A stretch of DNA of 64,000 nt from Bacteroidota bacterium (GTDB taxonomy: Bacteria > Bacteroidota > Bacteroidia > Flavobacteriales > Flavobacteriaceae): assembly GCA_947447375.1 (NCBI GenBank), contig CANFJB010000006.1:1-64000 (forward strand). The letters run 5' to 3'. The translations under genes were made by a program, and so were the position numbers. This document shows, piece after piece, positions 1 through 64,000 of the stretch. Every line of letters begins with the position of its first letter. Within the stretch, counting starts at the first letter, position 1. The notes beneath the pieces are model-generated. The model did not search any database and was not told the origin of the DNA. It saw only the letters and a program-made list of their open reading frames with translations.

Positions 1-68
1 AACAGAGAAGTTAAGCCCGCCTGCGCAGATGGTACTGCAATTTGTGGGAGAGTATGTCGTCGCCTTTC
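1..68 (+). rRNA. rrf: 5S ribosomal RNA, 3' end only
   Basis: The first bases match the 3' third of a bacterial 5S rRNA: GAAGTTAAGCCCGCCTGCGC is followed by the GGTACTGC and GGGAGAGTATGTCG stretches that form helices IV/V, and the sequence ends at CGCCTTTCTT. The gene is cut by the left window edge. 16S and 23S genes are expected just upstream. A strong terminator follows within a few bases. Confidence 0.9.
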
Positions 69-73
69 TTTAG

Positions 74-109
74 TGAGCCTTGTCTGAAAAGACAAGGCTC
101 ATTTTTTTT
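74..109 (+). terminator. rRNA operon terminator
   Basis: A perfect 11-bp stem (TGAGCCTTGTC / GACAAGGCTCA, 74-84 and 91-101) with a six-base TGAAAA loop is followed by eight T. This is a textbook Rho-independent terminator placed directly after the 5S rRNA. Confidence 0.93.
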
Positions 110-122
110 GTCCTCACCCCAG

Positions 123-141
123 CCCTCTCCGAAGGAGAGGG
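123..141. repeat. CCCTCTCC hairpin in spacer
   Basis: CCCTCTCC and GGAGAGGG form a perfect 8-bp stem with a three-base GAA loop, at the start of a 427-base gene-free spacer (110-536). There is no T tract, so it is not an obvious terminator. It looks like one of the small palindromic elements scattered through the spacers of this genome. Confidence 0.5.
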
Positions 142-163
142 TGACAGGATGGGAATAAAATGG

Positions 164-308
164 CGATAAAAATGTCAATGACAATATCAATGTCAATAGC
201 AATGACAAGAGCAAAACAATAACAATATCAATTGCAAAAGCAAAACAAAAACAATGGCAAGAGCAAAAAAATAGCAATATCAATATCAATTTCAATAAAA
301 AAACAATA
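164..308. repeat. Degenerate hexamer array, consensus NNCAAT (copy 1)
   Basis: About 23 consecutive six-base units carry CAA or CAAT in a fixed phase with two variable bases (for example TCAATG, ACAATA, GCAATG). The same kind of array recurs at 15228-15297 and 25401-25468, always in a spacer. Reading frames across it give only low-complexity I/L/F-rich peptides on the minus strand, so I regard it as non-coding. Confidence 0.7.
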
Positions 309-330
309 CCTATAAATAACGTTTTTGGGT

Positions 331-459
331 TTGCGTGAGCGATGGCAGTGGAAATCCTCTGTGGAGTGAAACGCAACAGAGATTGCAGCGGACAGCGCGA
401 CCGAGTTTAGCACAGATTGTTTCGTAAACCTGAAACGACTAAACGAGGGCACGCCCAAA
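331..459 (+). repeat. Dispersed modular hairpin repeat, copy 1
   Basis: The segment contains GCAGTGGAAATCCTCTGT, then GCAACAGAGATTG and AGCGG, ending near a GGGCACGCCC palindrome. CTCTGT (357-362) and ACAGAG (376-381) can pair across a 13-base loop. It matches 11790-11887 at roughly 85-90% over its first 60 bases. The ordered blocks GGAAATCC, hairpin, ATTG and AGCGG also occur in minus orientation at 10662-10722, 52459-52521 and 62579-62655. Confidence 0.72.
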
Positions 460-480
460 GGAAGAATAATTATATTTTAA

Positions 481-512
481 TTGTATAGTTTCGTTGTATA
501 ATCTTACTTTTG
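481..512 (+). promoter_or_regulatory. Bacteroidota-type promoter for the small membrane protein and rlmH
   Basis: TACTTTTG (505-512) matches the -7 consensus TAnnTTTG, and a TTG lies 21 bases upstream at 481-483. The -7 element overlaps a possible TTG start at 510. This argues that translation begins at the ATG at 537 instead. Confidence 0.6.
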
Positions 513-536
513 TATCGCAAATTAATATTATTAGAT

Positions 537-734
537 ATGAAGAATTTACAAATTTTTGTACTGTTTCTTATTGGTGGAATTTTAACCGCTCTAGGGGTGT
601 TGTTTAAAATATTGCTGTATTCATTTGCTAGTTTTTTCCTTATTGTAGGGATGACTTTTAATGGTGTTGCATTACTATTTATAATTTATAAATTATTAAA
701 GAAAAAGGATTCTGATACGTTTTTAGATAGTTAG
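537..734 (+). CDS. Small two-helix membrane protein
   Basis: The 65-residue protein has two hydrophobic segments (about residues 5-27 and 33-53) separated by a short turn, followed by a basic KLLKKKD tail. This suggests an integral inner-membrane protein with a cytoplasmic C-terminus. An in-frame TTG at 510 would add nine residues but overlaps the -7 promoter element, so the ATG is preferred. It sits ten bases before rlmH and is probably co-transcribed with it. I do not recognise the family and assign no function. Confidence 0.7.
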   Translation: MKNLQIFVLFLIGGILTALGVLFKILLYSFASFFLIVGMTFNGVALLFIIYKLLKKKDSDTFLDS

Positions 735-744
735 ATTATTCATA

Positions 745-1218
745 ATGAAGATAAAATTGATAGCAATTGGCAAAACGGACAATAGTGCTTTGCAGGCATT
801 AATTGATGATTATATGAAGCGTTTGTCGTTTTATATCAAATTTGAATTGGATATTATTGCTGATATAAAAAATGTAAAAAATTTATCAGAAGCGCAACAA
901 AAAGAGAAGGAAGGGGAGTTGATTCTATCTAAAATAACTCCGATTGATCATTTAATTTTGTTGGATGAAAACGGTAAGTCGTTTTCGAGTGTTTCTTTTT
1001 CAGAGGAATTACAAAAGAAAATGAATGCTGGAATTAAGACTTTAGTATTTGTAATTGGTGGTCCTTATGGATTTTCTGATCAAGTTTATGCTAAAGCAAA
1101 TGGTAAAATTTCGCTTTCGCAAATGACCTTTTCACATCAAATGGTTCGTTTGTTTTTTATTGAGCAAGTATATAGAGGGTTTACTATTTTAAAAAACGAA
1201 CCGTATCATCACCAGTAA
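745..1218 (+). CDS. rlmH: 23S rRNA (pseudouridine-1915 N3)-methyltransferase RlmH
   Basis: This SPOUT-class enzyme methylates pseudouridine 1915 in helix 69 of 23S rRNA, using SAM, on assembled 70S ribosomes. The 157 residues match the usual family length. The trefoil-knot SAM site is visible as FVIGGPYGF (102-110), and HQMVRLFFIEQVYRG (131-145) with the C-terminal NEPYHH form the rest of the conserved C-terminal block. It lies ten bases after a small membrane protein and converges on folP. The assignment is secure by motif and length. Confidence 0.96.
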   Translation: MKIKLIAIGKTDNSALQALIDDYMKRLSFYIKFELDIIADIKNVKNLSEAQQKEKEGELILSKITPIDHLILLDENGKSFSSVSFSEELQKKMNAGIKTLVFVIGGPYGFSDQVYAKANGKISLSQMTFSHQMVRLFFIEQVYRGFTILKNEPYHHQ

Positions 1219-1254
1219 AACTGATTTCAGATTTATAAAAAGAGATTTTAGATT

Positions 1255-2076
1255 TTAACCTAATTTTTCATAGAGTTTCACGCATTCTATTGCTTCTTTT
1301 ACATCGTGTACACGAATAATATTTGCGCCTTTTGTAATTGCAATTGTATTTAAAACGGTGGTTCCATTCAATGCTTCGTCGGGAGTGGTATCTAAAGTTT
1401 TGTAAATCATGGATTTTCTTGAAACACCTGTTAATATTGGTAATTCCAACATTTTAAATAATTCTAAATTGCTTAAAATTTCAAAATTTTGATCTGTAGT
1501 TTTGGCAAATCCAAATCCTGGATCAATTATTAAATCATTAATTCCTAGACTTCTTGCTTTGTATATTTTTTCAGAAAAGTAGGTGATCATTTCATTTATT
1601 AGGTGCTCATAATTCGTTTGACTTTGCATTGTTTGTGGAGTTCCGCGCAGGTGCATCATTATATAAGGAACATTGTTTGAAGCGATTACTTCCATCATTT
1701 TTTCATCCAAGTTTCCCGCGGAGATATCATTAATTAGTGCTGCGCCATTATAAATACATTCTTGAGCAACGGAACTTCTGAAGGTGTCAATTGAAAGCAT
1801 TGCTTCTGGAAATTCATTTATGATTGCCTTAACCACTGGTGTTATTCGATTTAACTCTTCTTTTTCGGAAACAAATTCTGCATTTGGTTTACTTGAATAA
1901 GCACCAATATCTATAAATGTTGCTCCATCTTTCAACATTTTTTCTACTTGAGAAATCGCATTATTTTCTAATGAATATTTTCCGCCGTCATAAAATGAGT
2001 TGGGTGTGATATTCAAAATCCCCATGATTTTTGGAGTAGATAAATCGATAATTTGACCTTTACAATTGATTGTCAT
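1255..2076 (-). CDS. folP: Dihydropteroate synthase FolP
   Basis: FolP condenses 6-hydroxymethyl-7,8-dihydropterin pyrophosphate with p-aminobenzoate to give 7,8-dihydropteroate, the sulfonamide-sensitive folate step. The 273-residue TIM barrel shows the signature MGILNITPNSFYDGG (18-32), the second loop IDIGAYSSKP, and the DPGFGFAKT pterin-binding segment. It is divergent from the DUF1599 gene across a 111-base spacer. Another folate enzyme, folD, lies 23 kb away in the window. There are no unusual features. Confidence 0.97.
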   Translation of the reverse strand: MTINCKGQIIDLSTPKIMGILNITPNSFYDGGKYSLENNAISQVEKMLKDGATFIDIGAYSSKPNAEFVSEKEELNRITPVVKAIINEFPEAMLSIDTFRSSVAQECIYNGAALINDISAGNLDEKMMEVIASNNVPYIMMHLRGTPQTMQSQTNYEHLINEMITYFSEKIYKARSLGINDLIIDPGFGFAKTTDQNFEILSNLELFKMLELPILTGVSRKSMIYKTLDTTPDEALNGTTVLNTIAITKGANIIRVHDVKEAIECVKLYEKLG

Positions 2077-2150
2077 AGTTAAAAAGTAGAGATTTAAATA
2101 AAACTACATTTATAATCGTTAATGTTCACTAATCAATAAAAAAATATTCT

Positions 2151-2158
2151 TATTTTTG
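2151..2158 (+). promoter_or_regulatory. -7 element upstream of the DUF1599 operon
   Basis: TATTTTTG fits TAnnTTTG and lies 29 bases before the ATG at 2188, the normal distance for a short 5' leader. I see no convincing TTG at the -33 spacing. On the other strand, CAAATATA at 2171-2178 is a possible -7 element for folP, though rather far (95 bases) from its start. Confidence 0.45.
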
Positions 2159-2187
2159 ATGAAATTTATACAAATATACATCAATAA

Positions 2188-2730
2188 ATGGATACTACTT
2201 CTCAAGAATACGATAAGGTAATTTCAATCTGCAGAACTTTGTTTATCAATAAAATGAAAGATTATGGAAGTGCATGGCGAATTTTAAGATTGCCATCATT
2301 GACCGATCAAATTTATATTAAAGCACAAAGAATTCGTAGTTTGCAAGAAAATGAGGTTAGAAAAGTAGACGAAGGAGAAGCGGGAGAGTTTATTGGGATA
2401 ATTAATTATTCAATTATGGCTTTAATTCAATTGGAATTAGGAACAGTTGAACAACCCGATTTAGATGTAGAAAAAGCTACTTGGTATTATGATGCAAAAA
2501 TCAAATATACTAAAGAATTAATGGAGAATAAAAACCATGATTATGGTGAAGCTTGGCGCGAAATGCGTGTAAATTCGCTAACTGATTTGATTTTGCAAAA
2601 GTTACTTCGTGTAAAACAAATTGAAGATAATAAAGGAAAAACTCTTGTTTCTGAAGGAATTGATGCCAATTATCAAGACATGATTAATTATGCAGTTTTT
2701 GCTTTAATCTTAATGAATTTTCATAAATAA
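2188..2730 (+). CDS. DUF1599 tandem-domain protein
   Basis: The 180-residue protein is an internal duplication. DYGSAWR (25-31) is matched by DYGEAWR (118-124), each followed by a SLTD block and an arginine-containing KAQRIR/LLRVKQI segment. Each half then has an INY-containing hydrophobic helix (70-84 and 165-177). This corresponds to the DUF1599 family common in Bacteroidota, which has been linked to nucleotide-modification-associated domains; that link is from memory. The biochemical role is not known to me. It begins a colinear run with the DoxX-thioredoxin gene 15 bases downstream. Confidence 0.82.
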   Translation: MDTTSQEYDKVISICRTLFINKMKDYGSAWRILRLPSLTDQIYIKAQRIRSLQENEVRKVDEGEAGEFIGIINYSIMALIQLELGTVEQPDLDVEKATWYYDAKIKYTKELMENKNHDYGEAWREMRVNSLTDLILQKLLRVKQIEDNKGKTLVSEGIDANYQDMINYAVFALILMNFHK

Positions 2731-2745
2731 TATAAATAGAAGATT

Positions 2746-3828
2746 ATGACAACTAAAGAAAAATATATTCCACTTGCAATTAGAATAGGTATTTCGTTTT
2801 TATTTTTATTATCTGCAGTTGCCAAATTATATCCCTCACCTTATTTTGCGATTTCTACATTTGAAGTAAAACAATTGTATCCGCTTGGTTTTTCTGGCGA
2901 TGTCGCTCCATTTTTTTCACGAATATTGATTGGAATTGAATTTGCGCTTGGGATTTTAATTTTGCAAAAGCATTATCTTAGAAAATTAGTTATTCCGGCT
3001 ACTTTATTAATGTTAGCTGTATTTACAACTCATTTAAGTATTGTTACTTTTCAAAATGGTGGAAATTCCGGTAATTGTGGATGCTTTGGAAGTTTATTGC
3101 CAATGACACCTATTCAAGCGATTTTAAAAAATGTTGTTGCTATGATTTTATTAGTGATTTTACTAAAAATCATGCCTAAAAAAGACGAAAGCAAAAGTAA
3201 TTTTTGGGTGTTAACTACAGCAACAGTTTCCTTTATATTACTATTGTTTATGATAGCTCCAATGCAGGCAGAATCAAATTTGGTTGATGTTACGGGTTCT
3301 GAACCTGAGGAAAATTTGACGATTGAATCGAATGACACTTTAAAAACGGAGCCGGTAATTGAAACAAAAAAAATAGATACCGCAAAGAATATTGTTAAGG
3401 AAATTAAAGACGAACCTTTGCAAAAAAAATCAGGATATAGTTCCTATTTTGCTTCAATTGATAAAGGCAGAAAAACACTTTGCTTTTTTGTTCCTGGCTG
3501 CGATCATTGTCGTGAGGTTGCAAAAGAATTAACTGAAATGAAAGCTAAGGATAAAAATTTTCCTGAAATTAGAATCATTTTTATGAATGAGGAAGCCGAT
3601 TTAATTCCGGACTTTTTCAAATTTGCAGGAGCAAAATATCCGTATAAAATAATTGAAGTAATTCCGTTTTGGAATGTATTAGGAACAGGAAAAGATACGC
3701 CTGGGGTTAAATATTTATGGAATGGTAATGAGTTTAAATTCTATTATGGTATTACCGACAATAAATTCAATGCCTCTGATTACAGCACTTTAATTCAAAA
3801 ACCATATTCTGCTTTGAAAAGCAAATAA
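2746..3828 (+). CDS. MauE/DoxX-type membrane protein fused to a thioredoxin-like domain
   Basis: The 360-residue protein has an N-terminal module of about four membrane helices (10-142) carrying NCGCFG (110-115), the cysteine motif typical of MauE/DoxX redox proteins. A further helix (about 154-172) and a charged linker follow. The C-terminal thioredoxin-like domain has a CDHC active site (252-255) after FFVPG. The layout suggests electron transfer from membrane cysteines to a periplasmic thiol domain. This matches the BT_3928-type family of Bacteroidota. A TlpA-like lipoprotein follows 37 bases later, consistent with a shared thiol-redox role (inference). Confidence 0.85.
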   Translation: MTTKEKYIPLAIRIGISFLFLLSAVAKLYPSPYFAISTFEVKQLYPLGFSGDVAPFFSRILIGIEFALGILILQKHYLRKLVIPATLLMLAVFTTHLSIVTFQNGGNSGNCGCFGSLLPMTPIQAILKNVVAMILLVILLKIMPKKDESKSNFWVLTTATVSFILLLFMIAPMQAESNLVDVTGSEPEENLTIESNDTLKTEPVIETKKIDTAKNIVKEIKDEPLQKKSGYSSYFASIDKGRKTLCFFVPGCDHCREVAKELTEMKAKDKNFPEIRIIFMNEEADLIPDFFKFAGAKYPYKIIEVIPFWNVLGTGKDTPGVKYLWNGNEFKFYYGITDNKFNASDYSTLIQKPYSALKSK

Positions 3829-3865
3829 AAGTTTAAATGTTACAAACAAACAACAAAATTCTATT

Positions 3866-4363
3866 ATGAAAAAAACAATTGCACTTTTCGTTGCCTTAGC
3901 ATCATTTTCTTGTTCTAAGGCTCAAAAAAAAGAATTCTCCAAAGAAACTTTAGCTGAAAATATTATCGCTATGGATGGATCGGAAGTTTCGTTTCAATCG
4001 GTAGTTGATAAATACAAAGGGAAAACTGTAGTTTTAGAGTTTTGGGCTTCTTGGTGTAGCGATTGTGTAAAAGCAATGCCAAAAATAAAAGAATTACAAA
4101 AAAATAATCCAGATGTGGTTTACGTATTTTTTTCATGTGATAAAACTTTTGACAAATGGAAAGAAGGAATCGAAAAACACGAATTAAAAGGCGATCACTA
4201 TTTAGTTAAAGATGGAATGAAAGGTTCGTTTGGGAAATCTATAGATTTAGATTGGATTCCAAGATATATTGTAGTCAACAAAAAATCTAAAATTAGTTTG
4301 TATAGAGCTATAGAAACCGATTTTGAGTTGATTCAGAAAACGTTGAGTGAAGATAAGAGATAA
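3866..4363 (+). CDS. TlpA-like thioredoxin-fold lipoprotein
   Basis: The 165-residue protein starts with a signal peptide ending in a plausible lipobox, ASFSC (Cys16), so it is probably membrane-tethered in the periplasm. The thioredoxin fold has the active site WASWCSDC (CxxC at 64-67) and a later IPRYIVVNK segment with the cis-proline region. It follows the DoxX-thioredoxin gene and precedes tpiA. Its likely role is thiol-disulfide exchange, perhaps reducing or receiving electrons from its neighbour. The substrate is unknown. Confidence 0.85.
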   Translation: MKKTIALFVALASFSCSKAQKKEFSKETLAENIIAMDGSEVSFQSVVDKYKGKTVVLEFWASWCSDCVKAMPKIKELQKNNPDVVYVFFSCDKTFDKWKEGIEKHELKGDHYLVKDGMKGSFGKSIDLDWIPRYIVVNKKSKISLYRAIETDFELIQKTLSEDKR

Positions 4364-4386
4364 TAGACAAATAGATAATAGATTCT
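4351..4386. repeat. AGATAATAGAC-type low-complexity repeat
   Basis: Copies of AGATAATAGAC / ATAGATAATAG overlap the end of the TlpA-like gene and the spacer before tpiA. Related strings occur at 5185-5212, 15186-15220, 15361-15437 (opposite strand) and 16003-16050. They have no coding or obvious structural role. Confidence 0.55.
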
Positions 4387-4423
4387 CCAATAAACCAAAA
4401 TAAACAAATAATAAATAACAATA

Positions 4424-5176
4424 ATGAGAACTAAAATTGTAGCAGGAAACTGGAAGATGCATAAAAATTCAGAAGAAACTGAAGATTTATTGAATGAATT
4501 GATCGATAAATTACCAACCGATAAGGAAGTTCAAATTATTGTTGCACCAACATTTGTAAATTTACAATCAGCAGTAAATCATTTAGAATACACCAATATT
4601 GGAGTAGCTGCGCAAAACATGCACCAAGCAGAGAATGGCGCTTTTACAGGTGAAATCTCTGCAAGTATGTTGCAAAGTATAGGAGTTAATGCCGTTATTC
4701 TTGGTCATTCAGAGCGTCGAGCTTATTTTAATGAAACCGACGCTATAATAGCCAATAAAGTGGGCACTGCAATTAGTCATAATATGATTGCTATTTTTTG
4801 CTTTGGCGAAGAGTTGAAAGACCGCCAATCTGGAAATCATTTTAATATTGTGGAAAACCAATTGAAAGATGGATTGTTTCATATAAAAGCTTCTTCTTGG
4901 GAAAACATAGTTTTAGCTTACGAGCCAGTTTGGGCAATTGGAACAGGTGAAACTGCAAGTCCGGATCAAGCTCAAGAAATGCATGAATTCATTAGAGAAA
5001 CAGTTAGAAAAGCGTTTGGAAGTGATGTTGCAGAAAACGTTTCAATTCTTTATGGAGGTAGTGTAAAACCAGATAACGCAAAAGAAATTTTCTCAAAACC
5101 TGATGTTGATGGAGGATTAATTGGAGGTGCTGCTTTAAAGGCTGAAGATTTTGCAGCCATCGTAAACGGGATTTAA
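4424..5176 (+). CDS. tpiA: Triosephosphate isomerase
   Basis: TpiA interconverts dihydroxyacetone phosphate and glyceraldehyde-3-phosphate in glycolysis. The 250-residue (beta/alpha)8 barrel has all catalytic residues: Lys11 in GNWKMHKN, His95 in LGHSERR and Glu167 in AYEPVWAIGTG. The phosphate-gripping YGGSVKPDNA loop is near the C-terminus. It lies 60 bases after the TlpA-like gene, with an AGATAATAGAC repeat between them. It has no unusual features. Confidence 0.98.
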   Translation: MRTKIVAGNWKMHKNSEETEDLLNELIDKLPTDKEVQIIVAPTFVNLQSAVNHLEYTNIGVAAQNMHQAENGAFTGEISASMLQSIGVNAVILGHSERRAYFNETDAIIANKVGTAISHNMIAIFCFGEELKDRQSGNHFNIVENQLKDGLFHIKASSWENIVLAYEPVWAIGTGETASPDQAQEMHEFIRETVRKAFGSDVAENVSILYGGSVKPDNAKEIFSKPDVDGGLIGGAALKAEDFAAIVNGI

Positions 5177-5184
5177 GAAGCTCA

Positions 5185-5252
5185 AAGATAATAGACGAAG
5201 AGATAATAGATTAAAAAAAACCGAGATAATTTGTGTAATTCGTGGCAAAAAA
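5185..5252. repeat. Composite spacer of AGATAATAGAC and TTCGTGGCAAA repeat fragments
   Basis: The tpiA-prmA spacer begins with AGATAATAGAC/AGATAATAG copies (5185-5212). It continues with TGTGTAATTCGTGGCAAA (5231-5248), which resembles the CCGTG..ATCTGTGGCAAAA strings at 16840-16872 and 21417-21490. No gene is visible here. Confidence 0.45.
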
Positions 5253-5310
5253 CCTTTGTTGCTTTTACCTTTCTTTTGTGCCTTTTTGGTAATAAAAAAT
5301 AAAATAAAAC

Positions 5311-6144
5311 ATGTCAAATATATATTTAGGATTTCATTTTTCAGTGGAACCAAAAGAAATAGGGTCGGAGATATTGGTTGCTGAATTAGGTGAATTGCCT
5401 TTTGAGAGTTTTATAGACAGTGATTCTGGAATAGTAGCTTATATTCAAAAACAATTTTGGACTGAGAATATTCTTGATGATTTGCATATTCTAAGTTCAC
5501 CTGAATTTCAAATTTCTTATACTATTGAAGAAATAGATCAGGTAAATTGGAATGAAGAATGGGAAAAGAATTTTGAAGCCATTGAAGTTGATGGAATTTG
5601 CCATGTTCGTGCTCCATTTCATCCCAAAACCGATGCTAAATTCGATATTGTAATTGAACCAAAAATGAGCTTTGGCACTGGTCATCATGAAACAACACAC
5701 ATGATGATCCAACACCTTTTAGAAACGGATGTTACAGGGAAAAAGACTTTAGACATGGGTTGTGGAACGGCAATTCTAGCAATATTAGCCGAAATGAAAG
5801 GTGCTCAACCAATAGATGCTATTGATATTGACAACTGGTGTTATCTTAATTCGATTGAAAATGCGGCTCGGAATAATTGTACCCAAATTACAGTTTATGA
5901 AGGCGATGCTGATTTATTGAAAGACAAAAAATACGATTTGATTATTGCCAATATTAATCGTAACATTTTATTGAACGACATGCAAACCTATGTTGATTGT
6001 TTGAATAAAGAGGGTGTTTTATTGTTGAGTGGTTTTTATAATGAAGATATCCCTTTTATTGATGCTTCTTGTACCGAAAAAGGGTTGACCTATGTTAAAA
6101 AGTTTGAGAGAAACAACTGGGTATCATTAAAATACATAAATTAG
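5311..6144 (+). CDS. prmA: Ribosomal protein L11 methyltransferase PrmA
   Basis: PrmA trimethylates lysines and the N-terminus of ribosomal protein L11 with SAM. The 277-residue protein has an N-terminal substrate-recruiting domain (about 1-95) and a class I methyltransferase domain with FGTGHHETTH (121-130) and SAM motif I DMGCGTAILA (148-157), followed by DIDNW. The later ANINRNIL matches the family's catalytic-loop region. It lies 25 bases before clpS, as in many Bacteroidota. Confidence 0.95.
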   Translation: MSNIYLGFHFSVEPKEIGSEILVAELGELPFESFIDSDSGIVAYIQKQFWTENILDDLHILSSPEFQISYTIEEIDQVNWNEEWEKNFEAIEVDGICHVRAPFHPKTDAKFDIVIEPKMSFGTGHHETTHMMIQHLLETDVTGKKTLDMGCGTAILAILAEMKGAQPIDAIDIDNWCYLNSIENAARNNCTQITVYEGDADLLKDKKYDLIIANINRNILLNDMQTYVDCLNKEGVLLLSGFYNEDIPFIDASCTEKGLTYVKKFERNNWVSLKYIN

Positions 6145-6169
6145 TAGTTAAATCATAATTTATAAAGCT

Positions 6170-6445
6170 ATGAGTACAAAAGAGAAAGTACTTGAAAAAG
6201 TAGTTTTAAAAGAAAGTGTTTCTTTAAACAATGAAATCGTTTTGTATAATGACGATGTAAATACTTTTGACCACGTTATCGATACTTTAATTCGCGTTTG
6301 CAATCACACCCCTGAACAAGCGGAACAATGCTCATTAATTGTACATTACAATGGAAAATGCACTGTAAAAACAGGGCCATTAAAAGAATTAACTCCTCAA
6401 TGTTTGCAATTATTGGAAGCAGGTTTGAGTGCTGAGATAGTTTAA
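6170..6445 (+). CDS. clpS: ATP-dependent Clp protease adaptor ClpS
   Basis: ClpS is an N-recognin that delivers N-degron substrates to the ClpA/ClpC ATPase of the Clp protease. The 91-residue protein has the expected compact fold with the YNDDVNTFDHVIDTL segment (about 25-39), whose NDD motif contacts the substrate N-terminus, and VHYNGKC in the binding pocket strand. No clpA or clpC is present in the window. It is co-directional with prmA and probably co-transcribed. Confidence 0.95.
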   Translation: MSTKEKVLEKVVLKESVSLNNEIVLYNDDVNTFDHVIDTLIRVCNHTPEQAEQCSLIVHYNGKCTVKTGPLKELTPQCLQLLEAGLSAEIV

Positions 6446-6521
6446 TGTTTAAGTAAAAGAAGTAATTACTATATTTACTTTTTATATTTATTCTATTTTC
6501 AAAATAATATACAGTTAATTA

Positions 6522-7793
6522 ATGGAACAGTACGGAAAAATACTAATCATAGCAATGCCGATATTTTTATTATTAATAGTAATAGAAGCGGTCTACGGTT
6601 ATATTAAATACAATAAAAGAGTACGTTTAATGGATAGTGTTTCTAGTATTAGCTCTGGAATGACCAATTCGATTAAAGATGTTTTAGGATTAACAATTAC
6701 TTTTATTTCCTACGATTGGTTGCTAACTCACATAGGTATCGGACATATGAAACCTTCAATTGCAACCTATATTATTGCCTTTATAGTAATTGATTTCTAT
6801 GGATATTGGGCACATCGCTGGGCACATCAAATTAATTTTTTCTGGAATAAACATGCGATTCACCATAGTAGTGAGGAGTTTAATTTGGCTTGTGCCTTAA
6901 GACAATCAGTATCTAGTTTTGTAAATTTATTTACCTTTCTTTTAATTCCTGCTGCACTTCTTGGTGTTCCAACAATAGTGATAATTATAACGCTCCCGAT
7001 TCAATTGTTTTTGCAATTTTGGTACCATACTGTTTATATAAATAAATTAGGTTTTTTAGAGAAATTCTTGGTAACCCCATCGCATCACAGGGTTCATCAC
7101 GCAATTAACCCAGAGTACATGGATAAAAATCACTCTCAAATATTTATTATTTGGGATAAAATATTTGGTACTTTTCAAGAAGAGTTAGATTCTGTTCCAG
7201 CGGTTTTTGGTATTACTCGACCTGCAGAAACCTGGAATCCTATTCGTATTAATTTTCAGCATCTAGGTTTGTTAATTTCCGATGCTTGGAGAGCTCCAAA
7301 TTGGAAAGACAAATTCACCATTTGGTTTAAATCGACAGGTTGGAGACCAGAAAATTTCGAAGAGAAATATCCAGTTAAGAAAATTAAAGACGTTTATAAT
7401 TTTCGGAAGTACAATTCTTCAAATTCTAAGAAACTAATTTATTGGTCTGTTTTACAAGCGCTGATAACCTTATTATTGGTGAGTTATTTATTCAATAATA
7501 TTGCGTTTATTGGTTATCAAAATATTTTTATTTACGGTGCTTTCTTATTTATTACTATTTATAGTTATACAGAATTGATGGATACCCATAAATATTCTCT
7601 TTTTTGGGAGGGTTTCCGACTCTTATTTGGAGTTTTAATAATCTTGAATTTCGGAGATTGGTTTGGATTAAATAGTTTTATTTCTTTCGGCAGTTACCTT
7701 GTTCTAAGCTATTTAGTAGTTTCCTTTTTAATGACTTTTTTTTTTGTATTTATTGAATTTCGAAAACCAATTCTTGCAACTCCAACAATATAA
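6522..7793 (+). CDS. Membrane fatty-acid hydroxylase family protein, alkylglycerol monooxygenase-like
   Basis: The 423-residue polytopic protein has a central di-iron hydroxylase domain with the eight-histidine pattern: HRWAH (98-102), HAIHH (111-115) and HHRVHH (188-193). Flanking helices lie on both sides, including a C-terminal bundle (about 310-420). The segments HHSSEEFNLACALRQSV and DKNHSQIFIIWDKIFGTF closely resemble animal alkylglycerol monooxygenase (AGMO/TMEM195), as does the length (recalled, not aligned). AGMO cleaves the O-alkyl bond of ether lipids using tetrahydrobiopterin. A lysoplasmalogenase-like gene starts two bases after its stop codon, strengthening the ether-lipid idea. 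A generic sterol-desaturase-family hydroxylase acting on another lipid is the alternative. Confidence 0.82.
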   Translation: MEQYGKILIIAMPIFLLLIVIEAVYGYIKYNKRVRLMDSVSSISSGMTNSIKDVLGLTITFISYDWLLTHIGIGHMKPSIATYIIAFIVIDFYGYWAHRWAHQINFFWNKHAIHHSSEEFNLACALRQSVSSFVNLFTFLLIPAALLGVPTIVIIITLPIQLFLQFWYHTVYINKLGFLEKFLVTPSHHRVHHAINPEYMDKNHSQIFIIWDKIFGTFQEELDSVPAVFGITRPAETWNPIRINFQHLGLLISDAWRAPNWKDKFTIWFKSTGWRPENFEEKYPVKKIKDVYNFRKYNSSNSKKLIYWSVLQALITLLLVSYLFNNIAFIGYQNIFIYGAFLFITIYSYTELMDTHKYSLFWEGFRLLFGVLIILNFGDWFGLNSFISFGSYLVLSYLVVSFLMTFFFVFIEFRKPILATPTI

Positions 7794-7795
7794 TT

Positions 7796-8467
7796 ATGAA
7801 AAAAGATATATTCTTAAAAGGTTTTTTGATTATTGCAGCTGTTAATTTATTTCTAATTTCAATGCGTTATGATATTTTTTCACTCTGCTTGAAGCCCTTT
7901 TTGATGTCCTCATTGTTTTTGTATGTTTATTTAAATGATTCATTCCCAACAAAAAAAATACTTTTATCAGCGCTAACTTTTTCATGGATTGGTGATATTT
8001 TATTGATTTTTACAAACATTAACCAGTGGTTTTTCATTACTGGTTTACTTGCCTTCTTAACGGCGCATATTTTTTATATAGTCTTATTCTCAAAATTGGG
8101 TACTTTTAATCCCTATAAGAAAAATCCACTTTTTTGGATCGGTATTATTCTTACAATTTTCTATTTAAAAAGTATTTTAGAAATGTTAGTACCTACTTTA
8201 GGTCCTTTAAAAATCCCAGTCAGTTTTTATGCATTTACTATTTCTGTAATGTTAGGTTTTGCTTGGCGAGGGTTTATTTCTTGGAATAATAACGCCAGAT
8301 TTTATATATTATTTGGAGCGATAGCCTTTATTGCTTCCGATAGTTTTTTGGCGATTAATAAATTTCATGAACCAATCAATAATGCTGCAATTTTAATTAT
8401 GTCAACTTATTTGGCCGCTCAATTTGGAATAGTATATGGTGTTATAAGATTTAACAGTCAAAAATAA
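7796..8467 (+). CDS. Lysoplasmalogenase-like YhhN/TMEM86 family membrane protein
   Basis: The 223-residue protein is almost entirely hydrophobic, with about seven or eight helices. It carries the family-typical SWIGDILLIF and ARFYILFGAIAFIASDSFLA segments containing the two conserved aspartates. Characterised relatives (TMEM86A/B, bacterial YhhN) hydrolyse the vinyl-ether bond of lysoplasmalogens. The start codon lies two bases after the upstream hydroxylase gene, so the pair is surely translated from one mRNA. A terminator follows at 8491-8523. Confidence 0.85.
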   Translation: MKKDIFLKGFLIIAAVNLFLISMRYDIFSLCLKPFLMSSLFLYVYLNDSFPTKKILLSALTFSWIGDILLIFTNINQWFFITGLLAFLTAHIFYIVLFSKLGTFNPYKKNPLFWIGIILTIFYLKSILEMLVPTLGPLKIPVSFYAFTISVMLGFAWRGFISWNNNARFYILFGAIAFIASDSFLAINKFHEPINNAAILIMSTYLAAQFGIVYGVIRFNSQK

Positions 8468-8490
8468 AATAGTTTTATTATTATAAAACA

Positions 8491-8523
8491 AAAGAGGCTG
8501 TTCATTGAACAGCCTCTTTTTAT
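8491..8523. terminator. Bidirectional terminator between lysoplasmalogenase gene and dnaK
   Basis: AAAGAGGCTGTTC (8491-8503) pairs perfectly with GAACAGCCTCTTT (8507-8519) around an ATT loop, with T-rich sequence on both sides when read in either direction. It ends the plus-strand pair and can also serve the convergent dnaK. Confidence 0.88.
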
Positions 8524-8608
8524 TAAATGCTAAAGTAGGATTTATATTTTCTTGATCCCGCTAAAGCTGGATAAGCGATTCACATCATGCAAAGCATGAG
8601 TTCTCTGC

Positions 8609-10492
8609 TTATTTCACTTCTTCGTAGTCTACATCTTGAACATTGTCACCTTGCGCTTCTTGCGGTTGCGCTTCAGCTTGTTGACCTTGTTCTCCTTGAG
8701 CATACATTGCTTCTGTAGCTGTTTTCCAAGCTGCATTGATATTGTCTAATCCTGATTGGATTGCAGTCAAATCTTGAGATTGGTGCGCCATTCTCAATTC
8801 TGTCAATGCATATTCGATAGCCGTTTTGTGTTCATCAGATAATTTATCACCTAATTCTTTTAATTGACTTTCTGTTTGGAAAATCATTGCATCTGCTTCG
8901 TTCAATTTTTCTGCTCTTTCTCTTGCGATTTTATCTGCTCCAGCATTTGCTTCAGCATCTTTTTTCATTCTTTCGATTTCTTCAGACGTTAATCCAGAAG
9001 AAGCTTCGATACGAATATCGTGAGATTTTCCTGTTCCTTTATCAGTTGCAGAAACTTTAATGATACCATTGGCATCAATATCAAAAGTTACTTCAATTTG
9101 TGGAACTCCTCTTGGTGCTGGTGGAATACCATCTAAGTTGAAACGACCGATAGTTTTGTTATCAGCAGCCATTGCTCTTGCACCTTGCAATACGTGCAAT
9201 TCAACTGTTGGTTGAGAATCTGCAGCAGTAGAGAATATTTGTGATTTTTTTGTTGGAATAGTGGTATTCGACTCAATTAATGTAGTCATAACACCACCCA
9301 TAGTTTCAATTCCTAAAGACAAAGGCGTAACGTCAAGTAACAATACATCTTTTACATCCCCAGAAAGAACTCCTCCTTGAATAGCAGCTCCAATAGCAAC
9401 CACTTCATCAGGATTTACTCCTTTAGACGCTTTTTTACCAAAGAATTTTTCTACTTCGTCAGCAATTCTTGGCATACGAGTTGAACCTCCTACTAAAATT
9501 ACTTCATCAATATCAGAAACTGATAAACCTGCATCTTTCAACGCTTTTGCAACTGGTGCCATAGAACGTTTTACTAACGCGTCAGACAGTTGCTCAAATT
9601 TAGCTCTTGTTAATTTTTTAACCAAGTGTTTTGGTCCTGAAGCCGTAGCAGTAACGTAAGGCAAATTGATTTCTGTTTCAGCAGAAGATGACAATTCGAT
9701 TTTCGCTTTTTCAGCAGCCTCTTTAATACGTTGCAACGACATTGGATCTAAACGCAAGTCAATTCCTTCTTCAGCATTGAATTCATCTGCCAACCAGTCA
9801 ATGATTGTTTGGTCAAAATCATCTCCACCTAAGTGTGTATCTCCGTTTGTAGACAATACTTCAAAAACTCCGTCTCCTAATTCCAAAACAGAAATATCAA
9901 ATGTACCTCCTCCTAAATCGTAAACTGCAATTTTTTGATCTTTTCCTTTTTTATCTAAACCATAAGCTAACGCTGCAGCTGTAGGCTCGTTGATAATACG
10001 CATTACTTTTAAACCCGCAATTTCACCCGCTTCTTTCGTAGCTTGACGTTGTGCATCGTTAAAGTAAGCTGGAACAGTAATAACTGCTTCAGAAACGGTT
10101 TGACCTAAATAGTCTTCAGCCGTTTTTTTCATTTTTTGAAGTGTCATTGCTGACAATTCTTGTGCTGTATATAAACGACCATCAATATCTACACGTGGTG
10201 TATTATTGTCTCCTTTTACTACAGAATAAGGAACTCTTTTTGCTTCAGCAGAAACCTCTGAAAAAGAATGTCCCATAAAACGTTTGATAGAAGCAACCGT
10301 TTTAGTTGGATTGGTTACCGCTTGTCTTTTTGCAGGATCTCCAACTTTGATTTCACCGCCTTCTACAAAAGCAATTACAGATGGTGTGGTTCTTTTTCCT
10401 TCTGCATTAGGAATTACAACAGCTTCATTTCCCTCCATTACAGAGACACAAGAGTTGGTTGTTCCTAAATCAATACCAATTATTTTACCCAT
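8609..10492 (-). CDS. dnaK: Chaperone protein DnaK (Hsp70)
   Basis: DnaK is the ATP-driven Hsp70 chaperone of the cytoplasm. The 627 residues cover the actin-like ATPase domain ([12 protein letters not shown] near the start, [31 protein letters not shown]), the [14 protein letters not shown] linker, the substrate-binding beta domain and a helical lid ending in the EEVK tail. No dnaJ or grpE is adjacent in this window. It faces the lysoplasmalogenase gene, and about 400 bases of repeat-containing sequence lie upstream. I see no clear TAnnTTTG promoter immediately upstream. Confidence 0.99.
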
Positions 10493-10661
10493 TTTTATTT
10501 AATTTAAATTTAATTTTAATTTCTAAACTCCCTTTGCTTAAGTCAATCTTTGTGCCATTGTAGTAATACGTTATAATTGTCAGTTTTCCATTCTTTTGGA
10601 TAATTAATTTCTGACAATATGACATTTTGAAGCGAATTGTCCCTGACTTTTTGGAATTGTA
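10493..10661. other. Gene-free spacer upstream of dnaK
   Basis: No open reading frame or RNA gene is supportable here. It presumably contains the dnaK leader and promoter. ATTGTCAG and CTGACAAT (around 10576 and 10612) form 8-bp inverted arms with a long loop. The rest of the interval to 10908 is a modular hairpin repeat (10662-10722) and the left flank of an inverted-repeat-bounded gene. Confidence 0.4.
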
Positions 10662-10722
10662 ATTCCCGCTTTCGGCTATATCTCTCCGCTTTGCTACGAG
10701 GATACCGCCTTACTCGGGGCTA
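10662..10722 (-). repeat. Dispersed modular hairpin repeat, divergent copy
   Basis: Read on the minus strand, the element starts TAGCCCCGAG, passes through a GC-rich potential hairpin (GGCGGTATCCTC against GAGATATAGCC) and ends AGCGGGAATTA. The outer blocks match the copies at 52459-52521 and 62579-62655, while the core is different. Confidence 0.6.
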
Positions 10723-10876
10723 TTGGAACAATTGTTTTCTTGTTTTTTAATTTTGAGGCTTAAATAAAACTGCTATTGAAAAATTAAAACTATATTTGAA
10801 CTAAATGCGCTAGTGAGTAGCGACAATCTACCCAAATTCGGGGTGATAAGCAAAAGTTTGTAGCACCAAGCTAATA

Positions 10877-10891
10877 GTTAGCCGTTATTTT
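10877..10891 (+). repeat. Left inverted repeat flanking the 10909 gene
   Basis: GTTAGCCGTTATTTT lies 17 bases before the ATG of the next gene. It is the reverse complement, with 14 of 15 bases, of AAAACAACGGCTAAC at 11369-11383 just after that gene's stop codon. The placement suggests boundary sites of a mobile or exchangeable gene cassette. Confidence 0.6.
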
Positions 10892-10908
10892 GCCAGAACG
10901 ACACAAAA

Positions 10909-11367
10909 ATGAAAAAATCGACAAAAATATTTCTAACAATTCTTCTAATTTTTATAATTGGAATTTTTATACATCCGTCAAATGTTGTGTATGTTCCAAA
11001 AATAACAGGAAAGGTAATCGACGAAAATGGAAATTCAATAAAAAATGCGATTGTTTCACGAATTGAAAAGTTAGAAACAGTAAACAAAAAATGGGGTTAC
11101 TATGAATCTACAAAATATAAATCACAGACCACAAAGACCGATGAAAATGGAAACTTTCAACTTGCTGAAAAATCAAGGATTGAGTGGTTACATACGCCAT
11201 TAGATTTGCCTTTTGCTTATTGTTATGGAAATTTTGAAATTGAAAAAGAGGGTTACAAAACTTACCAAACAAAGTTTGGCGAATTTGAACAGTTTCATAA
11301 AGTAAGTTGTTATGCTTGTAAGGAAATAGAATTTAAACCAATTATAAGTCTGAAAAAAACAGAGTAA
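10909..11367 (+). CDS. Membrane-anchored protein with a carboxypeptidase-regulatory-like domain
   Basis: The 152-residue protein has an N-terminal hydrophobic anchor or signal (about 7-23). An ITGKVIDENGNSIKNAIVS segment follows, and later KTDENGNFQL and EKEGYKTYQT. This pattern is that of the carboxypeptidase-regulatory-like/peptidase-associated beta-sandwich often found at the start of outer-membrane receptors in Bacteroidota. Here it stands alone, with four cysteines in the second half (AYCYG, SCYAC). It is bounded by 15-base inverted repeats and surrounded by dispersed repeats, so it is probably an accessory gene acquired as a unit. Its function is unknown. Confidence 0.75.
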   Translation: MKKSTKIFLTILLIFIIGIFIHPSNVVYVPKITGKVIDENGNSIKNAIVSRIEKLETVNKKWGYYESTKYKSQTTKTDENGNFQLAEKSRIEWLHTPLDLPFAYCYGNFEIEKEGYKTYQTKFGEFEQFHKVSCYACKEIEFKPIISLKKTE

Positions 11368-11368
11368 A

Positions 11369-11383
11369 AAAACAACGGCTAAC
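11369..11383 (-). repeat. Right inverted repeat flanking the 10909 gene
   Basis: AAAACAACGGCTAAC starts two bases after the stop codon of the enclosed gene. It mirrors GTTAGCCGTTATTTT at 10877-10891 with a single mismatch. Confidence 0.6.
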
Positions 11384-11394
11384 ACTTGCTAAAT

Positions 11395-11513
11395 CCCCCG
11401 CTAGCGCGAGCGTCACGCTCGTGTTCACAAGAAAAATAACCGTACAAATAAAACTATAAGTACTTGTCATGCTGAACTTGTTTCAGCATCTAAAAAGAAT
11501 CTGAAATAAATTC
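11395..11513 (+). repeat. 119-bp direct repeat, first copy
   Basis: This block is repeated at 11547-11665 with only two mismatches (A/T at 11415 and A/G at 11444). It contains three possible hairpins: CGAGCG..CGCTCG, ATGCTGAA..TTCAGCAT, and AATCTGAA with TTCAGATT, which extends past the repeat end. It is non-coding. Confidence 0.85.
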
Positions 11514-11546
11514 AGATTGACAAATCATAGGTTAAAATCCCATTGA

Positions 11547-11665
11547 CCCCCGCTAGCGCGAGCGTCTCGCTCGTGTTCACAAGAAAAATAACCGTGCAAA
11601 TAAAACTATAAGTACTTGTCATGCTGAACTTGTTTCAGCATCTAAAAAGAATCTGAAATAAATTC
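11547..11665 (+). repeat. 119-bp direct repeat, second copy
   Basis: This is a near-identical copy of 11395-11513 (117 of 119 bases), separated by 33 bases. The third hairpin, intact after copy one, is broken here because TTCCCATTGACA replaces TTCAGATTGACA. The region 11368-11893 contains no gene. Confidence 0.85.
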
Positions 11666-11709
11666 CCATTGACAATCAGGAGCATTTATGTCCAACGACT
11701 GTACGAATT

Positions 11710-11753
11710 TTCCTTGCGTGCTTTGCGTAAAACCTTGCGCTCTTTGCGGTTAA
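11710..11753 (-). repeat. CGCAAAG-rich dispersed repeat
   Basis: On the minus strand this reads TTAACCGCAAAGAGCGCAAG followed by further GCAAAG and GCAAGG units about ten bases apart. Related strings lie at 16052-16098, 16759-16795 and 54013-54053. It is followed on the plus strand by AATCTGAAATCTGAAATC (11761-11778), a further low-complexity spacer motif also hinted at 1222-1256, 41931-41978 and 49322-49348. Confidence 0.6.
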
Positions 11754-11789
11754 TACTTAGAATCTGAAATCTGAAATCATAAATCTGGA

Positions 11790-11887
11790 CTCGCATGAAG
11801 GATCGCAGTGGAAATCCTCTGTGGAGCAAAGCGCAACAGAGATTGTAGCGGAGAGCCTGACCCGAATTTTTCGAGGGGCATGCCCAA
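11790..11887 (+). repeat. Dispersed modular hairpin repeat, copy 2
   Basis: It matches 331-459 closely: GCAGTGGAAATCCTCTGTGG, then GCGCAACAGAGATTG, TAGCGGA and a GCCC end. The pairing arms CTCTGT and ACAGAG are preserved. The element ends about seven bases before the stop codon of the DUF4369 gene on the opposite strand. Confidence 0.72.
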
Positions 11888-11893
11888 ATAAAA

Positions 11894-12598
11894 CTACTCC
11901 TTTTTTCTTTCGCCAATATATTTTGTAAGCATCACTCCGTAGCGAGATTTTGCAACTTTTGGCGACATCGATTTTTGAATCGTATCCAAATACTTAATTG
12001 TAGCATCGCTAATCTCAGACAATGCGATGTATGGCGCTACTTCATATTCTTTATTAGTCACGGCAAAATTAATTGCATATAGGTATTTTCTCTTCAATAT
12101 TGCATTCGATTTTTCGTCTATCGAAGCAATCACATCCAATTGTTTGTTTTTTTGAGCTTTCAACTTTGCAACGGTAAGTTCTAGTTGTTGCTCGTTGTAT
12201 TTTGAACTTATTTTCTTGTAAGTCTCATACAATTCATTGTTTTTTGATCCCGTTATCACTGCTTTTGAATAAAAATATTCTAAGTCGGTAGCGATATTAA
12301 TTTTTCCTGGTTCTGCAAAAAACATCAAATTATTATCCCCAGAATTGGTTTCTCCGCGGTCTAAAAATAAGTACAACATTTCTGGTGAATTCAAATTAAT
12401 ATTACTTTCAAAATCTGATTTTCCATCAATTTTCATACTGTCGATTGTGACAAAGGTGCTGTCTCCTAATTTTTTCAAATACAAAGTTCCTTTTTGCAAC
12501 CCTTTTACATTTCCAGTGATTTGCAGGTTAGTTTCGGGTTTGTTTTCGCAAGAAACCAATAAAGTTATAGACAGTATAGCGAATAGTAATTTTTTCAT
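11894..12598 (-). CDS. DUF4369 domain lipoprotein
   Basis: The 234-residue protein begins with a lipoprotein signal (LLVSC, Cys17), so it should be membrane-anchored in the periplasm. The N-terminal half, ITGNVKGLQKGTLYLKKLGD through the FFAEPGKI segment, matches DUF4369, a beta-sandwich domain usually found ahead of thioredoxin domains in Bacteroidota. Here the second half is a Lys/Glu-rich helical region and no CxxC thioredoxin follows, so it is a stand-alone form. A modular repeat sits directly at its 3' end. Its function is unknown. Confidence 0.82.
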   Translation of the reverse strand: MKKLLFAILSITLLVSCENKPETNLQITGNVKGLQKGTLYLKKLGDSTFVTIDSMKIDGKSDFESNINLNSPEMLYLFLDRGETNSGDNNLMFFAEPGKINIATDLEYFYSKAVITGSKNNELYETYKKISSKYNEQQLELTVAKLKAQKNKQLDVIASIDEKSNAILKRKYLYAINFAVTNKEYEVAPYIALSEISDATIKYLDTIQKSMSPKVAKSRYGVMLTKYIGERKKE

Positions 12599-12705
12599 AG
12601 TTTTTTATTTGTCGGCAAATTAAAGAAATTATTGAATATTACCGAAGGATTTTGTTGATTTATTGAGAGCTGGTTGTTGTATTTTAGGAATTGGAATTCT
12701 ATTTC

Positions 12706-12733
12706 AAAAAAAAACTCCTGTAATCAGGAGCTT
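12706..12733 (-). terminator. Terminator after the DUF2805 gene
   Basis: On the minus strand, CTCCTG (12725-12730), ATTA loop and CAGGAG (12715-12720) are followed by a run of nine T. It lies immediately downstream of the gene ending at 12737. Confidence 0.8.
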
Positions 12734-12736
12734 TAT

Positions 12737-13015
12737 TTAATCAAATTTATTTTTTATGTAGTATTTTCCGTCTAAATCATCGTCAAAATCATCAATTTTG
12801 ATAGGTTTTGGTTTAGGTTTTGCAGCGTTTGCTTTCTTTTTCCAAATATCAAATTTGTCAGTTGGAAGTTTCTTTTTCATAATTTCAAGAACTTCTGTTT
12901 CGCTCAGTCCGAATTCCTTTTTGATAATTTCAAACGGATTTCTTTCTTCTAAAGCCAATGAGATCAGTTTTTCATTTTGATCCCAAGTCAATTCAATTTT
13001 TTTACTCTTTTTCAT
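12737..13015 (-). CDS. DUF2805 / TIGR03643 family protein
   Basis: The 92-residue protein contains a helix-turn-helix-like core: ERNPFEIIKKEFGLSETEVLEIMKK, read across two short stretches, about residues 26-50. It then has the LPTDKFDIWKKKAN segment typical of DUF2805, and a Lys/Pro tail followed by an acidic DDFDDD patch. The core resembles a small DNA-binding fold, but the family has no established role that I know. It is monocistronic with its own terminator. Confidence 0.82.
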   Translation of the reverse strand: MKKSKKIELTWDQNEKLISLALEERNPFEIIKKEFGLSETEVLEIMKKKLPTDKFDIWKKKANAAKPKPKPIKIDDFDDDLDGKYYIKNKFD

Positions 13016-13118
13016 TCCTAGAAAAATAAATTCTGTGGTTTTTGTTTAGTTAATAAATCATTTGTAGTTCAATATTAATAAAAAAATCAATACGTTTTTA
13101 AGTGCGTTTAAATTTTTT

Positions 13119-13946
13119 TTACGGTTTTTCGAAGTTACTTCTTTTTTGAAATGGAATTTTCAATAAATTCCCAACACTATTGTTTTTCTCGATTTCCATA
13201 TGAGTGTCTATTCCGTAAACAATTTCTTCTCTTTTTAAGGTTGAAAAGGTCCCGAAAATCCGATCCCAAATTGAAAAAATATTACCATAATTACTATCAG
13301 TGTGAGGTAATTCAAAGTGGTGGTGTACTTTATGCATGTCTGGTGAAACTATGATATAACTCAACCAACGATCCAAAGCAACCGGTAAAGAAATATTGGC
13401 ATGATTGAATTGTGATAAAACAACGGATAGCGATTGGTATAAAAAAACAAGCCACATCGGAGCTCCAACAATCACTACAGCAAGGGCGGTAAACACAAAT
13501 CGAACTATGCTTTCTCCAGGATGATGGCGGTTGGCGGTTGTAGTATCAACCCAAGTATCCGAATGATGAATCAGGTGGAATCGCCATAAAAATTTTACTT
13601 TGTGTTCTACATAATGCACTAAATAAGCTCCGATTAAATCTAATAATAGCAATCCAATAATCATGTAAATCCATGGGTTTATGATTCCTAAATAGGGAAG
13701 AAGACCGATGTTGTTTTGCACCGACCATTGGGAAGTCCATAACAAAATAAATGCCATCATAAAGTTCACTACAATAGTTGTAGCCGTGAAAAATATATTT
13801 ATTCCAGCATGCTTCCACTTGCTGTATTTTAATAAGAAAAGGGGTTTTATTGTTTCAATTAACCAGAAAAAAGTAATTCCACCGGCTAATATTAAAGCGC
13901 GGTGTAAAGAAGGAATCGTTTCAAAATAACTGATAATCTCGTTCAT
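13119..13946 (-). CDS. Sterol desaturase / fatty acid hydroxylase family protein
   Basis: The 275-residue membrane protein has about four helices and the di-iron histidine clusters HYVEH, HLIHH and HKVHHH, plus NRHHPGES between them and SIWDRIFGTF at the end of the domain. It is shorter than the hydroxylase at 6522-7793 and lacks its C-terminal helical bundle and the ALRQSV motif, so it is a different subfamily. Such enzymes hydroxylate or desaturate lipids or carotenoids; the substrate cannot be read from the sequence. Confidence 0.88.
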   Translation of the reverse strand: MNEIISYFETIPSLHRALILAGGITFFWLIETIKPLFLLKYSKWKHAGINIFFTATTIVVNFMMAFILLWTSQWSVQNNIGLLPYLGIINPWIYMIIGLLLLDLIGAYLVHYVEHKVKFLWRFHLIHHSDTWVDTTTANRHHPGESIVRFVFTALAVVIVGAPMWLVFLYQSLSVVLSQFNHANISLPVALDRWLSYIIVSPDMHKVHHHFELPHTDSNYGNIFSIWDRIFGTFSTLKREEIVYGIDTHMEIEKNNSVGNLLKIPFQKRSNFEKP

Positions 13947-14045
13947 CTTTTTTTTTTATAAAAATAAGAAATTATCCAATACGATTGAAAGTTATAGTAT
14001 AAAAATAGAAAAAAAATAAGCAGTCGAAAGCTCTTTAAAAAGTAA

Positions 14046-14285
14046 TTATCCCCCAGCTTTTGAAGTGAAATGCTTGGTCAAATAAATTAAATTTACTCCA
14101 AGAATAAATACGTTGGTAATAATTATTGGCCATGAGGTTGCCAACATAAATCCGTAAACAATAAATAGAATTGCTCCAATAGAATTAATCGTTCTTAGCG
14201 TGATGATATTTTTCATCAAAAAGGAAATCATCAAAATTAATGACGCCAAATACCCAATCCATTCTGTTGGTGTAATTTCAAACAT
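14046..14285 (-). CDS. Small three-helix membrane protein
   Basis: The 79-residue protein has three hydrophobic stretches (about 10-25, 32-49 and 53-70) with LRTINSIGAILFIVYGFML in the middle. That segment resembles one half of YgjV/SemiSWEET-type small membrane proteins. It starts 22 bases after kdsA on the same strand and is probably co-transcribed with it. The resemblance is weak and I assign no function. Confidence 0.7.
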   Translation of the reverse strand: MFEITPTEWIGYLASLILMISFLMKNIITLRTINSIGAILFIVYGFMLATSWPIIITNVFILGVNLIYLTKHFTSKAGG

Positions 14286-14307
14286 AGCTAGTAATTTATT
14301 TAATGGA

Positions 14308-15126
14308 TTAAAACGTGTTTACCGTTTTTCTAATGGCAACTAATTTGGTCATTAATGCCTCAAAATAATCCAAGTGTAGCATGTTGGCACCATCACTTTT
14401 AGCATTTGCAGGATCAAAATGGGTTTCTATAAAAATTCCATCTACACCTACGGCAATTCCCGCTTTGGCAATGGTTTCGATCATATCAGGACGGCCACCG
14501 GTAACTCCCGCGGTTTGATTTGGTTGTTGTAGTGAGTGCGTAACATCCAGAACTGTTGTTGCATATTGTTGCATGGTTGGGATTCCACGAAAATCTACAA
14601 TCATGTCTTGATAACCAAACATTGTTCCTCTATCGGTAACCATTACGTTTTGGTTGTGGCAATCCAATACTTTTTGAACGGCATGTTTCATGCTCTCCGG
14701 ACTCATGAATTGACCTTTTTTCAAATTAACGACCTTTCCAGTTTTGGCTGCAGCCACTACTAAATCGGTTTGACGAACTAAAAAAGCTGGGATTTGCAAT
14801 ACATCAACATATTGAGCTGCTTTGTAAGCATCTTCATTGGTATGAATATCGGTAACGGTTGGAATACCAAAAGTTTCAGAAACTTTGCGTAAAATTTGTA
14901 ATGCTTTTTCATCTCCAATACCTGAAAAACTATCAATTCTAGAGCGGTTTGCTTTTTTGAATGAACCTTTAAATACGAATGGGATTTCTAATTTATCGGT
15001 AATTCCAACTAATTTTTCAGCAATTCTCATCGCCATTTCTTCTCCTTCAATCGCGCAAGGCCCTGCCAATAAAAAGAAGTTACCACTATTTGAATGTTTT
15101 ATTTGAGGTATTGTATGTATGTTCAT
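14308..15126 (-). CDS. kdsA: 3-deoxy-8-phosphooctulonate synthase KdsA
   Basis: KdsA condenses phosphoenolpyruvate with arabinose-5-phosphate to make KDO-8-phosphate for the LPS core. The 272-residue barrel shows AGPCAIEG near the N-terminus, FKGSFKKANRSRIDSFSG, TDIHTNEDA and GVDGIFIETHFDPANAKSDG. The Cys in GPCAIEG corresponds to the metal-binding cysteine of the metal-dependent class; the non-metal class has Asn there. A -7 element (TATATTTG on the minus strand, 15146-15153) lies 20 bases upstream of the start. Confidence 0.96.
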   Translation of the reverse strand: MNIHTIPQIKHSNSGNFFLLAGPCAIEGEEMAMRIAEKLVGITDKLEIPFVFKGSFKKANRSRIDSFSGIGDEKALQILRKVSETFGIPTVTDIHTNEDAYKAAQYVDVLQIPAFLVRQTDLVVAAAKTGKVVNLKKGQFMSPESMKHAVQKVLDCHNQNVMVTDRGTMFGYQDMIVDFRGIPTMQQYATTVLDVTHSLQQPNQTAGVTGGRPDMIETIAKAGIAVGVDGIFIETHFDPANAKSDGANMLHLDYFEALMTKLVAIRKTVNTF

Positions 15127-15145
15127 AGCGTTATTTTTGATAGTG

Positions 15146-15153
15146 CAAATATA
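15146..15153 (-). promoter_or_regulatory. -7 element of kdsA promoter
   Basis: CAAATATA on the plus strand reads TATATTTG on the minus strand, matching TAnnTTTG, and lies 20 bases upstream of the kdsA start. No clear -33 TTG is visible. Confidence 0.5.
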
Positions 15154-15185
15154 AGTAGAATTTTGAATTAAGGATGAAATGTGAG

Positions 15186-15220
15186 AGAATAGATTAAAGA
15201 CGGGTAGATAATAGAGGGAG
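15186..15220. repeat. AGATAATAGAC-type low-complexity repeat
   Basis: GAATAGATTAAAGAC and TAGATAATAGAGG belong to the same loose family as 4351-4386. With the CAAT array and 15361-15437, it fills most of the 317-base gene-free spacer between kdsA and the next gene. Confidence 0.5.
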
Positions 15221-15227
15221 AGATGAT

Positions 15228-15297
15228 TTACAATATCAATATCAATTACAATATCAATTACAATATCAAAATCAATTTCAATATCAAAAACAATAAT
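15228..15297. repeat. Degenerate hexamer array, consensus NNCAAT (copy 2)
   Basis: About eleven hexamers of the type ATCAAT, TACAAT and TTCAAT follow in phase. This is the cleanest of the three arrays, because nearly every unit retains CAA at the same position. It has no coding potential. Confidence 0.75.
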
Positions 15298-15360
15298 TAA
15301 AAAAATAATAAATTAGTGGATCATTTGCTGCTTTTCAACTTTAACCCTTCCTATTTTTTT

Positions 15361-15437
15361 TATCTTACCTGTCTATTATCTATTAATCTATTATCTTTTT
15401 GTCTATTATCTATTAGTCAATTATCTATTTTCTATTC
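15361..15437. repeat. GTCTATTATCT low-complexity repeat
   Basis: At least five overlapping copies of (T)CTATTATCTATTA and GTCTATTATCT are present. This is the reverse complement of the AGATAATAGAC motif seen elsewhere. The repeat ends just before the stop codon of the minus-strand lipoprotein. Confidence 0.6.
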
Positions 15438-15444
15438 ATCCTCG

Positions 15445-15900
15445 TTACTTCACCAATCCAAACCCAACCGGAACCATTAAATCGCCTTTTTCATAACAAT
15501 TTAGGTATAGCTTTTTTGGCTGTTTCAAACCAACCCAAGTAATTTCATATTGGTCTAGGAAGCCGCCGCCCATTTCACAGTTTTTGGTAGGGAAGGGGCA
15601 ACAGATTTCTAATTTTTTAAAGAATACTTTTTCGCCATTCGGACCAGAAAGTGCATTTAAAAATCGTTCTTGATTGATGTTTATATCTTTCGTATTTCGG
15701 TAAAACACATTGATGGGATAATCTGGGTTATAACCGTATTTTGGGTCTTGGCTAAATTCTGTTATTACAAATGTATTCGAAGCCGTTAATTGCGGAATAG
15801 GAGCATTGTCATTAACATTTTTCAAAGTCGATTTTGTACTTACACAAGAGGTTAAACTGATTGCTATCAAAATAAATAGCGCTATAAATTTGGTTTTCAT
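15445..15900 (-). CDS. Putative lipoprotein, unknown function
   Basis: The 151-residue protein has a lipoprotein signal, LTSC (Cys19). The mature part contains GYNPDYPINVFYRN, an ICCPFPTKNCEMGGG cysteine cluster and a GLKQPKKLYLNCYEKG segment near the C-terminus, giving four cysteines besides the lipobox. I recognise it as a type common near kdsA in flavobacteria but not as a characterised family. It is not an enzyme fragment as far as can be seen. Confidence 0.72.
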   Translation of the reverse strand: MKTKFIALFILIAISLTSCVSTKSTLKNVNDNAPIPQLTASNTFVITEFSQDPKYGYNPDYPINVFYRNTKDININQERFLNALSGPNGEKVFFKKLEICCPFPTKNCEMGGGFLDQYEITWVGLKQPKKLYLNCYEKGDLMVPVGFGLVK

Positions 15901-16002
15901 ATTTAGGTATAATTATTCATTAAAGATATTGTTTTCTTTAATACAATAATCGTGCTAAAATTTTATTGCCATAATAATAAATCTAAGATACTGATTTATA
16001 AA

Positions 16003-16098
16003 TAAATAGAGATAAGAAGAAAGAGAATAGACAAAAAGATAATAGACAAATCCCTAGCGAACTTTGCGTAAACCTTTTCGATCCTTGCGATTAATTTC
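16003..16098. repeat. Composite AGATAATAGAC and CGCAAAG repeat spacer
   Basis: AGAGATAAGAAGAAAGAG and AAAGATAATAGACAAA (16003-16050) are followed by TAGCGAACTTTGCGTAAACC and TCCTTGCGATTAA. These are minus-strand copies of the CGCAAAG repeat type. No gene is present in the spacer between the two minus-strand genes. Confidence 0.5.
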
Positions 16099-16119
16099 TT
16101 GACTTTTGTGATAAAAAAA

Positions 16120-16710
16120 TTATACTATTTGCTTGTCCTGAATTTTAGAAAACAAAACCAGTGCTAAAACAGCTCCAATTGTAGCAAAAAGCATATCAGA
16201 TTGGGTGTCCCAAATATCTCCTTGGGTACCTAAAAAAGAATCGCCTTTATCACCGGTAGAAATTGAAACTCCCCATTCAATCCATTCGTAAGCCGCACTT
16301 ATTGCCAAGCAAATGGAAACGATTATAAAGTTGAAGAAACTCTTGTTACTTACAACCATTTTACGAATAAATAATTCCCTGATAATTAATGCTGGAACAA
16401 AGCCTTGCATGAAATGCCCCACTTTATCATAGTTGTTTCGGGTTTGATGAAAAACCTCTCTTATGTAATCAAATAACGGCACTTCTGCATACGTATAATG
16501 CCCTCCAACGAATAAAACAATGCAATGAAGTAAAATCATCGTGTAGGTAAAATTGGTAAACCTAAATTTATTGAAAGTCAACGCTAAAACTACTAATCCT
16601 ATTAGGGCTGGAACGATTTCTAAGAAGCAAGTAAAACCTTCTTTGGGTTCAATTATTGACCAAATAAATGTTGAAAAAAAGACAATTAATAATACGTAAA
16701 TGAATTTCAT
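16120..16710 (-). CDS. DUF2238 (YjdF) family membrane protein
   Basis: The 196-residue protein has about six hydrophobic helices and the family-defining segments GGHYTYAEVPLFDYI, RNNYDKVGHFMQGFVPA and AAYEWIEWG followed by GTQGDIWDTQSDM. The charged and aromatic residues inside membrane segments are conserved in DUF2238. The molecular function is not known to me. A -7 element (CAAATATA, 16730-16737 on the plus strand) lies 20 bases upstream. Confidence 0.87.
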   Translation of the reverse strand: MKFIYVLLIVFFSTFIWSIIEPKEGFTCFLEIVPALIGLVVLALTFNKFRFTNFTYTMILLHCIVLFVGGHYTYAEVPLFDYIREVFHQTRNNYDKVGHFMQGFVPALIIRELFIRKMVVSNKSFFNFIIVSICLAISAAYEWIEWGVSISTGDKGDSFLGTQGDIWDTQSDMLFATIGAVLALVLFSKIQDKQIV

Positions 16711-16729
16711 AAGAGAGTTTTTGGAAATT

Positions 16730-16737
16730 CAAATATA
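16730..16737 (-). promoter_or_regulatory. -7 element of the DUF2238 gene
   Basis: This reads TATATTTG on the minus strand, 20 bases upstream of the start at 16710, the usual distance in Bacteroidota. Confidence 0.45.
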
Positions 16738-16758
16738 GTATTTTTCATTTAACTGGAA

Positions 16759-16872
16759 AGACCGCAAAGGTTTTTCGTAAGGTGCGCAAGGAATAGAAAT
16801 TTGAGTTGTTTTAATCGGTTATTTGGTTATTTGGAAGTCCGTTCAATCCGTGTTTATCTGTGGCAAAAAATC
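16759..16872. repeat. CGCAAAG and TCTGTGGCAAAA repeat fragments
   Basis: ACCGCAAAGGTTTTTCG and GTGCGCAAGGAATAG (16759-16795) belong to the CGCAAAG type. TCAATCCGTGTTTATCTGTG (16844-16863) belongs to the family also seen at 5231-5248 and 21417-21490. This 250-base spacer otherwise holds only the katG terminator. Confidence 0.5.
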
Positions 16873-16913
16873 TCACACCATCAACATTATGACTTTCGAT
16901 TAAATAAATTAAT

Positions 16914-16942
16914 AAAAAACCACGCTTTACGCGTGGTTTTTT
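16914..16942 (-). terminator. katG terminator
   Basis: ACCACGC (16919-16925) and GCGTGGT (16931-16937) form a stem with a TTTAC loop. Flanking A and T tracts supply the U-run on the minus strand just after the katG stop codon. Confidence 0.85.
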
Positions 16943-16961
16943 CATTTGAAATAACATCGAA

Positions 16962-19151
<2,190 letters not shown>

Positions 19152-19189
19152 TTAGTTAAAACTAATTTATTTTTAATGTATTTATGATA

Positions 19190-19197
19190 CAAATATA
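19190..19197 (-). promoter_or_regulatory. -7 element of katG promoter
   Basis: CAAATATA on the plus strand reads TATATTTG on the minus strand, 44 bases upstream of the katG start. No -33 TTG stands out, which would fit a promoter that needs an activator. Confidence 0.5.
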
Positions 19198-19250
19198 ATT
19201 TATCACTTTGATTTTACTATAGCTATTTTATGGTTTTAATTTATTTTTTA

Positions 19251-19265
19251 ATAGATATTATCTAT
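19251..19265. promoter_or_regulatory. OxyR-like palindrome in the katG / permease divergent region
   Basis: ATAGATATTATCTAT matches the OxyR half-site pattern ATAG-N-T-NNN-A-N-CTAT at every fixed position and is a perfect inverted repeat around its centre. A weaker match, ATGGTTTTAATTTAT, lies upstream at 19230-19244 but with six rather than seven intervening bases. Binding is inferred from this pattern and from the peroxide-linked gene beside it. Confidence 0.5.
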
Positions 19266-19310
19266 AGTCTGTATTTAATTTAATTTATGAAAACAAAGGT
19301 AAATTTATAC

Positions 19311-19318
19311 TATATTTG
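19311..19318 (+). promoter_or_regulatory. -7 element of the APC permease gene
   Basis: TATATTTG matches TAnnTTTG and lies 36 bases before the ATG, which suits a leader of about 30 bases. Confidence 0.5.
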
Positions 19319-19354
19319 TTTTTACTTTTAGATTTATAAAACATTAAATATTCT

Positions 19355-21316
19355 ATGAATTTCTCCAATTTATTTCGAAAAAAAACAGTTCAAGATATAC
19401 TTAAACAAGTCGCTAAAAATGAAGCCGATGGTCATAATTCATTAGGAAAACACCTTAAAACTAGAGATTTAGCCGCTTTTGGAATTGCAGCAATTATTGG
19501 AGCTGGAATTTTCAGTACCATCGGAAAAGCTAGTTTTGATGGAGGTCCAGCAGTAATATTCTTGTTTTTATTTACCGCTGTAGCTTGTAGTTTTGCCGCA
19601 TTTGCTTACGCAGAATTTGCTTCCATGGTGCCTGTTTCAGGAAGTGCCTACACGTATTCGTATGTCGCTTTTGGAGAATTAATTGCCTGGATTATCGGTT
19701 GGGCTTTAATTATGGAATACGCAATTGGTAATATAACTGTTGCCATTTCTTGGAGCGATTACTTTACGAGTTTGATGAACAATATTATTGTCAATTTAAA
19801 TCATAAATACCATTGGAATTTACAGGTTTTAGCCGATTGGGTTCAAATGGATTATTTAACGGCGTCCAACGGATTTAAAGACGCGACCGCATTAATGCAA
19901 AACGGTAAATCGTTTGAGAATTTAAGTTCTTCGTTACAAAATGCTTACACCGCTTGGACCACTTCGCCAGTCATTGGAGGGTTTCACATAGTTGCCGATT
20001 TACCTGCACTTGGAATAATTATCTTCATTACCGGATTGGTTTATCGTGGAATGAAGGAATCTCGAAATGCAAGTAATGCGATGGTTTTAGTGAAATTATG
20101 TATCATTTTACTGGTGATTGCCGTTGGTGTTTTTTATGTAGATATAGATAATTGGAGTCCTTTTGCACCAAATGGAGTTGGAGGAATTTTGAAAGGAGTT
20201 TCAGCAGTTTTCTTTGCTTATATTGGTTTTGACGCCATTTCAACCACCGCCGAAGAGTGCGAAAATCCGCAACGTGATTTGCCTCGTGGAATGATGTGGG
20301 CCATCATAATATGTACTATTTTATATATCGCAATTGCCTTGGTGCTCACCGGAATGGTTTCTTACTCAGAATTGAATGTGGGAGATCCATTATTATTTGT
20401 ATTTGAAAAATTAGATTTAAAAATGATGTCGGCTATAATTGGAGTTTCTGCAGTTATTGCCATGGCAAGCGTTTTATTGGTATTCCAAATGGGACAACCT
20501 AGAATTTGGATGAGCATGAGCCGCGATGGTTTGTTGCCAAAAAAATTCTCGAGAGTGCATCCAAAATTTAAAACGCCATCTTATGCAACTGTGGTTACTG
20601 GTTTTGTAGTAGCAATTCCGGCTTTATTTTTGAACCTTACAATGGTAACCGATTTATGCAGTATAGGAACATTATTTGCCTTTGTATTGGTTTGCGCGGG
20701 AGTATTGGTATTGCAAAATAAAACGGATATTCCTCGTGGGAAATTCAAAACTCCCTATGTAAATTCGAAATACATTGTTCCTGTTTTAATCATAGCGGGA
20801 ATGTTTTATGCATTTCAATACAATCAAAAAAGCACACTTGATTTTATTACCAATGAAAAGAAAATATATGCTCCAGAGGACATTGTAACTTCTTTATCTC
20901 CAGAACAATCAAAGCAAGTTTATAATTATTTAACTTCATTTGATGCTAATAATGCGACGACTTCAACTCCCGATTTAGAAGTGATTTTGAGTAAATATAC
21001 TGAAAAAGAAGCACAATATCAATTGGTTGTAAGTGCGCTTCCAATAAGTGATTCTCAAAAATACGAAACTGGTTTTAGCTTATTCAAACACAAAATTCCA
21101 ATGTGGATTTTCCTAATTTCATTATTAGGATTAGCTGTTTGGGCTTACCGACAAAATTTATCATTAATTCCATTATTAGGTTTAATTTCGTGTTTGTATA
21201 TGATGGCAGAATTAAGCGTTTGGAATTGGATTTATTTCACCATTTGGTTATTAATTGGTTTGGTAATTTACTTTGGCTATAGCCGAAAAAATAGTAAATT
21301 GAATACTATCGAATAA
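19355..21316 (+). CDS. APC superfamily amino-acid permease, cationic amino acid transporter-like
   Basis: The 653-residue inner-membrane transporter has a cytoplasmic N-terminus, then GIAAIIGAGIFSTIGKAS in helix 1, the unwound substrate-binding helix typical of LeuT-fold APC transporters, and GKAS immediately after it. Helix 6 is represented by FAYIGFDAISTTAEE and a conserved GQPRIWMSMSRDGLLP loop follows. Two insertions are unusual: a soluble stretch of about 60 residues between helices 3 and 4, and about 80 residues (roughly 490-570) before the last helices. The substrate is likely an amino acid; which one is not readable. Confidence 0.92.
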   Translation: MNFSNLFRKKTVQDILKQVAKNEADGHNSLGKHLKTRDLAAFGIAAIIGAGIFSTIGKASFDGGPAVIFLFLFTAVACSFAAFAYAEFASMVPVSGSAYTYSYVAFGELIAWIIGWALIMEYAIGNITVAISWSDYFTSLMNNIIVNLNHKYHWNLQVLADWVQMDYLTASNGFKDATALMQNGKSFENLSSSLQNAYTAWTTSPVIGGFHIVADLPALGIIIFITGLVYRGMKESRNASNAMVLVKLCIILLVIAVGVFYVDIDNWSPFAPNGVGGILKGVSAVFFAYIGFDAISTTAEECENPQRDLPRGMMWAIIICTILYIAIALVLTGMVSYSELNVGDPLLFVFEKLDLKMMSAIIGVSAVIAMASVLLVFQMGQPRIWMSMSRDGLLPKKFSRVHPKFKTPSYATVVTGFVVAIPALFLNLTMVTDLCSIGTLFAFVLVCAGVLVLQNKTDIPRGKFKTPYVNSKYIVPVLIIAGMFYAFQYNQKSTLDFITNEKKIYAPEDIVTSLSPEQSKQVYNYLTSFDANNATTSTPDLEVILSKYTEKEAQYQLVVSALPISDSQKYETGFSLFKHKIPMWIFLISLLGLAVWAYRQNLSLIPLLGLISCLYMMAELSVWNWIYFTIWLLIGLVIYFGYSRKNSKLNTIE

Positions 21317-21416
21317 ACTCATTTTTCTATAAAGAGTATCATTTTTTGTTATAAAAAAATCTAAGAATTTGTACTAAAAATGCTTTTTTAGAGCTCATTT
21401 ATCACTTATCAAATAT

Positions 21417-21490
21417 TTGCCACAGATTCAAGGGATTAAAATGATTATCGAAAAAAAATCACTGAAATCACTGAAATCCGTGGCTGAAAT
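21417..21490. repeat. TGCCACAGATT...ATCCGTGGC dispersed repeat
   Basis: TTTGCCACAGATTCAAGGG starts the element and GAAATCCGTGGCTG ends it. TGCCAC and GTGGC are complementary ends. Related sequence is seen at 5231-5248 and 16844-16872. It occupies the middle of the 276-base spacer before argS, which holds no gene. Confidence 0.5.
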
Positions 21491-21563
21491 TTCGCTCAAT
21501 TGACATTGATTTTCGATATTGCAATCTCAAAAAAATACCATTTTCAAATTCATACAGAATAAC

Positions 21564-21571
21564 TATCTTTG
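21564..21571 (+). promoter_or_regulatory. -7 element of argS
   Basis: TATCTTTG matches TAnnTTTG, 21 bases before the ATG of argS. This places the transcription start very close to the start codon. Confidence 0.5.
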
Positions 21572-21592
21572 GCATCTTAAAATAAGAACAAA

Positions 21593-23371
21593 ATGACACT
21601 ATCTCAAATTCTATCAGCACCAATCGAAAAAGCAATCCAATCGCTTTTTGATGTAACTATTGACAAAGTAGAATTTCAGTCGACTAGGAAAGAATTTGAA
21701 GGAGATATCACCATGGTTATTTTTCCCTTATTGAAAGTGATTAAGAGCAATCCTGTAGAACTCGGAAATAAAATAGGAGTTTATTTAGTTGAAAATGTAG
21801 CTGAGGTTTCTAATTTTAATGTTGTTTCTGGGTTTTTAAATATCGTAATTTCAGATCAACATTACCTTGATTTTTTCAATGATATCAAAGACAATTCGCA
21901 ATTCGGATTTGTTTCTGCTAATGCAAATGAACCCGCGATTATGGTTGAATATTCTTCACCAAATACCAACAAACCTTTGCATTTAGGTCACGTTAGAAAT
22001 AATTTATTAGGATATTCTGTTGCTGAAATACTTAAAGCTTCTGGAAAAAAAGTATATAAAACACAAATCATCAACGACCGTGGAATTCACATTTGTAAGT
22101 CGATGTTGGCTTGGCAAAAATTTGGAAACGGTCAAACTCCTGAAACTTCTGGATTAAAAGGAGATAAATTAGTTGGTAATTTTTATGTGGCTTTTGATAA
22201 AGCTTACAAAGAAGAAATTACTCAATTAATGAGCGAAGGAAAATCAGAAGAAGAAGCAAAAAAGCAAGCGCCAATTATCCTTGAAGCACAAGAAATGCTA
22301 TTAAAATGGGAAGCTGGAGATGCTGAAGTGATGTCACTTTGGAAAACAATGAACCATTGGGTTTATGACGGATTTGGTACAACTTACACTAATCTAGGAG
22401 TTGATTTTGATAGTTATTATTATGAAAGTAATACCTATTTATTAGGAAAAGACGTAGTTCAAATTGGTTTGGAAAAAGGGATTTTCGAAAAAGATCCTGA
22501 TGGTTCGGTTTGGATTGATTTAACTCCTGATGGTTTGGACAGAAAAATCGTACTTCGTTCAGACGGAACCGCTGTTTACATGACGCAAGATATAGGAACA
22601 GCAATTCAGCGTGTTAAGGACTTTCCAGACGTTGGCGGTATGGTTTACACCGTTGGAAACGAGCAAGATTATCATTTTAAAGTCTTGTTTTTAATCTTGA
22701 AAAAATTAGGTTTTGAATGGTCTAAAAACTTGTTTCACTTGTCGTACGGAATGGTAGATTTACCTTCTGGAAAAATGAAAAGCCGTGAAGGAACCGTTGT
22801 CGATGCTGATGATTTGATGAATGAAATGACAGAAACTGCCCAAAAAATTTCTGAAGAATTAGGAAAACTAGAAGGCTATTCAGATGCTGAAAAAGCCAAG
22901 TTGTACAACACGATTGGAATGGGCGCCTTGAAATACTATATTTTGAAAGTCGATCCTAAGAAAAGAATTTTATTTGACCCTGAAGAATCAGTAGATTTTG
23001 CAGGAAATACAGGACCTTTTATACAATATACTTATGCGAGAATCCAATCGATTATTCGCAAAGCCAACTTCGATTTCACCGAAAAAACAACTATCAAAGC
23101 GTTGCATGAAAAGGAAAAAGAATTGGTTAAACAATTGGAATTGTATCCTGAAGTAATTCAAAATTCGGCACAAAACCACAGTCCTGCGTTAATTGCAAAT
23201 TATACTTACGATTTGGTTCGTGAGTACAATTCGTTCTATCAAGCGGTGCCTATTTTAGGGTCTAATGATAGTGTAGAAAAAGTTTTCCGTGTTCAATTAT
23301 CAAAAAAAGTGGCCGACACTATTGCATCGGCCTTTCAACTTTTAGGTATTCAAGTTCCGGAGAGAATGTAG
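21593..23371 (+). CDS. argS: Arginyl-tRNA synthetase
   Basis: ArgS charges tRNA-Arg with arginine, a class I synthetase reaction. The 592 residues include the N-terminal additional domain (tRNA D-loop contact), the ATP-binding HIGH-type motif HLGHVRNNLLG after SSPNTNKP, and LPSGKMKSREGTVV, the counterpart of KMSKS. The helical anticodon-binding domain ends in the characteristic Val-Pro-Glu-Arg-Met. A -7 promoter element lies just upstream. It converges with a minus-strand gene four bases away. Confidence 0.97.
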   Translation: MTLSQILSAPIEKAIQSLFDVTIDKVEFQSTRKEFEGDITMVIFPLLKVIKSNPVELGNKIGVYLVENVAEVSNFNVVSGFLNIVISDQHYLDFFNDIKDNSQFGFVSANANEPAIMVEYSSPNTNKPLHLGHVRNNLLGYSVAEILKASGKKVYKTQIINDRGIHICKSMLAWQKFGNGQTPETSGLKGDKLVGNFYVAFDKAYKEEITQLMSEGKSEEEAKKQAPIILEAQEMLLKWEAGDAEVMSLWKTMNHWVYDGFGTTYTNLGVDFDSYYYESNTYLLGKDVVQIGLEKGIFEKDPDGSVWIDLTPDGLDRKIVLRSDGTAVYMTQDIGTAIQRVKDFPDVGGMVYTVGNEQDYHFKVLFLILKKLGFEWSKNLFHLSYGMVDLPSGKMKSREGTVVDADDLMNEMTETAQKISEELGKLEGYSDAEKAKLYNTIGMGALKYYILKVDPKKRILFDPEESVDFAGNTGPFIQYTYARIQSIIRKANFDFTEKTTIKALHEKEKELVKQLELYPEVIQNSAQNHSPALIANYTYDLVREYNSFYQAVPILGSNDSVEKVFRVQLSKKVADTIASAFQLLGIQVPERM

Positions 23372-23374
23372 TTA

Positions 23375-23857
23375 TTAAAATCGGATGGCAATACCAATTC
23401 CATTTTCCGATGAAGTTACTGAGAACTCAGGGTCAATAGAACCAGTACTTTTTGAAATACTTTCGTTGTAAGAATCAACAGCTTCTTTCATTTGCTTATT
23501 TCCATTTCCTTGAAAAATTAATCCAATAATCATCCCTGCTGCTCCAATACCTCCAACGGTCCAATTGGGTTTAATCTGAGGGTTATTACTAATAGAAAGT
23601 CCTAAAGTATATCCAAAAGTAAAAGCACCAACATTAGAAACTATGCCTCCAATTAATCTATTTGTTTGTGCAGAATTTAATTTAGCTTCAATTTCTGAAT
23701 TGTTAACTAACTTTTTAGCTTCTTCAATGGAAATTTTTTTACCATTTTGATGGATTGCAGTCCCGGCCCAAAAGTCTTTTTCGATACTTAACGGTGATTG
23801 AGAAAAACAAGATAAACTTGCTAATAGAAAGCTAAATACTAATAATTGATTTTTCAT
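23375..23857 (-). CDS. Secreted or membrane-associated protein of unknown function
   Basis: The 160-residue protein begins with a signal peptide ending in LASLSCFSQS. The Cys could be a lipobox, or cleavage could follow FSQ. The mature part has an amphipathic Lys/Glu region, then two glycine-rich hydrophobic stretches (about 70-85 and 100-116, the latter VGGIGAAGMIIGLIFQG) that may insert in a membrane. The end, GIGIAIRF, terminates in Phe, as outer-membrane beta-barrel proteins do, but two helical hairpins argue against a barrel. I recognise no family. Confidence 0.7.
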   Translation of the reverse strand: MKNQLLVFSFLLASLSCFSQSPLSIEKDFWAGTAIHQNGKKISIEEAKKLVNNSEIEAKLNSAQTNRLIGGIVSNVGAFTFGYTLGLSISNNPQIKPNWTVGGIGAAGMIIGLIFQGNGNKQMKEAVDSYNESISKSTGSIDPEFSVTSSENGIGIAIRF

Positions 23858-23974
23858 ATATGTATTTTTTTAGTTATTTTATACAAATAAATCGAATTAA
23901 TAGCTATTAACCAAATATTAATTTATTCCGAATCTAGCTAAGGTTAAAAACTAGAACTTTGACTCTTTGTCACT

Positions 23975-24004
23975 TTGCCACTTTCCAACTTTATCTTATC
24001 TTTG
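23975..24004 (+). promoter_or_regulatory. ffh promoter (-33 TTG, -7 TATCTTTG)
   Basis: TTG (23975-23977) and TATCTTTG (23997-24004) are separated by 19 bases, an excellent Bacteroidota promoter. It lies within a longer in-frame reading frame that could start at 23967, so it decides for the ATG at 24027. The TTG sits in a repetitive CTTTGTCACTTTGCCACTTT stretch (23965-23984). Confidence 0.72.
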
Positions 24005-24026
24005 CAATTCAATAAAATTTAAAATC

Positions 24027-25385
24027 ATGTTTGATAATTTAAGTGATAAATTAGACAAAGCCTTTCATATCCTAAAAGGACACGGCAAAATTACAGAAAT
24101 TAATGTTGCAGAAACATTAAAAGAAGTTCGCCGCGCACTTTTAGACGCCGATGTTAACTTCAAAATTGCTAAAGATTTTACTACAAGAGTAAAGGATAAA
24201 GCCATTGGTCAAAATGTATTGACTACATTACAACCAGGTCAACTTTTAGTAAAATTAGTTAAAGACGAATTAACAGAATTAATGGGTGGGGAAGTTTCTG
24301 GAGTTAACCTTTCAGGAAATCCAACCGTAATTCTTATGTCGGGATTACAAGGATCTGGGAAAACTACCTTCTCAGGAAAATTAGCTAATTTCCTTAAAAC
24401 AAAAAAAGCCAAAAACCCACTTTTAGTAGCTTGTGATGTGTATCGTCCAGCAGCAATCAATCAGTTGCACGTTGTTGGATCTCAAATTGGTGTAGAAGTA
24501 TATTCCGAATTAGGAAATAACAATCCAGTTGAAATTGCTCAAAATGCGGTTAAATATGCTAAAGAAAAAGGATTCAATGTTGTAATTGTAGATACCGCCG
24601 GTCGTCTTGCTGTAGATGCTGAAATGATGGATGAGATTGCGCGTGTTCATAAAGCAATCCAACCTCAAGAAACGTTATTTGTTGTGGATTCAATGACAGG
24701 TCAAGATGCTGTTAATACGGCAAAAGCCTTCAATGATATTTTAAATTTTGATGGGGTAATCCTTACAAAATTAGATGGAGATACTCGTGGTGGAGCAGCG
24801 CTTTCTATTAAATCAGTAGTTAATAAACCAATTAAGTTTTTGGGTACTGGTGAAAAGATGGAAGCAATTGATGTTTTCTATCCAGAGCGTATGGCGGAAC
24901 GAATCCTAGGTATGGGAGACGTAGTTTCATTGGTTGAAAGAGCACAAGAACAATATGACGAAGAGGAAGCTCGTAAAATCCAAAAGAAAATTGCTAAAAA
25001 CGAATTTGGGTTCGATGATTTCTTGACCCAAATCCAACAAGTTAAAAAAATGGGTAACATGAAAGACTTGGTTGGAATGATTCCGGGTGCTTCAAAAGCC
25101 ATGAAAGATGTTGAAATTGAAGACGATGCATTCAAACATATTGAGGCAATCATTCATTCAATGACACCAACAGAGAGATCAAAGCCTGCAATTATTGATA
25201 TGAAAAGGAAAACGAGAATTGCAAAAGGATCGGGAACTAAAATCGAGCAGGTAAATCAATTGATGAAGCAGTTTGAGCAAATGAGTAAAATGATGAAAAT
25301 GATGCAAGGCCCAGGAGGTAAAAACATGATGAAGATGATGGGTGGAATGAAAGGTGGAATGCCGGGAATGCCAGGAATGAGATAG
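24027..25385 (+). CDS. ffh: Signal recognition particle GTPase Ffh
   Basis: Ffh is the SRP54 protein that, with 4.5S RNA, targets nascent membrane proteins to FtsY. From the ATG at 24027 it has 452 residues: the N domain (1-85), the G domain with GLQGSGKTT (106-114), DTAGRL (189-194) and TKLDGDTRGG (247-256), and a methionine-rich M domain ending in a repetitive Met/Gly tail that forms the signal-peptide groove. A 20-residue upstream extension is possible only with a TTG that overlaps the promoter, so it is rejected. Confidence 0.97.
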   Translation: MFDNLSDKLDKAFHILKGHGKITEINVAETLKEVRRALLDADVNFKIAKDFTTRVKDKAIGQNVLTTLQPGQLLVKLVKDELTELMGGEVSGVNLSGNPTVILMSGLQGSGKTTFSGKLANFLKTKKAKNPLLVACDVYRPAAINQLHVVGSQIGVEVYSELGNNNPVEIAQNAVKYAKEKGFNVVIVDTAGRLAVDAEMMDEIARVHKAIQPQETLFVVDSMTGQDAVNTAKAFNDILNFDGVILTKLDGDTRGGAALSIKSVVNKPIKFLGTGEKMEAIDVFYPERMAERILGMGDVVSLVERAQEQYDEEEARKIQKKIAKNEFGFDDFLTQIQQVKKMGNMKDLVGMIPGASKAMKDVEIEDDAFKHIEAIIHSMTPTERSKPAIIDMKRKTRIAKGSGTKIEQVNQLMKQFEQMSKMMKMMQGPGGKNMMKMMGGMKGGMPGMPGMR

Positions 25386-25400
25386 AATAATAATTTGAAA

Positions 25401-25468
25401 TTCAATAAAAGCAACAACAATTTCAATTTCAATAACAATTGCAAAAACAATAACAATAAAAACAAACA
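25401..25468. repeat. Degenerate hexamer array, consensus NNCAAT (copy 3)
   Basis: AATAAAAGCAACAACAATTT begins a run of about eleven TTCAAT, AACAAT and GCAAAA units. It fills most of the ffh-folD spacer, in the same orientation as the other two arrays. Confidence 0.65.
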
Positions 25469-25534
25469 ACCGTTTAAGTTTGAATTTTCCGTTCTGTTAA
25501 GAACTTTAAACTTTAAACACAATACACAACAACA

Positions 25535-26422
25535 ATGCAACTACTAGACGGAAAAAAAGTTTCTGAGGACATCAAAGTTGAAATCACGGCTGAGGTTCAA
25601 AAGATGAAAAACAACAACGAGAAAGTCCCGCATTTAGCGGCAATTATTGTTGGAAATGATGGTGCCAGTTTAACCTATGTTGGAAGCAAAGTGAGAGCTT
25701 GCGAAAGAGTAGGCTTTGAATCTACTTTGATCAACATGCCAAGTACGACATCTGAAACAGAATTACTTAAAAAAATTAAAGAGTTAAACGAAGACGATAA
25801 TATCGATGGATTTATAGTTCAGTTGCCATTGCCAGATCAAATTGATACTCAAAAAGTCCTTATGGCTGTTGATCCTAGTAAAGACGTTGACGGTTTCCAC
25901 CCAGAGAATTTTGGTAAAATGGCTTTGGATATGACTACATTTATCCCTGCAACTCCATTTGGAATCCTTGAATTATTAGAGCGTTACAACGTTGAAACAA
26001 AAGGAAAGCATACCGTTGTTATTGGCCGTAGTCACATTGTAGGTCGCCCGATGAGTATTTTGATGGGAAGAAAAGGATTTCCAGGAAATTCAACGGTGAC
26101 TTTAACACATAGTTATACTAAAAACATCGCTCAGATTACCACCCAAGCTGATATTATCATCACCGCATTAGGAGTTCCAAATTACCTAAAGGCAGAAATG
26201 GTGAAAGACGGAGCTGTTGTAATTGATGTTGGAATCACTAGGGTAAATGACGAATCGAACGAAAAAGGATATGTGATTACTGGAGATGTCGATTTTTTAA
26301 ACGTAAGCAAAAAAGCGTCTTTTATTACTCCTGTTCCAGGTGGAGTAGGTCCGATGACCATTGCGATGTTGCTAAAAAACACACTACTAGCAAGAGAGCA
26401 ACGAAAGTTAGCAAAGAAATAA
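25535..26422 (+). CDS. folD: Bifunctional methylenetetrahydrofolate dehydrogenase / cyclohydrolase FolD
   Basis: FolD oxidises 5,10-methylene-THF to methenyl-THF with NADP and hydrolyses it to 10-formyl-THF. The 295-residue protein has the catalytic YVGSK motif, the DGFIVQLPLP and PSKDVDGFHPENFG substrate loops, the Rossmann VVIGRSHIVGRPM cofactor loop and the terminal TPVPGGVGPMTIAMLLKNT. The arrangement is complete and standard. A bidirectional terminator separates it from the convergent rluF gene. Confidence 0.98.
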   Translation: MQLLDGKKVSEDIKVEITAEVQKMKNNNEKVPHLAAIIVGNDGASLTYVGSKVRACERVGFESTLINMPSTTSETELLKKIKELNEDDNIDGFIVQLPLPDQIDTQKVLMAVDPSKDVDGFHPENFGKMALDMTTFIPATPFGILELLERYNVETKGKHTVVIGRSHIVGRPMSILMGRKGFPGNSTVTLTHSYTKNIAQITTQADIIITALGVPNYLKAEMVKDGAVVIDVGITRVNDESNEKGYVITGDVDFLNVSKKASFITPVPGGVGPMTIAMLLKNTLLAREQRKLAKK

Positions 26423-26423
26423 T

Positions 26424-26460
26424 AAAAAAAGCCTTAAATTATGTTTAAGGCTTTTTTTTT
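26424..26460. terminator. Bidirectional terminator between folD and rluF
   Basis: AAAAAAAGCCTTAAA and TTTAAGGCTTTTTTTTT form a stem around a short TTATG loop, with A and T tracts on both sides. Its right arm touches the stop codon of the minus-strand gene. Confidence 0.9.
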
Positions 26461-27271
26461 AATAATCTCCTCGTTTTTTATATCTCGGATCGTCTCTTTT
26501 TATAAATTCTGTTCTTCGTTTTACGGGTTCTATTTTTGGCAAACTCGCTTCTTCGGTTTTACTTGAAGGTTCAATAAGTTGGTTTAATTCCAAAATCTCA
26601 GCATCAGTTAAATCGCGGTATCTTCCTAAAGGTACATCCAAAGAGATATTGATAATTCGAATACGTTTTAAAGCCACGACTTCATAACCTAAATATTCCG
26701 ACATTCTGCGAATTTGGCGATTCAAACCTTGAGTCAAAACAATTTTAAAAATAAATTGACTTATTTGTTCGACTTTGCATTTTCTGGTAACGGTATCCAA
26801 AATTGGAACACCATTTCCCATTTTTTTAATGAAATCGGCAGTTATTGGTTTGTTGACAGTTACCGTATATTCTTTTTCATGATTGTTGCGAGCGCGAAGT
26901 ATTTTGTTGACAATATCACCATCATTGGTCATAAAAATCAATCCCTCACTGGCTTTATCTAATCTTCCGATTGGAAAAATTCGCTTTGGATAATTGATGT
27001 AATCCACAATATTATCGCGAACATCTAAGTTGGTGGTGCATTCAATTCCAACAGGTTTATTAAAGGCCAAATAAACGAGTTTTTCACGTTGTTCACGAAT
27101 TAGTTTTCCATCAATTCGAACTTCGTCTGTTGGAGAAACTTTTGTTCCCAGTTCAGGAACAACGCCATTTATGGTAACGCGACCTTCGTCAATTAGTTTA
27201 TCGGCTTCTCTTCGAGAGCAATATCCTGTTTCACCAATAAATTTATTTAGTCGTTTTAGATTTTCTTCCAT
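26459..27271 (-). CDS. rluF: 23S rRNA pseudouridine synthase, RluF-type
   Basis: This RsuA/RluB-family enzyme isomerises uridine to pseudouridine in 23S rRNA (U2604 for E. coli RluF). The 270-residue protein has an N-terminal S4 RNA-binding domain (1-60) and a catalytic domain with Asp105 in GRLDKASEGL. The following ILRARNNHEKEYTVTV, KKMGNGVPILDTVTRKCKV and TQGLNRQIRRM segments match RluF more closely than RluB. The C-terminal tail is basic. A -7 element at 27276-27283 implies a nearly leaderless mRNA. Confidence 0.9.
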   Translation of the reverse strand: MEENLKRLNKFIGETGYCSRREADKLIDEGRVTINGVVPELGTKVSPTDEVRIDGKLIREQREKLVYLAFNKPVGIECTTNLDVRDNIVDYINYPKRIFPIGRLDKASEGLIFMTNDGDIVNKILRARNNHEKEYTVTVNKPITADFIKKMGNGVPILDTVTRKCKVEQISQFIFKIVLTQGLNRQIRRMSEYLGYEVVALKRIRIINISLDVPLGRYRDLTDAEILELNQLIEPSSKTEEASLPKIEPVKRRTEFIKRDDPRYKKRGDY

Positions 27272-27275
27272 GCCG

Positions 27276-27283
27276 CAAAGTTA
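27276..27283 (-). promoter_or_regulatory. -7 element of rluF
   Basis: CAAAGTTA on the plus strand reads TAACTTTG on the minus strand, matching TAnnTTTG only four bases from the start codon. The transcript would therefore have little or no leader. Confidence 0.45.
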
Positions 27284-27340
27284 ATTAGAAAATCGATTGG
27301 TAGGTAATTTGATAATCAAAAAGAAATTGAATTATTTCAC

Positions 27341-28186
27341 TTAAGATTCTATTATAAATGCACTTATTTTTTCAAATAATTCTTCATCATTCATGCTGTG
27401 ACCTATGCCTTTTGTTTCAATAAAAATAGCTTCTTGCCAAGCTTTTGCATTTTTCTCTGCTTCTGCAAATGCGACTACTTTATCCTCAATATCGTGAGCA
27501 ATAAGCCCTTTTATATTGCTTTCATTTGAAAATAAAGATCCTTCAATTTCTTTATTACTAAGGTTGAAATTTTCTTTATAATAATTTATTAATCCGCTAT
27601 TAACTTTCGAATTCAATCCCAAAAGGGAGACGTAATTCTCAAAAATTGCTTTGAAATCGGATGGTGCTCCCAAAACAACAATTTTCTCTACATTGTTATT
27701 TTTATGAATAGTTTGATAATGCAAACATGCTTTTCCACCAATAGAATGTCCAATTAATATTTTAGGATTGTACATTTTCGCTACGTGGTGAATGAATTCG
27801 GTGTATTTGTGAGCATTAAAATCTTTCCCGCTAGACAACCCATGGGCAGGCGCATCAATGGCTACAATTGTATATCCTGATTTTAAAATATACGGAAGGG
27901 CTTTTTTCCATCGAGCGGAATTACTTTCCCAGCCATGAATTAAAAACAAAACCGTTTCGTTTCCTTTCCATAAATACGTTTGAATTATTTTACCATCAAA
28001 ATCAAATGCAATTGCTTCTGCGCTTTTTAGAACATCTGGAATAGCATCTATTTGGATTTTTCCTTTTCTAGGACTGCTAAAAATAGCATAGGCTTTTAGT
28101 ACTGCTTTTTTTGGAGAAACAAAACTAAGCACATTGATATAAAATCCAATTGATTTTGCGAGAAGGAGGTATTTTAATTTCTTCAT
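27341..28186 (-). CDS. Alpha/beta-fold hydrolase
   Basis: The 281-residue protein has an N-terminal hydrophobic segment (5-25) that may anchor it. The alpha/beta hydrolase core includes the oxyanion-loop HGWESNSARW, nucleophile Ser148 in GHSIGG, a probable acid in HDIEDKVV and the catalytic histidine in KGIGHSMND. All three parts of the triad are present, so it should be active. Esterase, lipase or thioesterase activity is possible; the substrate is unknown. It begins just after the terminator of the coiled-coil/Nif3 unit. Confidence 0.88.
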   Translation of the reverse strand: MKKLKYLLLAKSIGFYINVLSFVSPKKAVLKAYAIFSSPRKGKIQIDAIPDVLKSAEAIAFDFDGKIIQTYLWKGNETVLFLIHGWESNSARWKKALPYILKSGYTIVAIDAPAHGLSSGKDFNAHKYTEFIHHVAKMYNPKILIGHSIGGKACLHYQTIHKNNNVEKIVVLGAPSDFKAIFENYVSLLGLNSKVNSGLINYYKENFNLSNKEIEGSLFSNESNIKGLIAHDIEDKVVAFAEAEKNAKAWQEAIFIETKGIGHSMNDEELFEKISAFIIES

Positions 28187-28190
28187 ATTA

Positions 28191-28220
28191 AAAAAGCCAC
28201 GTTAGAAACGTGGCTTTGTA
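28191..28220 (-). terminator. Terminator after the coiled-coil zinc-ribbon-family gene
   Basis: AAAGCCACGTT (28193-28203), AGA loop and AACGTGGCTTT (28207-28217) pair perfectly. On the minus strand the stem is followed by CTTTTTTAAT, and it lies directly after the stop at 28224. Confidence 0.85.
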
Positions 28221-28223
28221 TGA

Positions 28224-29003
28224 TTAAAATTTAGAAAATAATTTTTCCATTTTTTCTCTTTCTTCTTCAGCAAGCGTGCTATCCACTAAAATCCTTCCTG
28301 AATGCTCATCGGTAATGATTTTTTTTCTTGAAGCAATTTCTACTTGTGTTTGTGGTGGAATTGTGAAGAACGATCCTGCAGAAGCTCCTCTTTCAATAGA
28401 AACTACCGCTAATCCATTGCGAACGCTTGTTCTAATTCTGTTATAAGCAGCTAATAAACGTTCTTCAATTTGTCCTTGGTATTCCGCTGATTTTTCAGAT
28501 AAGAAAGTTTCTTCTTTTTCTGTTTCAGACATAATAGCCTGTAATTCAGTCTTTTTGTGTTTTAAGTGATTCGTTTTAGTATCTAATTTTTCTTTAGATT
28601 GATTGATCACTTCTTTTTTGTGTTCAATAGTAGCCTTCATTTCTTTAATTTGCTTTTCAGCCAATTGAATTTCAAGCTCTTGAAATTCAACTTCTTTAGT
28701 TAAAGAGTTAAATTCTCTATTGTTACGAACAGATTCCTGTTGTTTAATATACCTTTTCATTGACTCATTGTGCTCGTCAATAGCTATTTTTTTTCCTTTA
28801 ATTTGATCTTCAATAACAGTCAAATCATTTTTAAGTTTTTCCAAACGAGTGCTTAAACCAGCAACTTCATCTTCTAAATCTTCAACTTCTAAAGGAAGTT
28901 CTCCTCTTACATTTCTGATTTCGTCAATTCTTGTGTCAATTAATTGCAAATCATACAATGCTCTTAATTTGTCTTCTACACTTAGTTCTTTTGTATTCGC
29001 CAT
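28224..29003 (-). CDS. Coiled-coil protein of the C4-type zinc-ribbon family, cysteines lost
   Basis: The 259-residue protein is a long antiparallel coiled coil (about 20-180), then RLLAAYNRIR and a C-terminal ribbon region. In relatives of this family (CT398-like, zf-RING_7) the C-terminal module carries two CxxC pairs. Here the equivalent stretches read ERGASAGSFFTIPPQTQVEI and KIITDEHSGRILVD, with no cysteine in the whole protein. The fold may persist without zinc. It is six bases downstream of the Nif3-family gene and clearly co-transcribed. The molecular role is unknown. Confidence 0.85.
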   Translation of the reverse strand: MANTKELSVEDKLRALYDLQLIDTRIDEIRNVRGELPLEVEDLEDEVAGLSTRLEKLKNDLTVIEDQIKGKKIAIDEHNESMKRYIKQQESVRNNREFNSLTKEVEFQELEIQLAEKQIKEMKATIEHKKEVINQSKEKLDTKTNHLKHKKTELQAIMSETEKEETFLSEKSAEYQGQIEERLLAAYNRIRTSVRNGLAVVSIERGASAGSFFTIPPQTQVEIASRKKIITDEHSGRILVDSTLAEEEREKMEKLFSKF

Positions 29004-29009
29004 AATAAT

Positions 29010-30107
29010 TTATAAGTACTTAACTGGATTTGTATTTTCTTCCGATAAAATAATTGCAAAATTAAGGATTTTTTTTCTAAGATAATCAACAATATAATTT
29101 TTTGTATACCTTTCACTCTCAAAATGGCCAATATCGGCTAAAATAATTTGTTTTTCGGCTTCATAAAACTGGTGGTACTTCAAATCAGCAGTTAGAAACA
29201 CATTGGCACCAGCCGAAATAGCATTTGCAATAGCAAAACTCCCAGCACCTCCCAAAAGCGCTACTTTCTTTATCGGTTTACCAATAAAATCAGAATGTCT
29301 TATCGCCTCGCATTGCATTTTTTCTTTTACAAATAACAAAAATTCCTTTTCATTCATTGGATTTTCTAATTCTCCAATCAATCCCATCCCAATATTTTGA
29401 TGTTTGTTTTGTAAAGTGGTTATTTCATAGGCTACTTCTTCGTAAATATGATTCTCAAATAACGTTTTTAATATTTTACTTTCTAATTGCTTTTCAAATG
29501 TTACTTCAATTTTAATTTCATCGGCTTCAACTAATTCAAATCGATTGCCAATCACAGGATTGCAACTTTCGTCTCCCAAATAGGTTCCCATTCCTTTTGA
29601 TGTAAAACTGCAATTTTTGTAGTTTCCAATAGTTCCAGCTCCAGCATCAAAAAGAGCATTTCTTACCTTTTCAACGTTTTCAGGAACGGTGAAGGTGACT
29701 AATTTCCTAATGTGATTTTCTTTAGGAATTAAGATTTTAGTATTTATTAATCCCAATGCATTTCCAAAAATTTTATTCACCCCTTCCGGATGATTATCTA
29801 AAGCAGTGTGAACAGCATAAATTGCAATATTATTTTGAATTGCCTTAATCACAGCTCTTTCTACGTAATTTTTCCCGGTTATTTTTTTTAAACCAGAAAA
29901 TAAAATAGGATGAAAACATACAATTAGGTTACAGTTTTTCGCAATTGCCTCGTCAATAACACTTTCTAACGCATCGTGACAAACTAAAATTCCAGTGGTT
30001 TCAGTTTCTAGATTTCCAACTAGTAATCCTACATTGTCAAAATCTTCGGCATAAGCCAAAGGTGCCATTTCTTCAAGTAAGGGAATGATGTCTTTAATTT
30101 TATACAT
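29010..30107 (-). CDS. Nif3-like dinuclear metal centre protein
   Basis: The 365-residue protein belongs to the YbgI/Nif3 family, which forms hexameric rings with a di-metal site. Candidate ligands are visible in FHPILFSG, VHTALDNHPEG and DIGHFESERY. The middle (about 130-235) holds the extra domain found in the longer bacterial forms. Annotation as GTP cyclohydrolase type 2 exists for relatives, but the general function is unsettled. It is paired with the coiled-coil gene, a combination that recurs across Bacteroidota. Confidence 0.93.
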   Translation of the reverse strand: MYKIKDIIPLLEEMAPLAYAEDFDNVGLLVGNLETETTGILVCHDALESVIDEAIAKNCNLIVCFHPILFSGLKKITGKNYVERAVIKAIQNNIAIYAVHTALDNHPEGVNKIFGNALGLINTKILIPKENHIRKLVTFTVPENVEKVRNALFDAGAGTIGNYKNCSFTSKGMGTYLGDESCNPVIGNRFELVEADEIKIEVTFEKQLESKILKTLFENHIYEEVAYEITTLQNKHQNIGMGLIGELENPMNEKEFLLFVKEKMQCEAIRHSDFIGKPIKKVALLGGAGSFAIANAISAGANVFLTADLKYHQFYEAEKQIILADIGHFESERYTKNYIVDYLRKKILNFAIILSEENTNPVKYL

Positions 30108-30229
30108 ACTTGTATTTTTGATTTTACAAATTAACGAAAAAACAATTTAACTTTTTAGGTCTGTTCATCTTTGAAAAAATGAGTTTGCAAGTACTTTATT
30201 TATTCAAATTATTATAGTTCAAATTTTTG

Positions 30230-30237
30230 TATATTTG
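30230..30237 (+). promoter_or_regulatory. -7 element of the toxin-antitoxin / lpxK unit
   Basis: TATATTTG matches TAnnTTTG, 20 bases before the antitoxin ATG at 30257. A longer in-frame TTG start at 30227 overlaps this element and is therefore unlikely. Confidence 0.55.
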
Positions 30238-30256
30238 TAATTCAAATACAATCGTT

Positions 30257-30502
30257 ATGACAACAATAACTTTAAAAATTAACGAACGGACTAAAGCAGG
30301 AAGAGCCTTTTTAGAAATAACTAATCTTTTAGTTAATGATTCAAAAGCGATTGAAATTATCGAAACTAATTCTAAAAAAATAAAAGTTGATGATAGTTCT
30401 TACAATCCTAAGTTTGTAAAAATGATTTTAAAAGCCCATAAAAGTTCCCATAGAACGGAAATAAATCCAAATGATATATGGGGAAGTTTAGGGTTGAAAT
30501 AA
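30257..30502 (+). CDS. Antitoxin-like protein (DUF2683-type) of a YoeB module
   Basis: The 81-residue protein starts TTITLKINERTKAGRAFLEI, then an IEIIE strand, and ends with NPKFVKMILKAHKSS and NDIWGSLGLK, resembling the DUF2683 family of Bacteroidota (recalled, not searched). It overlaps the following YoeB-like toxin gene by 25 bases, the usual sign of translational coupling in toxin-antitoxin pairs. Its role as the antitoxin is inferred from position. Confidence 0.8.
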   Translation: MTTITLKINERTKAGRAFLEITNLLVNDSKAIEIIETNSKKIKVDDSSYNPKFVKMILKAHKSSHRTEINPNDIWGSLGLK

Positions 30503-30759
30503 CAGATCTTGCTAAAAAACAAATTGCTAAACATTTTAAATTTGGTAACCAAGCTAGTATAAAAAAAATTGCAATAATAATGCAAGAGCTTTCTGAAACC
30601 CCTTTTTCAGGAGTTGGAAAACCAGAAGCGTTAAAGGACAATTTAATTGGTTTTTGGTCAAGACAAATCAATTCCAAGGACAGATTAATTTATTCTGTAA
30701 ATGAGAATTTGGTAGTTGTAGATGTAGTTTCAGCTATGGGTCATTATTCTGATAAATAA
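30478..30759 (+). CDS. Txe/YoeB-family toxin (mRNA endoribonuclease)
   Basis: The 93-residue protein has the YoeB core: TPFSGVGKPEALKDNLIGFW, then SRQINSKDRLIYSV, and a C-terminal GHY. The catalytic residues expected from E. coli YoeB (Glu46, Arg65, His83) have counterparts in GKPE, SRQ and GHY, so it should be active as a ribosome-dependent mRNA interferase. The start overlaps the antitoxin gene. The stop codon is only two bases before lpxK, so the pair heads an envelope-biosynthesis transcript. Confidence 0.9.
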   Translation: MGKFRVEITDLAKKQIAKHFKFGNQASIKKIAIIMQELSETPFSGVGKPEALKDNLIGFWSRQINSKDRLIYSVNENLVVVDVVSAMGHYSDK

Positions 30760-30761
30760 TT

Positions 30762-31787
30762 ATGAATTTTATTCGAAAAATACTATTTCCATTTTCAATT
30801 CTTTACAGCGCAATAGCTTCTATTCGAAATTATTGTTATGATAATGGTTTGTTGAAATCGTATACATTCAATTTACCAATTGTTGCGGTTGGAAATTTAA
30901 GCGTTGGTGGAACTGGAAAAACGCCTCAAATAGAATTTTTAATTCGACTTTTGTCAAATAAATATAAGGTTGCAACTTTAAGTAGAGGTTATAAAAGAAA
31001 ATCAAGCGGTTTTATTTTGGCTGGTGCCAATGTGAATGCTGAAATAATTGGAGATGAACCGTTTCAGTATTTCACAAAGTTTCCAAATATTCAAGTTGCA
31101 GTTGACGCCGATCGAAAGAACGGAATTGAGCAATTACTTTCTAATTCTAGTAAACCGGATTTGATTTTATTAGACGATGCCTACCAACATCGAAGAGTAA
31201 AAGCAGGTTTTTATATTTTATTGACTTCATATAATGAATTGTATTCTGATGATTTTCAATTACCTACAGGAAATTTAAGAGAAAATAGGAGTGGAGCAAA
31301 ACGAGCAAATGTAATTGTAGTAACCAAATGTCCATCTGATTTATCGAAACAAGAACAAGAAGTTATAAAAAACAAATTAGCAATTTTGCCAAATCAAACT
31401 TTGTTTTTTTCAACTATTGAATTTGACGAATATGTGTATTCTGAAGATGGAAAAAAACCTGTTTCTGAGATCCTAAATGTTGATAAATTACTTTTGGCAG
31501 GAATAGCAAAACCTCAAACTTTTTTCGCACATTTACAAAGTAATAAAGAAGCGTGTTTGACTTTTCCCGATCACCACCAATTCACGGAAAAAGACCTTCT
31601 AGTGATTAAAAATAAAGCTCAAAATAATATCATCATTACCACTGAAAAAGATTTTATGAGATTGAAAGGGAGTTTGCCAAAAGAGCAACTTTATTATCTT
31701 CCAATAAAAACTAAATTTCTTTTTGAAGGAGATAATTTCGATAAAATCATAACTAATTATGTGGAATCTAGTACAAGAATCGGTTGA
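30762..31787 (+). CDS. lpxK: Tetraacyldisaccharide 4'-kinase LpxK
   Basis: LpxK phosphorylates the 4' position of the lipid A precursor disaccharide at the inner membrane. The 341-residue protein has an N-terminal membrane-associated helix, the P-loop VGNLSVGGTGKTP (about 43-55), and the SRGYKRKSSG and LDDAYQHRRV segments characteristic of the family. It begins two bases after the YoeB-like toxin gene and its end overlaps punA by 29 bases. I see no separate promoter immediately upstream, so expression from the toxin-antitoxin promoter is plausible. Confidence 0.95.
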   Translation: MNFIRKILFPFSILYSAIASIRNYCYDNGLLKSYTFNLPIVAVGNLSVGGTGKTPQIEFLIRLLSNKYKVATLSRGYKRKSSGFILAGANVNAEIIGDEPFQYFTKFPNIQVAVDADRKNGIEQLLSNSSKPDLILLDDAYQHRRVKAGFYILLTSYNELYSDDFQLPTGNLRENRSGAKRANVIVVTKCPSDLSKQEQEVIKNKLAILPNQTLFFSTIEFDEYVYSEDGKKPVSEILNVDKLLLAGIAKPQTFFAHLQSNKEACLTFPDHHQFTEKDLLVIKNKAQNNIIITTEKDFMRLKGSLPKEQLYYLPIKTKFLFEGDNFDKIITNYVESSTRIG

Positions 31788-32574
31788 TTATATAAAATCG
31801 AAAACAAACCATTTCGAGCCTGAGTATGGTATAATTTTAGGATCAGGTTTAGGAAGTATTACTGATGATATTCATATAGAATTTACTTTACCGTATTCTG
31901 AAATCCCAAATTTTCCCGTATCCACAGTTCAAGGTCATAAAAGCGCGTTAGTTTTTGGTACTATTGGTAACAAAAAAGTAATGGCAATGCAAGGCCGATT
32001 CCATTTCTACGAAGGATATTCGATGAAAGAAGTTACTTTTCCGGTTAGGGTAATGAAATTTTTAGGTATTGAAAAATTGGTTGTATCAAATGCTTCTGGC
32101 GGTGTAAATCCAAATTATAAAGTGGGTTCAATTGTTATTATTAAAGACCATATAAATATGATGCCGGAGCATCCGTTGCGTGGTAAAAACGACGAACGTT
32201 TTGGACCAAGATTCGTGAATATGAGTGAGCCTTACTCTAAAAATATGATTTTGAAAGTTAAGGAAATTGCTCAAAAATTAAATATTGAAATCCATGACGG
32301 GGTTTATATGGGATTGCAAGGACCAACATTTGAAACTTTATCGGAATATAGAATGGTGAAAATTCTCGGTGCCGATTGCGTGGGAATGTCAACAGTTCCT
32401 GAAGTTATTGTTGCAAAACACATGGATATGGAATGTTTTGGCATTTCAGTAATTACCGATATGGGTGACGAAGACAATATTGAAGAAGTGAATCATGAAG
32501 AAGTATTGAAAGCTGCTGAACAAGCCGAACCCTATTTATGTGAATTGATTAAAGAGCTAATAATCAACTATTAA
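31759..32574 (+). CDS. punA: Purine-nucleoside phosphorylase
   Basis: PunA cleaves inosine, guanosine and their deoxy forms with phosphate in purine salvage. The 271-residue trimeric-type enzyme shows ILGSGLG near the N-terminus (phosphate loop), QGRFHFYEGYSM, VSNASGGVNPNYKVGSIVII, and MGLQGPTFETLSEYRM followed by VGMSTVPEVIVAKHM. It overlaps the end of lpxK by 29 bases, so the two are translationally coupled. It converges with the gap gene. Confidence 0.95.
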   Translation: MWNLVQESVDYIKSKTNHFEPEYGIILGSGLGSITDDIHIEFTLPYSEIPNFPVSTVQGHKSALVFGTIGNKKVMAMQGRFHFYEGYSMKEVTFPVRVMKFLGIEKLVVSNASGGVNPNYKVGSIVIIKDHINMMPEHPLRGKNDERFGPRFVNMSEPYSKNMILKVKEIAQKLNIEIHDGVYMGLQGPTFETLSEYRMVKILGADCVGMSTVPEVIVAKHMDMECFGISVITDMGDEDNIEEVNHEEVLKAAEQAEPYLCELIKELIINY

Positions 32575-32592
32575 CTATTTGCTTTAAGCAAA

Positions 32593-33594
32593 TTATCTCT
32601 TCGAATTTATTAGCAAAATTAAGTCGATTATTCTTGAAGAATAGCCAATTTCATTATCATACCAACCCACGACTTTTACCATTTTATCTATCACAGAAGT
32701 CAATTGAGCGTCAAAAATGCAGGAATTGGTATTTCCAATAATATCTACAGAAACGATTGGATCTTCAGTATAATCTAGAATTCCTTTAAAATTAGTTTGA
32801 GATGCCGTTTTAAAAGCAGCGTTAATTTCATCAATTGAAACTTGTCTTTTTACATTGAAAGTGATATCGGTCAAAGAACCATCCGGAACGGGAACACGAA
32901 TTCCACAACCTCCAATTTTTCCTTCAAATTTGGGAAAGATTTTCGTTAACGCTTTTGCAGCACCAGTTGTTGTAGGCACTATAGATTGTGAGGCGCCACG
33001 AGCTCTTCGAAGGTCTTTATGCGGTTGATCGTGCAAACTTTGATCGGTGGTAAACGAGTGAACTGTAGTAATATAAGCTTGTTCAATTCCGCACAATTCA
33101 TCAATGATTTTTATCATCGGAGCAGCATTATTAGTGGTGCAACTGGCATTAGAAATAATCGTTTCATCACCATTTAATATTGCTTCATTAACACCTAAAA
33201 CTACTGTTTTAATTGTGTCAACTTCAGATGGAGCAGTCAAAATTACTTTTTTGGCTCCAGCCAATATATGTGCGTTTATTTCATCAAAAGTCTTGTATTT
33301 CCCGGTTGATTCTATTACAAAATCAATATCTAAAGCCTTCCAATCTAAATTGGCAATTGATTTTTCATGAAAAAAGAAGTATGATTTTCCATTTACAATA
33401 ATAGCTTCTTCATTAAAACTGCAGTCATAAGGAAGTTTACCATGAATACTATCGTATTTCACTAGATGAGCCATCGTTTTATTGTCGGCAATATCATTTA
33501 TTGCAACGATCTCAATAGCAGGATGATTGATTAATAGGCGAAATAAATTTCTACCAATTCTCCCAAACCCATTAATGGCGATTCTTGTTTTCAA
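32593..33594 (-). CDS. gap: Glyceraldehyde-3-phosphate dehydrogenase
   Basis: This phosphorylating GAPDH of glycolysis has 333 residues. The NAD site is INGFGRIGRNLFR (8-20), with AINDIADNKTM in the position where Asp favours NAD. The active-site cysteine is Cys152 in SNASCTTNNAAP, with His178 in TTVHSFT and the phosphate loop in RGASQSIVPTTTGAAKA. The C-terminal GWYDNEIGYSSR is standard. It is a single gene, convergent with punA. Confidence 0.96.
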   Translation of the reverse strand: MKTRIAINGFGRIGRNLFRLLINHPAIEIVAINDIADNKTMAHLVKYDSIHGKLPYDCSFNEEAIIVNGKSYFFFHEKSIANLDWKALDIDFVIESTGKYKTFDEINAHILAGAKKVILTAPSEVDTIKTVVLGVNEAILNGDETIISNASCTTNNAAPMIKIIDELCGIEQAYITTVHSFTTDQSLHDQPHKDLRRARGASQSIVPTTTGAAKALTKIFPKFEGKIGGCGIRVPVPDGSLTDITFNVKRQVSIDEINAAFKTASQTNFKGILDYTEDPIVSVDIIGNTNSCIFDAQLTSVIDKMVKVVGWYDNEIGYSSRIIDLILLINSKR

Positions 33595-33659
33595 GTATTT
33601 TGTTTATTCGGTTAATTGTTGAATCGTTTACACAAATAATGGATTCAACAAATTTAATT

Positions 33660-34529
33660 TTATAGGATATGTTTTTGAGCTTTATAAGAAGAACGTACTA
33701 ACGGACCGCTTTCTACATGACGGAAACCTAATTCTAGTCCGAATTGTTCGTATTTTGCAAATTGCTCCGGAGTAATAAATTCCTTTACAGGCAAGTGTTT
33801 TTTGCTAGGTTGCAGGTATTGTCCGATGGTAACAACATCAACATTTGCTTGACGCAAATCTCTTAATGTTTGGAAAACTTCCTCTTCAGTTTCACCCAAA
33901 CCAAGCATAATTCCCGACTTAGTTCTGTTGATTCCCTTTTCTTTTAGGTATCTTAAAACTTCCATGCTACGATCATATTTTGCTTGAATACGAACCTCAC
34001 GCGTTAAACGACGAACAGTTTCTATATTATGGGATACCACTTCAGGATTGGCCTCAACAATTCGATCAATATTTCTTTCAATTCCTTGAAAATCAGGAAT
34101 CAATGTTTCTAATGTAGTTGAAGGATTCATTCTACGAATCGCTTTTATAGTTTCAATCCAAATAATTGATCCACCATCTTTTAAATCGTCTCTGTCCACG
34201 CTTGTAATAACAGCATGTTTTATATTCATTATTTTTATTGAACGGGCAACTTTTTCAGGTTCATCCCAATCTACTGTTTCTGGTCTACCAGTTTTAACTC
34301 CACAAAATCCACAAGAACGCGTACAAATATTTCCAAGAATCATAAAAGTAGCCGTTCCTTCACCCCAACATTCACCCATGTTTGGGCAACTACCTGAAGT
34401 ACAAATGGTGTTGAGTTTGTATTTATCAACTAAACCTCGAAGTTCGGTATATTTTTGACCAATTGGTAATTTTACTTTTAGCCATTTTGGCTTTCCTGTA
34501 GGAAGTACATTTTCTAAAACAGATTCCAT
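33660..34529 (-). CDS. lipA: Lipoyl synthase LipA
   Basis: LipA is a radical-SAM enzyme that inserts sulfur at C6 and C8 of protein-bound octanoyl groups. The 289-residue form, starting at ATG 34529, carries the auxiliary cluster cysteines 43, 48 and 54 (CTSGSCPNMGEC) and the radical-SAM cluster 69, 73 and 76 (CTRSCGFC). The C-terminal RSSYKAQ supplies the serine ligand of the auxiliary cluster. A seven-residue extension from a TTG at 34550 would overlap the -7 element, so the shorter start is chosen. No lipB is nearby. Confidence 0.96.
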   Translation of the reverse strand: MESVLENVLPTGKPKWLKVKLPIGQKYTELRGLVDKYKLNTICTSGSCPNMGECWGEGTATFMILGNICTRSCGFCGVKTGRPETVDWDEPEKVARSIKIMNIKHAVITSVDRDDLKDGGSIIWIETIKAIRRMNPSTTLETLIPDFQGIERNIDRIVEANPEVVSHNIETVRRLTREVRIQAKYDRSMEVLRYLKEKGINRTKSGIMLGLGETEEEVFQTLRDLRQANVDVVTIGQYLQPSKKHLPVKEFITPEQFAKYEQFGLELGFRHVESGPLVRSSYKAQKHIL

Positions 34530-34547
34530 AATCGGGATTTTATGGTG

Positions 34548-34555
34548 CAAATATA
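34548..34555 (-). promoter_or_regulatory. -7 element of lipA that fixes its start
   Basis: CAAATATA reads TATATTTG on the minus strand, 19 bases upstream of the ATG at 34529. It overlaps the alternative upstream start codon. Confidence 0.55.
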
Positions 34556-34570
34556 CGGAAAGTAGTAATT

Positions 34571-34623
34571 AAAAAAACGGTTTTTGACTCGTAATTCGTT
34601 AATAAATTACTAATCAAAAACCG
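34571..34623 (-). terminator. Long hairpin terminator after the TonB-like gene
   Basis: CGGTTTTTGA (34578-34587) and TCAAAAACCG (34614-34623) pair perfectly, with further inner pairing of GTAATT and AATTAC. On the minus strand the stem is followed by TTTTTTTAATT, so it should end transcription from the gene at 34652-35461. Confidence 0.8.
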
Positions 34624-34651
34624 AAATTTTAACATCAATATAAATGTCCTA

Positions 34652-35461
34652 TTATTCTAATCTTACAGTTATTGGCAAGTAATAGGAAGTTCGAACCGCA
34701 TGACCACCAACCATTCCTGGACTCCATTTTGTTTTTAATGATTTTAGTACTCGTACCGCTTCTTTTCCTAATCCAAAACCTGGATCGCGAGTCACTTTGA
34801 TATTTGACATCGTTCCGTCTTCTTCAATAACGAAAGCCACATAAACACTAATTGTTTGCTCACCTTCAATTTCCGGTTTCTCGAAATTGTTACCTACATA
34901 GGAATAAAACTTATTTATACCGCCAGGAAATTCTGGTAGTTTGTCTAACCTATTTGTAGAAACTGGCTCATCAGATTTTGTGGTATCGGGATCAGTTGAA
35001 CCTCCATTATTTATAGGAATTGTATTGATAGTTCCAGTTGGTGAACCAGTATCAATTGGAGCTGTTTTTCCAACGTCTTTTGTTTTATTAATATCATCAA
35101 TAGGTTCGTATCTTACAATGGTTGGATTTATTAAATCTTTTTTAGAATTAATAATTTCAGGTTTTTTTCTTTCAATTGGAGCAACTGCTTTTTTCGGTTC
35201 TTCAATTTTTTTATGATCAAATTTCACAAGATGAATGTCAGGATACACAATTGGTTTTTCCTTAACGACTACTTTTGTATTAAATGAACTTAGTAAAAAT
35301 GCTATTCCAGAAATTGAAATAATAAATAACAATCCGAAAAAGAAGGCTGTAATAGTTGTTACAGAATCGTTTTTTCTCAATTGATAAGCGCCATATTCTT
35401 TATTTTTCCCTTCGAAAACTAGGTTAGTCCACCCGTTTTCATAAATACTAACTTTAGACAT
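34652..35461 (-). CDS. Energy transducer TonB family protein
   Basis: The 269-residue protein has a short cytoplasmic N-terminus with GKNKEYGAYQLRKN, a motif typical of Bacteroidota TonB-like proteins. One membrane helix (about 38-58) follows, then a long periplasmic Lys/Pro/Thr-rich linker and a C-terminal TonB domain (about 170-269) with FPGGINKFYSYVGNNF and ITVRLE at the end. It would couple the proton-motive force to outer-membrane receptors. No exbB or exbD is adjacent, so it must use partners encoded elsewhere. It has its own terminator. Confidence 0.9.
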   Translation of the reverse strand: MSKVSIYENGWTNLVFEGKNKEYGAYQLRKNDSVTTITAFFFGLLFIISISGIAFLLSSFNTKVVVKEKPIVYPDIHLVKFDHKKIEEPKKAVAPIERKKPEIINSKKDLINPTIVRYEPIDDINKTKDVGKTAPIDTGSPTGTINTIPINNGGSTDPDTTKSDEPVSTNRLDKLPEFPGGINKFYSYVGNNFEKPEIEGEQTISVYVAFVIEEDGTMSNIKVTRDPGFGLGKEAVRVLKSLKTKWSPGMVGGHAVRTSYYLPITVRLE

Positions 35462-35575
35462 AATTTTGAGTTTTAATGGTTAGGTAGTATTACATCATAA
35501 TATTGGCTTTTATCTTATAACGATAAATGCCAATGTGATATTGTAAAAAAAATGGGTTTATTTTTAATTATAAAT

Positions 35576-36127
35576 TTATCCTTTAGTTTGGATAATTTCT
35601 GCAAGTAATTTTTTAGCTCTAAGAATTTTGACTTTTACGTTGCTTAATGGCTCATCTAGTTGATTTGCAATTTCTTGATAACTTAATTCTTGAAAATACC
35701 GCAACTGAATTACTTCTTGATAATGCGGTTTTAATTCTTTAATATATTGTAATAATTGAGATAAATTTTGTTCGGTAATCAATTTATCTTCTGCAGAAGG
35801 AGTTGAATCAGCTACATTATAAGCACGATAATCTTCATCATCGGTAATTTCAATAAAAAACGATGCTTTTTTCTTTCGTAAAATATCAATGTGGACATTT
35901 TTTGCAATAGCAATTAACCAAGTATTAAATTGGAATTCTGAGTTGTAAGTTGCTATTTTATCAAATGCTTTTGAGAAGGTTTCAATGGTGATATCTTCAG
36001 CGTCAGTCTCGTTTTCGGTTCGCTTAAGCATAAATCCGTAGACTTCATTCCAATAAAAATCCAATAGAAAAGTGAAGGCAACTTGATCGCCTAATTTTGC
36101 TTTTTCAATGGTGTTATTTATTTCCAA
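35576..36127 (-). CDS. ECF-type RNA polymerase sigma factor
   Basis: The 183-residue protein has sigma region 2 (about 10-85, including DAEDITIETFSKAFDKI) and a region 4 helix-turn-helix (about 125-180, including RYFQELSYQEIANQLDEP and VKVKILRAKKLL). There is no region 1 or 3, as in extracytoplasmic-function sigma factors. Its start overlaps the upstream glycosyltransferase gene by ten bases, so both come from one mRNA. No anti-sigma gene is adjacent. Confidence 0.92.
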   Translation of the reverse strand: MEINNTIEKAKLGDQVAFTFLLDFYWNEVYGFMLKRTENETDAEDITIETFSKAFDKIATYNSEFQFNTWLIAIAKNVHIDILRKKKASFFIEITDDEDYRAYNVADSTPSAEDKLITEQNLSQLLQYIKELKPHYQEVIQLRYFQELSYQEIANQLDEPLSNVKVKILRAKKLLAEIIQTKG

Positions 36128-37224
36128 TGTACTGGTTTTGAGAAACTGTTGGATACAAATATATTCATTTGGGTGAATAAAAATGCAATCTCAATAATTG
36201 GATACCAATACATTACATCTTTTTCCTTCAACTTTCCTGCTGAAAATCCTAGAACAATCCAGGTAAATAAGTATCTAAAACCGATTAAACTCAATACAAT
36301 TATCAATTGGTATTGAAAAGCTAGAAGTACTATTGGAACAATAAAAAACAAAATTTGCGATATAAAAAATACCGAAAGTTGAATTCTGTCAAACGGTTTG
36401 TAGAAAGAAGCCGTGGCAACATGACGTTGTTTTAAAGCTTTCCAATCGGCATAATTAGTTTTTGGTTCACAATAAGTAAAACTATCTGCAGCATAGCAAC
36501 ATGTTGTGTTACTGCCTTTACTCGCCTGATTAACAAATAAATCGTCATCACCAGATCGAATTTTCATATGATCAATAAAACCATTCACTTTAAAAAATTC
36601 GTCTTTTTTATAAGCTAAATTTCTTCCAACACCCATATAAGGACGACCGATTTTTGCCCAAGAAAAATATTGAGTTGCATTAAGTAATGAATCGAAACGT
36701 ATTATTTTATTTAAGAAGGAACCTTTCACTTTTTCATATCCGCCATAACCCAAAACAAAGGTTTTGTGCAATGTAAACTGCGAACTCATCAAGGTGATCC
36801 AATTTTTTGAAGTTGGATAACAATCGGCATCTGTGAAAAGTAAATAGTCTTTCGTTGCCGCTTTTATTCCCAATGTTAAAGCGAATTTTTTGTTGCCCCA
36901 AAAAGCTTCGTTATTGACCACTTTTACCAACTTTACATTTGAATATTGTTTTTCAAATTCTTCAAAAATATCTAGTGTAGCATCGCTAGAAGCATCGTCA
37001 ATTAAGATAATTTCAAAATCAGGGTAATTTTGTTCAGCCAATAAAGGAATGAATTTAACCACATTTTCCTCTTCATTTTTAGCGCAAACGATTACAGAAA
37101 TAGGAATTCTTTTTGGAGTTATTTTTTGATTTTTTGCAAAAGAAAATTTAGAAAATACGATGGCATAATAAAAAAGTTGCACCGCAACAATAACAATAAA
37201 AATGTAAAATAACGTGATTAACAT
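36118..37224 (-). CDS. Membrane glycosyltransferase, family 2
   Basis: The 368-residue protein has an N-terminal membrane helix (5-25) and a GT-A domain with VIVCAKNEEENV, LIDDASSDAT, the metal-binding TDADCYP and the acid-base region SGDDDLFVNQ. KQRHVA, a QxxRW-like element, and about three C-terminal helices (290-360) follow. The layout is that of processive or polyprenyl-linked GT2 enzymes acting at the inner membrane. The donor and acceptor are not readable. It is followed in overlap by the ECF sigma gene. A -7 element lies at 37254-37261. Confidence 0.9.
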   Translation of the reverse strand: MLITLFYIFIVIVAVQLFYYAIVFSKFSFAKNQKITPKRIPISVIVCAKNEEENVVKFIPLLAEQNYPDFEIILIDDASSDATLDIFEEFEKQYSNVKLVKVVNNEAFWGNKKFALTLGIKAATKDYLLFTDADCYPTSKNWITLMSSQFTLHKTFVLGYGGYEKVKGSFLNKIIRFDSLLNATQYFSWAKIGRPYMGVGRNLAYKKDEFFKVNGFIDHMKIRSGDDDLFVNQASKGSNTTCCYAADSFTYCEPKTNYADWKALKQRHVATASFYKPFDRIQLSVFFISQILFFIVPIVLLAFQYQLIIVLSLIGFRYLFTWIVLGFSAGKLKEKDVMYWYPIIEIAFLFTQMNIFVSNSFSKPVHWK

Positions 37225-37253
37225 ATCTAATTTTCCTCTTTTTTTGATGTGTG

Positions 37254-37261
37254 CAAAGGTA
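37254..37261 (-). promoter_or_regulatory. -7 element of the glycosyltransferase / sigma factor unit
   Basis: CAAAGGTA reads TACCTTTG on the minus strand, 30 bases upstream of the glycosyltransferase start. An analogous CAAAGGTA at 38366-38373 lies 24 bases upstream of murB. Confidence 0.5.
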
Positions 37262-37328
37262 TGAATTCAAATAGGATTTTCAAACACCGATTTAGCATTT
37301 AAAATAAAAAAAATCGAATATTTTTAAA

Positions 37329-38342
37329 TTAGATAATGTTTACTTCCGCTTCAATGTGAATTCCAAATTTTTGAAAAATGGTTTCTTGAATTTCTTTAGA
37401 AACATTTACTATTTCCTGCCCAGTTGCATTGCCGTAATTTACAAGCACTAAAGCTTGATTTTTATGAATTCCAGCATCTCCAAATCGTTTTCCTTTAAAT
37501 CCTGCTTGTTCAATTAACCATCCAGCCGGAACTTTTACTTCTGTTTCTGAAATTTCATAGTATTTCATTTCAGGAAATTTTTTATGAATTGGTTCAAAAT
37601 CAGATTTCAATACAATTGGATTTTTAAAGAAACTTCCGCTATTTCCTAGCACTTTTGGATCGGGTAATTTGCTTTGACGAATCGTTATTACTGCATTACT
37701 TACGTCTTTCAGTGTAGGGGTTTTGATATTTAATTTGTCTAATTCTGCAGTGATATCACCATAGGAAATATTTATTTTGTGATTGCGTTTGGTCAGTTTG
37801 AAAATCACAGAAGTGATGATGTATTGGTCTTTAACTTCATTTTTGAAAATGCTTTCACGGTAACCAAAATGACATTCTGCATTCCCAAAACTCTTCATTT
37901 CCATTGAATCGATTTTCATTGCTGAACAAGAAACAAAGGTGTCTTTAATCTCTGTTCCATAAGCCCCGATATTTTGAACGGGTGTAGTTCCTACATTTCC
38001 TGGAATCAACGACATGTTTTCGAGACCTCCAAAATTATTGTCAATAGTCCACATCACAAATTCATGCCAATTTTCACCTGCTTGACTTTCTACCCAAACA
38101 AAATCGTCATTTTCCTCAACTATTTTTTTTCCTTTTAAATCAATATGGATTACCAAAGCATCAATATCTTTAGTTAAAAGCATGTTGCTGCCACCGCCTA
38201 AAATAAACTTCTTTTTTGATTTATTTTCAGCTAAAACTGTTTCTAGTTCCTCAACCGAATGAACTGCAACAAATTCTTTTGCTTTGGCTTCTATGCCAAA
38301 AGTATTGTAGTTTCTTAAAGAAAAATGATTTTGAATTTCCAT
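37329..38342 (-). CDS. murB: UDP-N-acetylenolpyruvoylglucosamine reductase MurB
   Basis: MurB is a flavoenzyme that reduces UDP-GlcNAc-enolpyruvate to UDP-MurNAc in peptidoglycan synthesis. The 337-residue protein has the FAD-binding FILGGGSNMLL segment (about 46-56), the SLIPGNVGTTPVQNIGAYG loop, the catalytic serine in LGNSGSFFKNP, and GWLIEQAGFKGKRFGDAGIH near the C-terminus. It resembles the longer E. coli-type MurB. It is a single gene with its own -7 element. Confidence 0.96.
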   Translation of the reverse strand: MEIQNHFSLRNYNTFGIEAKAKEFVAVHSVEELETVLAENKSKKKFILGGGSNMLLTKDIDALVIHIDLKGKKIVEENDDFVWVESQAGENWHEFVMWTIDNNFGGLENMSLIPGNVGTTPVQNIGAYGTEIKDTFVSCSAMKIDSMEMKSFGNAECHFGYRESIFKNEVKDQYIITSVIFKLTKRNHKINISYGDITAELDKLNIKTPTLKDVSNAVITIRQSKLPDPKVLGNSGSFFKNPIVLKSDFEPIHKKFPEMKYYEISETEVKVPAGWLIEQAGFKGKRFGDAGIHKNQALVLVNYGNATGQEIVNVSKEIQETIFQKFGIHIEAEVNII

Positions 38343-38400
38343 TTTATAACATTAAAAGTATAAAGCAAAGGTACTTTAAACCAATTTAATTTTAATTATT

Positions 38401-39072
38401 TTATTCTGTAAATAACCCCCGATTTAAAAACTCTAAAAGCGGTTTCAAAAGAATTAATTTAGCTGAGGTATCTTTTACAAAAGTAGGTTTTGTTACTTCA
38501 GAATCATCAAATTTATGAATAGAAACGAAACTTTTAAGTTTCAAAAATTCAATTGCCGGATGGTCTTTTTCAAAATCTTTAGGTCCGTTTTTCAAGGAAT
38601 TGGTTTCGGTAATATTCAAACCTGAATAAACTTTTTTGAATTTTGGATCCCCTAAAATAGCTTCTAAATCTTCATAAAAGAAGGCGATTTCTTTTCGGAT
38701 TTTTCTTAAATCGTCATTTTCAGGACCATACATTCCGCCAGCAAAAAAACAATTTCCTTTTTCAATATGAATGTAGTAACCCGGGCCATTGTTATTCCCA
38801 TGGTTCGTATTCATCCAAATTCCCATGTGGGTTTTATAAGGATCTTTATTTTTAGAAAAACGGATATCGCGATTGATTCTAAACGTGCAGTTCTTAACTT
38901 CTAAAAGTTCCAAACTAGCATCTTGAGGCTTCAAAATTTCTAAAAAACTTTGAATTAAGGATTGGTATTCTTTTTTATATTCCTCGTAACGCTTTTTATT
39001 GTCCAAAAACCAATCTCTATTATTATTGGAATTTAAATCTTCAAGAAATTGTAATGATTTATTTGAAAGCAT
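38401..39072 (-). CDS. DUF2461 domain protein
   Basis: The 223-residue protein shows the DUF2461 hallmarks: NNRDWFLDNKKRYEEYKKEY near the N-terminus, then FRINRDIRFSKNKDPYKTHM, and GPGYYIHIEKGNCFFAGGMY followed by LRKIRKEI. The family is widespread and of unknown biochemical function. It starts three bases after the rhodanese-thioredoxin gene's stop codon, so the two are co-transcribed. Confidence 0.92.
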   Translation of the reverse strand: MLSNKSLQFLEDLNSNNNRDWFLDNKKRYEEYKKEYQSLIQSFLEILKPQDASLELLEVKNCTFRINRDIRFSKNKDPYKTHMGIWMNTNHGNNNGPGYYIHIEKGNCFFAGGMYGPENDDLRKIRKEIAFFYEDLEAILGDPKFKKVYSGLNITETNSLKNGPKDFEKDHPAIEFLKLKSFVSIHKFDDSEVTKPTFVKDTSAKLILLKPLLEFLNRGLFTE

Positions 39073-39075
39073 GAT

Positions 39076-39774
39076 TTATTGTAATTTTTTTGTCAAATCT
39101 TCTTCACTAATAAAACCCGAATGTTTCCATAAAATTTTATTGTCTTTGTAAATAAATAAGGTTGGAAGTTCATCAATTTTTAATTGAGAAATAAGCGTTT
39201 TATTTTCATCAGCGTTCAATCTAACAATGGTCACTTTATCCGCCATTTCTTTTTGCATTTTAATTAAATACGGCGACATCTTCTTACAAGGAGCACACCA
39301 TTCCGCATAAAAATCAATAAGTACAATTTTATCTGTATTTAGAAGTTCGTTGTATTCTTGACTACACATTCCAATTATTTTGTCACTTGGAACAGACAAC
39401 CCTGCAGCATTCCACTTCATGATTCCACCTTGTAATTCATAAATTTTAGTGAAGCCCAAGTCACCTAATTTTTCAGCTGCTTTTTTACTTCTTCCGCCGC
39501 TCATACAATAAACGAAAATTGGTTTTGACTTATCGTATTTTCCAATTTTTCCATCAAAATTATCTCCGTTCCAATCGATGTTTATTGCATTATCAATATG
39601 CTGACCGGCAAATTCTTCTGGAGAACGAACGTCAATAATTGCTGCTTGAGGAGTAGTTTTAATTTTTTCAGCAAAATTCACTGCTGCAATTGATTCATAT
39701 TTACCATTCGTTTGTCCGTTACAACTAGCGAATAAGAATCCTATAAATAGTAAATTGATTAAGGCTTTTTTCAT
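39076..39774 (-). CDS. Rhodanese-thioredoxin fusion lipoprotein
   Basis: The 232-residue protein has a lipoprotein signal ending FASC (Cys18). A rhodanese-like domain (about 30-130) follows, with IIDVRSPEEFAGQHI and the active-site Cys90 in FVYCMSGGRS. The C-terminal thioredoxin domain (about 145-232) has the WCAPC motif (Cys160, Cys163). It should act in the periplasm on persulfide or thiol groups, with thioredoxin possibly resolving the rhodanese persulfide. It is co-transcribed with a DUF2461 gene. Confidence 0.92.
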   Translation of the reverse strand: MKKALINLLFIGFLFASCNGQTNGKYESIAAVNFAEKIKTTPQAAIIDVRSPEEFAGQHIDNAINIDWNGDNFDGKIGKYDKSKPIFVYCMSGGRSKKAAEKLGDLGFTKIYELQGGIMKWNAAGLSVPSDKIIGMCSQEYNELLNTDKIVLIDFYAEWCAPCKKMSPYLIKMQKEMADKVTIVRLNADENKTLISQLKIDELPTLFIYKDNKILWKHSGFISEEDLTKKLQ

Positions 39775-39827
39775 AATAGTAATTTTATAATAGTAAAGAA
39801 AATGTATAATTATGGTTTTTCCAATAA

Positions 39828-40907
39828 TTATAAGTTAAATATTTTATAGCTCTGATGTGTTGATTTTATTATGGCTTCTGTTCGTTCTGGATGAGTATCT
39901 GATATGAAAAGCTGTCCAAAATCAGAATTATTGACCATTTCGATTATTTTCCCAACACGAGTTTCGTCTAATTTATCGAAGATATCATCGAATAACAAAA
40001 TAGGATTTTCACCCGAATTCTTTTTTACAAATTCAAATTGCGCCAATTTCAAAGCGATCAAAAATGATTTTTGTTGTCCTTGTGATCCGAATTTTTTTAT
40101 GGGATAATGATCAATTTCAAATGACAAATCGTCTTTATGAATTCCAGCACTTGTATATTGCAAAACCCTATCTTTATTGATGCTTTCCTGTAATAATTGT
40201 AATAAATCTTTCTCAAACAATTGACTTTCATAGACCAATTGTACCGTTTCAGCAGAACCAGTAATCGTTTGATGGTGTTTGTTGAAAATGGGAACGAAAT
40301 CGGCTAAAAATTCTTTTCTTTTTTCAAAAATTATTTTACCCAATTCATCCAATTGCTGATTGTAAATTGATAAAGTGTCAGTTTCAAAAACCTGATTTAA
40401 GGCAAAATATTTCAATAAAGCATTTCGCTGACTCAGTGTTTTTTGGTATTGAATTAACTGATTTAAATAGGTAGAATCCAATTGAGAAATTACAGTGTCA
40501 ATGAATTTTCTTCTAGTTTCACTGCCTTCCACAATCAAATCTCTGTCGGCAGGTGATATTATAACTAACGGAATAAATCCAATATGTTCTGAAAATTTAT
40601 CATATTGCTTTCCATTGCGTTTTAGAATTTTTTTCTGCCCTTTTTTTAAACTACAAATTACAATTTCTGATCTTTCCTTTTTCTCAAATTCGCCTTCAAT
40701 TACGAAAAACTCTTCACCATGTTTGATATTTTGAACAGCCAACGGGTTGAAATAACTTTTGCCGTAGGACAAATGAAAAATAGCGTCTAAAACATTGGTT
40801 TTACCAATACCATTTTTACCAACAAAACAATTTATTTTGTTGTCAAAATCGAAATTGGCTTCCGAAAAATTTTTATAGTTGAATAAAGAAATTTTTTTAA
40901 GATACAT
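39828..40907 (-). CDS. recF: DNA replication and repair protein RecF
   Basis: RecF helps load RecA at gapped DNA together with RecO and RecR. The 359-residue SMC-like ATPase has Walker [17 protein letters not shown] near the N-terminus, the signature [18 protein letters not shown] and Walker [14 protein letters not shown]. Its length is typical. It is divergent from the TPR gene. The 245-base upstream spacer shows no recognisable site beyond AT-rich sequence. Confidence 0.96.
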
Positions 40908-41122
40908 TCTGTAAAAAGGGTAGAATAGGAGAGATTTTAATTTCTAATTTTGTTTTTTTTATACCGGTGCAAATTATTGAAAATTATCGATAAATCCACA
41001 TTTTTATCAATTTCAATTCTAAATATTTTTCTATTTTGATTAAAAGCATCTCATAATCTATAAAATGTTACTTTTATTTGAATTTAAACGCATTTTTTTT
41101 ATGACAGTTTGAATAAAAATTT

Positions 41123-41130
41123 TATTTTTG
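41123..41130 (+). promoter_or_regulatory. -7 element of the TPR-ribH unit
   Basis: TATTTTTG matches TAnnTTTG, 22 bases before the ATG at 41153. The rest of the recF / TPR spacer (40908-41122) is AT-rich with no gene visible. Confidence 0.45.
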
Positions 41131-41152
41131 CCACTCACTAATTTAAATTATA

Positions 41153-41929
41153 ATGGCAACGTACAATAAAAGAGGCTATAAAACCCCAAAAGAAAAAGTT
41201 GAAAAAGACACTCCAGTTGAAAATATAACTATTGATGAAAAAGACAGCACGACTGCTGGTGTATTTAATTCATTAGATCAAACTGCTTCAAAAACAGAAG
41301 AATTTGTAGCAAAAAATCAAAAAGCTATTTTCGGAATTGTTGCAGCTATTGCAATTGTTACTGTAAGTTATGTATTGTTTCAAAAATTTGTTGCAGAACC
41401 TAAAGAAGAAAATGCTGCAAGCGAAATGTTTTTGGCACAACAAAATTTCCAAAAAGCAACAGAAGGAACTAAAAGTGATTCTTTATATAACCTTTCACTT
41501 AAAGGTTCGGAAGGTAAATTTGGATTCATCGATATCGCTTCTAAATATGAAGGAACAGATGCTGGAAACTTAGCTAATTATTATGCTGGTATGGCTTACT
41601 TAAACACCGGTAAATACGATGAGGCTATTTCTTACTTAGAAAAATTCAAATCGGAAGATATGGTTTTGAGTACACTTGCAATTGGTGCAATTGGAGATGC
41701 TCATGCTCAAAAAAACCAACCAAAAGAAGCTTTAGAATTTTATGTAAAAGCATCTGAAAGCAATAAAAATGAATTTACAACCCCTCGTTTTCTATTAAAA
41801 GCGGGACAAACTGCTTTAGGATTAAACAATAAAGCAGATGCGTTAAAATATTTCACTGAAATTAAAGAAAAATACGAAGCAACTCCAGAAGCTGCTAATA
41901 TTGATGCTTTAATTGGTTTATCTCAATAA
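41153..41929 (+). CDS. Membrane-anchored tetratricopeptide repeat protein
   Basis: The 258-residue protein has a cytoplasmic N-terminus, one membrane helix (about 62-80) and a C-terminal helical-repeat region. That region contains YYAGMAYLNTGKYDEAISYL (a clear TPR unit), AIGDAHAQKNQPKEALEFY and KAGQTALGLNNKADALKYF. The topology resembles YfgM-type ancillary proteins that interact with secretion machinery, but this is only an analogy. ribH follows 50 bases later. Confidence 0.88.
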   Translation: MATYNKRGYKTPKEKVEKDTPVENITIDEKDSTTAGVFNSLDQTASKTEEFVAKNQKAIFGIVAAIAIVTVSYVLFQKFVAEPKEENAASEMFLAQQNFQKATEGTKSDSLYNLSLKGSEGKFGFIDIASKYEGTDAGNLANYYAGMAYLNTGKYDEAISYLEKFKSEDMVLSTLAIGAIGDAHAQKNQPKEALEFYVKASESNKNEFTTPRFLLKAGQTALGLNNKADALKYFTEIKEKYEATPEAANIDALIGLSQ

Positions 41930-41979
41930 GAATTTTAGATTTCTGATTTCAGAATTCGGATTCTAAAATCTAAAATAAG

Positions 41980-42477
41980 ATGGCTACAGCTAATAAAAAT
42001 TTATCAAATTACGATAAGAACACAATCCCAAGCGCGAAAAATTTTCGGTTTGGGATTGTTGTTTCTGAATGGAACCCAGCAATAACTGAAGGGTTGTATT
42101 CTGGTGCTGAAGTTGCTTTATTAGATTGCGGAGCGCAAAAAGAAAACATTGTTCGTTGGGATGTTCCTGGAAGTTTCGAGTTGGTTTATGGAGCTAAGAA
42201 AATGATAGAAACGGAGAAATTAGATGCTATCATTGTAATTGGTTGTGTAATTAAAGGTGAAACAATGCACTTCGAATTTGTTTGCGAAGGCGTAACACAA
42301 GGAGTTAAAGATCTCAATATTAAATATGATGTTCCGGTAATTTTTTGTTTGTTGACCGATAATAACGAGCAACAATCTATCGATAGAAGTGGAGGAATTC
42401 ATGGAAATAAAGGAACCGAAGCCGCGATAGCCGCTTTAAAAATGGCTCATCTAAGAAGGCAAGCCCTTTTAAAATAA
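41980..42477 (+). CDS. ribH: 6,7-dimethyl-8-ribityllumazine synthase
   Basis: RibH condenses 5-amino-6-ribitylamino-uracil with dihydroxybutanone phosphate, the penultimate riboflavin step, as an icosahedral or pentameric shell. The 165-residue protein has VSEWNPAITEGL (substrate loop), WDVPGSFELVYGAK, VIGCVIKGETMHFEFVCEG with the catalytic histidine, and the GGIHGNKGTEAA segment. A strong terminator follows. No FMN riboswitch is visible upstream. Confidence 0.97.
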   Translation: MATANKNLSNYDKNTIPSAKNFRFGIVVSEWNPAITEGLYSGAEVALLDCGAQKENIVRWDVPGSFELVYGAKKMIETEKLDAIIVIGCVIKGETMHFEFVCEGVTQGVKDLNIKYDVPVIFCLLTDNNEQQSIDRSGGIHGNKGTEAAIAALKMAHLRRQALLK

Positions 42478-42506
42478 ATAGAATAAATTTTATTATACAA
42501 TTTAAC

Positions 42507-42540
42507 AAAACCTCTATTTTTTAGAGGTTTTATTTTTTTA
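42507..42540 (+). terminator. ribH terminator
   Basis: AAAACCTCTA (42507-42516) and TAGAGGTTTT (42522-42531) form a perfect 10-bp stem followed by TATTTTTTTA. Confidence 0.9.
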
Positions 42541-42570
42541 ATTTTGGTATGAAAGCCAACAGAAATTAGT

Positions 42571-42578
42571 TAAATTTG
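42571..42578 (+). promoter_or_regulatory. -7 element of mutL
   Basis: TAAATTTG matches TAnnTTTG, 37 bases before the ATG at 42616. A TTG at 42544-42546 is 24 bases upstream, slightly long for the -33 element. Confidence 0.45.
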
Positions 42579-42615
42579 TGCATTCACGAATAACCCTAAA
42601 CAACAATTTATATTA

Positions 42616-44457
42616 ATGTCGAGTATAATTCAATTGCTTCCGGATCACGTTGCCAATCAAATTGCGGCAGGAGAAGTTGTTCAAAGACCTGCTTCGGTAG
42701 TCAAAGAATTGCTAGAAAATGCTGTTGATGCAAAAGCAACCGATATTAAATTAATTATTAAAGACGCTGGAAAATCGCTAGTTCAAGTTATTGATAACGG
42801 ACAAGGAATGAGCGTTACTGATGCACGTTTGTGTTTTGAAAGACATGCCACTTCTAAAATTCGTCAAGCCGAAGATTTATTTTCATTGCACACCAAAGGT
42901 TTTCGTGGTGAAGCCTTGGCGTCTATTGCGGCGATTGCTCACGTAGAAATGAAAACCAAGCAAGAGCATGAAGAATTAGGGACTCACATTGTGATAGAAG
43001 GAAGTAAATTTGTTTCACAAGATGTGGCTGTTCTGCCAAAAGGTACTTCGTTTTCGGTAAAGAATTTATTTTTTAATATTCCGGCACGACGTAATTTTTT
43101 GAAATCGGAAACGGTTGAACACAGACATATTATTGATGAATTTCAAAGAGTGGCATTGGCACACCCAAATATTCATTTTACTTATTTTCATAACGGTAGT
43201 GAATTGTTTAATTTGCCTCAATCGAATTCTAGACAACGAATTGTAAATATTTTTTCTGGTAAAACCAATGAAAAACTCGTTCCTGTAAATGAAGAAACTG
43301 AAATTGTAACCATTCAGGGATTTGTGAGTAAGCCAGAATTTGCCAAAAAAAATAGGGGAGAACAATTTTTCTTTGTTAACGATCGCTTTATTAAAAGCGG
43401 ATATTTGCACCATGCAGTGATGGCAGCTTACGAAGGTTTGCTTAAAGACAGCAACCAGCCGAGTTATTATTTATACCTAAATGTTCCTCCGAATACTATC
43501 GATATCAATATTCATCCAACAAAAACGGAAATTAAATTTGATGATGAACATGCGCTTTATGCCATATTAAGATCGTCAATTAAACACAGTTTGGGGCAAT
43601 TTAATGTATCTCCAGTTTTAGATTTTGATAGAGATTCAAATCTAGATACACCCTATAATTATAAAGATCAAGAGGCAGCAACGCCTACAATTCAAATAGA
43701 TGGCAATTTCAATCCGTTTTCGGATGCTACACCAAACAAACATTTTACTTCTCCAAGAAAAACGGAAAACACCGCAAATTGGGAGAGTTTGTATGTTGGT
43801 TTAAAGCAGGATACGGATGAAATTAGCAATGTGGAATTTGAAAGTGATGAGGTTACGGGATCACTATTTAATGAAAATGAAATTGAGCAGGCGACAAATA
43901 AGATGTACCAAATTCATAAAAAGTACATTGTAAATCCTATAAAATCAGGGATGGTAATTATTGATCAGAATCGCGCTCATCAGAGGGTTTTGTACGAGCA
44001 ATTTCTTACTAATATGACGGTTCATCAAGCTTCGAGCCAACAATTATTATTTCCACTAAATTTATTTTTCTCTAAAAGTGAGATGAAATTAATTTCAGAA
44101 TTGCAACTTTCATTAGTCAATACAGGTTTCGTTTTTGATGCAAGTAATGAAGATCATTTGGTAATTACGGGTTTGCCTGTAAATGTTACCGAAAGTGAAG
44201 TTTCAAGTGTTTTAGAACAATTATTGAGTGATTTAAGTGATGGAATTCCCGATTCTAGTTTTAGTCAAAATGATAGTATTGCAAAATCTATGGCGAAGAG
44301 TTTAGCTGTTAAAACGGGAGCTTATCTAACAGAAAAAGAACAAGAAAATCTTGTAAATGGGCTTTTTGCTTGTAAAGACCCCAATGTTTCGCCTTTTCAA
44401 AAACCAACTTTCATCACGATGCGTGTGGAAGATATTGATAAAAAATTCACATTATGA
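42616..44457 (+). CDS. mutL: DNA mismatch repair protein MutL, endonuclease motif apparently lost
   Basis: MutL links mismatch recognition by MutS to strand incision. The 613-residue protein has the complete N-terminal GHKL ATPase (VVQRPASVVKELLENAVDA, DNGQGMS, TKGFRGEALASIAAIAH) and a C-terminal dimerisation domain. The C-terminal metal-site motif DQHA(x)2E(x)4E is degenerate (IIDQNRAHQRVLYEQ: His to Asn and the first Glu to Gln), and the usual CPHGRP is SPFQKP. It therefore probably lacks nicking activity. The stop overlaps the first rhomboid gene by four bases. Confidence 0.95.
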   Translation: MSSIIQLLPDHVANQIAAGEVVQRPASVVKELLENAVDAKATDIKLIIKDAGKSLVQVIDNGQGMSVTDARLCFERHATSKIRQAEDLFSLHTKGFRGEALASIAAIAHVEMKTKQEHEELGTHIVIEGSKFVSQDVAVLPKGTSFSVKNLFFNIPARRNFLKSETVEHRHIIDEFQRVALAHPNIHFTYFHNGSELFNLPQSNSRQRIVNIFSGKTNEKLVPVNEETEIVTIQGFVSKPEFAKKNRGEQFFFVNDRFIKSGYLHHAVMAAYEGLLKDSNQPSYYLYLNVPPNTIDINIHPTKTEIKFDDEHALYAILRSSIKHSLGQFNVSPVLDFDRDSNLDTPYNYKDQEAATPTIQIDGNFNPFSDATPNKHFTSPRKTENTANWESLYVGLKQDTDEISNVEFESDEVTGSLFNENEIEQATNKMYQIHKKYIVNPIKSGMVIIDQNRAHQRVLYEQFLTNMTVHQASSQQLLFPLNLFFSKSEMKLISELQLSLVNTGFVFDASNEDHLVITGLPVNVTESEVSSVLEQLLSDLSDGIPDSSFSQNDSIAKSMAKSLAVKTGAYLTEKEQENLVNGLFACKDPNVSPFQKPTFITMRVEDIDKKFTL

Positions 44458-45197
44458 GAAATGTAACAGAGGTAGTTAAGCAATTAATTATCATAAATAT
44501 ATTGTTTTTTATAGGAACCCAATTTCTGGGAGATGTTGCCTATAAATACTTGTCATTGTATTACCCAGAAAACCCAGATTTTAATTATTGGCAGCCATTA
44601 ACACACATGTTCATGCATGGAAATGTAATGCATATTTTCTTTAATATGTTTGCTTTATTTTCATTTGGTTCTGCCTTGGAACAAATGTGGGGTGCAAAGA
44701 AATTCTTATTTTTCTATATTTCTTGTGGGCTAGGCGCAGCTTTGGTACATATAATTTCTAACTATTATTTTTTCCATGATGGATTGAATACATTGGTTGC
44801 AAATGGAATTCCAAAAGAGGAAATATTAAAAATAATGGGAGAGGGGAAATACGATTCAAGATGGACAGAATTGCTTTCTAAATCTAATTTTGAAAGTTTT
44901 ACATCCGCTTTTGTAACTCCTGCAGTTGGTGCTTCTGGAGCAATTTACGGCGTCTTAGTTGCGTTTGCATTTATGTTTCCAAATGCTGAATTGGCCTTAA
45001 TGTTTATTCCAATTCCAATAAAAGCGAAGTATTTTGTCCCTGTAATTGTTGGTTTAGATTTGTTTTCTGGAGTTACAGGTTTTTCAGTTTTTGGTGGAGG
45101 AATTGCCCATTTTGCTCACGTAGGTGGCGCTTTATTTGGATTTTTAATGGTTTGGTATTGGAGAAAAAATCAATTTAATGCCAATCGTTGGAATTAA
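44454..45197 (+). CDS. Rhomboid family intramembrane serine protease
   Basis: The 247-residue membrane protein has six predicted helices. The catalytic dyad is Ser161 in VGASGAIYG and His222 in HFAHVGGALFGF. The WQPLTHMFMHGNVMHIFFNM segment is the conserved L1/TM2 region. A loop of about 45 charged residues (108-152) is inserted between helices. It overlaps mutL by four bases (ATGA) and is followed 11 bases later by a second rhomboid. Substrates are unknown. Confidence 0.94.
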   Translation: MRNVTEVVKQLIIINILFFIGTQFLGDVAYKYLSLYYPENPDFNYWQPLTHMFMHGNVMHIFFNMFALFSFGSALEQMWGAKKFLFFYISCGLGAALVHIISNYYFFHDGLNTLVANGIPKEEILKIMGEGKYDSRWTELLSKSNFESFTSAFVTPAVGASGAIYGVLVAFAFMFPNAELALMFIPIPIKAKYFVPVIVGLDLFSGVTGFSVFGGGIAHFAHVGGALFGFLMVWYWRKNQFNANRWN

Positions 45198-45208
45198 TAC
45201 TTTATTAA

Positions 45209-46093
45209 ATGAGTATAATTGAGGATTTAAAATTGCAATTTAAAATAGGGGATGTACTAACAAAATTACTATTTTGGAACATCGCTTTTTTTGCTGTTCC
45301 AAGTATTGTATTTGGAATTTTACCTCTTTTTAAAGTCAATATAAACTATTTAAATTATGTGAGTTTATCATCTAATCCCAATGATTTACTTCTAAAACCT
45401 TGGTCGATATTCACCTATGCATTTTGTCATTCTTCTATTTTGCATATTCTGTTTAATTTAATTATGCTGAATTTTGCTGGTAGATTATTTCTTGTTTTTT
45501 TCAACCAAAAGCAATTATTGAGTTTGTATTTTGTGGGTTCACTATTCGCGGGAATTGTATTTCTACTTAGTTATATGTTTTTCCCTGCTCTAGCAAATGT
45601 GAACACGGCTTTAGTTGGAGCTTCTGCCTCCGTTATGGCACTATTATTTGCAACGGTTTCATATTCACCATTAATGAATATTCGTTTATTACTTTTTGGT
45701 AATGTAAAATTATGGCACATTGCTTTGGTATTAATTGTCATAGATCTGTTCCAGTTGCCGATGGAAAACACTGGTGGACATTTGGCACATATTGGCGGTG
45801 CCATTTTTGGTTATATTTACATTCGATTATTAAAAAAGGGTACCGATATTTGTAATTGGTTCACGTTAATAATAGATGCATTTTCATCTATATTTGTAAA
45901 AAGAAAATCAAAACCATTTAAAAAAGTACACAGAACTTACAAGGCTCCAGTTGAAATGAGAGCTTCTAAAATTGTAACTAAAGATAAAGTACAACAACAA
46001 ATTGACGAAATATTAGATAAAATCAGTCAATCTGGATATGATAGTTTGTCATCAGAAGAAAAAGAATTTCTGTTTAAGGCAGGTAAACAATAG
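45209..46093 (+). CDS. Second rhomboid family intramembrane protease
   Basis: The 294-residue protein has six helices with Ser139 in VGASASVMALLF and the histidine in GGHLAHIGGAIFG, so a catalytic dyad is present, although the residue after the serine is Ala rather than Gly. A cytoplasmic C-terminal tail of about 80 mainly basic residues follows, ending in a helical QQQIDEILDKISQSGYDSL segment. This tail is common in flavobacterial rhomboids. It is co-transcribed with the first rhomboid and the EEP gene. Confidence 0.93.
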   Translation: MSIIEDLKLQFKIGDVLTKLLFWNIAFFAVPSIVFGILPLFKVNINYLNYVSLSSNPNDLLLKPWSIFTYAFCHSSILHILFNLIMLNFAGRLFLVFFNQKQLLSLYFVGSLFAGIVFLLSYMFFPALANVNTALVGASASVMALLFATVSYSPLMNIRLLLFGNVKLWHIALVLIVIDLFQLPMENTGGHLAHIGGAIFGYIYIRLLKKGTDICNWFTLIIDAFSSIFVKRKSKPFKKVHRTYKAPVEMRASKIVTKDKVQQQIDEILDKISQSGYDSLSSEEKEFLFKAGKQ

Positions 46094-46104
46094 GATTTAT
46101 TTTA

Positions 46105-47151
46105 ATGAAGAAGCTTTCTTGGATAAATAAAATAATGTTTGTTGTTAATATAGTTTTGGCTGTATTGACCTTTGTTGCTTATGTTTTACCTTTCTTAGCA
46201 CCAAAGTTATTCCCGATTTTATCTGCGCTTACATTAATACTCCCGTTATTTTTAATTCTAAACGGACTTTTCTTTATTTATTGGGGAATCCAAGTAAAAA
46301 GACAAATACTTTTACCTGCAATTGTATTATTATTGGGAATAACCTTTATAAATAAATTCTACAAATTTGCTTCAACCGACTTGCCTAAATCAGATAAAGA
46401 TTTTGTGGTAATGAGTTATAATGTTCGTTTGTTTAATTTATTTAAATGGCTTAATGATGACAATGTTCCTGCCGAAATTCGGAATTTTATTAACGACCAA
46501 AATCCTGACATTCTTTGTATTCAAGAGTTTTCTACTGCTGCGAAATTAGATTTGAAAATATATCCTTATCAATATGTTTTTATGCAAGGCGAGAAAATCA
46601 AAACTGGTCAAGCTATATTTTCAAAATATCCAATAATAGATCAAGGAAATTTGGTTTTCCCAAACTCCAATAATAACGCTATTTTTGCAGATATTAAGAA
46701 AGGGAAAGACATTATCAGAGTTTACAATATGCACTTACAATCCATTAAAATTTCGCCAGATGTAAATGAAATATCGGAGAATATTGATGGTATCAATCAA
46801 GATAAATCTCAACTGTTGATTATCAGAATTAGTAAAGCTTTCAAAAAACAACAACAACAAGCCGAGATTTTGATGAACCACAAAAAGAATTGTGAGTATC
46901 CAATTATCATTTGTGGCGATATGAACAATAGCGCTTATTCATACGTATATAGAAGTATAAAAGGTTCTCTAAATGATTGTTTTGAAGAAGCAGGCTCTGG
47001 ATTTGGTCAAACCTATAATTTCAAATATTATCCAGCTCGAATCGATTATATTTTTGCTGATAAGGTGATGAAAGTTAAAAATTTCACGAGTTTTCCCGAA
47101 TTTATAAATTCAGATCACAGTCCAGTTTTAACTCGTTTGGAAATGGATTAA
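46105..47151 (+). CDS. Membrane-anchored endonuclease/exonuclease/phosphatase family protein
   Basis: The 348-residue protein has two or three N-terminal membrane helices (about 10-90) and an EEP domain with VMSYNVRLFNLF, PDILCIQEF (catalytic Glu), ICGDMNNSAYSY and SDHSPVLTR. The active-site residues are all present. EEP members cleave phosphodiester bonds in nucleic acids or lipids, and the membrane anchor with an outward-facing domain suggests a phospholipid or extracellular nucleic acid substrate (inference). It ends directly against the convergent wbqC gene with no gap. Confidence 0.9.
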   Translation: MKKLSWINKIMFVVNIVLAVLTFVAYVLPFLAPKLFPILSALTLILPLFLILNGLFFIYWGIQVKRQILLPAIVLLLGITFINKFYKFASTDLPKSDKDFVVMSYNVRLFNLFKWLNDDNVPAEIRNFINDQNPDILCIQEFSTAAKLDLKIYPYQYVFMQGEKIKTGQAIFSKYPIIDQGNLVFPNSNNNAIFADIKKGKDIIRVYNMHLQSIKISPDVNEISENIDGINQDKSQLLIIRISKAFKKQQQQAEILMNHKKNCEYPIIICGDMNNSAYSYVYRSIKGSLNDCFEEAGSGFGQTYNFKYYPARIDYIFADKVMKVKNFTSFPEFINSDHSPVLTRLEMD

Positions 47152-47763
47152 TTAAAGAGTTTGTTCTTTTAAATAATCCATTGCAAAACGCCCTTCATTA
47201 AAGAGTAAATCCAAGACACTTAAATTATTTATAAAGCCATGTTTTTCTCCAAAAACTTGGGTGTAGGGAGTGAAATTGGTAACGTCTTTTTTACCATTTG
47301 CTAAATAGCGAAAATCTAAACTATCGGTCACTTTATGAAAATACTCAGTTGTTTTTTCATATTCTAATTTCATATTCAAGCATTTCGAAACAATATCAAT
47401 AGTTTCAAAATTTAAATCCATTAGGAAAGTGTGTTTTTTTGTAAATATAGGAAGCAATGTGTCTTCGAAATATTCAAAAAAAGGGGAAGTTCTGTAGGCA
47501 GCTTCAAGAGATTTGAAATGTTGCTTTTGCCAATCGAATGCCGTTTCTAGTTTTACCTCTTTAGTTTTTTGATGCTTTTCCTTACTGTGTTTAATTGGGA
47601 TGTTCAGCATCTGAATCCCATTCGGACTGTAAATGTAGGTTCGATTTCGATTCGTTTGCTTTTGAAAATTATCTTCTACTTCAAAAACCACAGTATCAGC
47701 TTTGGCTATAGCCGAAAAATTGCTAATCGAGGGGAAATAAGTTGGAAGTAATAAAGAGGACAT
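47152..47763 (-). CDS. WbqC family protein
   Basis: The 203-residue protein shows the WbqC-type pattern LLPTYFPSISNFSAI, then QKQTNRNRTYIYSPNGIQML and NIPIKHSKEK followed by DWQKQHFKSLEAAYRTSPFFEYF. Relatives occur in O-antigen clusters and are annotated as WbqC without a firm biochemical function. In this window it follows lepB by nine bases, an arrangement I recall as recurring in flavobacteria and suggesting linkage to export or envelope work. Confidence 0.9.
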   Translation of the reverse strand: MSSLLLPTYFPSISNFSAIAKADTVVFEVEDNFQKQTNRNRTYIYSPNGIQMLNIPIKHSKEKHQKTKEVKLETAFDWQKQHFKSLEAAYRTSPFFEYFEDTLLPIFTKKHTFLMDLNFETIDIVSKCLNMKLEYEKTTEYFHKVTDSLDFRYLANGKKDVTNFTPYTQVFGEKHGFINNLSVLDLLFNEGRFAMDYLKEQTL

Positions 47764-47772
47764 TTTGGTTAT

Positions 47773-49317
47773 TTATTGATTCTTTTTCTCTTTTCTTTTT
47801 CTTACAAAGTAACTAATTCCGAAATAACCTATTAAAGCAAATAAGAAAAATTTGAAATAAGATTGAGGTTGTCCATCTCCGCTAACGGTAGTAAACATTC
47901 TGTCCCAACGAATTTTATTTAAGCCTTTTGCGTTTGGATCTAAACTCATCCAAATGAAAACAGGTTTCCCAACAATATGATCTTCAGGGGTGTATCCAAA
48001 ATACCTTGCATCAAGTGAATTATGACGATTGTCTCCCATCATCCAATAATAATTTTGTTTGAAGGTATAAGTGGTAGCAATTTCTCCATTAATTCTGATT
48101 TCATTTCCGTTTACTTTCAACTCATTCTTTTCATATTCGCCAATTATCTTTTTATAAAATGGCAAAGTTTGAGCATTTAAAGTAACTGTTGCGCCTTTTT
48201 TAGGAATATAAACAGGTCCAAAATTGTCTAAATTCCATTTTGTATTGTAAGGAAAAATCGCTGCTTCTGGCTGATGTGAAACATTACGGATAACACTTTT
48301 CACTATCGGATTTTGACGTAATCTATTTGATGATTCCTCTGTTAATGCTCTAAAGTAGAAAGTGTTTTGAGAGCTTTGATAAACGCCATCAGTAATATTC
48401 AAATCTTTTGAAAGGTAAGTAGGGTCGAAACCTGTTCCGTCGGTAATTACGGTGTAAGAATACTGAGGTTTTGATCTTTCAGGCATTGGTAAAATTTTGC
48501 CATTTACATAGACAATTCCATCTTTTATAGATAAACTATCGCCAGGAATACCAACACAACGTTTTACATAATTAGTCTTTTTGTCAATTGGTTTATCATA
48601 TCTTTTATCGGCAGTTTTATACATATTATATAAAGTATCTGCCGGCCAGTTGAATACCACAATATCGGTTCTATTTACTTCTTGCATTGCAAAAAATCGG
48701 AAATAGGGCAATTGTGGAAATTTTAAATATGATTTTACATTTAAAAGAGGTAAAGTATCATGAACCATTGGAGCAGCAATTGGCGTCATAGGTGTTCTTG
48801 CTCCATAATGGAATTTACTCACAAATAAAAAGTCGCCAACCAACAATGATTTTTCTAATGAAGAGGTTGGAATGGTATAAGGTTGCATCACATAAGTATG
48901 CACCAAAGTTGCAACTACAATTGCATAAAGTAATGATCCAATTGTATCTGCAGTTTTGTTTGGAGCTTGTAAACTTCTGTTTTCAATGTAAACTAACTTT
49001 TGAGTGTAGTTTAAATAATAAATATAAAATCCAAAAGTAACTATCCCTAAAACAGTATCTAAAGTTGAGTTTTTTCCGAAACTTCTCAAAGTTTCAACCC
49101 AAACAACAGGAAACATTATCAGGTTAATAACAGGAACAAATAATAAAATAGTCCACCATGGCGAACGATTAATTATTTTCATCAATACCACAGCATTATA
49201 TACTGGAATTGCAGCTTCCCATTTTTTTCTCCCTGCTGCTTCATATAATTTCCAAGTTCCTAAAAAGTGAATTACTTGAACAATTAAGAAGAATACAAAC
49301 CATTGAATTAGTGTCAT
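47773..49317 (-). CDS. lepB: Signal peptidase I LepB, long Bacteroidota form
   Basis: LepB cleaves signal peptides of exported proteins at the periplasmic side of the inner membrane. The 514-residue protein has an N-terminal helical region (1-110) absent from short enzymes. The catalytic Ser153 is in YTIPTSSLEKSLL and the general-base Lys252 in YVKRCVGIPGDSL. Box E MGDNRHNSLDARYFGYTP and a C-terminal helix follow. Leu replaces the usual Met after the catalytic serine. An insertion of about 80 residues separates boxes B and D. It is immediately upstream of wbqC. Confidence 0.94.
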   Translation of the reverse strand: MTLIQWFVFFLIVQVIHFLGTWKLYEAAGRKKWEAAIPVYNAVVLMKIINRSPWWTILLFVPVINLIMFPVVWVETLRSFGKNSTLDTVLGIVTFGFYIYYLNYTQKLVYIENRSLQAPNKTADTIGSLLYAIVVATLVHTYVMQPYTIPTSSLEKSLLVGDFLFVSKFHYGARTPMTPIAAPMVHDTLPLLNVKSYLKFPQLPYFRFFAMQEVNRTDIVVFNWPADTLYNMYKTADKRYDKPIDKKTNYVKRCVGIPGDSLSIKDGIVYVNGKILPMPERSKPQYSYTVITDGTGFDPTYLSKDLNITDGVYQSSQNTFYFRALTEESSNRLRQNPIVKSVIRNVSHQPEAAIFPYNTKWNLDNFGPVYIPKKGATVTLNAQTLPFYKKIIGEYEKNELKVNGNEIRINGEIATTYTFKQNYYWMMGDNRHNSLDARYFGYTPEDHIVGKPVFIWMSLDPNAKGLNKIRWDRMFTTVSGDGQPQSYFKFFLFALIGYFGISYFVRKRKEKKNQ

Positions 49318-49416
49318 ATATATTTTAGATTTTAGATTTTAGATTTCAATTGAAAGACAAAAATCTTATTAATTTTTTATTTATTCGTTTTTCTTATTAT
49401 TTTTTTAACTTAATTC

Positions 49417-50118
49417 TTATATAATTTCTAAAACATCTTTCATAGTGTATACACCATGTTTGCCAACAATCCATTCAGCGGCGATTACCGCACCAAGTGC
49501 AAATCCTTCTCTGTTGTGGGCTAAATGTTTAATTTCAATTAAGTCAACATTGGAATTGTAAGATACAGTGTGCGTTCCTGGTACGTTTTCTATTCTCTTT
49601 GCTTCAATCAAAATGTCATCTGATTTTGGATTTTCCAAAGTCCAATTGTTATAATCGCTATTTTCAATTATACCTTTAGCCAATGAAATCGCAGTTCCAC
49701 TTGGTGCATCTAATTTTTGAGTGTGGTGAATTTCTTCAATTCCAACTTTATAATCTTCAAATTTTGACATGATTTTTGCCAAATAAGCATTCAATTCAAA
49801 GAAAATATTTACCCCTAAACTAAAATTTGAACTACTTATAAATGCACTGTTTTTTTCATTACAAAGTTGAACCATTTTGTCACAATCGTGTAACCAACCC
49901 GTAGTTCCTGAAATCACTGGAATGCCAAGATTTAAAGCCGCAGAAATGTTTTCAACAGCTGCATCAGGAGCGCTAAATTCGATTGCTACAGTTGCATTTT
50001 CTAATCCGTCAAAGGAATCCCCAATAGATTTTCTAACTACTATTTCATGTCCTCTTTGCAATGCTATTTTCTCAATAACTTGCCCCATTTTTCCGTAACC
50101 TAAAAGTGCAATTTTCAT
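49417..50118 (-). CDS. dapB: 4-hydroxy-tetrahydrodipicolinate reductase DapB
   Basis: DapB reduces 4-hydroxy-tetrahydrodipicolinate with NAD(P)H in the diaminopimelate/lysine pathway. The 233-residue protein has the Rossmann LLGYGKMGQVIE (4-15), VISGTTGW, SSNFSLGVNIFFELN, and the catalytic EEIHHTQKLDAPSGTAISLA. It is shorter than E. coli DapB (about 270), as in other Bacteroidota. Its start abuts the stop of the DUF5683 gene, within the parA-parB-DUF5683-dapB-lepB run. Confidence 0.95.
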   Translation of the reverse strand: MKIALLGYGKMGQVIEKIALQRGHEIVVRKSIGDSFDGLENATVAIEFSAPDAAVENISAALNLGIPVISGTTGWLHDCDKMVQLCNEKNSAFISSSNFSLGVNIFFELNAYLAKIMSKFEDYKVGIEEIHHTQKLDAPSGTAISLAKGIIENSDYNNWTLENPKSDDILIEAKRIENVPGTHTVSYNSNVDLIEIKHLAHNREGFALGAVIAAEWIVGKHGVYTMKDVLEII

Positions 50119-50678
50119 TAAAAGTGGAAGTTTAAAGTCAGACCTAAATTTTGTTGGTAAGTAATTTCATCGCTGTAAATTTCAGGTTGAAACGATAATT
50201 TGTCATTTACATTAAATTGCATCAAATGCGCATCAATATTGGCATCAATAATATTTAATGCATAAAAAGCAACTGCTACAAACAGCGATAAATCTCTATT
50301 CCTTTGATAAAATTGCTGCGCTGTAATTAATCGAGAATCATCTAAATATTGATAATTGTCATCGCGATAACCTGCCAACCGTCTTTTGTAAGCATCTCGA
50401 TAACTGTTGAATTTGTTACTGTTGATATTGTAATAATACAATCCTGCACCTATCCCTCCATAAACCAAAGGAATTTTCCAGTATTTTTTATTGAAAGCTT
50501 GTCCTAAACCTGGAATAACCGCCGAATAAAAAGCGGCTTTTGCTGGAGTTAAAGGGTTTATTTCTTTATATTTCACAGTGTCTTTAGCTACCATAATTGC
50601 AACCTTTTTTTCTTGAGAGTAATTGGGTAAAGCTCCCAATAAAAATCCCAAAAGAAATATGAAATAGATTTTTTGCAC
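50118..50678 (-). CDS. DUF5683 family membrane protein
   Basis: The 186-residue protein starts with a signal-like segment (1-20). LTPAKAAFYSAVIPGLGQAF and KKYWKIPLVYGGIGAGLYYY follow, the DUF5683 signature with two amphipathic or membrane helices, and a C-terminal helix near YALNIIDANIDAHL. The end, LTLNFHF, with a terminal Phe is reminiscent of outer-membrane proteins. The role is unknown. It shares single-base overlaps with parB and dapB, so it is translationally coupled to both. Confidence 0.87.
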   Translation of the reverse strand: MQKIYFIFLLGFLLGALPNYSQEKKVAIMVAKDTVKYKEINPLTPAKAAFYSAVIPGLGQAFNKKYWKIPLVYGGIGAGLYYYNINSNKFNSYRDAYKRRLAGYRDDNYQYLDDSRLITAQQFYQRNRDLSLFVAVAFYALNIIDANIDAHLMQFNVNDKLSFQPEIYSDEITYQQNLGLTLNFHF

Positions 50679-51577
50679 TATCCTTTTATTAGTTTGATAA
50701 TTCTGTTGAAATCTTCTTCAGAATGAAACGGAATTGAGATTTTTCCTTTTCCATTTCCTGCAACTTTTACTTCAACTTTTGCTCCAAAATAATCGGTAAT
50801 TACTTTATTTGCTTCAGCAGGAATTACAAAATTGGTTGTTTTTGCCTTAGATGATGATTTAGGTTTCAAACTATCTTGGTAGTTTTTCACCAAAGCTTCC
50901 GTTTCTCTTACAGATAAATTTTGACTAACAATTTTTTGGTAAATGCTTGTTTGAATATCTTGATTTTCAATGTTAATTATCGCACGACCGTGCCCCATAG
51001 AAATAAAACCATCGCGAATTCCTGTTTGAATAATCGGATCAAGTTTTAATAAACGTAAATAATTTGCAATTGTAGAACGCTTTTTTCCAACACGCTCGCT
51101 CATTTGCTCTTGCGTCAATTGAATTTCATCAATCAATCTTTGGTAGGACAACGCAATTTCTATCGGATCTAAATCGTGTCTTTGTATGTTTTCCACCAAA
51201 GCCATTGTCAACGATTCATTATCATTGGCAATTCGAATATAAGCGGGAACTACATTTAATCCGGCCAATTTTGAAGCACGTAATCTTCGTTCTCCCGAAA
51301 TTAATTGGTATTTATTAAAGTCTGTTTTGCGAACAGTAATTGGCTGAATTACACCCAATTCCTTAATTGAAGTCGCCAATTCTTGAAGCGATTCCTCATT
51401 AAAATTACTTCTTGGTTGAAAAGGATTAATCTCAATAGCGTCAATTTCTAGCTCGACAATATTGCCCACCACTTTATCTGCATTCTTATCTGAAACCGAT
51501 TTTATATCATTTTCTGGATCTTTCAATAATGCCGACAATCCTCTTCCTAATGCTTGTTTTTTTATTGCTTGTGCCAT
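50678..51577 (-). CDS. parB: Chromosome partitioning protein ParB
   Basis: ParB binds parS sites as a CTP-dependent clamp and is moved by ParA. The 299-residue protein has the N-terminal KKQALGRGLSALL motif, box I (INPFQPRSNFNEESLQELA), the CTP-binding GERRLRASKLAG region, and a helix-turn-helix with LTQEQMSERVGKKRSTIANY. The C-terminal dimerisation segment follows. The gene is four bases downstream of parA. I saw no parS sequence in the window. Confidence 0.96.
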   Translation of the reverse strand: MAQAIKKQALGRGLSALLKDPENDIKSVSDKNADKVVGNIVELEIDAIEINPFQPRSNFNEESLQELATSIKELGVIQPITVRKTDFNKYQLISGERRLRASKLAGLNVVPAYIRIANDNESLTMALVENIQRHDLDPIEIALSYQRLIDEIQLTQEQMSERVGKKRSTIANYLRLLKLDPIIQTGIRDGFISMGHGRAIINIENQDIQTSIYQKIVSQNLSVRETEALVKNYQDSLKPKSSSKAKTTNFVIPAEANKVITDYFGAKVEVKVAGNGKGKISIPFHSEEDFNRIIKLIKG

Positions 51578-51580
51578 AAA

Positions 51581-52348
51581 TTAATTACTATTTTTCTTAA
51601 TAATTTCTTCTGCTAATCGCAAATAATTACTCGCCCCTTTACTTGTTGCGTCATAATTTATAATACTCTCTCCATAACTCGGAGCTTCACTTAATTTTAC
51701 ATTTCTTTGGATGATAGTTTCAAAAACCATATCGTGAAAGTGCTTTTGAACTTCCTCAACAACCTGATTTGACAATCGCAATCGAGAATCAAACATCGTT
51801 AAAAGTAGTCCTTCAATATCCAAACTGGCATTGTGAATTTTTTGAACGCTTTTTATAGTATTCAACAATTTCCCCAATCCTTCTAATGCAAAATATTCAC
51901 ACTGAATCGGAATAATAACCGAATCGGCAGCTGTCAAAGCATTTAAAGTCAAAAGTCCCAACGATGGCGCACAATCAATCAAAATATAATCGTAATTCTC
52001 CTTGATGCTTTCCAAAGCTTGTTTCAACATATATTCTCTATTTTCCTTGTCAACCAACTCAATTTCGATGGCTACAAGATCAATATGTGCGGGAATCACA
52101 TCAACATTTGGCGCTGTACTTTTTACAATTGCCTCTTCCGCTTTATTGCTGTGCTCCAAAATTTGATAGGTTCCAATAGTTACGTTTTCAACATCCAATC
52201 CCAAACCCGAACTTGAATTCGCCTGAGGATCAGCGTCAATCAGTAACACTTTTTTTTCTAAAACACCTAGTGAAGCAGCTAAATTAATGGTAGTAGTTGT
52301 TTTTCCAACACCCCCTTTTTGATTGGCAATAGCAATGATTTTACCCAT
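51581..52348 (-). CDS. parA: Chromosome partitioning ATPase ParA (Soj)
   Basis: ParA is a deviant-Walker ATPase that forms DNA-bound gradients for chromosome segregation. The 255-residue protein has IANQKGGVGKTTTTINLA (7-24), DADPQANSSSGLG (39-51) and IDCAPSLGLLTLNAL. The short form without an N-terminal DNA-binding domain is that of chromosomal ParA. It heads the colinear group parA, parB, DUF5683, dapB. Confidence 0.97.
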   Translation of the reverse strand: MGKIIAIANQKGGVGKTTTTINLAASLGVLEKKVLLIDADPQANSSSGLGLDVENVTIGTYQILEHSNKAEEAIVKSTAPNVDVIPAHIDLVAIEIELVDKENREYMLKQALESIKENYDYILIDCAPSLGLLTLNALTAADSVIIPIQCEYFALEGLGKLLNTIKSVQKIHNASLDIEGLLLTMFDSRLRLSNQVVEEVQKHFHDMVFETIIQRNVKLSEAPSYGESIINYDATSKGASNYLRLAEEIIKKNSN

Positions 52349-52458
52349 TTATAATTTTAAATTTTGAAACGTAAAAATACAATTTATTATGGTTATTAGA
52401 AATCTATTTTGTTAACAATTGTTAACTATTTTACTTTTTAACTATTTTTTTTGGAGCT

Positions 52459-52521
52459 ATTTCCCGCTGTCATTCCAAATCCTCACTAAAAAGTGAGGGA
52501 TTTTCCCTTCCATCGGGGCTA
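52459..52521 (-). repeat. Dispersed modular hairpin repeat, minus-strand copy A
   Basis: On the minus strand it reads TAGCCCCGATGGAAGGGAAA, then ATCC, a hairpin core CCTCACT / AGTGAGG (stem arms 52481-52487 and 52492-52498), then TTGGAATGACAGCGGGAAA. The flanks are shared with 62579-62655 while the hairpin core is unrelated. It sits in the parA / glcD spacer (52349-52605), which holds no gene. Confidence 0.75.
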
Positions 52522-52605
52522 GGGTTCCTCATTCAAATCACTTTTTAGATTAAAAATACTATTTATTTTTAATATATTTTTTACATTTACAATTCAAATT
52601 ATTTT

Positions 52606-54009
52606 ATGAATATCACTCCAGAAATACTATCGAAATTCAACGAAATCATAGGTGATTCTTATGTTTTTACCGATCAAGAAACACGTAATCATTACGGTAA
52701 AGACGAAACCGAAGCTTTTGTTTTTCCTCCCTCAGTAGTTTTAAAACCAGGAACTACTCAAGAGGTTTCCGAGATTTTGAAAATTGCAAATCTTCATGGA
52801 ATTCCTGTTACCGCAATTGGAGCAAGAACGGGTTTGAGTGGTGGCGCTTTATCGGTTCATCAAGGTATCGGATTGTCGATGGAGCGGTTCAATAAAATAA
52901 TTAACATCGATGAAAAAAACCTTCAAGTTGTTGTTGAACCTGCAGTTATTACTCAAGTTTTGCGGGAAGCAGTTGCCGAAAAAGACCTTTTTTATCCACC
53001 AGATCCAAGTAGTTTAGGAAGTTGCTGGATAGGAGGGAACGTTGCCGAAAATGCTGGTGGTGCGCGTGCGGTAAAATATGGAGTTACCAAAGATTATGTT
53101 CTAAATCTTGAAGTTGTTCTTGCCAATGGTGATATAATTTGGACAGGTGCAAACACATTGAAAAATTCTACTGGATATAATTTCACGCAATTAATGGTTG
53201 GTAGTGAAGGAACTCTCGGGATTATCTCCAAAATTGTGATGAAATTAATCCCAAAAGTGAATCACACCGTTTTAATGTTGGTTCCTTTTTATGACGCAAA
53301 CCAAGCGTGTGAAGCGGTTTCTGCTATATTCAGAGCAGGAATCATACCAAGTGCTTTAGAATTTATGGAGCGCGATGCCATTGATTGGACTTTAAAATTT
53401 GTCCCTGATTTAAACGTGCAAGTGAATGACCAAGTTCAAGCGCACTTGCTTATTGAAGTAGATGGAAATTATCCTGATATTCTTTTTCAAGAAGCCGAAA
53501 AAATTATGGAAGTAGTAGAGCAATTCAATATTGATGAAGTGCTATTTGCCGATACCGAAATACAAAAAAACCTACTTTGGAAAATGCGTCGTAGCGTTGC
53601 TGAAGCTGTAAAATCAAATTCTATTTATAAGGAAGAAGATACGGTTGTTCCAAGATATGAATTACCAAAATTACTATTTGGAATCAAGGAAATCGGAGCA
53701 AAATACGGATTTAAATCGGTTTGCTACGGTCATGCTGGCGATGGAAATTTACATGTAAACATCATTAAAGGTGACATGTCTGATGAAAATTGGAACACTG
53801 AAGTCACCAAAGGAATCCGAGAAATTTTTGAGTTAACGGTTTCCCTAAAAGGAACTTTATCCGGCGAACACGGAATCGGTTTTGTACAAAAAAACTATAT
53901 GGATATTGCTTTTAGTGAATCTCATTTAAAGTTAATGAAAGGAATAAAAGCAATTTTTGATCCTAAAGCAATTTTGAATCCAGGTAAGATTTTCCCAGAT
54001 AATTTGTAA
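52606..54009 (+). CDS. FAD-binding oxidase, GlcD / D-lactate dehydrogenase-like
   Basis: The 467-residue protein has a PCMH-type FAD-binding domain (about 35-220) with AIGARTGLSGGAL, PPDPSSLGSCWIGGNVAENA and GSEGTLGIISKI, and a C-terminal FAD-oxidase domain with CYGHAGDGNLHVNI and LSGEHGIGFVQK. This is the GlcD/DLD family that oxidises glycolate, D-lactate or other 2-hydroxy acids. No glcE or glcF neighbour is present, so D-lactate or a broad 2-hydroxyacid specificity is more likely than classic glycolate oxidase. Confidence 0.92.
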   Translation: MNITPEILSKFNEIIGDSYVFTDQETRNHYGKDETEAFVFPPSVVLKPGTTQEVSEILKIANLHGIPVTAIGARTGLSGGALSVHQGIGLSMERFNKIINIDEKNLQVVVEPAVITQVLREAVAEKDLFYPPDPSSLGSCWIGGNVAENAGGARAVKYGVTKDYVLNLEVVLANGDIIWTGANTLKNSTGYNFTQLMVGSEGTLGIISKIVMKLIPKVNHTVLMLVPFYDANQACEAVSAIFRAGIIPSALEFMERDAIDWTLKFVPDLNVQVNDQVQAHLLIEVDGNYPDILFQEAEKIMEVVEQFNIDEVLFADTEIQKNLLWKMRRSVAEAVKSNSIYKEEDTVVPRYELPKLLFGIKEIGAKYGFKSVCYGHAGDGNLHVNIIKGDMSDENWNTEVTKGIREIFELTVSLKGTLSGEHGIGFVQKNYMDIAFSESHLKLMKGIKAIFDPKAILNPGKIFPDNL

Positions 54010-54012
54010 GAA

Positions 54013-54053
54013 TTAACCGCAAAGAGCGCAAAGTTTTCGCAAGGTTTGCAAAG
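54013..54053 (+). repeat. CGCAAAG-rich dispersed repeat
   Basis: AACCGCAAAGAGCGCAAAG and TTTCGCAAGGTTTGCAAAG repeat the CGCAA core at about nine- to ten-base spacing, directly after the glcD-like stop codon. It is the same family as 11710-11753 on the other strand. Confidence 0.6.
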
Positions 54054-54070
54054 AAAAATAATATTATTTT

Positions 54071-54140
54071 AACCGCAAATTCGCAAATTATATTTTATTA
54101 TATCTTTATCTACTTTAAATTAATTTGCGAATTTGCGGTT
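54071..54140. terminator. Perfect 20-bp inverted repeat between convergent genes
   Basis: Arms at 54071-54090 (beginning AACCGCAAATTCG) and 54121-54140 are exact reverse complements across a 30-base AT-rich loop. The arms are built from the CGCAAA spacer motif. The position between two convergent genes, with T-rich sequence after each arm, suggests a bidirectional terminator, though the loop is longer than usual. Confidence 0.6.
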
Positions 54141-54153
54141 TAATTTCTTTAAT

Positions 54154-54564
54154 TTAACATGTGAATCGGTTGCTATTTTTTGATAAATACTCCAATAAAA
54201 TCGGATCGGCATTTTTGAAAGTTGCAGGTTGCTCACTTATCGTTGCCACTCTTTTCTTGTTCAATTTCATCATTATATCGCCATCAGTTGTAAATAATAT
54301 TGCCGACAAAAATGGATTGTTTAAATAGGGAATTAGTTCGTTAAACCCTTCTTCAATGGTTACAATTTTCACTTCTTCACCCGTTTGGAATTTGAAAGTT
54401 AATGCCAATTTAAGTTGGATTTCATCCGTGTTGGTTCGGATATAAATATTCATTAATTGAGTGTTTCCAATCGTTTTTGCTAAAGTTAATTTTGCAAATG
54501 TCCCGTCGGAAATGCTATCTCTTACTTTGTCAATAAATAATTTATAGGTTTCAGTATTTGGCAT
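54154..54564 (-). CDS. Conserved hypothetical protein
   Basis: The 136-residue soluble protein has no signal peptide or membrane segment. It begins ETYKLFIDKVRDSISDGTFA, contains YIRTNTDEIQLKLALTFKF and GDIMMKLNKKR, and ends NADPILLEYLSKNSNRFTC. I do not recognise the family. It lies next to the small Lys-rich gene, on the same strand downstream of secA, and a long inverted repeat follows it. Confidence 0.7.
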   Translation of the reverse strand: MPNTETYKLFIDKVRDSISDGTFAKLTLAKTIGNTQLMNIYIRTNTDEIQLKLALTFKFQTGEEVKIVTIEEGFNELIPYLNNPFLSAILFTTDGDIMMKLNKKRVATISEQPATFKNADPILLEYLSKNSNRFTC

Positions 54565-54597
54565 AAAAATATTGATCTAAAATAAAACGAAACTTAT

Positions 54598-54708
54598 TTA
54601 ATCTCTTTTAGTACTGATTTTCTTTTCGCGTTTTTCTTCCTTTTTTTCTTTAGCCGTTTTCAAAGGTTCCTTTTTGGTATTTTTTTTAGCGTCTTGACTT
54701 TTTGCCAT
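54598..54708 (-). CDS. 36-residue Lys/Glu-rich small protein
   Basis: The reading frame from ATG 54708 to TAA encodes MAKSQDAKKNTKKEPLK, then a run of Glu and Lys pairs ending in STKRD. About half the residues are charged, with strong lysine excess and no hydrophobic core, so it may be a disordered nucleic-acid or ribosome-associated peptide (inference). I recall similar short proteins annotated as hypothetical in other flavobacteria. It lies 33 bases upstream of the conserved hypothetical gene on the same strand and downstream of the secA terminator. Confidence 0.6.
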   Translation of the reverse strand: MAKSQDAKKNTKKEPLKTAKEKKEEKREKKISTKRD

Positions 54709-54760
54709 GATTGTTTTATTAGTTATTTAGAAGTAAAGGTATCGATTATTATTTAAATAA

Positions 54761-54793
54761 AATGCTCCAACAGTATTAAGCCGTTGGAGCATT
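54761..54793. terminator. secA terminator
   Basis: AATGCTCCAAC (54761-54771) and GTTGGAGCATT (54783-54793) form a perfect 11-bp stem. AT-rich tails on both sides allow it to act on the minus strand after secA; the U-tract is only moderate. Confidence 0.72.
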
Positions 54794-54816
54794 AAATTTT
54801 ATAGCTATTAATTGAA

Positions 54817-57800
54817 TTAATTAACTAAAACCCATTGGCCGGTAGCCAATAAACTTTCCGCTTTTTTAAATTTCATTTCTTCGATTTTACCGGTTGCAAC
54901 TTCTTGAATTTTTACAGTATCATTTCGGTTGATTTTTGGCATTTCACGAACTATAGTTTCGGTTATTTGTCGTTGTTGCGTTTCTCCAGCTTCACGATTG
55001 GCACTCTCACTACTTACAATTTCTTCTTTACTAATTTTGTAATTTTCTTTTTTACGAACTTCTTTAGCTTCTTGAATTCTAGGCGCATTTTGTTGTGGTA
55101 AATCACCTTTAAATAAGAATGAAATTACTTCTTTATTTACACCATTAATCATATTGCTAAACAAATTAAACGCTTCAAATTTGTAAATTAGCAATGGATC
55201 TTTTTGCTCATGAACCGCCAACTGCACCGATTGTTTCAATTCGTCCATTTTACGCAAGTGCTTTTTCCATGCTTCATCAACAATCGCTAACGTGATATTT
55301 TTTTCAAAATCGGCTACCAATTGTTTTCCTTGAGTTTCATAAGCACGTTTCAAATCAGTAATTACTTCTAACGATTTAATTCCGTCAGAAAATGGAATTA
55401 CAATGCGCTCAAAATGATTCGTTTTGTCCTCAAAAACATTTTTGATAATAGGATAAGCTTCTCTTGCACTTCTTTCAGCTTTTTCGGTATAATAGGCCAA
55501 AGCAGCTTTGTAAGTTTTTCCTGTCAATTCAACATCCGTCATTTTCAAGAAATCACTTTCTGAAACTGGTGATGTAATGGAGAAATAACGAATTAATTCA
55601 AACTCGAAATTTTTATAATCACCTGACAATTTATTGTTATTCACAATTAATTCGCAAGTATCATACATCATATTGGCAATATCCAATTTCAAACGCTCCC
55701 CAAATAACGCATGGCGACGACGCTTGTATACTACTTCACGTTGAGCATTCATTACGTCATCATATTCTAATAAACGCTTACGAACACCAAAATTGTTTTC
55801 TTCGACTTTTTTCTGAGCTCTTTCAATTGACTTGGTCATCATAGAATGCTGAATTACTTCGCCTTCTTTCAATCCCATTCTGTCCATAACTTTAGCAACA
55901 CGCTCTGAACCAAATAAACGCATCAAGTTGTCTTCAAGTGACACATAAAATTGTGAACTTCCTGGATCTCCTTGACGACCAGCACGACCTCTTAACTGAC
56001 GGTCAACACGACGAGAATCATGACGCTCCGTTCCAATAATCGCTAATCCACCAGCAGCTTTTACCTCTGCCGATAATTTAATATCTGTTCCACGACCAGC
56101 CATGTTGGTAGCAATAGTTACTACTCCAGCTTTACCCGCTTCTTCAACAATTTGAGCTTCTTGCTTGTGCATCTTTGCATTCAATACGTTATGAGTTACT
56201 CCACGCATTTTCAACATTCTGCTCAATAATTCCGATATTTCTACCGATGTTGTTCCAATCAATACTGGTCTTCCTGCAGCTGATAATTCAGTTACATCTT
56301 CAATAACAGCATTGAATTTTTCACGAGTAGTTTTGTATATTAAATCTTCTCTATCGTGTCTTGCCATTGGACGATTTGTTGGAATTTCAACTACATCCAA
56401 TTTGTAAATTTCCCAAAGTTCTCCTGCTTCAGTTACAGCAGTACCAGTCATACCGGCTAACTTACTGTACATTCTGAAGTAATTTTGTAAAGTAACTGTT
56501 GCAAATGTTTGCGTTGCAGCTTCAATTTTTACGTTTTCCTTAGCTTCAATTGCTTGGTGCAAACCGTCAGAATAACGACGTCCATCCATGATACGACCCG
56601 TTTGCTCATCTACAATCATGATTTTATTGTCCATGATTACATATTCTACATCTTTTTCAAATAAAGAATAAGCTTTCAACAATTGAGTTAATGTATGAAT
56701 TCTTTCACTCTTGATACTGAAATCTTGAAACAACATTTCTTTTGCTTCGCCTTCAGCATCTTTATCTAAATTTTGTCTTTCAATAGCTGCAATCTCAGTT
56801 CCAATATCTGGAAGAATAAAGAAATTACTATCGGTATCTTTTGATAAGAATTGAATTCCATTGTCAGATAATTCAACCTGATTGTTTTTTTCTTCAATTA
56901 CAAAATACAAGGCCTCATCCACAAGATGCATGTCTCTTTTATTGTCTTGTAAATATTGATTTTCAGTTTTTTGAAGTAATTGTTTTACACCTTCTTCACT
57001 TAAAAACTTAATTAAAGCTTTGTTTTTAGGTAAACTTCTGTAGGCACGTAATAAGTTAAAACCACCGTCTTTGGTATTTCCTTCCTTAATTAATCGTTTC
57101 GCCTCGGTTAAAAAACCATTTGACAATTGTCTTTGTAAGTTAACTAAATTTTCAATTTTTGGTTTTAATTCGTTAAACTCATGTCGGTCTCCTTGTGGAA
57201 CTGGACCTGAAATAATTAATGGAGTTCTTGCATCATCAATTAATACAGAATCGACCTCGTCTACAATTGCAAAGTTGTGTTTTCTTTGTACTAACTCTGC
57301 TGGAGAATGCGCCATATTATCTCTCAAATAATCGAAACCAAATTCGTTATTTGTTCCATAAGTAATATCGGCTTCGTAGGCTTTTCTTCTTTCGTCAGAA
57401 TTCGGTTGGTGGTTGTCGATACAATCAACTGTCAATCCGTGGAATTCGAATAATGGCGCTTTCCAAGTACTATCTCTTTTTGCCAAATAATCATTTACAG
57501 TTACTAAATGCACTCCGTTTCCAGTTAGAGCATTTAGGTATAATGGTAAGGTTGCTACCAATGTTTTTCCTTCACCAGTTTGCATTTCAGCAACTTTTCC
57601 ACCGTGAAGTACCATTCCACCTATTAACTGAACATCATAGTGAATCATATCCCAAGTGATTTGCTTCCCAGCTGCACTCCAAGAATTGGCCCAAACAGCA
57701 TGATCACCCTCTAATGTAATGTAAGTTTTTGAAGCAGAAAGTTCTCTGTCTTTTGCGGTAGCGGTTACTTTTATAGAAGTATTTTCTTTAAAACGTTTTG

Positions 57801-58158
57801 CAGTTTCTTTAACTACAGCAAATGCTTCAGGAAGAATATCGTTCAAAGTTTTTTCAGAAATCTCGTAAGCTTCTTTTTCTAAAGCATCGATTTCTAAATA
57901 CAAATCTTCTCTTTTGTCAATATCTTCAATCGTTTCAACTTCGGCTTGAAGAGTAGCAATTTTATCATCTTTTTCAGATCGGGCTTGTTTTATCAACTCT
58001 TTAAAATAAGCTGTTTTTGCTCTCAATTCATCATTTGATAATGATTCTAAAGCGCTTTCAAACGATTTTATTTTATTTATATTTCCTTGTAATGCCTTTA
58101 CATCTTGTTGTGATTTATCTCCTACAAAGACTTTTAATATGCTGTTTATGAAACTCAT
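54817..58158 (-). CDS. secA: Preprotein translocase ATPase SecA
   Basis: SecA drives post-translational export through SecYEG. The 1113 residues exceed the E. coli length (901) because of the insertions usual in Bacteroidota. NBD1 has EMQTGEGKTLVATLPLYLNA and the DEVDSVLIDDARTPLIISGP box; an expanded variable region follows (about 330-460). NBD2 includes NMAGRGTDIKLS and GRAGRQGDPGSSQFYVSLED. The C-terminus (AESLLATGQWVLVN) lacks the zinc-binding SecB tail. The protein is complete and standard for the phylum. Confidence 0.98.
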   Translation of the reverse strand: MSFINSILKVFVGDKSQQDVKALQGNINKIKSFESALESLSNDELRAKTAYFKELIKQARSEKDDKIATLQAEVETIEDIDKREDLYLEIDALEKEAYEISEKTLNDILPEAFAVVKETAKRFKENTSIKVTATAKDRELSASKTYITLEGDHAVWANSWSAAGKQITWDMIHYDVQLIGGMVLHGGKVAEMQTGEGKTLVATLPLYLNALTGNGVHLVTVNDYLAKRDSTWKAPLFEFHGLTVDCIDNHQPNSDERRKAYEADITYGTNNEFGFDYLRDNMAHSPAELVQRKHNFAIVDEVDSVLIDDARTPLIISGPVPQGDRHEFNELKPKIENLVNLQRQLSNGFLTEAKRLIKEGNTKDGGFNLLRAYRSLPKNKALIKFLSEEGVKQLLQKTENQYLQDNKRDMHLVDEALYFVIEEKNNQVELSDNGIQFLSKDTDSNFFILPDIGTEIAAIERQNLDKDAEGEAKEMLFQDFSIKSERIHTLTQLLKAYSLFEKDVEYVIMDNKIMIVDEQTGRIMDGRRYSDGLHQAIEAKENVKIEAATQTFATVTLQNYFRMYSKLAGMTGTAVTEAGELWEIYKLDVVEIPTNRPMARHDREDLIYKTTREKFNAVIEDVTELSAAGRPVLIGTTSVEISELLSRMLKMRGVTHNVLNAKMHKQEAQIVEEAGKAGVVTIATNMAGRGTDIKLSAEVKAAGGLAIIGTERHDSRRVDRQLRGRAGRQGDPGSSQFYVSLEDNLMRLFGSERVAKVMDRMGLKEGEVIQHSMMTKSIERAQKKVEENNFGVRKRLLEYDDVMNAQREVVYKRRRHALFGERLKLDIANMMYDTCELIVNNNKLSGDYKNFEFELIRYFSITSPVSESDFLKMTDVELTGKTYKAALAYYTEKAERSAREAYPIIKNVFEDKTNHFERIVIPFSDGIKSLEVITDLKRAYETQGKQLVADFEKNITLAIVDEAWKKHLRKMDELKQSVQLAVHEQKDPLLIYKFEAFNLFSNMINGVNKEVISFLFKGDLPQQNAPRIQEAKEVRKKENYKISKEEIVSSESANREAGETQQRQITETIVREMPKINRNDTVKIQEVATGKIEEMKFKKAESLLATGQWVLVN

Positions 58159-58202
58159 AATACGATTTCTATTTCAATTTATAATGTGTGTGCAAAATAA
58201 CC

Positions 58203-58228
58203 AAAAAAAAAGCCTCGTTGGAGACTTT
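58203..58228 (-). terminator. Terminator after the DUF2795 gene
   Basis: On the minus strand AGTCTC, CAAC loop and GAGGCT pair with one G-U wobble and are followed by nine T. It sits 20 bases after the DUF2795 stop codon and upstream of secA. Confidence 0.72.
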
Positions 58229-58248
58229 TAATTGGTTTTAATATTTTT

Positions 58249-58470
58249 TTAATACTCATCCTCGTTCCAAAGATAATCTTCGTCAGTAGGATAATCAGGC
58301 CAAATTTCTTCCATTGATTCATAAATCTCTCCTTCATCCTCTATAGATTGTAGGTTCTCCACTACTTCAAGTGGCGCACCAGCTCTAATAGCGTAGTCAA
58401 TAAGTTCGTCTTTGGTCGCAGGCCACGGCGCATCACTTAAATAAGATGCTAATTCTAATGTCCAATACAT
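58249..58470 (-). CDS. DUF2795 domain protein
   Basis: The 73-residue acidic protein begins MYWTLELASYLSDAPWPATK, followed by DELIDYAIRAGAPLEVVENL and QSIEDEGEIYESMEEIWPDY, the DUF2795 signature. The C-terminus is strongly acidic (DEDYLWNEDEY). The function is unknown. A -7 element (CAAAAATA on the plus strand, 58493-58500) lies 23 bases upstream, and it has its own terminator, so it is monocistronic. Confidence 0.9.
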   Translation of the reverse strand: MYWTLELASYLSDAPWPATKDELIDYAIRAGAPLEVVENLQSIEDEGEIYESMEEIWPDYPTDEDYLWNEDEY

Positions 58471-58492
58471 TTTTACTTATTTTTAGTTTATG

Positions 58493-58500
58493 CAAAAATA
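58493..58500 (-). promoter_or_regulatory. -7 element of the DUF2795 gene
   Basis: This reads TATTTTTG on the minus strand, matching TAnnTTTG, 23 bases before the start codon. Confidence 0.45.
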
Positions 58501-58634
58501 ATTTTTTTACTTAAAAAGTCAAGTAAAATTCCATTTATTTTACAAAATAGTTAAGAACGTGGTTAATCTCGCCTAAATACTGATTGTAAATAATTGACTA
58601 TCAATATTTTAATTAAATGAATTTTTTCTAAAAA

Positions 58635-59204
58635 TTACTTTCTTGGAATCCATTTAACTTCAGCAGCTTTTAGGTCGTAACTCAACTTCCGTGCCAACAC
58701 AAAAAGGTAGTCAGAAAGGCGGTTTAAGTACTTAATTGCGTTTTCATCAACAGGTTCATTATGGTCTAAATGCACTGCTAATCGTTCGGCACGACGGCAA
58801 ACACATCTAGCAATGTGACAATATGACACTGTTGTATGTCCTCCAGGTAAAATAAAATGAGTCATCGGCGGAAGTAATTCTTCCATGGCATCAATTTCTT
58901 TTTCTAAAAATTCAATATCACTTTCAACAATCCCCAGATTTTTCAACCTTAACTCACCATTTTTTTTAACTGCTTTTTCTGGTGGCGTTGCTAAAATTGC
59001 TCCAACAGTAAATAATCGATCTTGAACTTCGATCAAAACTTCTTTATAATGAGAATCCATTTCTTGATCACGAAGTAAACCAATATGAGAATTTAATTCG
59101 TCAACAGTTCCGTAACTTTCTATTCTAATGTGGTCTTTTGGAACTCTTGTGCCTCCAAAAAGAGCAGTTGTTCCGGTATCTCCTGTTTTAGTGTAAATTT
59201 TCAT
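58635..59204 (-). CDS. PduO-type cob(I)alamin adenosyltransferase
   Basis: The enzyme transfers the adenosyl group of ATP to cob(I)alamin to make coenzyme B12. The 189-residue protein has the N-terminal KIYTKTGDTGTTALFGGTRV ATP loop, SYGTVDELNSHIGLL, and CRRAERLAVHL with the conserved Arg residues, followed by YLNRLSDYLFVLAR. It is a complete PduO/CobA2 member. The upstream ABC ATPase gene on the same strand ends nine bases before it, so they share a transcript although no functional link is evident. Confidence 0.95.
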   Translation of the reverse strand: MKIYTKTGDTGTTALFGGTRVPKDHIRIESYGTVDELNSHIGLLRDQEMDSHYKEVLIEVQDRLFTVGAILATPPEKAVKKNGELRLKNLGIVESDIEFLEKEIDAMEELLPPMTHFILPGGHTTVSYCHIARCVCRRAERLAVHLDHNEPVDENAIKYLNRLSDYLFVLARKLSYDLKAAEVKWIPRK

Positions 59205-59213
59205 TCTACCGAT

Positions 59214-59906
59214 TTAGTTTTTATTATTGGTGTCACTTTCAATTAAACCGTCACGCAAACGAATTACTCGGTGCGCATAAGCAGCAACTTCTTCCTCGTG
59301 AGTTACAATAATTACTGTATTTCCTAATTTATGAATATCACCAAATAATTTCATGATTTCTTCCGAAGTTTTACTATCTAAATTTCCCGTAGGTTCGTCT
59401 GCAAGAATAATTGAAGGCTTGTTCACCAATGCTCTTGCAACCGCAACACGCTGGCGTTGTCCTCCTGAAAGTTGGTTGGGTTGGTGGTCCATTCTATCGG
59501 CTAATCCCACTTGTTTCAGAACTTCTTCCGCTCGAATCATACGCTCGGATTTTGAATATCCTGCATAAACCATTGGTAAAGCAACATTGTCTAAAGCGGT
59601 TGTTCTTGGCAATAGATTAAAAGTTTGAAATACAAAACCAATTTCCTTATTACGAATTTCAGCAAGTTCATCATCGTGCATTTTACTTACATCTTTTCCG
59701 TTCAAAATATAACTTCCTGATGTTGGCGTATCCAAGCAACCCAATAGATTCATTAATGTTGATTTTCCTGAACCTGAAGGCCCCATTAAAGCAACATATT
59801 CTCCTTTATTTATTTCTAAATCAATTCCTTTTAGAACATAAACAATTTCATTTCCTAGAACGAAATCTCTTTTTATTTTGGTGATTTGAATTAGTGGTTT
59901 TGCCAT
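59214..59906 (-). CDS. ABC transporter ATP-binding protein, LolD/MacB type
   Basis: The 230-residue ATPase (from ATG 59906) has Walker [17 protein letters not shown], the Q-loop in [16 protein letters not shown], signature [15 protein letters not shown], Walker [13 protein letters not shown] and the switch His in VTHEEEVA. The sequence is typical of the MacB/LolD subfamily that works with type VII ABC permeases. No permease gene adjoins it. An upstream in-frame start at 59957 would add 17 residues that do not fit the family N-terminus. Confidence 0.93.
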
Positions 59907-60018
59907 TTTTATTTGGAATTCAATTGATGTTAGTTTTTGTAATTTTATTTTAGGCATTAAAAGTACAAAAAGGAATTATGGATTTACTAATTACTAGACT
60001 TTTTTTAACGTTTCAAAT

Positions 60019-60513
60019 TTATACTCGAATGATGAAATGCTCTTTTACTTGTTCTTTTCGAATAAATGCTAATCCAAATGAATAAGTGTCAATTGTAACA
60101 TTAAATTTAGAACTTGCAACAACTGATTTCCATTGTATTTCAGTTGCTTTGGAATAATGAGGATTTTCGAAAATAATACAAGTTTCATTATTTGCCAAAG
60201 TAATAATTGACTCTAATTCAATATTTTGATCTTTCAAATAAGTCGAATCAAAATAAATATAATCCACTTTTGAAATTTCATTTTTTTTATTTTCCGAAAC
60301 ATAAATCCCTTTTTCAAACTGGAAATAATGAAACAATCGGTTTAAAAATTTCCCTTTTTTCGTCTTTATTTCCAAATTTGAAAAATAAGGAGCCAAGTTT
60401 GTTTTGTCATAAAAACATTTGGTAACCAATAAAAAAACAAATGGAGAATGAACCCCATGTTCATTTTTGGAGCGCCAGAGAAATTTCAAATATGATATTA
60501 TAAGTTGTATCAC
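60019..60513 (-). CDS. Shrunken class I methyltransferase-like protein, SAM-binding core missing
   Basis: The 164-residue protein begins with YLKFLWRSKNEHGVHSPFVF and LVTKCFYD and ends with DTYSFGLAFIRKEQVKEHFI, the same termini as a Bacteroidota SAM-dependent methyltransferase family of about 230-260 residues (recalled, not aligned). The usual centre, with the motif I glycine loop, is absent: KVDYIYFDSTYLKD follows soon after the N-terminal block. The reading frame is open, so an in-frame deletion or rapid shrinkage is more likely than a frameshift. Probably non-catalytic. Confidence 0.78.
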   Translation of the reverse strand: MIQLIISYLKFLWRSKNEHGVHSPFVFLLVTKCFYDKTNLAPYFSNLEIKTKKGKFLNRLFHYFQFEKGIYVSENKKNEISKVDYIYFDSTYLKDQNIELESIITLANNETCIIFENPHYSKATEIQWKSVVASSKFNVTIDTYSFGLAFIRKEQVKEHFIIRV

Positions 60514-60613
60514 TAAGTTGTACTAAGTTTGAACAAAATTATACAAAGAAATAAAAAGAAAGCTTAGAAAAACACAGTGTTTTCTCTTCGTGAATCTTCA
60601 TGAAATAATAAAA

Positions 60614-62488
60614 TTAACCTTCCATTTTGCTAGAAAGTTCGAACCATCTTTCTTCTTTTGATTCTATTTTATTAATGATATTTTTCAATTCGTTTGCCTT
60701 TTTCTCAATGTCATTGGTGTCTATTTTTCCGTCAGAAAACAATTGCTCAATTTTGGCTTTTTCAATTTCTAAATCTTTGATGTCCCTCTCAATTTTCTGA
60801 AATTCTTTCTGTTCATTGAAAGTTAAATTACCAGTTGGATTATTTTGTTTCCAATCGTTTTTAGCGGTTGTTGCGAGGTTCGAAGCAATCTCTTTTTGAG
60901 CTACATCAATACTGTCTTCATAAGCTCTAAAATCAGAGTAATTTCCGGGAAAATTCTCTATTTCACCTTGACCTCTGAACACAAACAAGTGATCTACAAT
61001 TTTATCCATGAAGTAACGGTCGTGCGAAACCACAAGCAAGCATCCAGGAAAATCCAACAAGAAACTCTCTAAAACATTTAGCGTTACAATGTCCAAATCG
61101 TTTGTAGGCTCATCCAGAATTAGAAAGTTTGGATTCTGAATTAAAACCGTACATAAATACAAACGTTTCAACTCGCCACCACTCAATTTTTCAACGTAAT
61201 CGTATTGCTTTTTGCTGTCAAATAAAAAACGTTCCAACAATTGTGAAGCCGAAATAATTTTCCCCTTTGTCAACGGAATGTATTCGCCATATTCTTTAAT
61301 AACGTCAATTACTCGTTGCGCCGGCTTTGGATTGATCCCACTTTGGGTATAATAACCAATTTTTATGGTGTCTCCTACAACAACTTTTCCACTATCTAGA
61401 GGTAATGTACCGGTCAGCAAATTCAAAAAAGTCGATTTACCTGTTCCGTTTTTACCAATAATTCCAATGCGTTCCCCACGTTGAAAATCAAAATCAAAAT
61501 TATCTAAAATGACATGGTCTTTGAATTTCTTAGAAATCTTGTGAAGCTCTATAATTTTGCTTCCCATGCGTTCCATATTAATTTCTAATTCCACCACATT
61601 TTCCTTTCTTCGACTTTGCGCTTTCTCCTTAATTACATAAAAATCATCTTGTCGAGATTTCGATTTCGTAGTTCTCGCTTTTGGTTGGCGACGCATCCAT
61701 TCTAATTCTTTTACAAATAGGTTCTGCGCCTTATCAATACTCGAATTTTCAGAAGCAATTCGTTCTTCTTTTTTCTCTAAATAATAGGAGTAATTTCCTT
61801 TGTATTGGTATATTTTTCCGTTGTCTAATTCTATGATTTCATTACAAACGCGCTCTAAAAAGAAACGGTCGTGGGTTACCATAAACAACGTAATATTTTC
61901 TTTAGCAAAATAACTTTCAAGCCATTCAATCATCTCTAAATCCAAGTGATTTGTTGGCTCGTCAAGAATTAATAAGTCAGGGCGATTGATTAATATAATT
62001 GCTAATGATAGCCTTTTTTTCTGTCCACCAGAAAGATTTTTAACTTTCAATTTAAAATCCTCCAACTTCAACTTGAACAATATTTGCTTGTATTGTGTTT
62101 CAAAATCCCAAGCATTATGTTGGTCCATTGCATCAAATGCCTTTTGATAGGAATCTTGATCCTCAGGATTTTCTAGTGCTTTTTCATAGGCTTCAATCAC
62201 CTTTAAACTCTCGTTATCAGATGCGAAAATGCTCTCTTCAATAGTTAATTCTTCCTGCAATTTATTATCTTGAGATAAAAATGCCATTCTAATGCTCTTT
62301 CTCAAAACCACTTGCCCAGTATCCGGTTCGTCAAAACCATTAATGATATTCATAATGGTCGTTTTTCCCGAACCATTTTTGGCTATGAATGCAATTTTTT
62401 GGTCTTTATTGATGCCAAAAGATATGTTTTCAAAAAGTGTTTTTTCTCCAAATGATTTAGAGATATTTTCAACAGATAAATAATTCAC
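60614..62488 (-). CDS. ABC-F family ATP-binding protein (Uup-like)
   Basis: This soluble tandem ATPase acts on ribosomes rather than in transport. From the GTG at 62488 it has 624 residues. The first nucleotide-binding domain has AKNGSGKTT (36-44), LSGGQKKRLSLA and LLILDEPTNHLD. The ABC-F linker includes RRQPKARTTKSKSRQ. The second domain has IGKNGTGKSTFLNLL, LSGGELKRLYL and FLILDEPTNDLD. A C-terminal coiled coil (about 545-620) is Uup-like. A promoter inside the longer reading frame rejects the ATG at 62530. Confidence 0.93.
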   Translation of the reverse strand: MNYLSVENISKSFGEKTLFENISFGINKDQKIAFIAKNGSGKTTIMNIINGFDEPDTGQVVLRKSIRMAFLSQDNKLQEELTIEESIFASDNESLKVIEAYEKALENPEDQDSYQKAFDAMDQHNAWDFETQYKQILFKLKLEDFKLKVKNLSGGQKKRLSLAIILINRPDLLILDEPTNHLDLEMIEWLESYFAKENITLFMVTHDRFFLERVCNEIIELDNGKIYQYKGNYSYYLEKKEERIASENSSIDKAQNLFVKELEWMRRQPKARTTKSKSRQDDFYVIKEKAQSRRKENVVELEINMERMGSKIIELHKISKKFKDHVILDNFDFDFQRGERIGIIGKNGTGKSTFLNLLTGTLPLDSGKVVVGDTIKIGYYTQSGINPKPAQRVIDVIKEYGEYIPLTKGKIISASQLLERFLFDSKKQYDYVEKLSGGELKRLYLCTVLIQNPNFLILDEPTNDLDIVTLNVLESFLLDFPGCLLVVSHDRYFMDKIVDHLFVFRGQGEIENFPGNYSDFRAYEDSIDVAQKEIASNLATTAKNDWKQNNPTGNLTFNEQKEFQKIERDIKDLEIEKAKIEQLFSDGKIDTNDIEKKANELKNIINKIESKEERWFELSSKMEG

Positions 62489-62503
62489 AAGTGTATTTTT
62501 TTG

Positions 62504-62534
62504 CAAAAGTAAGCCTTTGAATGCCAACAAGCAA
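62504..62534 (-). promoter_or_regulatory. Promoter of the ABC-F gene
   Basis: On the minus strand TTG (62534-62532) and TACTTTTG (62511-62504) are separated by 20 bases, a near-ideal Bacteroidota promoter. The -7 element ends 16 bases before the GTG at 62488. Confidence 0.7.
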
Positions 62535-62578
62535 TCTTTTTATTTGGAGCAAAACGATAGTTTTTCATTAGTTAATTT

Positions 62579-62655
62579 TATTCCCGCTATCATTCCAATC
62601 TGCAATATTGCTTTTGTCAAGCAATGTTGCAGGATTTTCCCTTCTATCGGGGCTA
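62579..62655 (-). repeat. Dispersed modular hairpin repeat, minus-strand copy B
   Basis: On the minus strand it reads TAGCCCCGATAGAAGGGAAA, ATCC, a 14-bp hairpin (arms 62600-62613 and 62619-62632, one G-U), then TTGGAATGATAGCGGGAAT. The flanks equal those at 52459-52521 except for single substitutions, whereas the hairpin is different and longer. Confidence 0.75.
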
Positions 62656-62699
62656 ATCTAGAAATGTCTTTTGTGTTTTTTAATTTCTTATAAATTCAC

Positions 62700-62707
62700 T
62701 ATATTTG
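62700..62707 (+). promoter_or_regulatory. -7 element of the second toxin-antitoxin-like unit
   Basis: TATATTTG matches TAnnTTTG, 19 bases before the ATG at 62726. It overlaps a possible TTG start at 62705, which is therefore rejected. Confidence 0.52.
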
Positions 62708-62725
62708 TTTATAAATAATAATTAT

Positions 62726-62953
62726 ATGAGTGCTCCGAAAAAAAATCCAAACAAAAAAAATTCTGATATAGCCAAAGAGCCAACAACTGATTATGAAAAA
62801 GCAACTGATTTTTCAATTGATAATGAAGAAGAAATGCACCCTATTTTAGTTCAACTATTAGAAAAAGCATTAAAAGAATCAGAGCAAGGATTGGGTATTC
62901 CTCACGAGGAAGTGATGCTCAGAATTAAAGAAAAGTTTCCTTTTTTAAAATGA
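62726..62953 (+). CDS. Antitoxin-like small protein
   Basis: The 75-residue protein has a basic N-terminus (SAPKKNPNKKNS), an acidic middle and a conserved-looking end EMHPILVQLLEKALKESEQG and PHEEVMLRIKEKFPFLK. Its gene overlaps the following RelE/ParE-like gene by four bases (ATGA). The C-terminal block resembles small antitoxin-like proteins I have seen paired with RelE/ParE toxins in Bacteroidota. Assignment rests mostly on the pairing. Confidence 0.72.
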   Translation: MSAPKKNPNKKNSDIAKEPTTDYEKATDFSIDNEEEMHPILVQLLEKALKESEQGLGIPHEEVMLRIKEKFPFLK

Positions 62954-63255
62954 GCTCTATTTTAATTTGGAAATATGTAGCTTTAAATACTTATATTGAA
63001 GAAATTAATTTTATACTTTTAAAATGGAACAACAAAGAAGTTCAAAAATTTAAAGATTTGGTTGTTGAAAATTTAGAAAGATTATCCAAAAATCCCAAAA
63101 TGGGTGTTTATTTAGAAAAAGACAATATTTATTCCTTGATGATCTCAAAACAAACAACACTTTATTATAAAGTTATAGAAAGTGATAAAAAAATCGAATT
63201 ACTTGTTTTTTGGAACAATCAAAAAAATCCTGCCGACTTAATTAAGTTGCTTTAA
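62950..63255 (+). CDS. RelE/ParE-superfamily toxin-like protein
   Basis: The 101-residue protein has the ParE/RelE pattern: an N-terminal helix pair (EINFILLKWNNKEVQKFKDL, VVENLERLSKNPKMGVY), then beta-strands with IYSLMISKQTTLYYKVIE and a terminal IELLVFWNNQKNPADL. Catalytic residues of RelE nucleases are not obvious, so a ParE-like gyrase inhibitor or an inactive form are both possible. The ninth base after its stop is followed by the start of a glycosyltransferase gene. Confidence 0.75.
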   Translation: MSSILIWKYVALNTYIEEINFILLKWNNKEVQKFKDLVVENLERLSKNPKMGVYLEKDNIYSLMISKQTTLYYKVIESDKKIELLVFWNNQKNPADLIKLL

Positions 63256-63264
63256 TACCTAAAA

Positions 63265-64000
63265 ATGCAATTATCAGTTATTATACTTAATTATAATGTT
63301 CGCTTCTTTTTGGAGCAATGTGTTGCAAGTGTTCAAGAGGCACTTACTAACATTGATAGTGAAATTATTGTAGTTGATAATAATTCTTCTGATGATAGTT
63401 GCGAAATGATTAAATCTCGTTTTCCAAACGTGAAACTCATTAAAAACAATTCTAATTTAGGTTTTCCAAAAGGCAATAATATTGGTGTGGCTCAGGCCAA
63501 AGGTGATTACATTTGTATATTGAATCCCGATACTGTTGTTGCTGAAGACACATTCAACAGGATTCTCGCATTTGCTGAAAAGCAAGAAAACCTTGGAATT
63601 GTTGGATGTAAATTAATTGATGGTTCAGGTAATTTTTTACCAGAAAGTAAAAGAGGAATTCCAACACCATTTGTAGCGTTAACCAAAATATTTGGTCTTT
63701 ATAAATTATTTCCAAATTGGAAACTTTTTAATCGTTATTATGCGCAACATTTATCTGAAAATGAAACTGGTAGAGTCGATATTCTTGTTGGTGCTTTTAT
63801 GATAATGAAGCGCAATTTGTATAATGAAATTGGTGGATTTGATGAAAATTGTTTTATGTATTCTGACGATATCGATTTGTCTTTTATGGCCTTAAAAAGC
63901 GGAAAAAACAATTATTATTTCCACGAAACTTCAGTTATACATTATAAAGGAGAAAGCACTGTAAAAGACGGATTGTATATGAAGCGATTCCGAGAAGCAA
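63265..64000 (+). CDS. Glycosyltransferase family 2, 3' end beyond window
   Basis: The open frame of 245 codons runs off the right edge. It starts QLSVIILNYNVRFFLEQCV and has VVDNNSSDDSCEMIK, SNLGFPKGNNIGVAQAKGDY, the metal-binding ILNPDTVV, and VGAFMIMKRNLYNEIGGFDE with YSDDIDLSFMALKSG. This is the rhamnosyltransferase-like GT2 subgroup involved in surface polysaccharide synthesis. It lies nine bases after the RelE/ParE-like gene and is probably co-transcribed with it. The acceptor and sugar are not readable. Confidence 0.93.
   Translation, partial: MQLSVIILNYNVRFFLEQCVASVQEALTNIDSEIIVVDNNSSDDSCEMIKSRFPNVKLIKNNSNLGFPKGNNIGVAQAKGDYICILNPDTVVAEDTFNRILAFAEKQENLGIVGCKLIDGSGNFLPESKRGIPTPFVALTKIFGLYKLFPNWKLFNRYYAQHLSENETGRVDILVGAFMIMKRNLYNEIGGFDENCFMYSDDIDLSFMALKSGKNNYYFHETSVIHYKGESTVKDGLYMKRFREA

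Follow-up and report, generated by a model that had tools for sequence, protein, structure and literature searches.

The five hairpin repeats of the window, the whole stretch of 64,000 nucleotides analysed here, are copies of the dispersed intergenic repeat Flavo-1 (RF01705), a kind already known, which has figured among the candidate structured RNAs since 2010. In its main type the repeat forms a hairpin whose foot consists of short Watson-Crick stems interrupted by an A.G mismatch and by two GNA/GNA internal loops; the apical stem above this foot is free in sequence and sometimes replaced. As an explanation we favour, at about even chances, an old non-autonomous dispersed element that folds as a single strand and is served by a putative mover in trans.

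All five copies were confirmed in the window sequence at the positions and on the strands of the original prediction, 331-459 and 11790-11887 on the plus strand and three others on the minus strand (Table 1). With an Rfam scan of the window four of them were assigned to RF01705 with scores above the gathering cut-off of 42 bits. As two of these lie on each strand and pass one family cut-off, plus and minus copies are related, as had been assumed, and judged by these scores the membership of the four is secure. The copy at 10658-10725 (minus strand) stays below the cut-off with 27.6 bits, corresponding to E 0.12 in the window and E 0.00105 in a whole-genome search. The stretch 10625-10722 aligns over 98 nt with 84.7% identity to contig C7 (40974-41071) of G208, a relative that is 90% identical at one 2-kb locus, and no alignment was obtained outside that stretch. 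The matching G208 stretch itself scores 29.5 bits for Flavo-1, and the window copy is likely best read as a diverged member of the family.

Table 1. Coordinates of the Flavo-1 copies in the window and of the transposase gene in the same genome.
Feature	Position	Strand	Remarks
Flavo-1 copy 1, core hairpin unit	328..406	+	RF01705, 54.1 bits, E 5.9e-9
Extended unit of copy 1	333..454	+	Outer stem GCGTG 333-337 / CACGC 450-454; second hairpin GTTTAG 405-410 / CTAAAC 439-444; three-way junction
Flavo-1 copy 2	11788..11866	+	RF01705, 52.2 bits; core as in copy 1; outer stem GCATG 11793-11797 / CATGC 11879-11883
Flavo-1 copy 3, likely diverged, GGTATCC type, long-tail 3' end	10625..10722	-	Rfam match 10658-10725, 27.6 bits
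Flavo-1 copy 4, variant foot	52456..52524	-	RF01705, 43.7 bits; orthologue by synteny in G208:C4 44362-44430
Flavo-1 copy 5, variant foot, long core stem	62576..62658	-	RF01705, 50.3 bits
REP-associated tyrosine transposase gene	L079:1337-2014 (G000:C4, near 137 kb)		Framed by 45-nt inverted repeat, 91% complementary

The window copies agree with the RF01705 model in arms, pairs and orientation. The predicted copy limits are accurate insofar as starts and ends lie 2-4 bases from the Rfam matches, whereas the predicted 3' ends of copies 1 and 2 include an extra hairpin beyond the model. These two copies exceed the 76 model positions with an outer stem and a second hairpin, which are confined to them among the five window copies. 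They share a 22-nt block that was absent from every shuffle (mean 0.00) and also the core CTCTGT/ACAGAG; the view that the cores are unrelated from copy to copy is thus right in that cores vary, but does not apply to this pair. Copies 1 and 2 carry the main-type foot with a different outer end, while copies 4 and 5 show the foot variant GAAGGGAAAATCC / GATT(T)GGAATGA and copy 3 belongs to the GGTATCC type; the last three are outside the 156-copy table described below. The assumption that the modular structure had no description fails at the family level, since the Rfam model already holds conserved arms and a variable hairpin. New here are the GNA/GNA foot with its G.A pairs, the covarying pairs and the strand-specific fold of the main type.

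The anatomy of the main type was derived from 156 distinct GGAAATCC-type copies, gathered from 120 public stretches, G208 and the own genome with up to two substitutions allowed in the 5' arm and up to three in the 3' arm; orthologues are included and the copies are not independent. Their foot is built from short stems at model positions 9-11/66-68, 13-14/63-64, 18-19/58-59 and 23-26/51-54. It contains an A.G mismatch in 154 of the 156 copies and two 3x3 internal loops with GNA on both sides and a free middle base. G.A is kept at (15,62) in 152, at (17,60) in 153, at (20,57) in 154 and at (22,55) in 149 copies. The pair (10,67) covaries through all four Watson-Crick types (CG 74, TA 50, AT 19, GC 7). 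The edges are sharp: conservation opens at YYYTAGCC (155 copies) and closes at GCTYC (148 copies). The latter motif lies 4-6 nt past the closing GG in 105 of the 148 copies and 29-32 nt past it in 24, a long tail unlike the RF01705 model; in 19 copies it is absent within 40 nt after the closing GG. An A-rich run follows the element, with 64-80% A at positions 12-17 past the closing GG (148 copies).

Mismatches over the eleven foot pairs are G-T in 26 and A-C in 8 cases. At (10,67), (14,63), (18,59) and (19,58), the pairs where the search pattern allowed both, the ratio is 23 to 2 (sign test, P 2e-5). This excess, together with the conserved G.A and the covariation, marks one strand as the folded one. 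Selection, present or past, thus works on a single strand, be it RNA or single-stranded DNA, and not on a symmetric cruciform. By inference, the complement strand would show TNC in place of GNA in the loops. Folding energy alone cannot name the strand: with DNA parameters, the complementary strands of copies 4 and 5 likewise give better folds than shuffled sequences (z -2.46 and -5.34). RNA folding energy supports copies 3, 4 and 5 (z -3.12, -2.24 and -4.01) but not copies 1 and 2 (z -0.84 for 328-459 and 0.16, respectively). The DNA-parameter fold of 328-459 on the plus strand contains the outer stem, the main stem and the second hairpin, whereas the RNA-parameter minimum-energy fold of the same stretch has another main stem.

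The main rival of a dispersed element is a true structured RNA, either an sRNA or an mRNA element, that is bound by protein via the G.A-stacked foot and whose copies represent many genes or UTR parts; we consider it possible, though rather unlikely. Strand-specific covariation with G-U pairs argues for it, but G-T pairing is expected of single-stranded DNA as well. The original authors rated Flavo-1 as "RNA? y, cis-reg n" in the accessible Table 1 of PMC2864571, and according to the available sections of a 2021 transcriptome of F. psychrophilum several 5' transcribed regions coincide with Flavo-1 matches (PMC9723704). In those same sections, however, matches are reported sense or antisense to transcribed regions, untied to transcript strand, and many outside them, and the transcriptome gave no real clue to the role of Flavo-1. 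RF01705 is also named in PMC3765529 and PMC7682815. No function is given in the accessible text of PMC9723704, PMC2864571, PMC12306157, PMC9029176 and PMC3733652, from a literature that comprised few subscription articles and no bioRxiv preprints.

Conserved ends around an exchangeable core, the central claim of the prediction, were found again in 25 orthologous pairs of the own genome and G208. The two arms show 92.7% and 93.1% identity with 3.3% and 1.2% gap columns, whereas the core reaches 86.0% identity with 19.2% gap columns; the 40-nt flanks show 87.7% and 89.9% identity and 11.0% and 8.8% gap columns. Fixed lengths served to delimit arms and cores, and at least one pair (C1:79235) is misplaced by this. 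At least 12 gap columns occur in 6 of the 25 core alignments, where a change of core family or the uptake of an insert was recognised by eye. Evolution of arms and cores together by point mutation only, named beforehand as the refuting outcome, is not the case in these pairs. At C12:18785 the arms too have changed type against G208. According to our own reading of the alignments, C2:8452 shows a paired change (CACAC/GTGTG versus CAAGC/GCTTG), whereas C6:52456 differs from its orthologue by broken pairs rather than paired changes. Four core motifs were sought outside Flavo-1 in sampled stretches with one substitution allowed; three occur there and one does not, in a count where a palindrome is counted twice and a 12-nt motif may match by chance. 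Capture of cores from other repeats is possible on these sequence matches.

Between orthologues the arms changed less than the flanks (89/1261 versus 212/1896, P 9e-5), in a comparison that takes in only sites detected in both genomes. The slower change hints at a function and is a further point in favour of the structured RNA.

In the own genome, an assembly of 25 contigs with 2.39 Mb and 95.7% completeness, there are 73 Flavo-1 matches at E <= 1, of which 56 exceed the cut-off; for G208 the numbers are 57 and 36. Five of 14 control genomes match at E <= 1, none of them over the cut-off, and none of the 14 matches at E <= 0.001. At the latter threshold and with the best 89 candidates per genome considered, Flavo-1 occurs in at least 26 of 40 genomes, the own one included. 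Within the genus, 23 of 25 genomes carry 1 to 88 matches under the same conditions; the two genomes without any count against a structured RNA and equally against a chromosomal landmark (see below). Broader samples at E <= 1e-6 revealed the repeat in at least 150 of 249 genomes of the family (best 18 candidates per genome) and at least 50 of 395 genomes of the phylum (best 11 candidates per genome). Such an uneven distribution speaks for the dispersed element. Viral contigs gave no exact match to one 5'-arm pattern, the only pattern scanned there.

Comparison of 42 own copies with flanks to G208 resulted in 25 shared sites, 6 without match and 11 without a syntenic pair. Hence 25 of 31 comparable sites are common and 6 are unmatched, where no match means absence from the best 150 of 582 candidates. 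The six unmatched sites comprise two simple absences, one larger difference and three cases where the intergenic stretch of G208 is longer and of different sequence. At the site of copy 5, G208 has no copy within a larger difference (738 versus 53 nt), the alignment extending to 62522 and again from 63261. For C1:98460, five relatives (G050, G101, G152, G208 and G174) are without some 180 bp, and in G058 and G262 a gap of 47-50 nt between matches was judged as absence from the short gaps. G014, in contrast, aligns straight through (query 568-1270), and the lineage-specific insertion that had seemed likely from the five relatives was dropped. The alignment would so indicate either two gains or one gain followed by later losses. 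At C4:159815 three relatives (G014, G058 and G174) align across the element and three (G050, G152 and G208) are without it, a distribution that implies loss; G101 and G262 gave no match.

Flavo-1 thus appears, from these alignments, to be mostly inherited at the distance of the own genome to G208, with differences in presence and absence. No fresh insertion was demonstrated among the own-versus-relative sites compared. The non-autonomous, putatively mobile element of the original prediction is favoured here too, with a probability of around one half. MITEs are non-autonomous, dispersed and foldable, and Flavo-1 resembles them in all three respects; a target duplication was not visible at the two Flavo-1 sites aligned, where more sequence is missing than the element itself. 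At the C1:98460 site, near 18387-18436 of L225, a dispersed ACCTGACAGGTTT-type repeat adjoins Flavo-1 in the stretch missing from relatives. This repeat gave 12 matches in the G208 stretches sampled and 7 in those of the own genome, on both strands.

Placement relative to genes was analysed with longest-ORF calls for 42 of the 73 own copies (30 best and 12 more) and 54 of the 57 G208 copies. In the own genome, 7 convergent, 13 divergent and 19 tandem regions face expected numbers of 4.9, 13.7 and 20.4 (P 0.60; 3 of the 42 copies at edges). The G208 values are 4, 16 and 29 compared to 4.4, 17.0 and 27.6 (P 0.92; of the 54 copies, 3 inside ORF calls and 2 at edges). Both distributions fit random intergenic insertion. 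A sample of 92 copies from named genomes gave 11, 18 and 63 versus 8.2, 31.9 and 51.9 (P 0.009), with fewer divergent regions than expected, the expectation being derived from G208; this deficit counts against the favoured explanation. Within tandem regions the sense to antisense ratio is 43:54 (P 0.31; own, G208-only and named-genome copies), and this similar occurrence on both strands of genes speaks against the structured RNA. So does the lack of a common neighbour gene among 346 neighbour and control proteins, where the largest cluster has 4 members. Several small recurrent neighbour clusters suggest old, inherited sites.

Hairpins between genes could also act as transcription terminators or 3'-end stabilisers, and copy 1 does come after a 5S rRNA gene, as in G208:C14. 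We regard this reading as very improbable: the run after the element is A-rich, not T-rich, the T run of an intrinsic terminator is absent in the 148 copies, and convergent regions are not over-represented in the own genome or G208.

Along three single-contig chromosomes (G010, G060 and G051) the copies are dispersed, as would suit a DNA landmark for chromosome organisation, either a nucleoid-protein or a replication-linked site. There is little probability for such a role, as the strand of Flavo-1 does not differ between the chromosome halves. This comparison included 43 of 55 (G010), 56 of 80 (G060) and 51 of 76 (G051) copies, 150 in all, with dnaA (base 415 in all three) as origin and 3.5 Mb as length, both of which may be wrong. 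Local GC skew revealed no strand bias either (27/53 and 10/20), and strand-specific covariation is likewise at odds with a landmark. Among the 56 listed copies of G060:C1, 40 are on the plus and 16 on the minus strand (P 0.002), the chromosome halves being alike.

The sole Y1_Tnp match of the own genome at E <= 0.001 is a REP-associated tyrosine transposase (RAYT; NF047646, 87.9 bits; Table 1). A REP-type repeat mobilised by such an enzyme would be in accordance with many intergenic, strand-specific hairpin copies, and over 40 genomes Y1_Tnp genes do co-occur with Flavo-1 (21 with both, 5 with Flavo-1 only, 2 with Y1_Tnp only, 12 with neither; P 1e-4). About 2.2 kb separate the own copy C4:134715 from the RAYT gene. 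Within the genus, however, where only two genomes are without Flavo-1, the association is not significant (P 0.37), and G004, G011, G012 and G016 carry 88, 44, 12 and 20 copies, respectively, without any Y1_Tnp match. None of 11 RAYT-like and none of 19 other Y1_Tnp loci has Flavo-1 within 1.5 kb at E <= 0.5; 30 of 60 matches were examined with 1.5 kb on each side where the contig allows, and the class was judged from score and length, with only L079 confirmed. The 45-nt inverted repeat that frames the own RAYT gene is unrelated to Flavo-1. The element edges (consensus YYYTAGCC and GCTYC; 155 and 148 copies) hold neither a GTAG nor a CGTC tetranucleotide. A REP repeat of this kind is consequently very improbable, and RAYT as the mover of Flavo-1 was set aside on account of the differing own repeat, the 0/11 loci and the copies in genomes without Y1_Tnp. 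Near Flavo-1 copy 2 the window holds two degenerate copies of the 45-nt RAYT repeat on the minus strand (11404-11426 and 11556-11578), found with up to 4 substitutions.

REP elements are described in the accessible text of PMC3733652 as GTAG- or CGTC-tagged repeats of 20-40 bp, together with their RAYTs. Measured against that account, Flavo-1 is alike in being a short intergenic hairpin with many copies, loop variants, G-T pairing and uneven spread. It is unlike REP elements in being 2-4 times as long, in the missing GTAG/CGTC tag, in the G.A foot and in that no transposase neighbour was found. The same part of PMC3733652 also reports CGTC repeats in Bacteroidetes without a dedicated transposase, and for Flavo-1, too, no dedicated transposase neighbour was found.

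Under the favoured explanation of an old dispersed element, Flavo-1 would spread, or would once have spread, as DNA and non-autonomously. By analogy with REP-like or IS200/IS605-type hairpins, its folded single strand may be what is recognised, and a putative enzyme would move it in trans. Old copies would persist mostly by descent and be lost at some sites, while the apical stem could be exchanged by template switching or by recombination with other repeats. More tentatively, and with some doubt, Flavo-1 might represent not an sRNA family but a distinct kind of mobile DNA in Bacteroidota that acts as a single-strand hairpin. It would be recognised by the GNA/GNA G.A-stacked foot and the GCTYC end, carry an exchangeable apical cassette that takes up other repeats, and depend on a putative mover. 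If it is a dispersed element at the DNA level, filing it as an sRNA misleads the annotation of flavobacterial genomes, and there should be an enzyme that handles it. A testable substrate for binding and cutting is offered by the G.A-stacked foot together with the sharp ends.

Other features of the window were observed as well. The contig begins with a 5S rRNA gene cut at its 5' end, whose 3' portion covers positions 1-68 and with 34.5 bits stays under the cut-off (38 bits); Flavo-1 copy 1 lies downstream of it, and the same arrangement is present in G208:C14. An A+T-rich imperfect hairpin between convergent ORFs at 54071-54147 gave a weak, chance-level Rfam match. At 8480-8520 a strong two-way hairpin (AAGAGGCTGTTC / GAACAGCCTCTT) is located between convergent ORFs, which is probably a bidirectional terminator.
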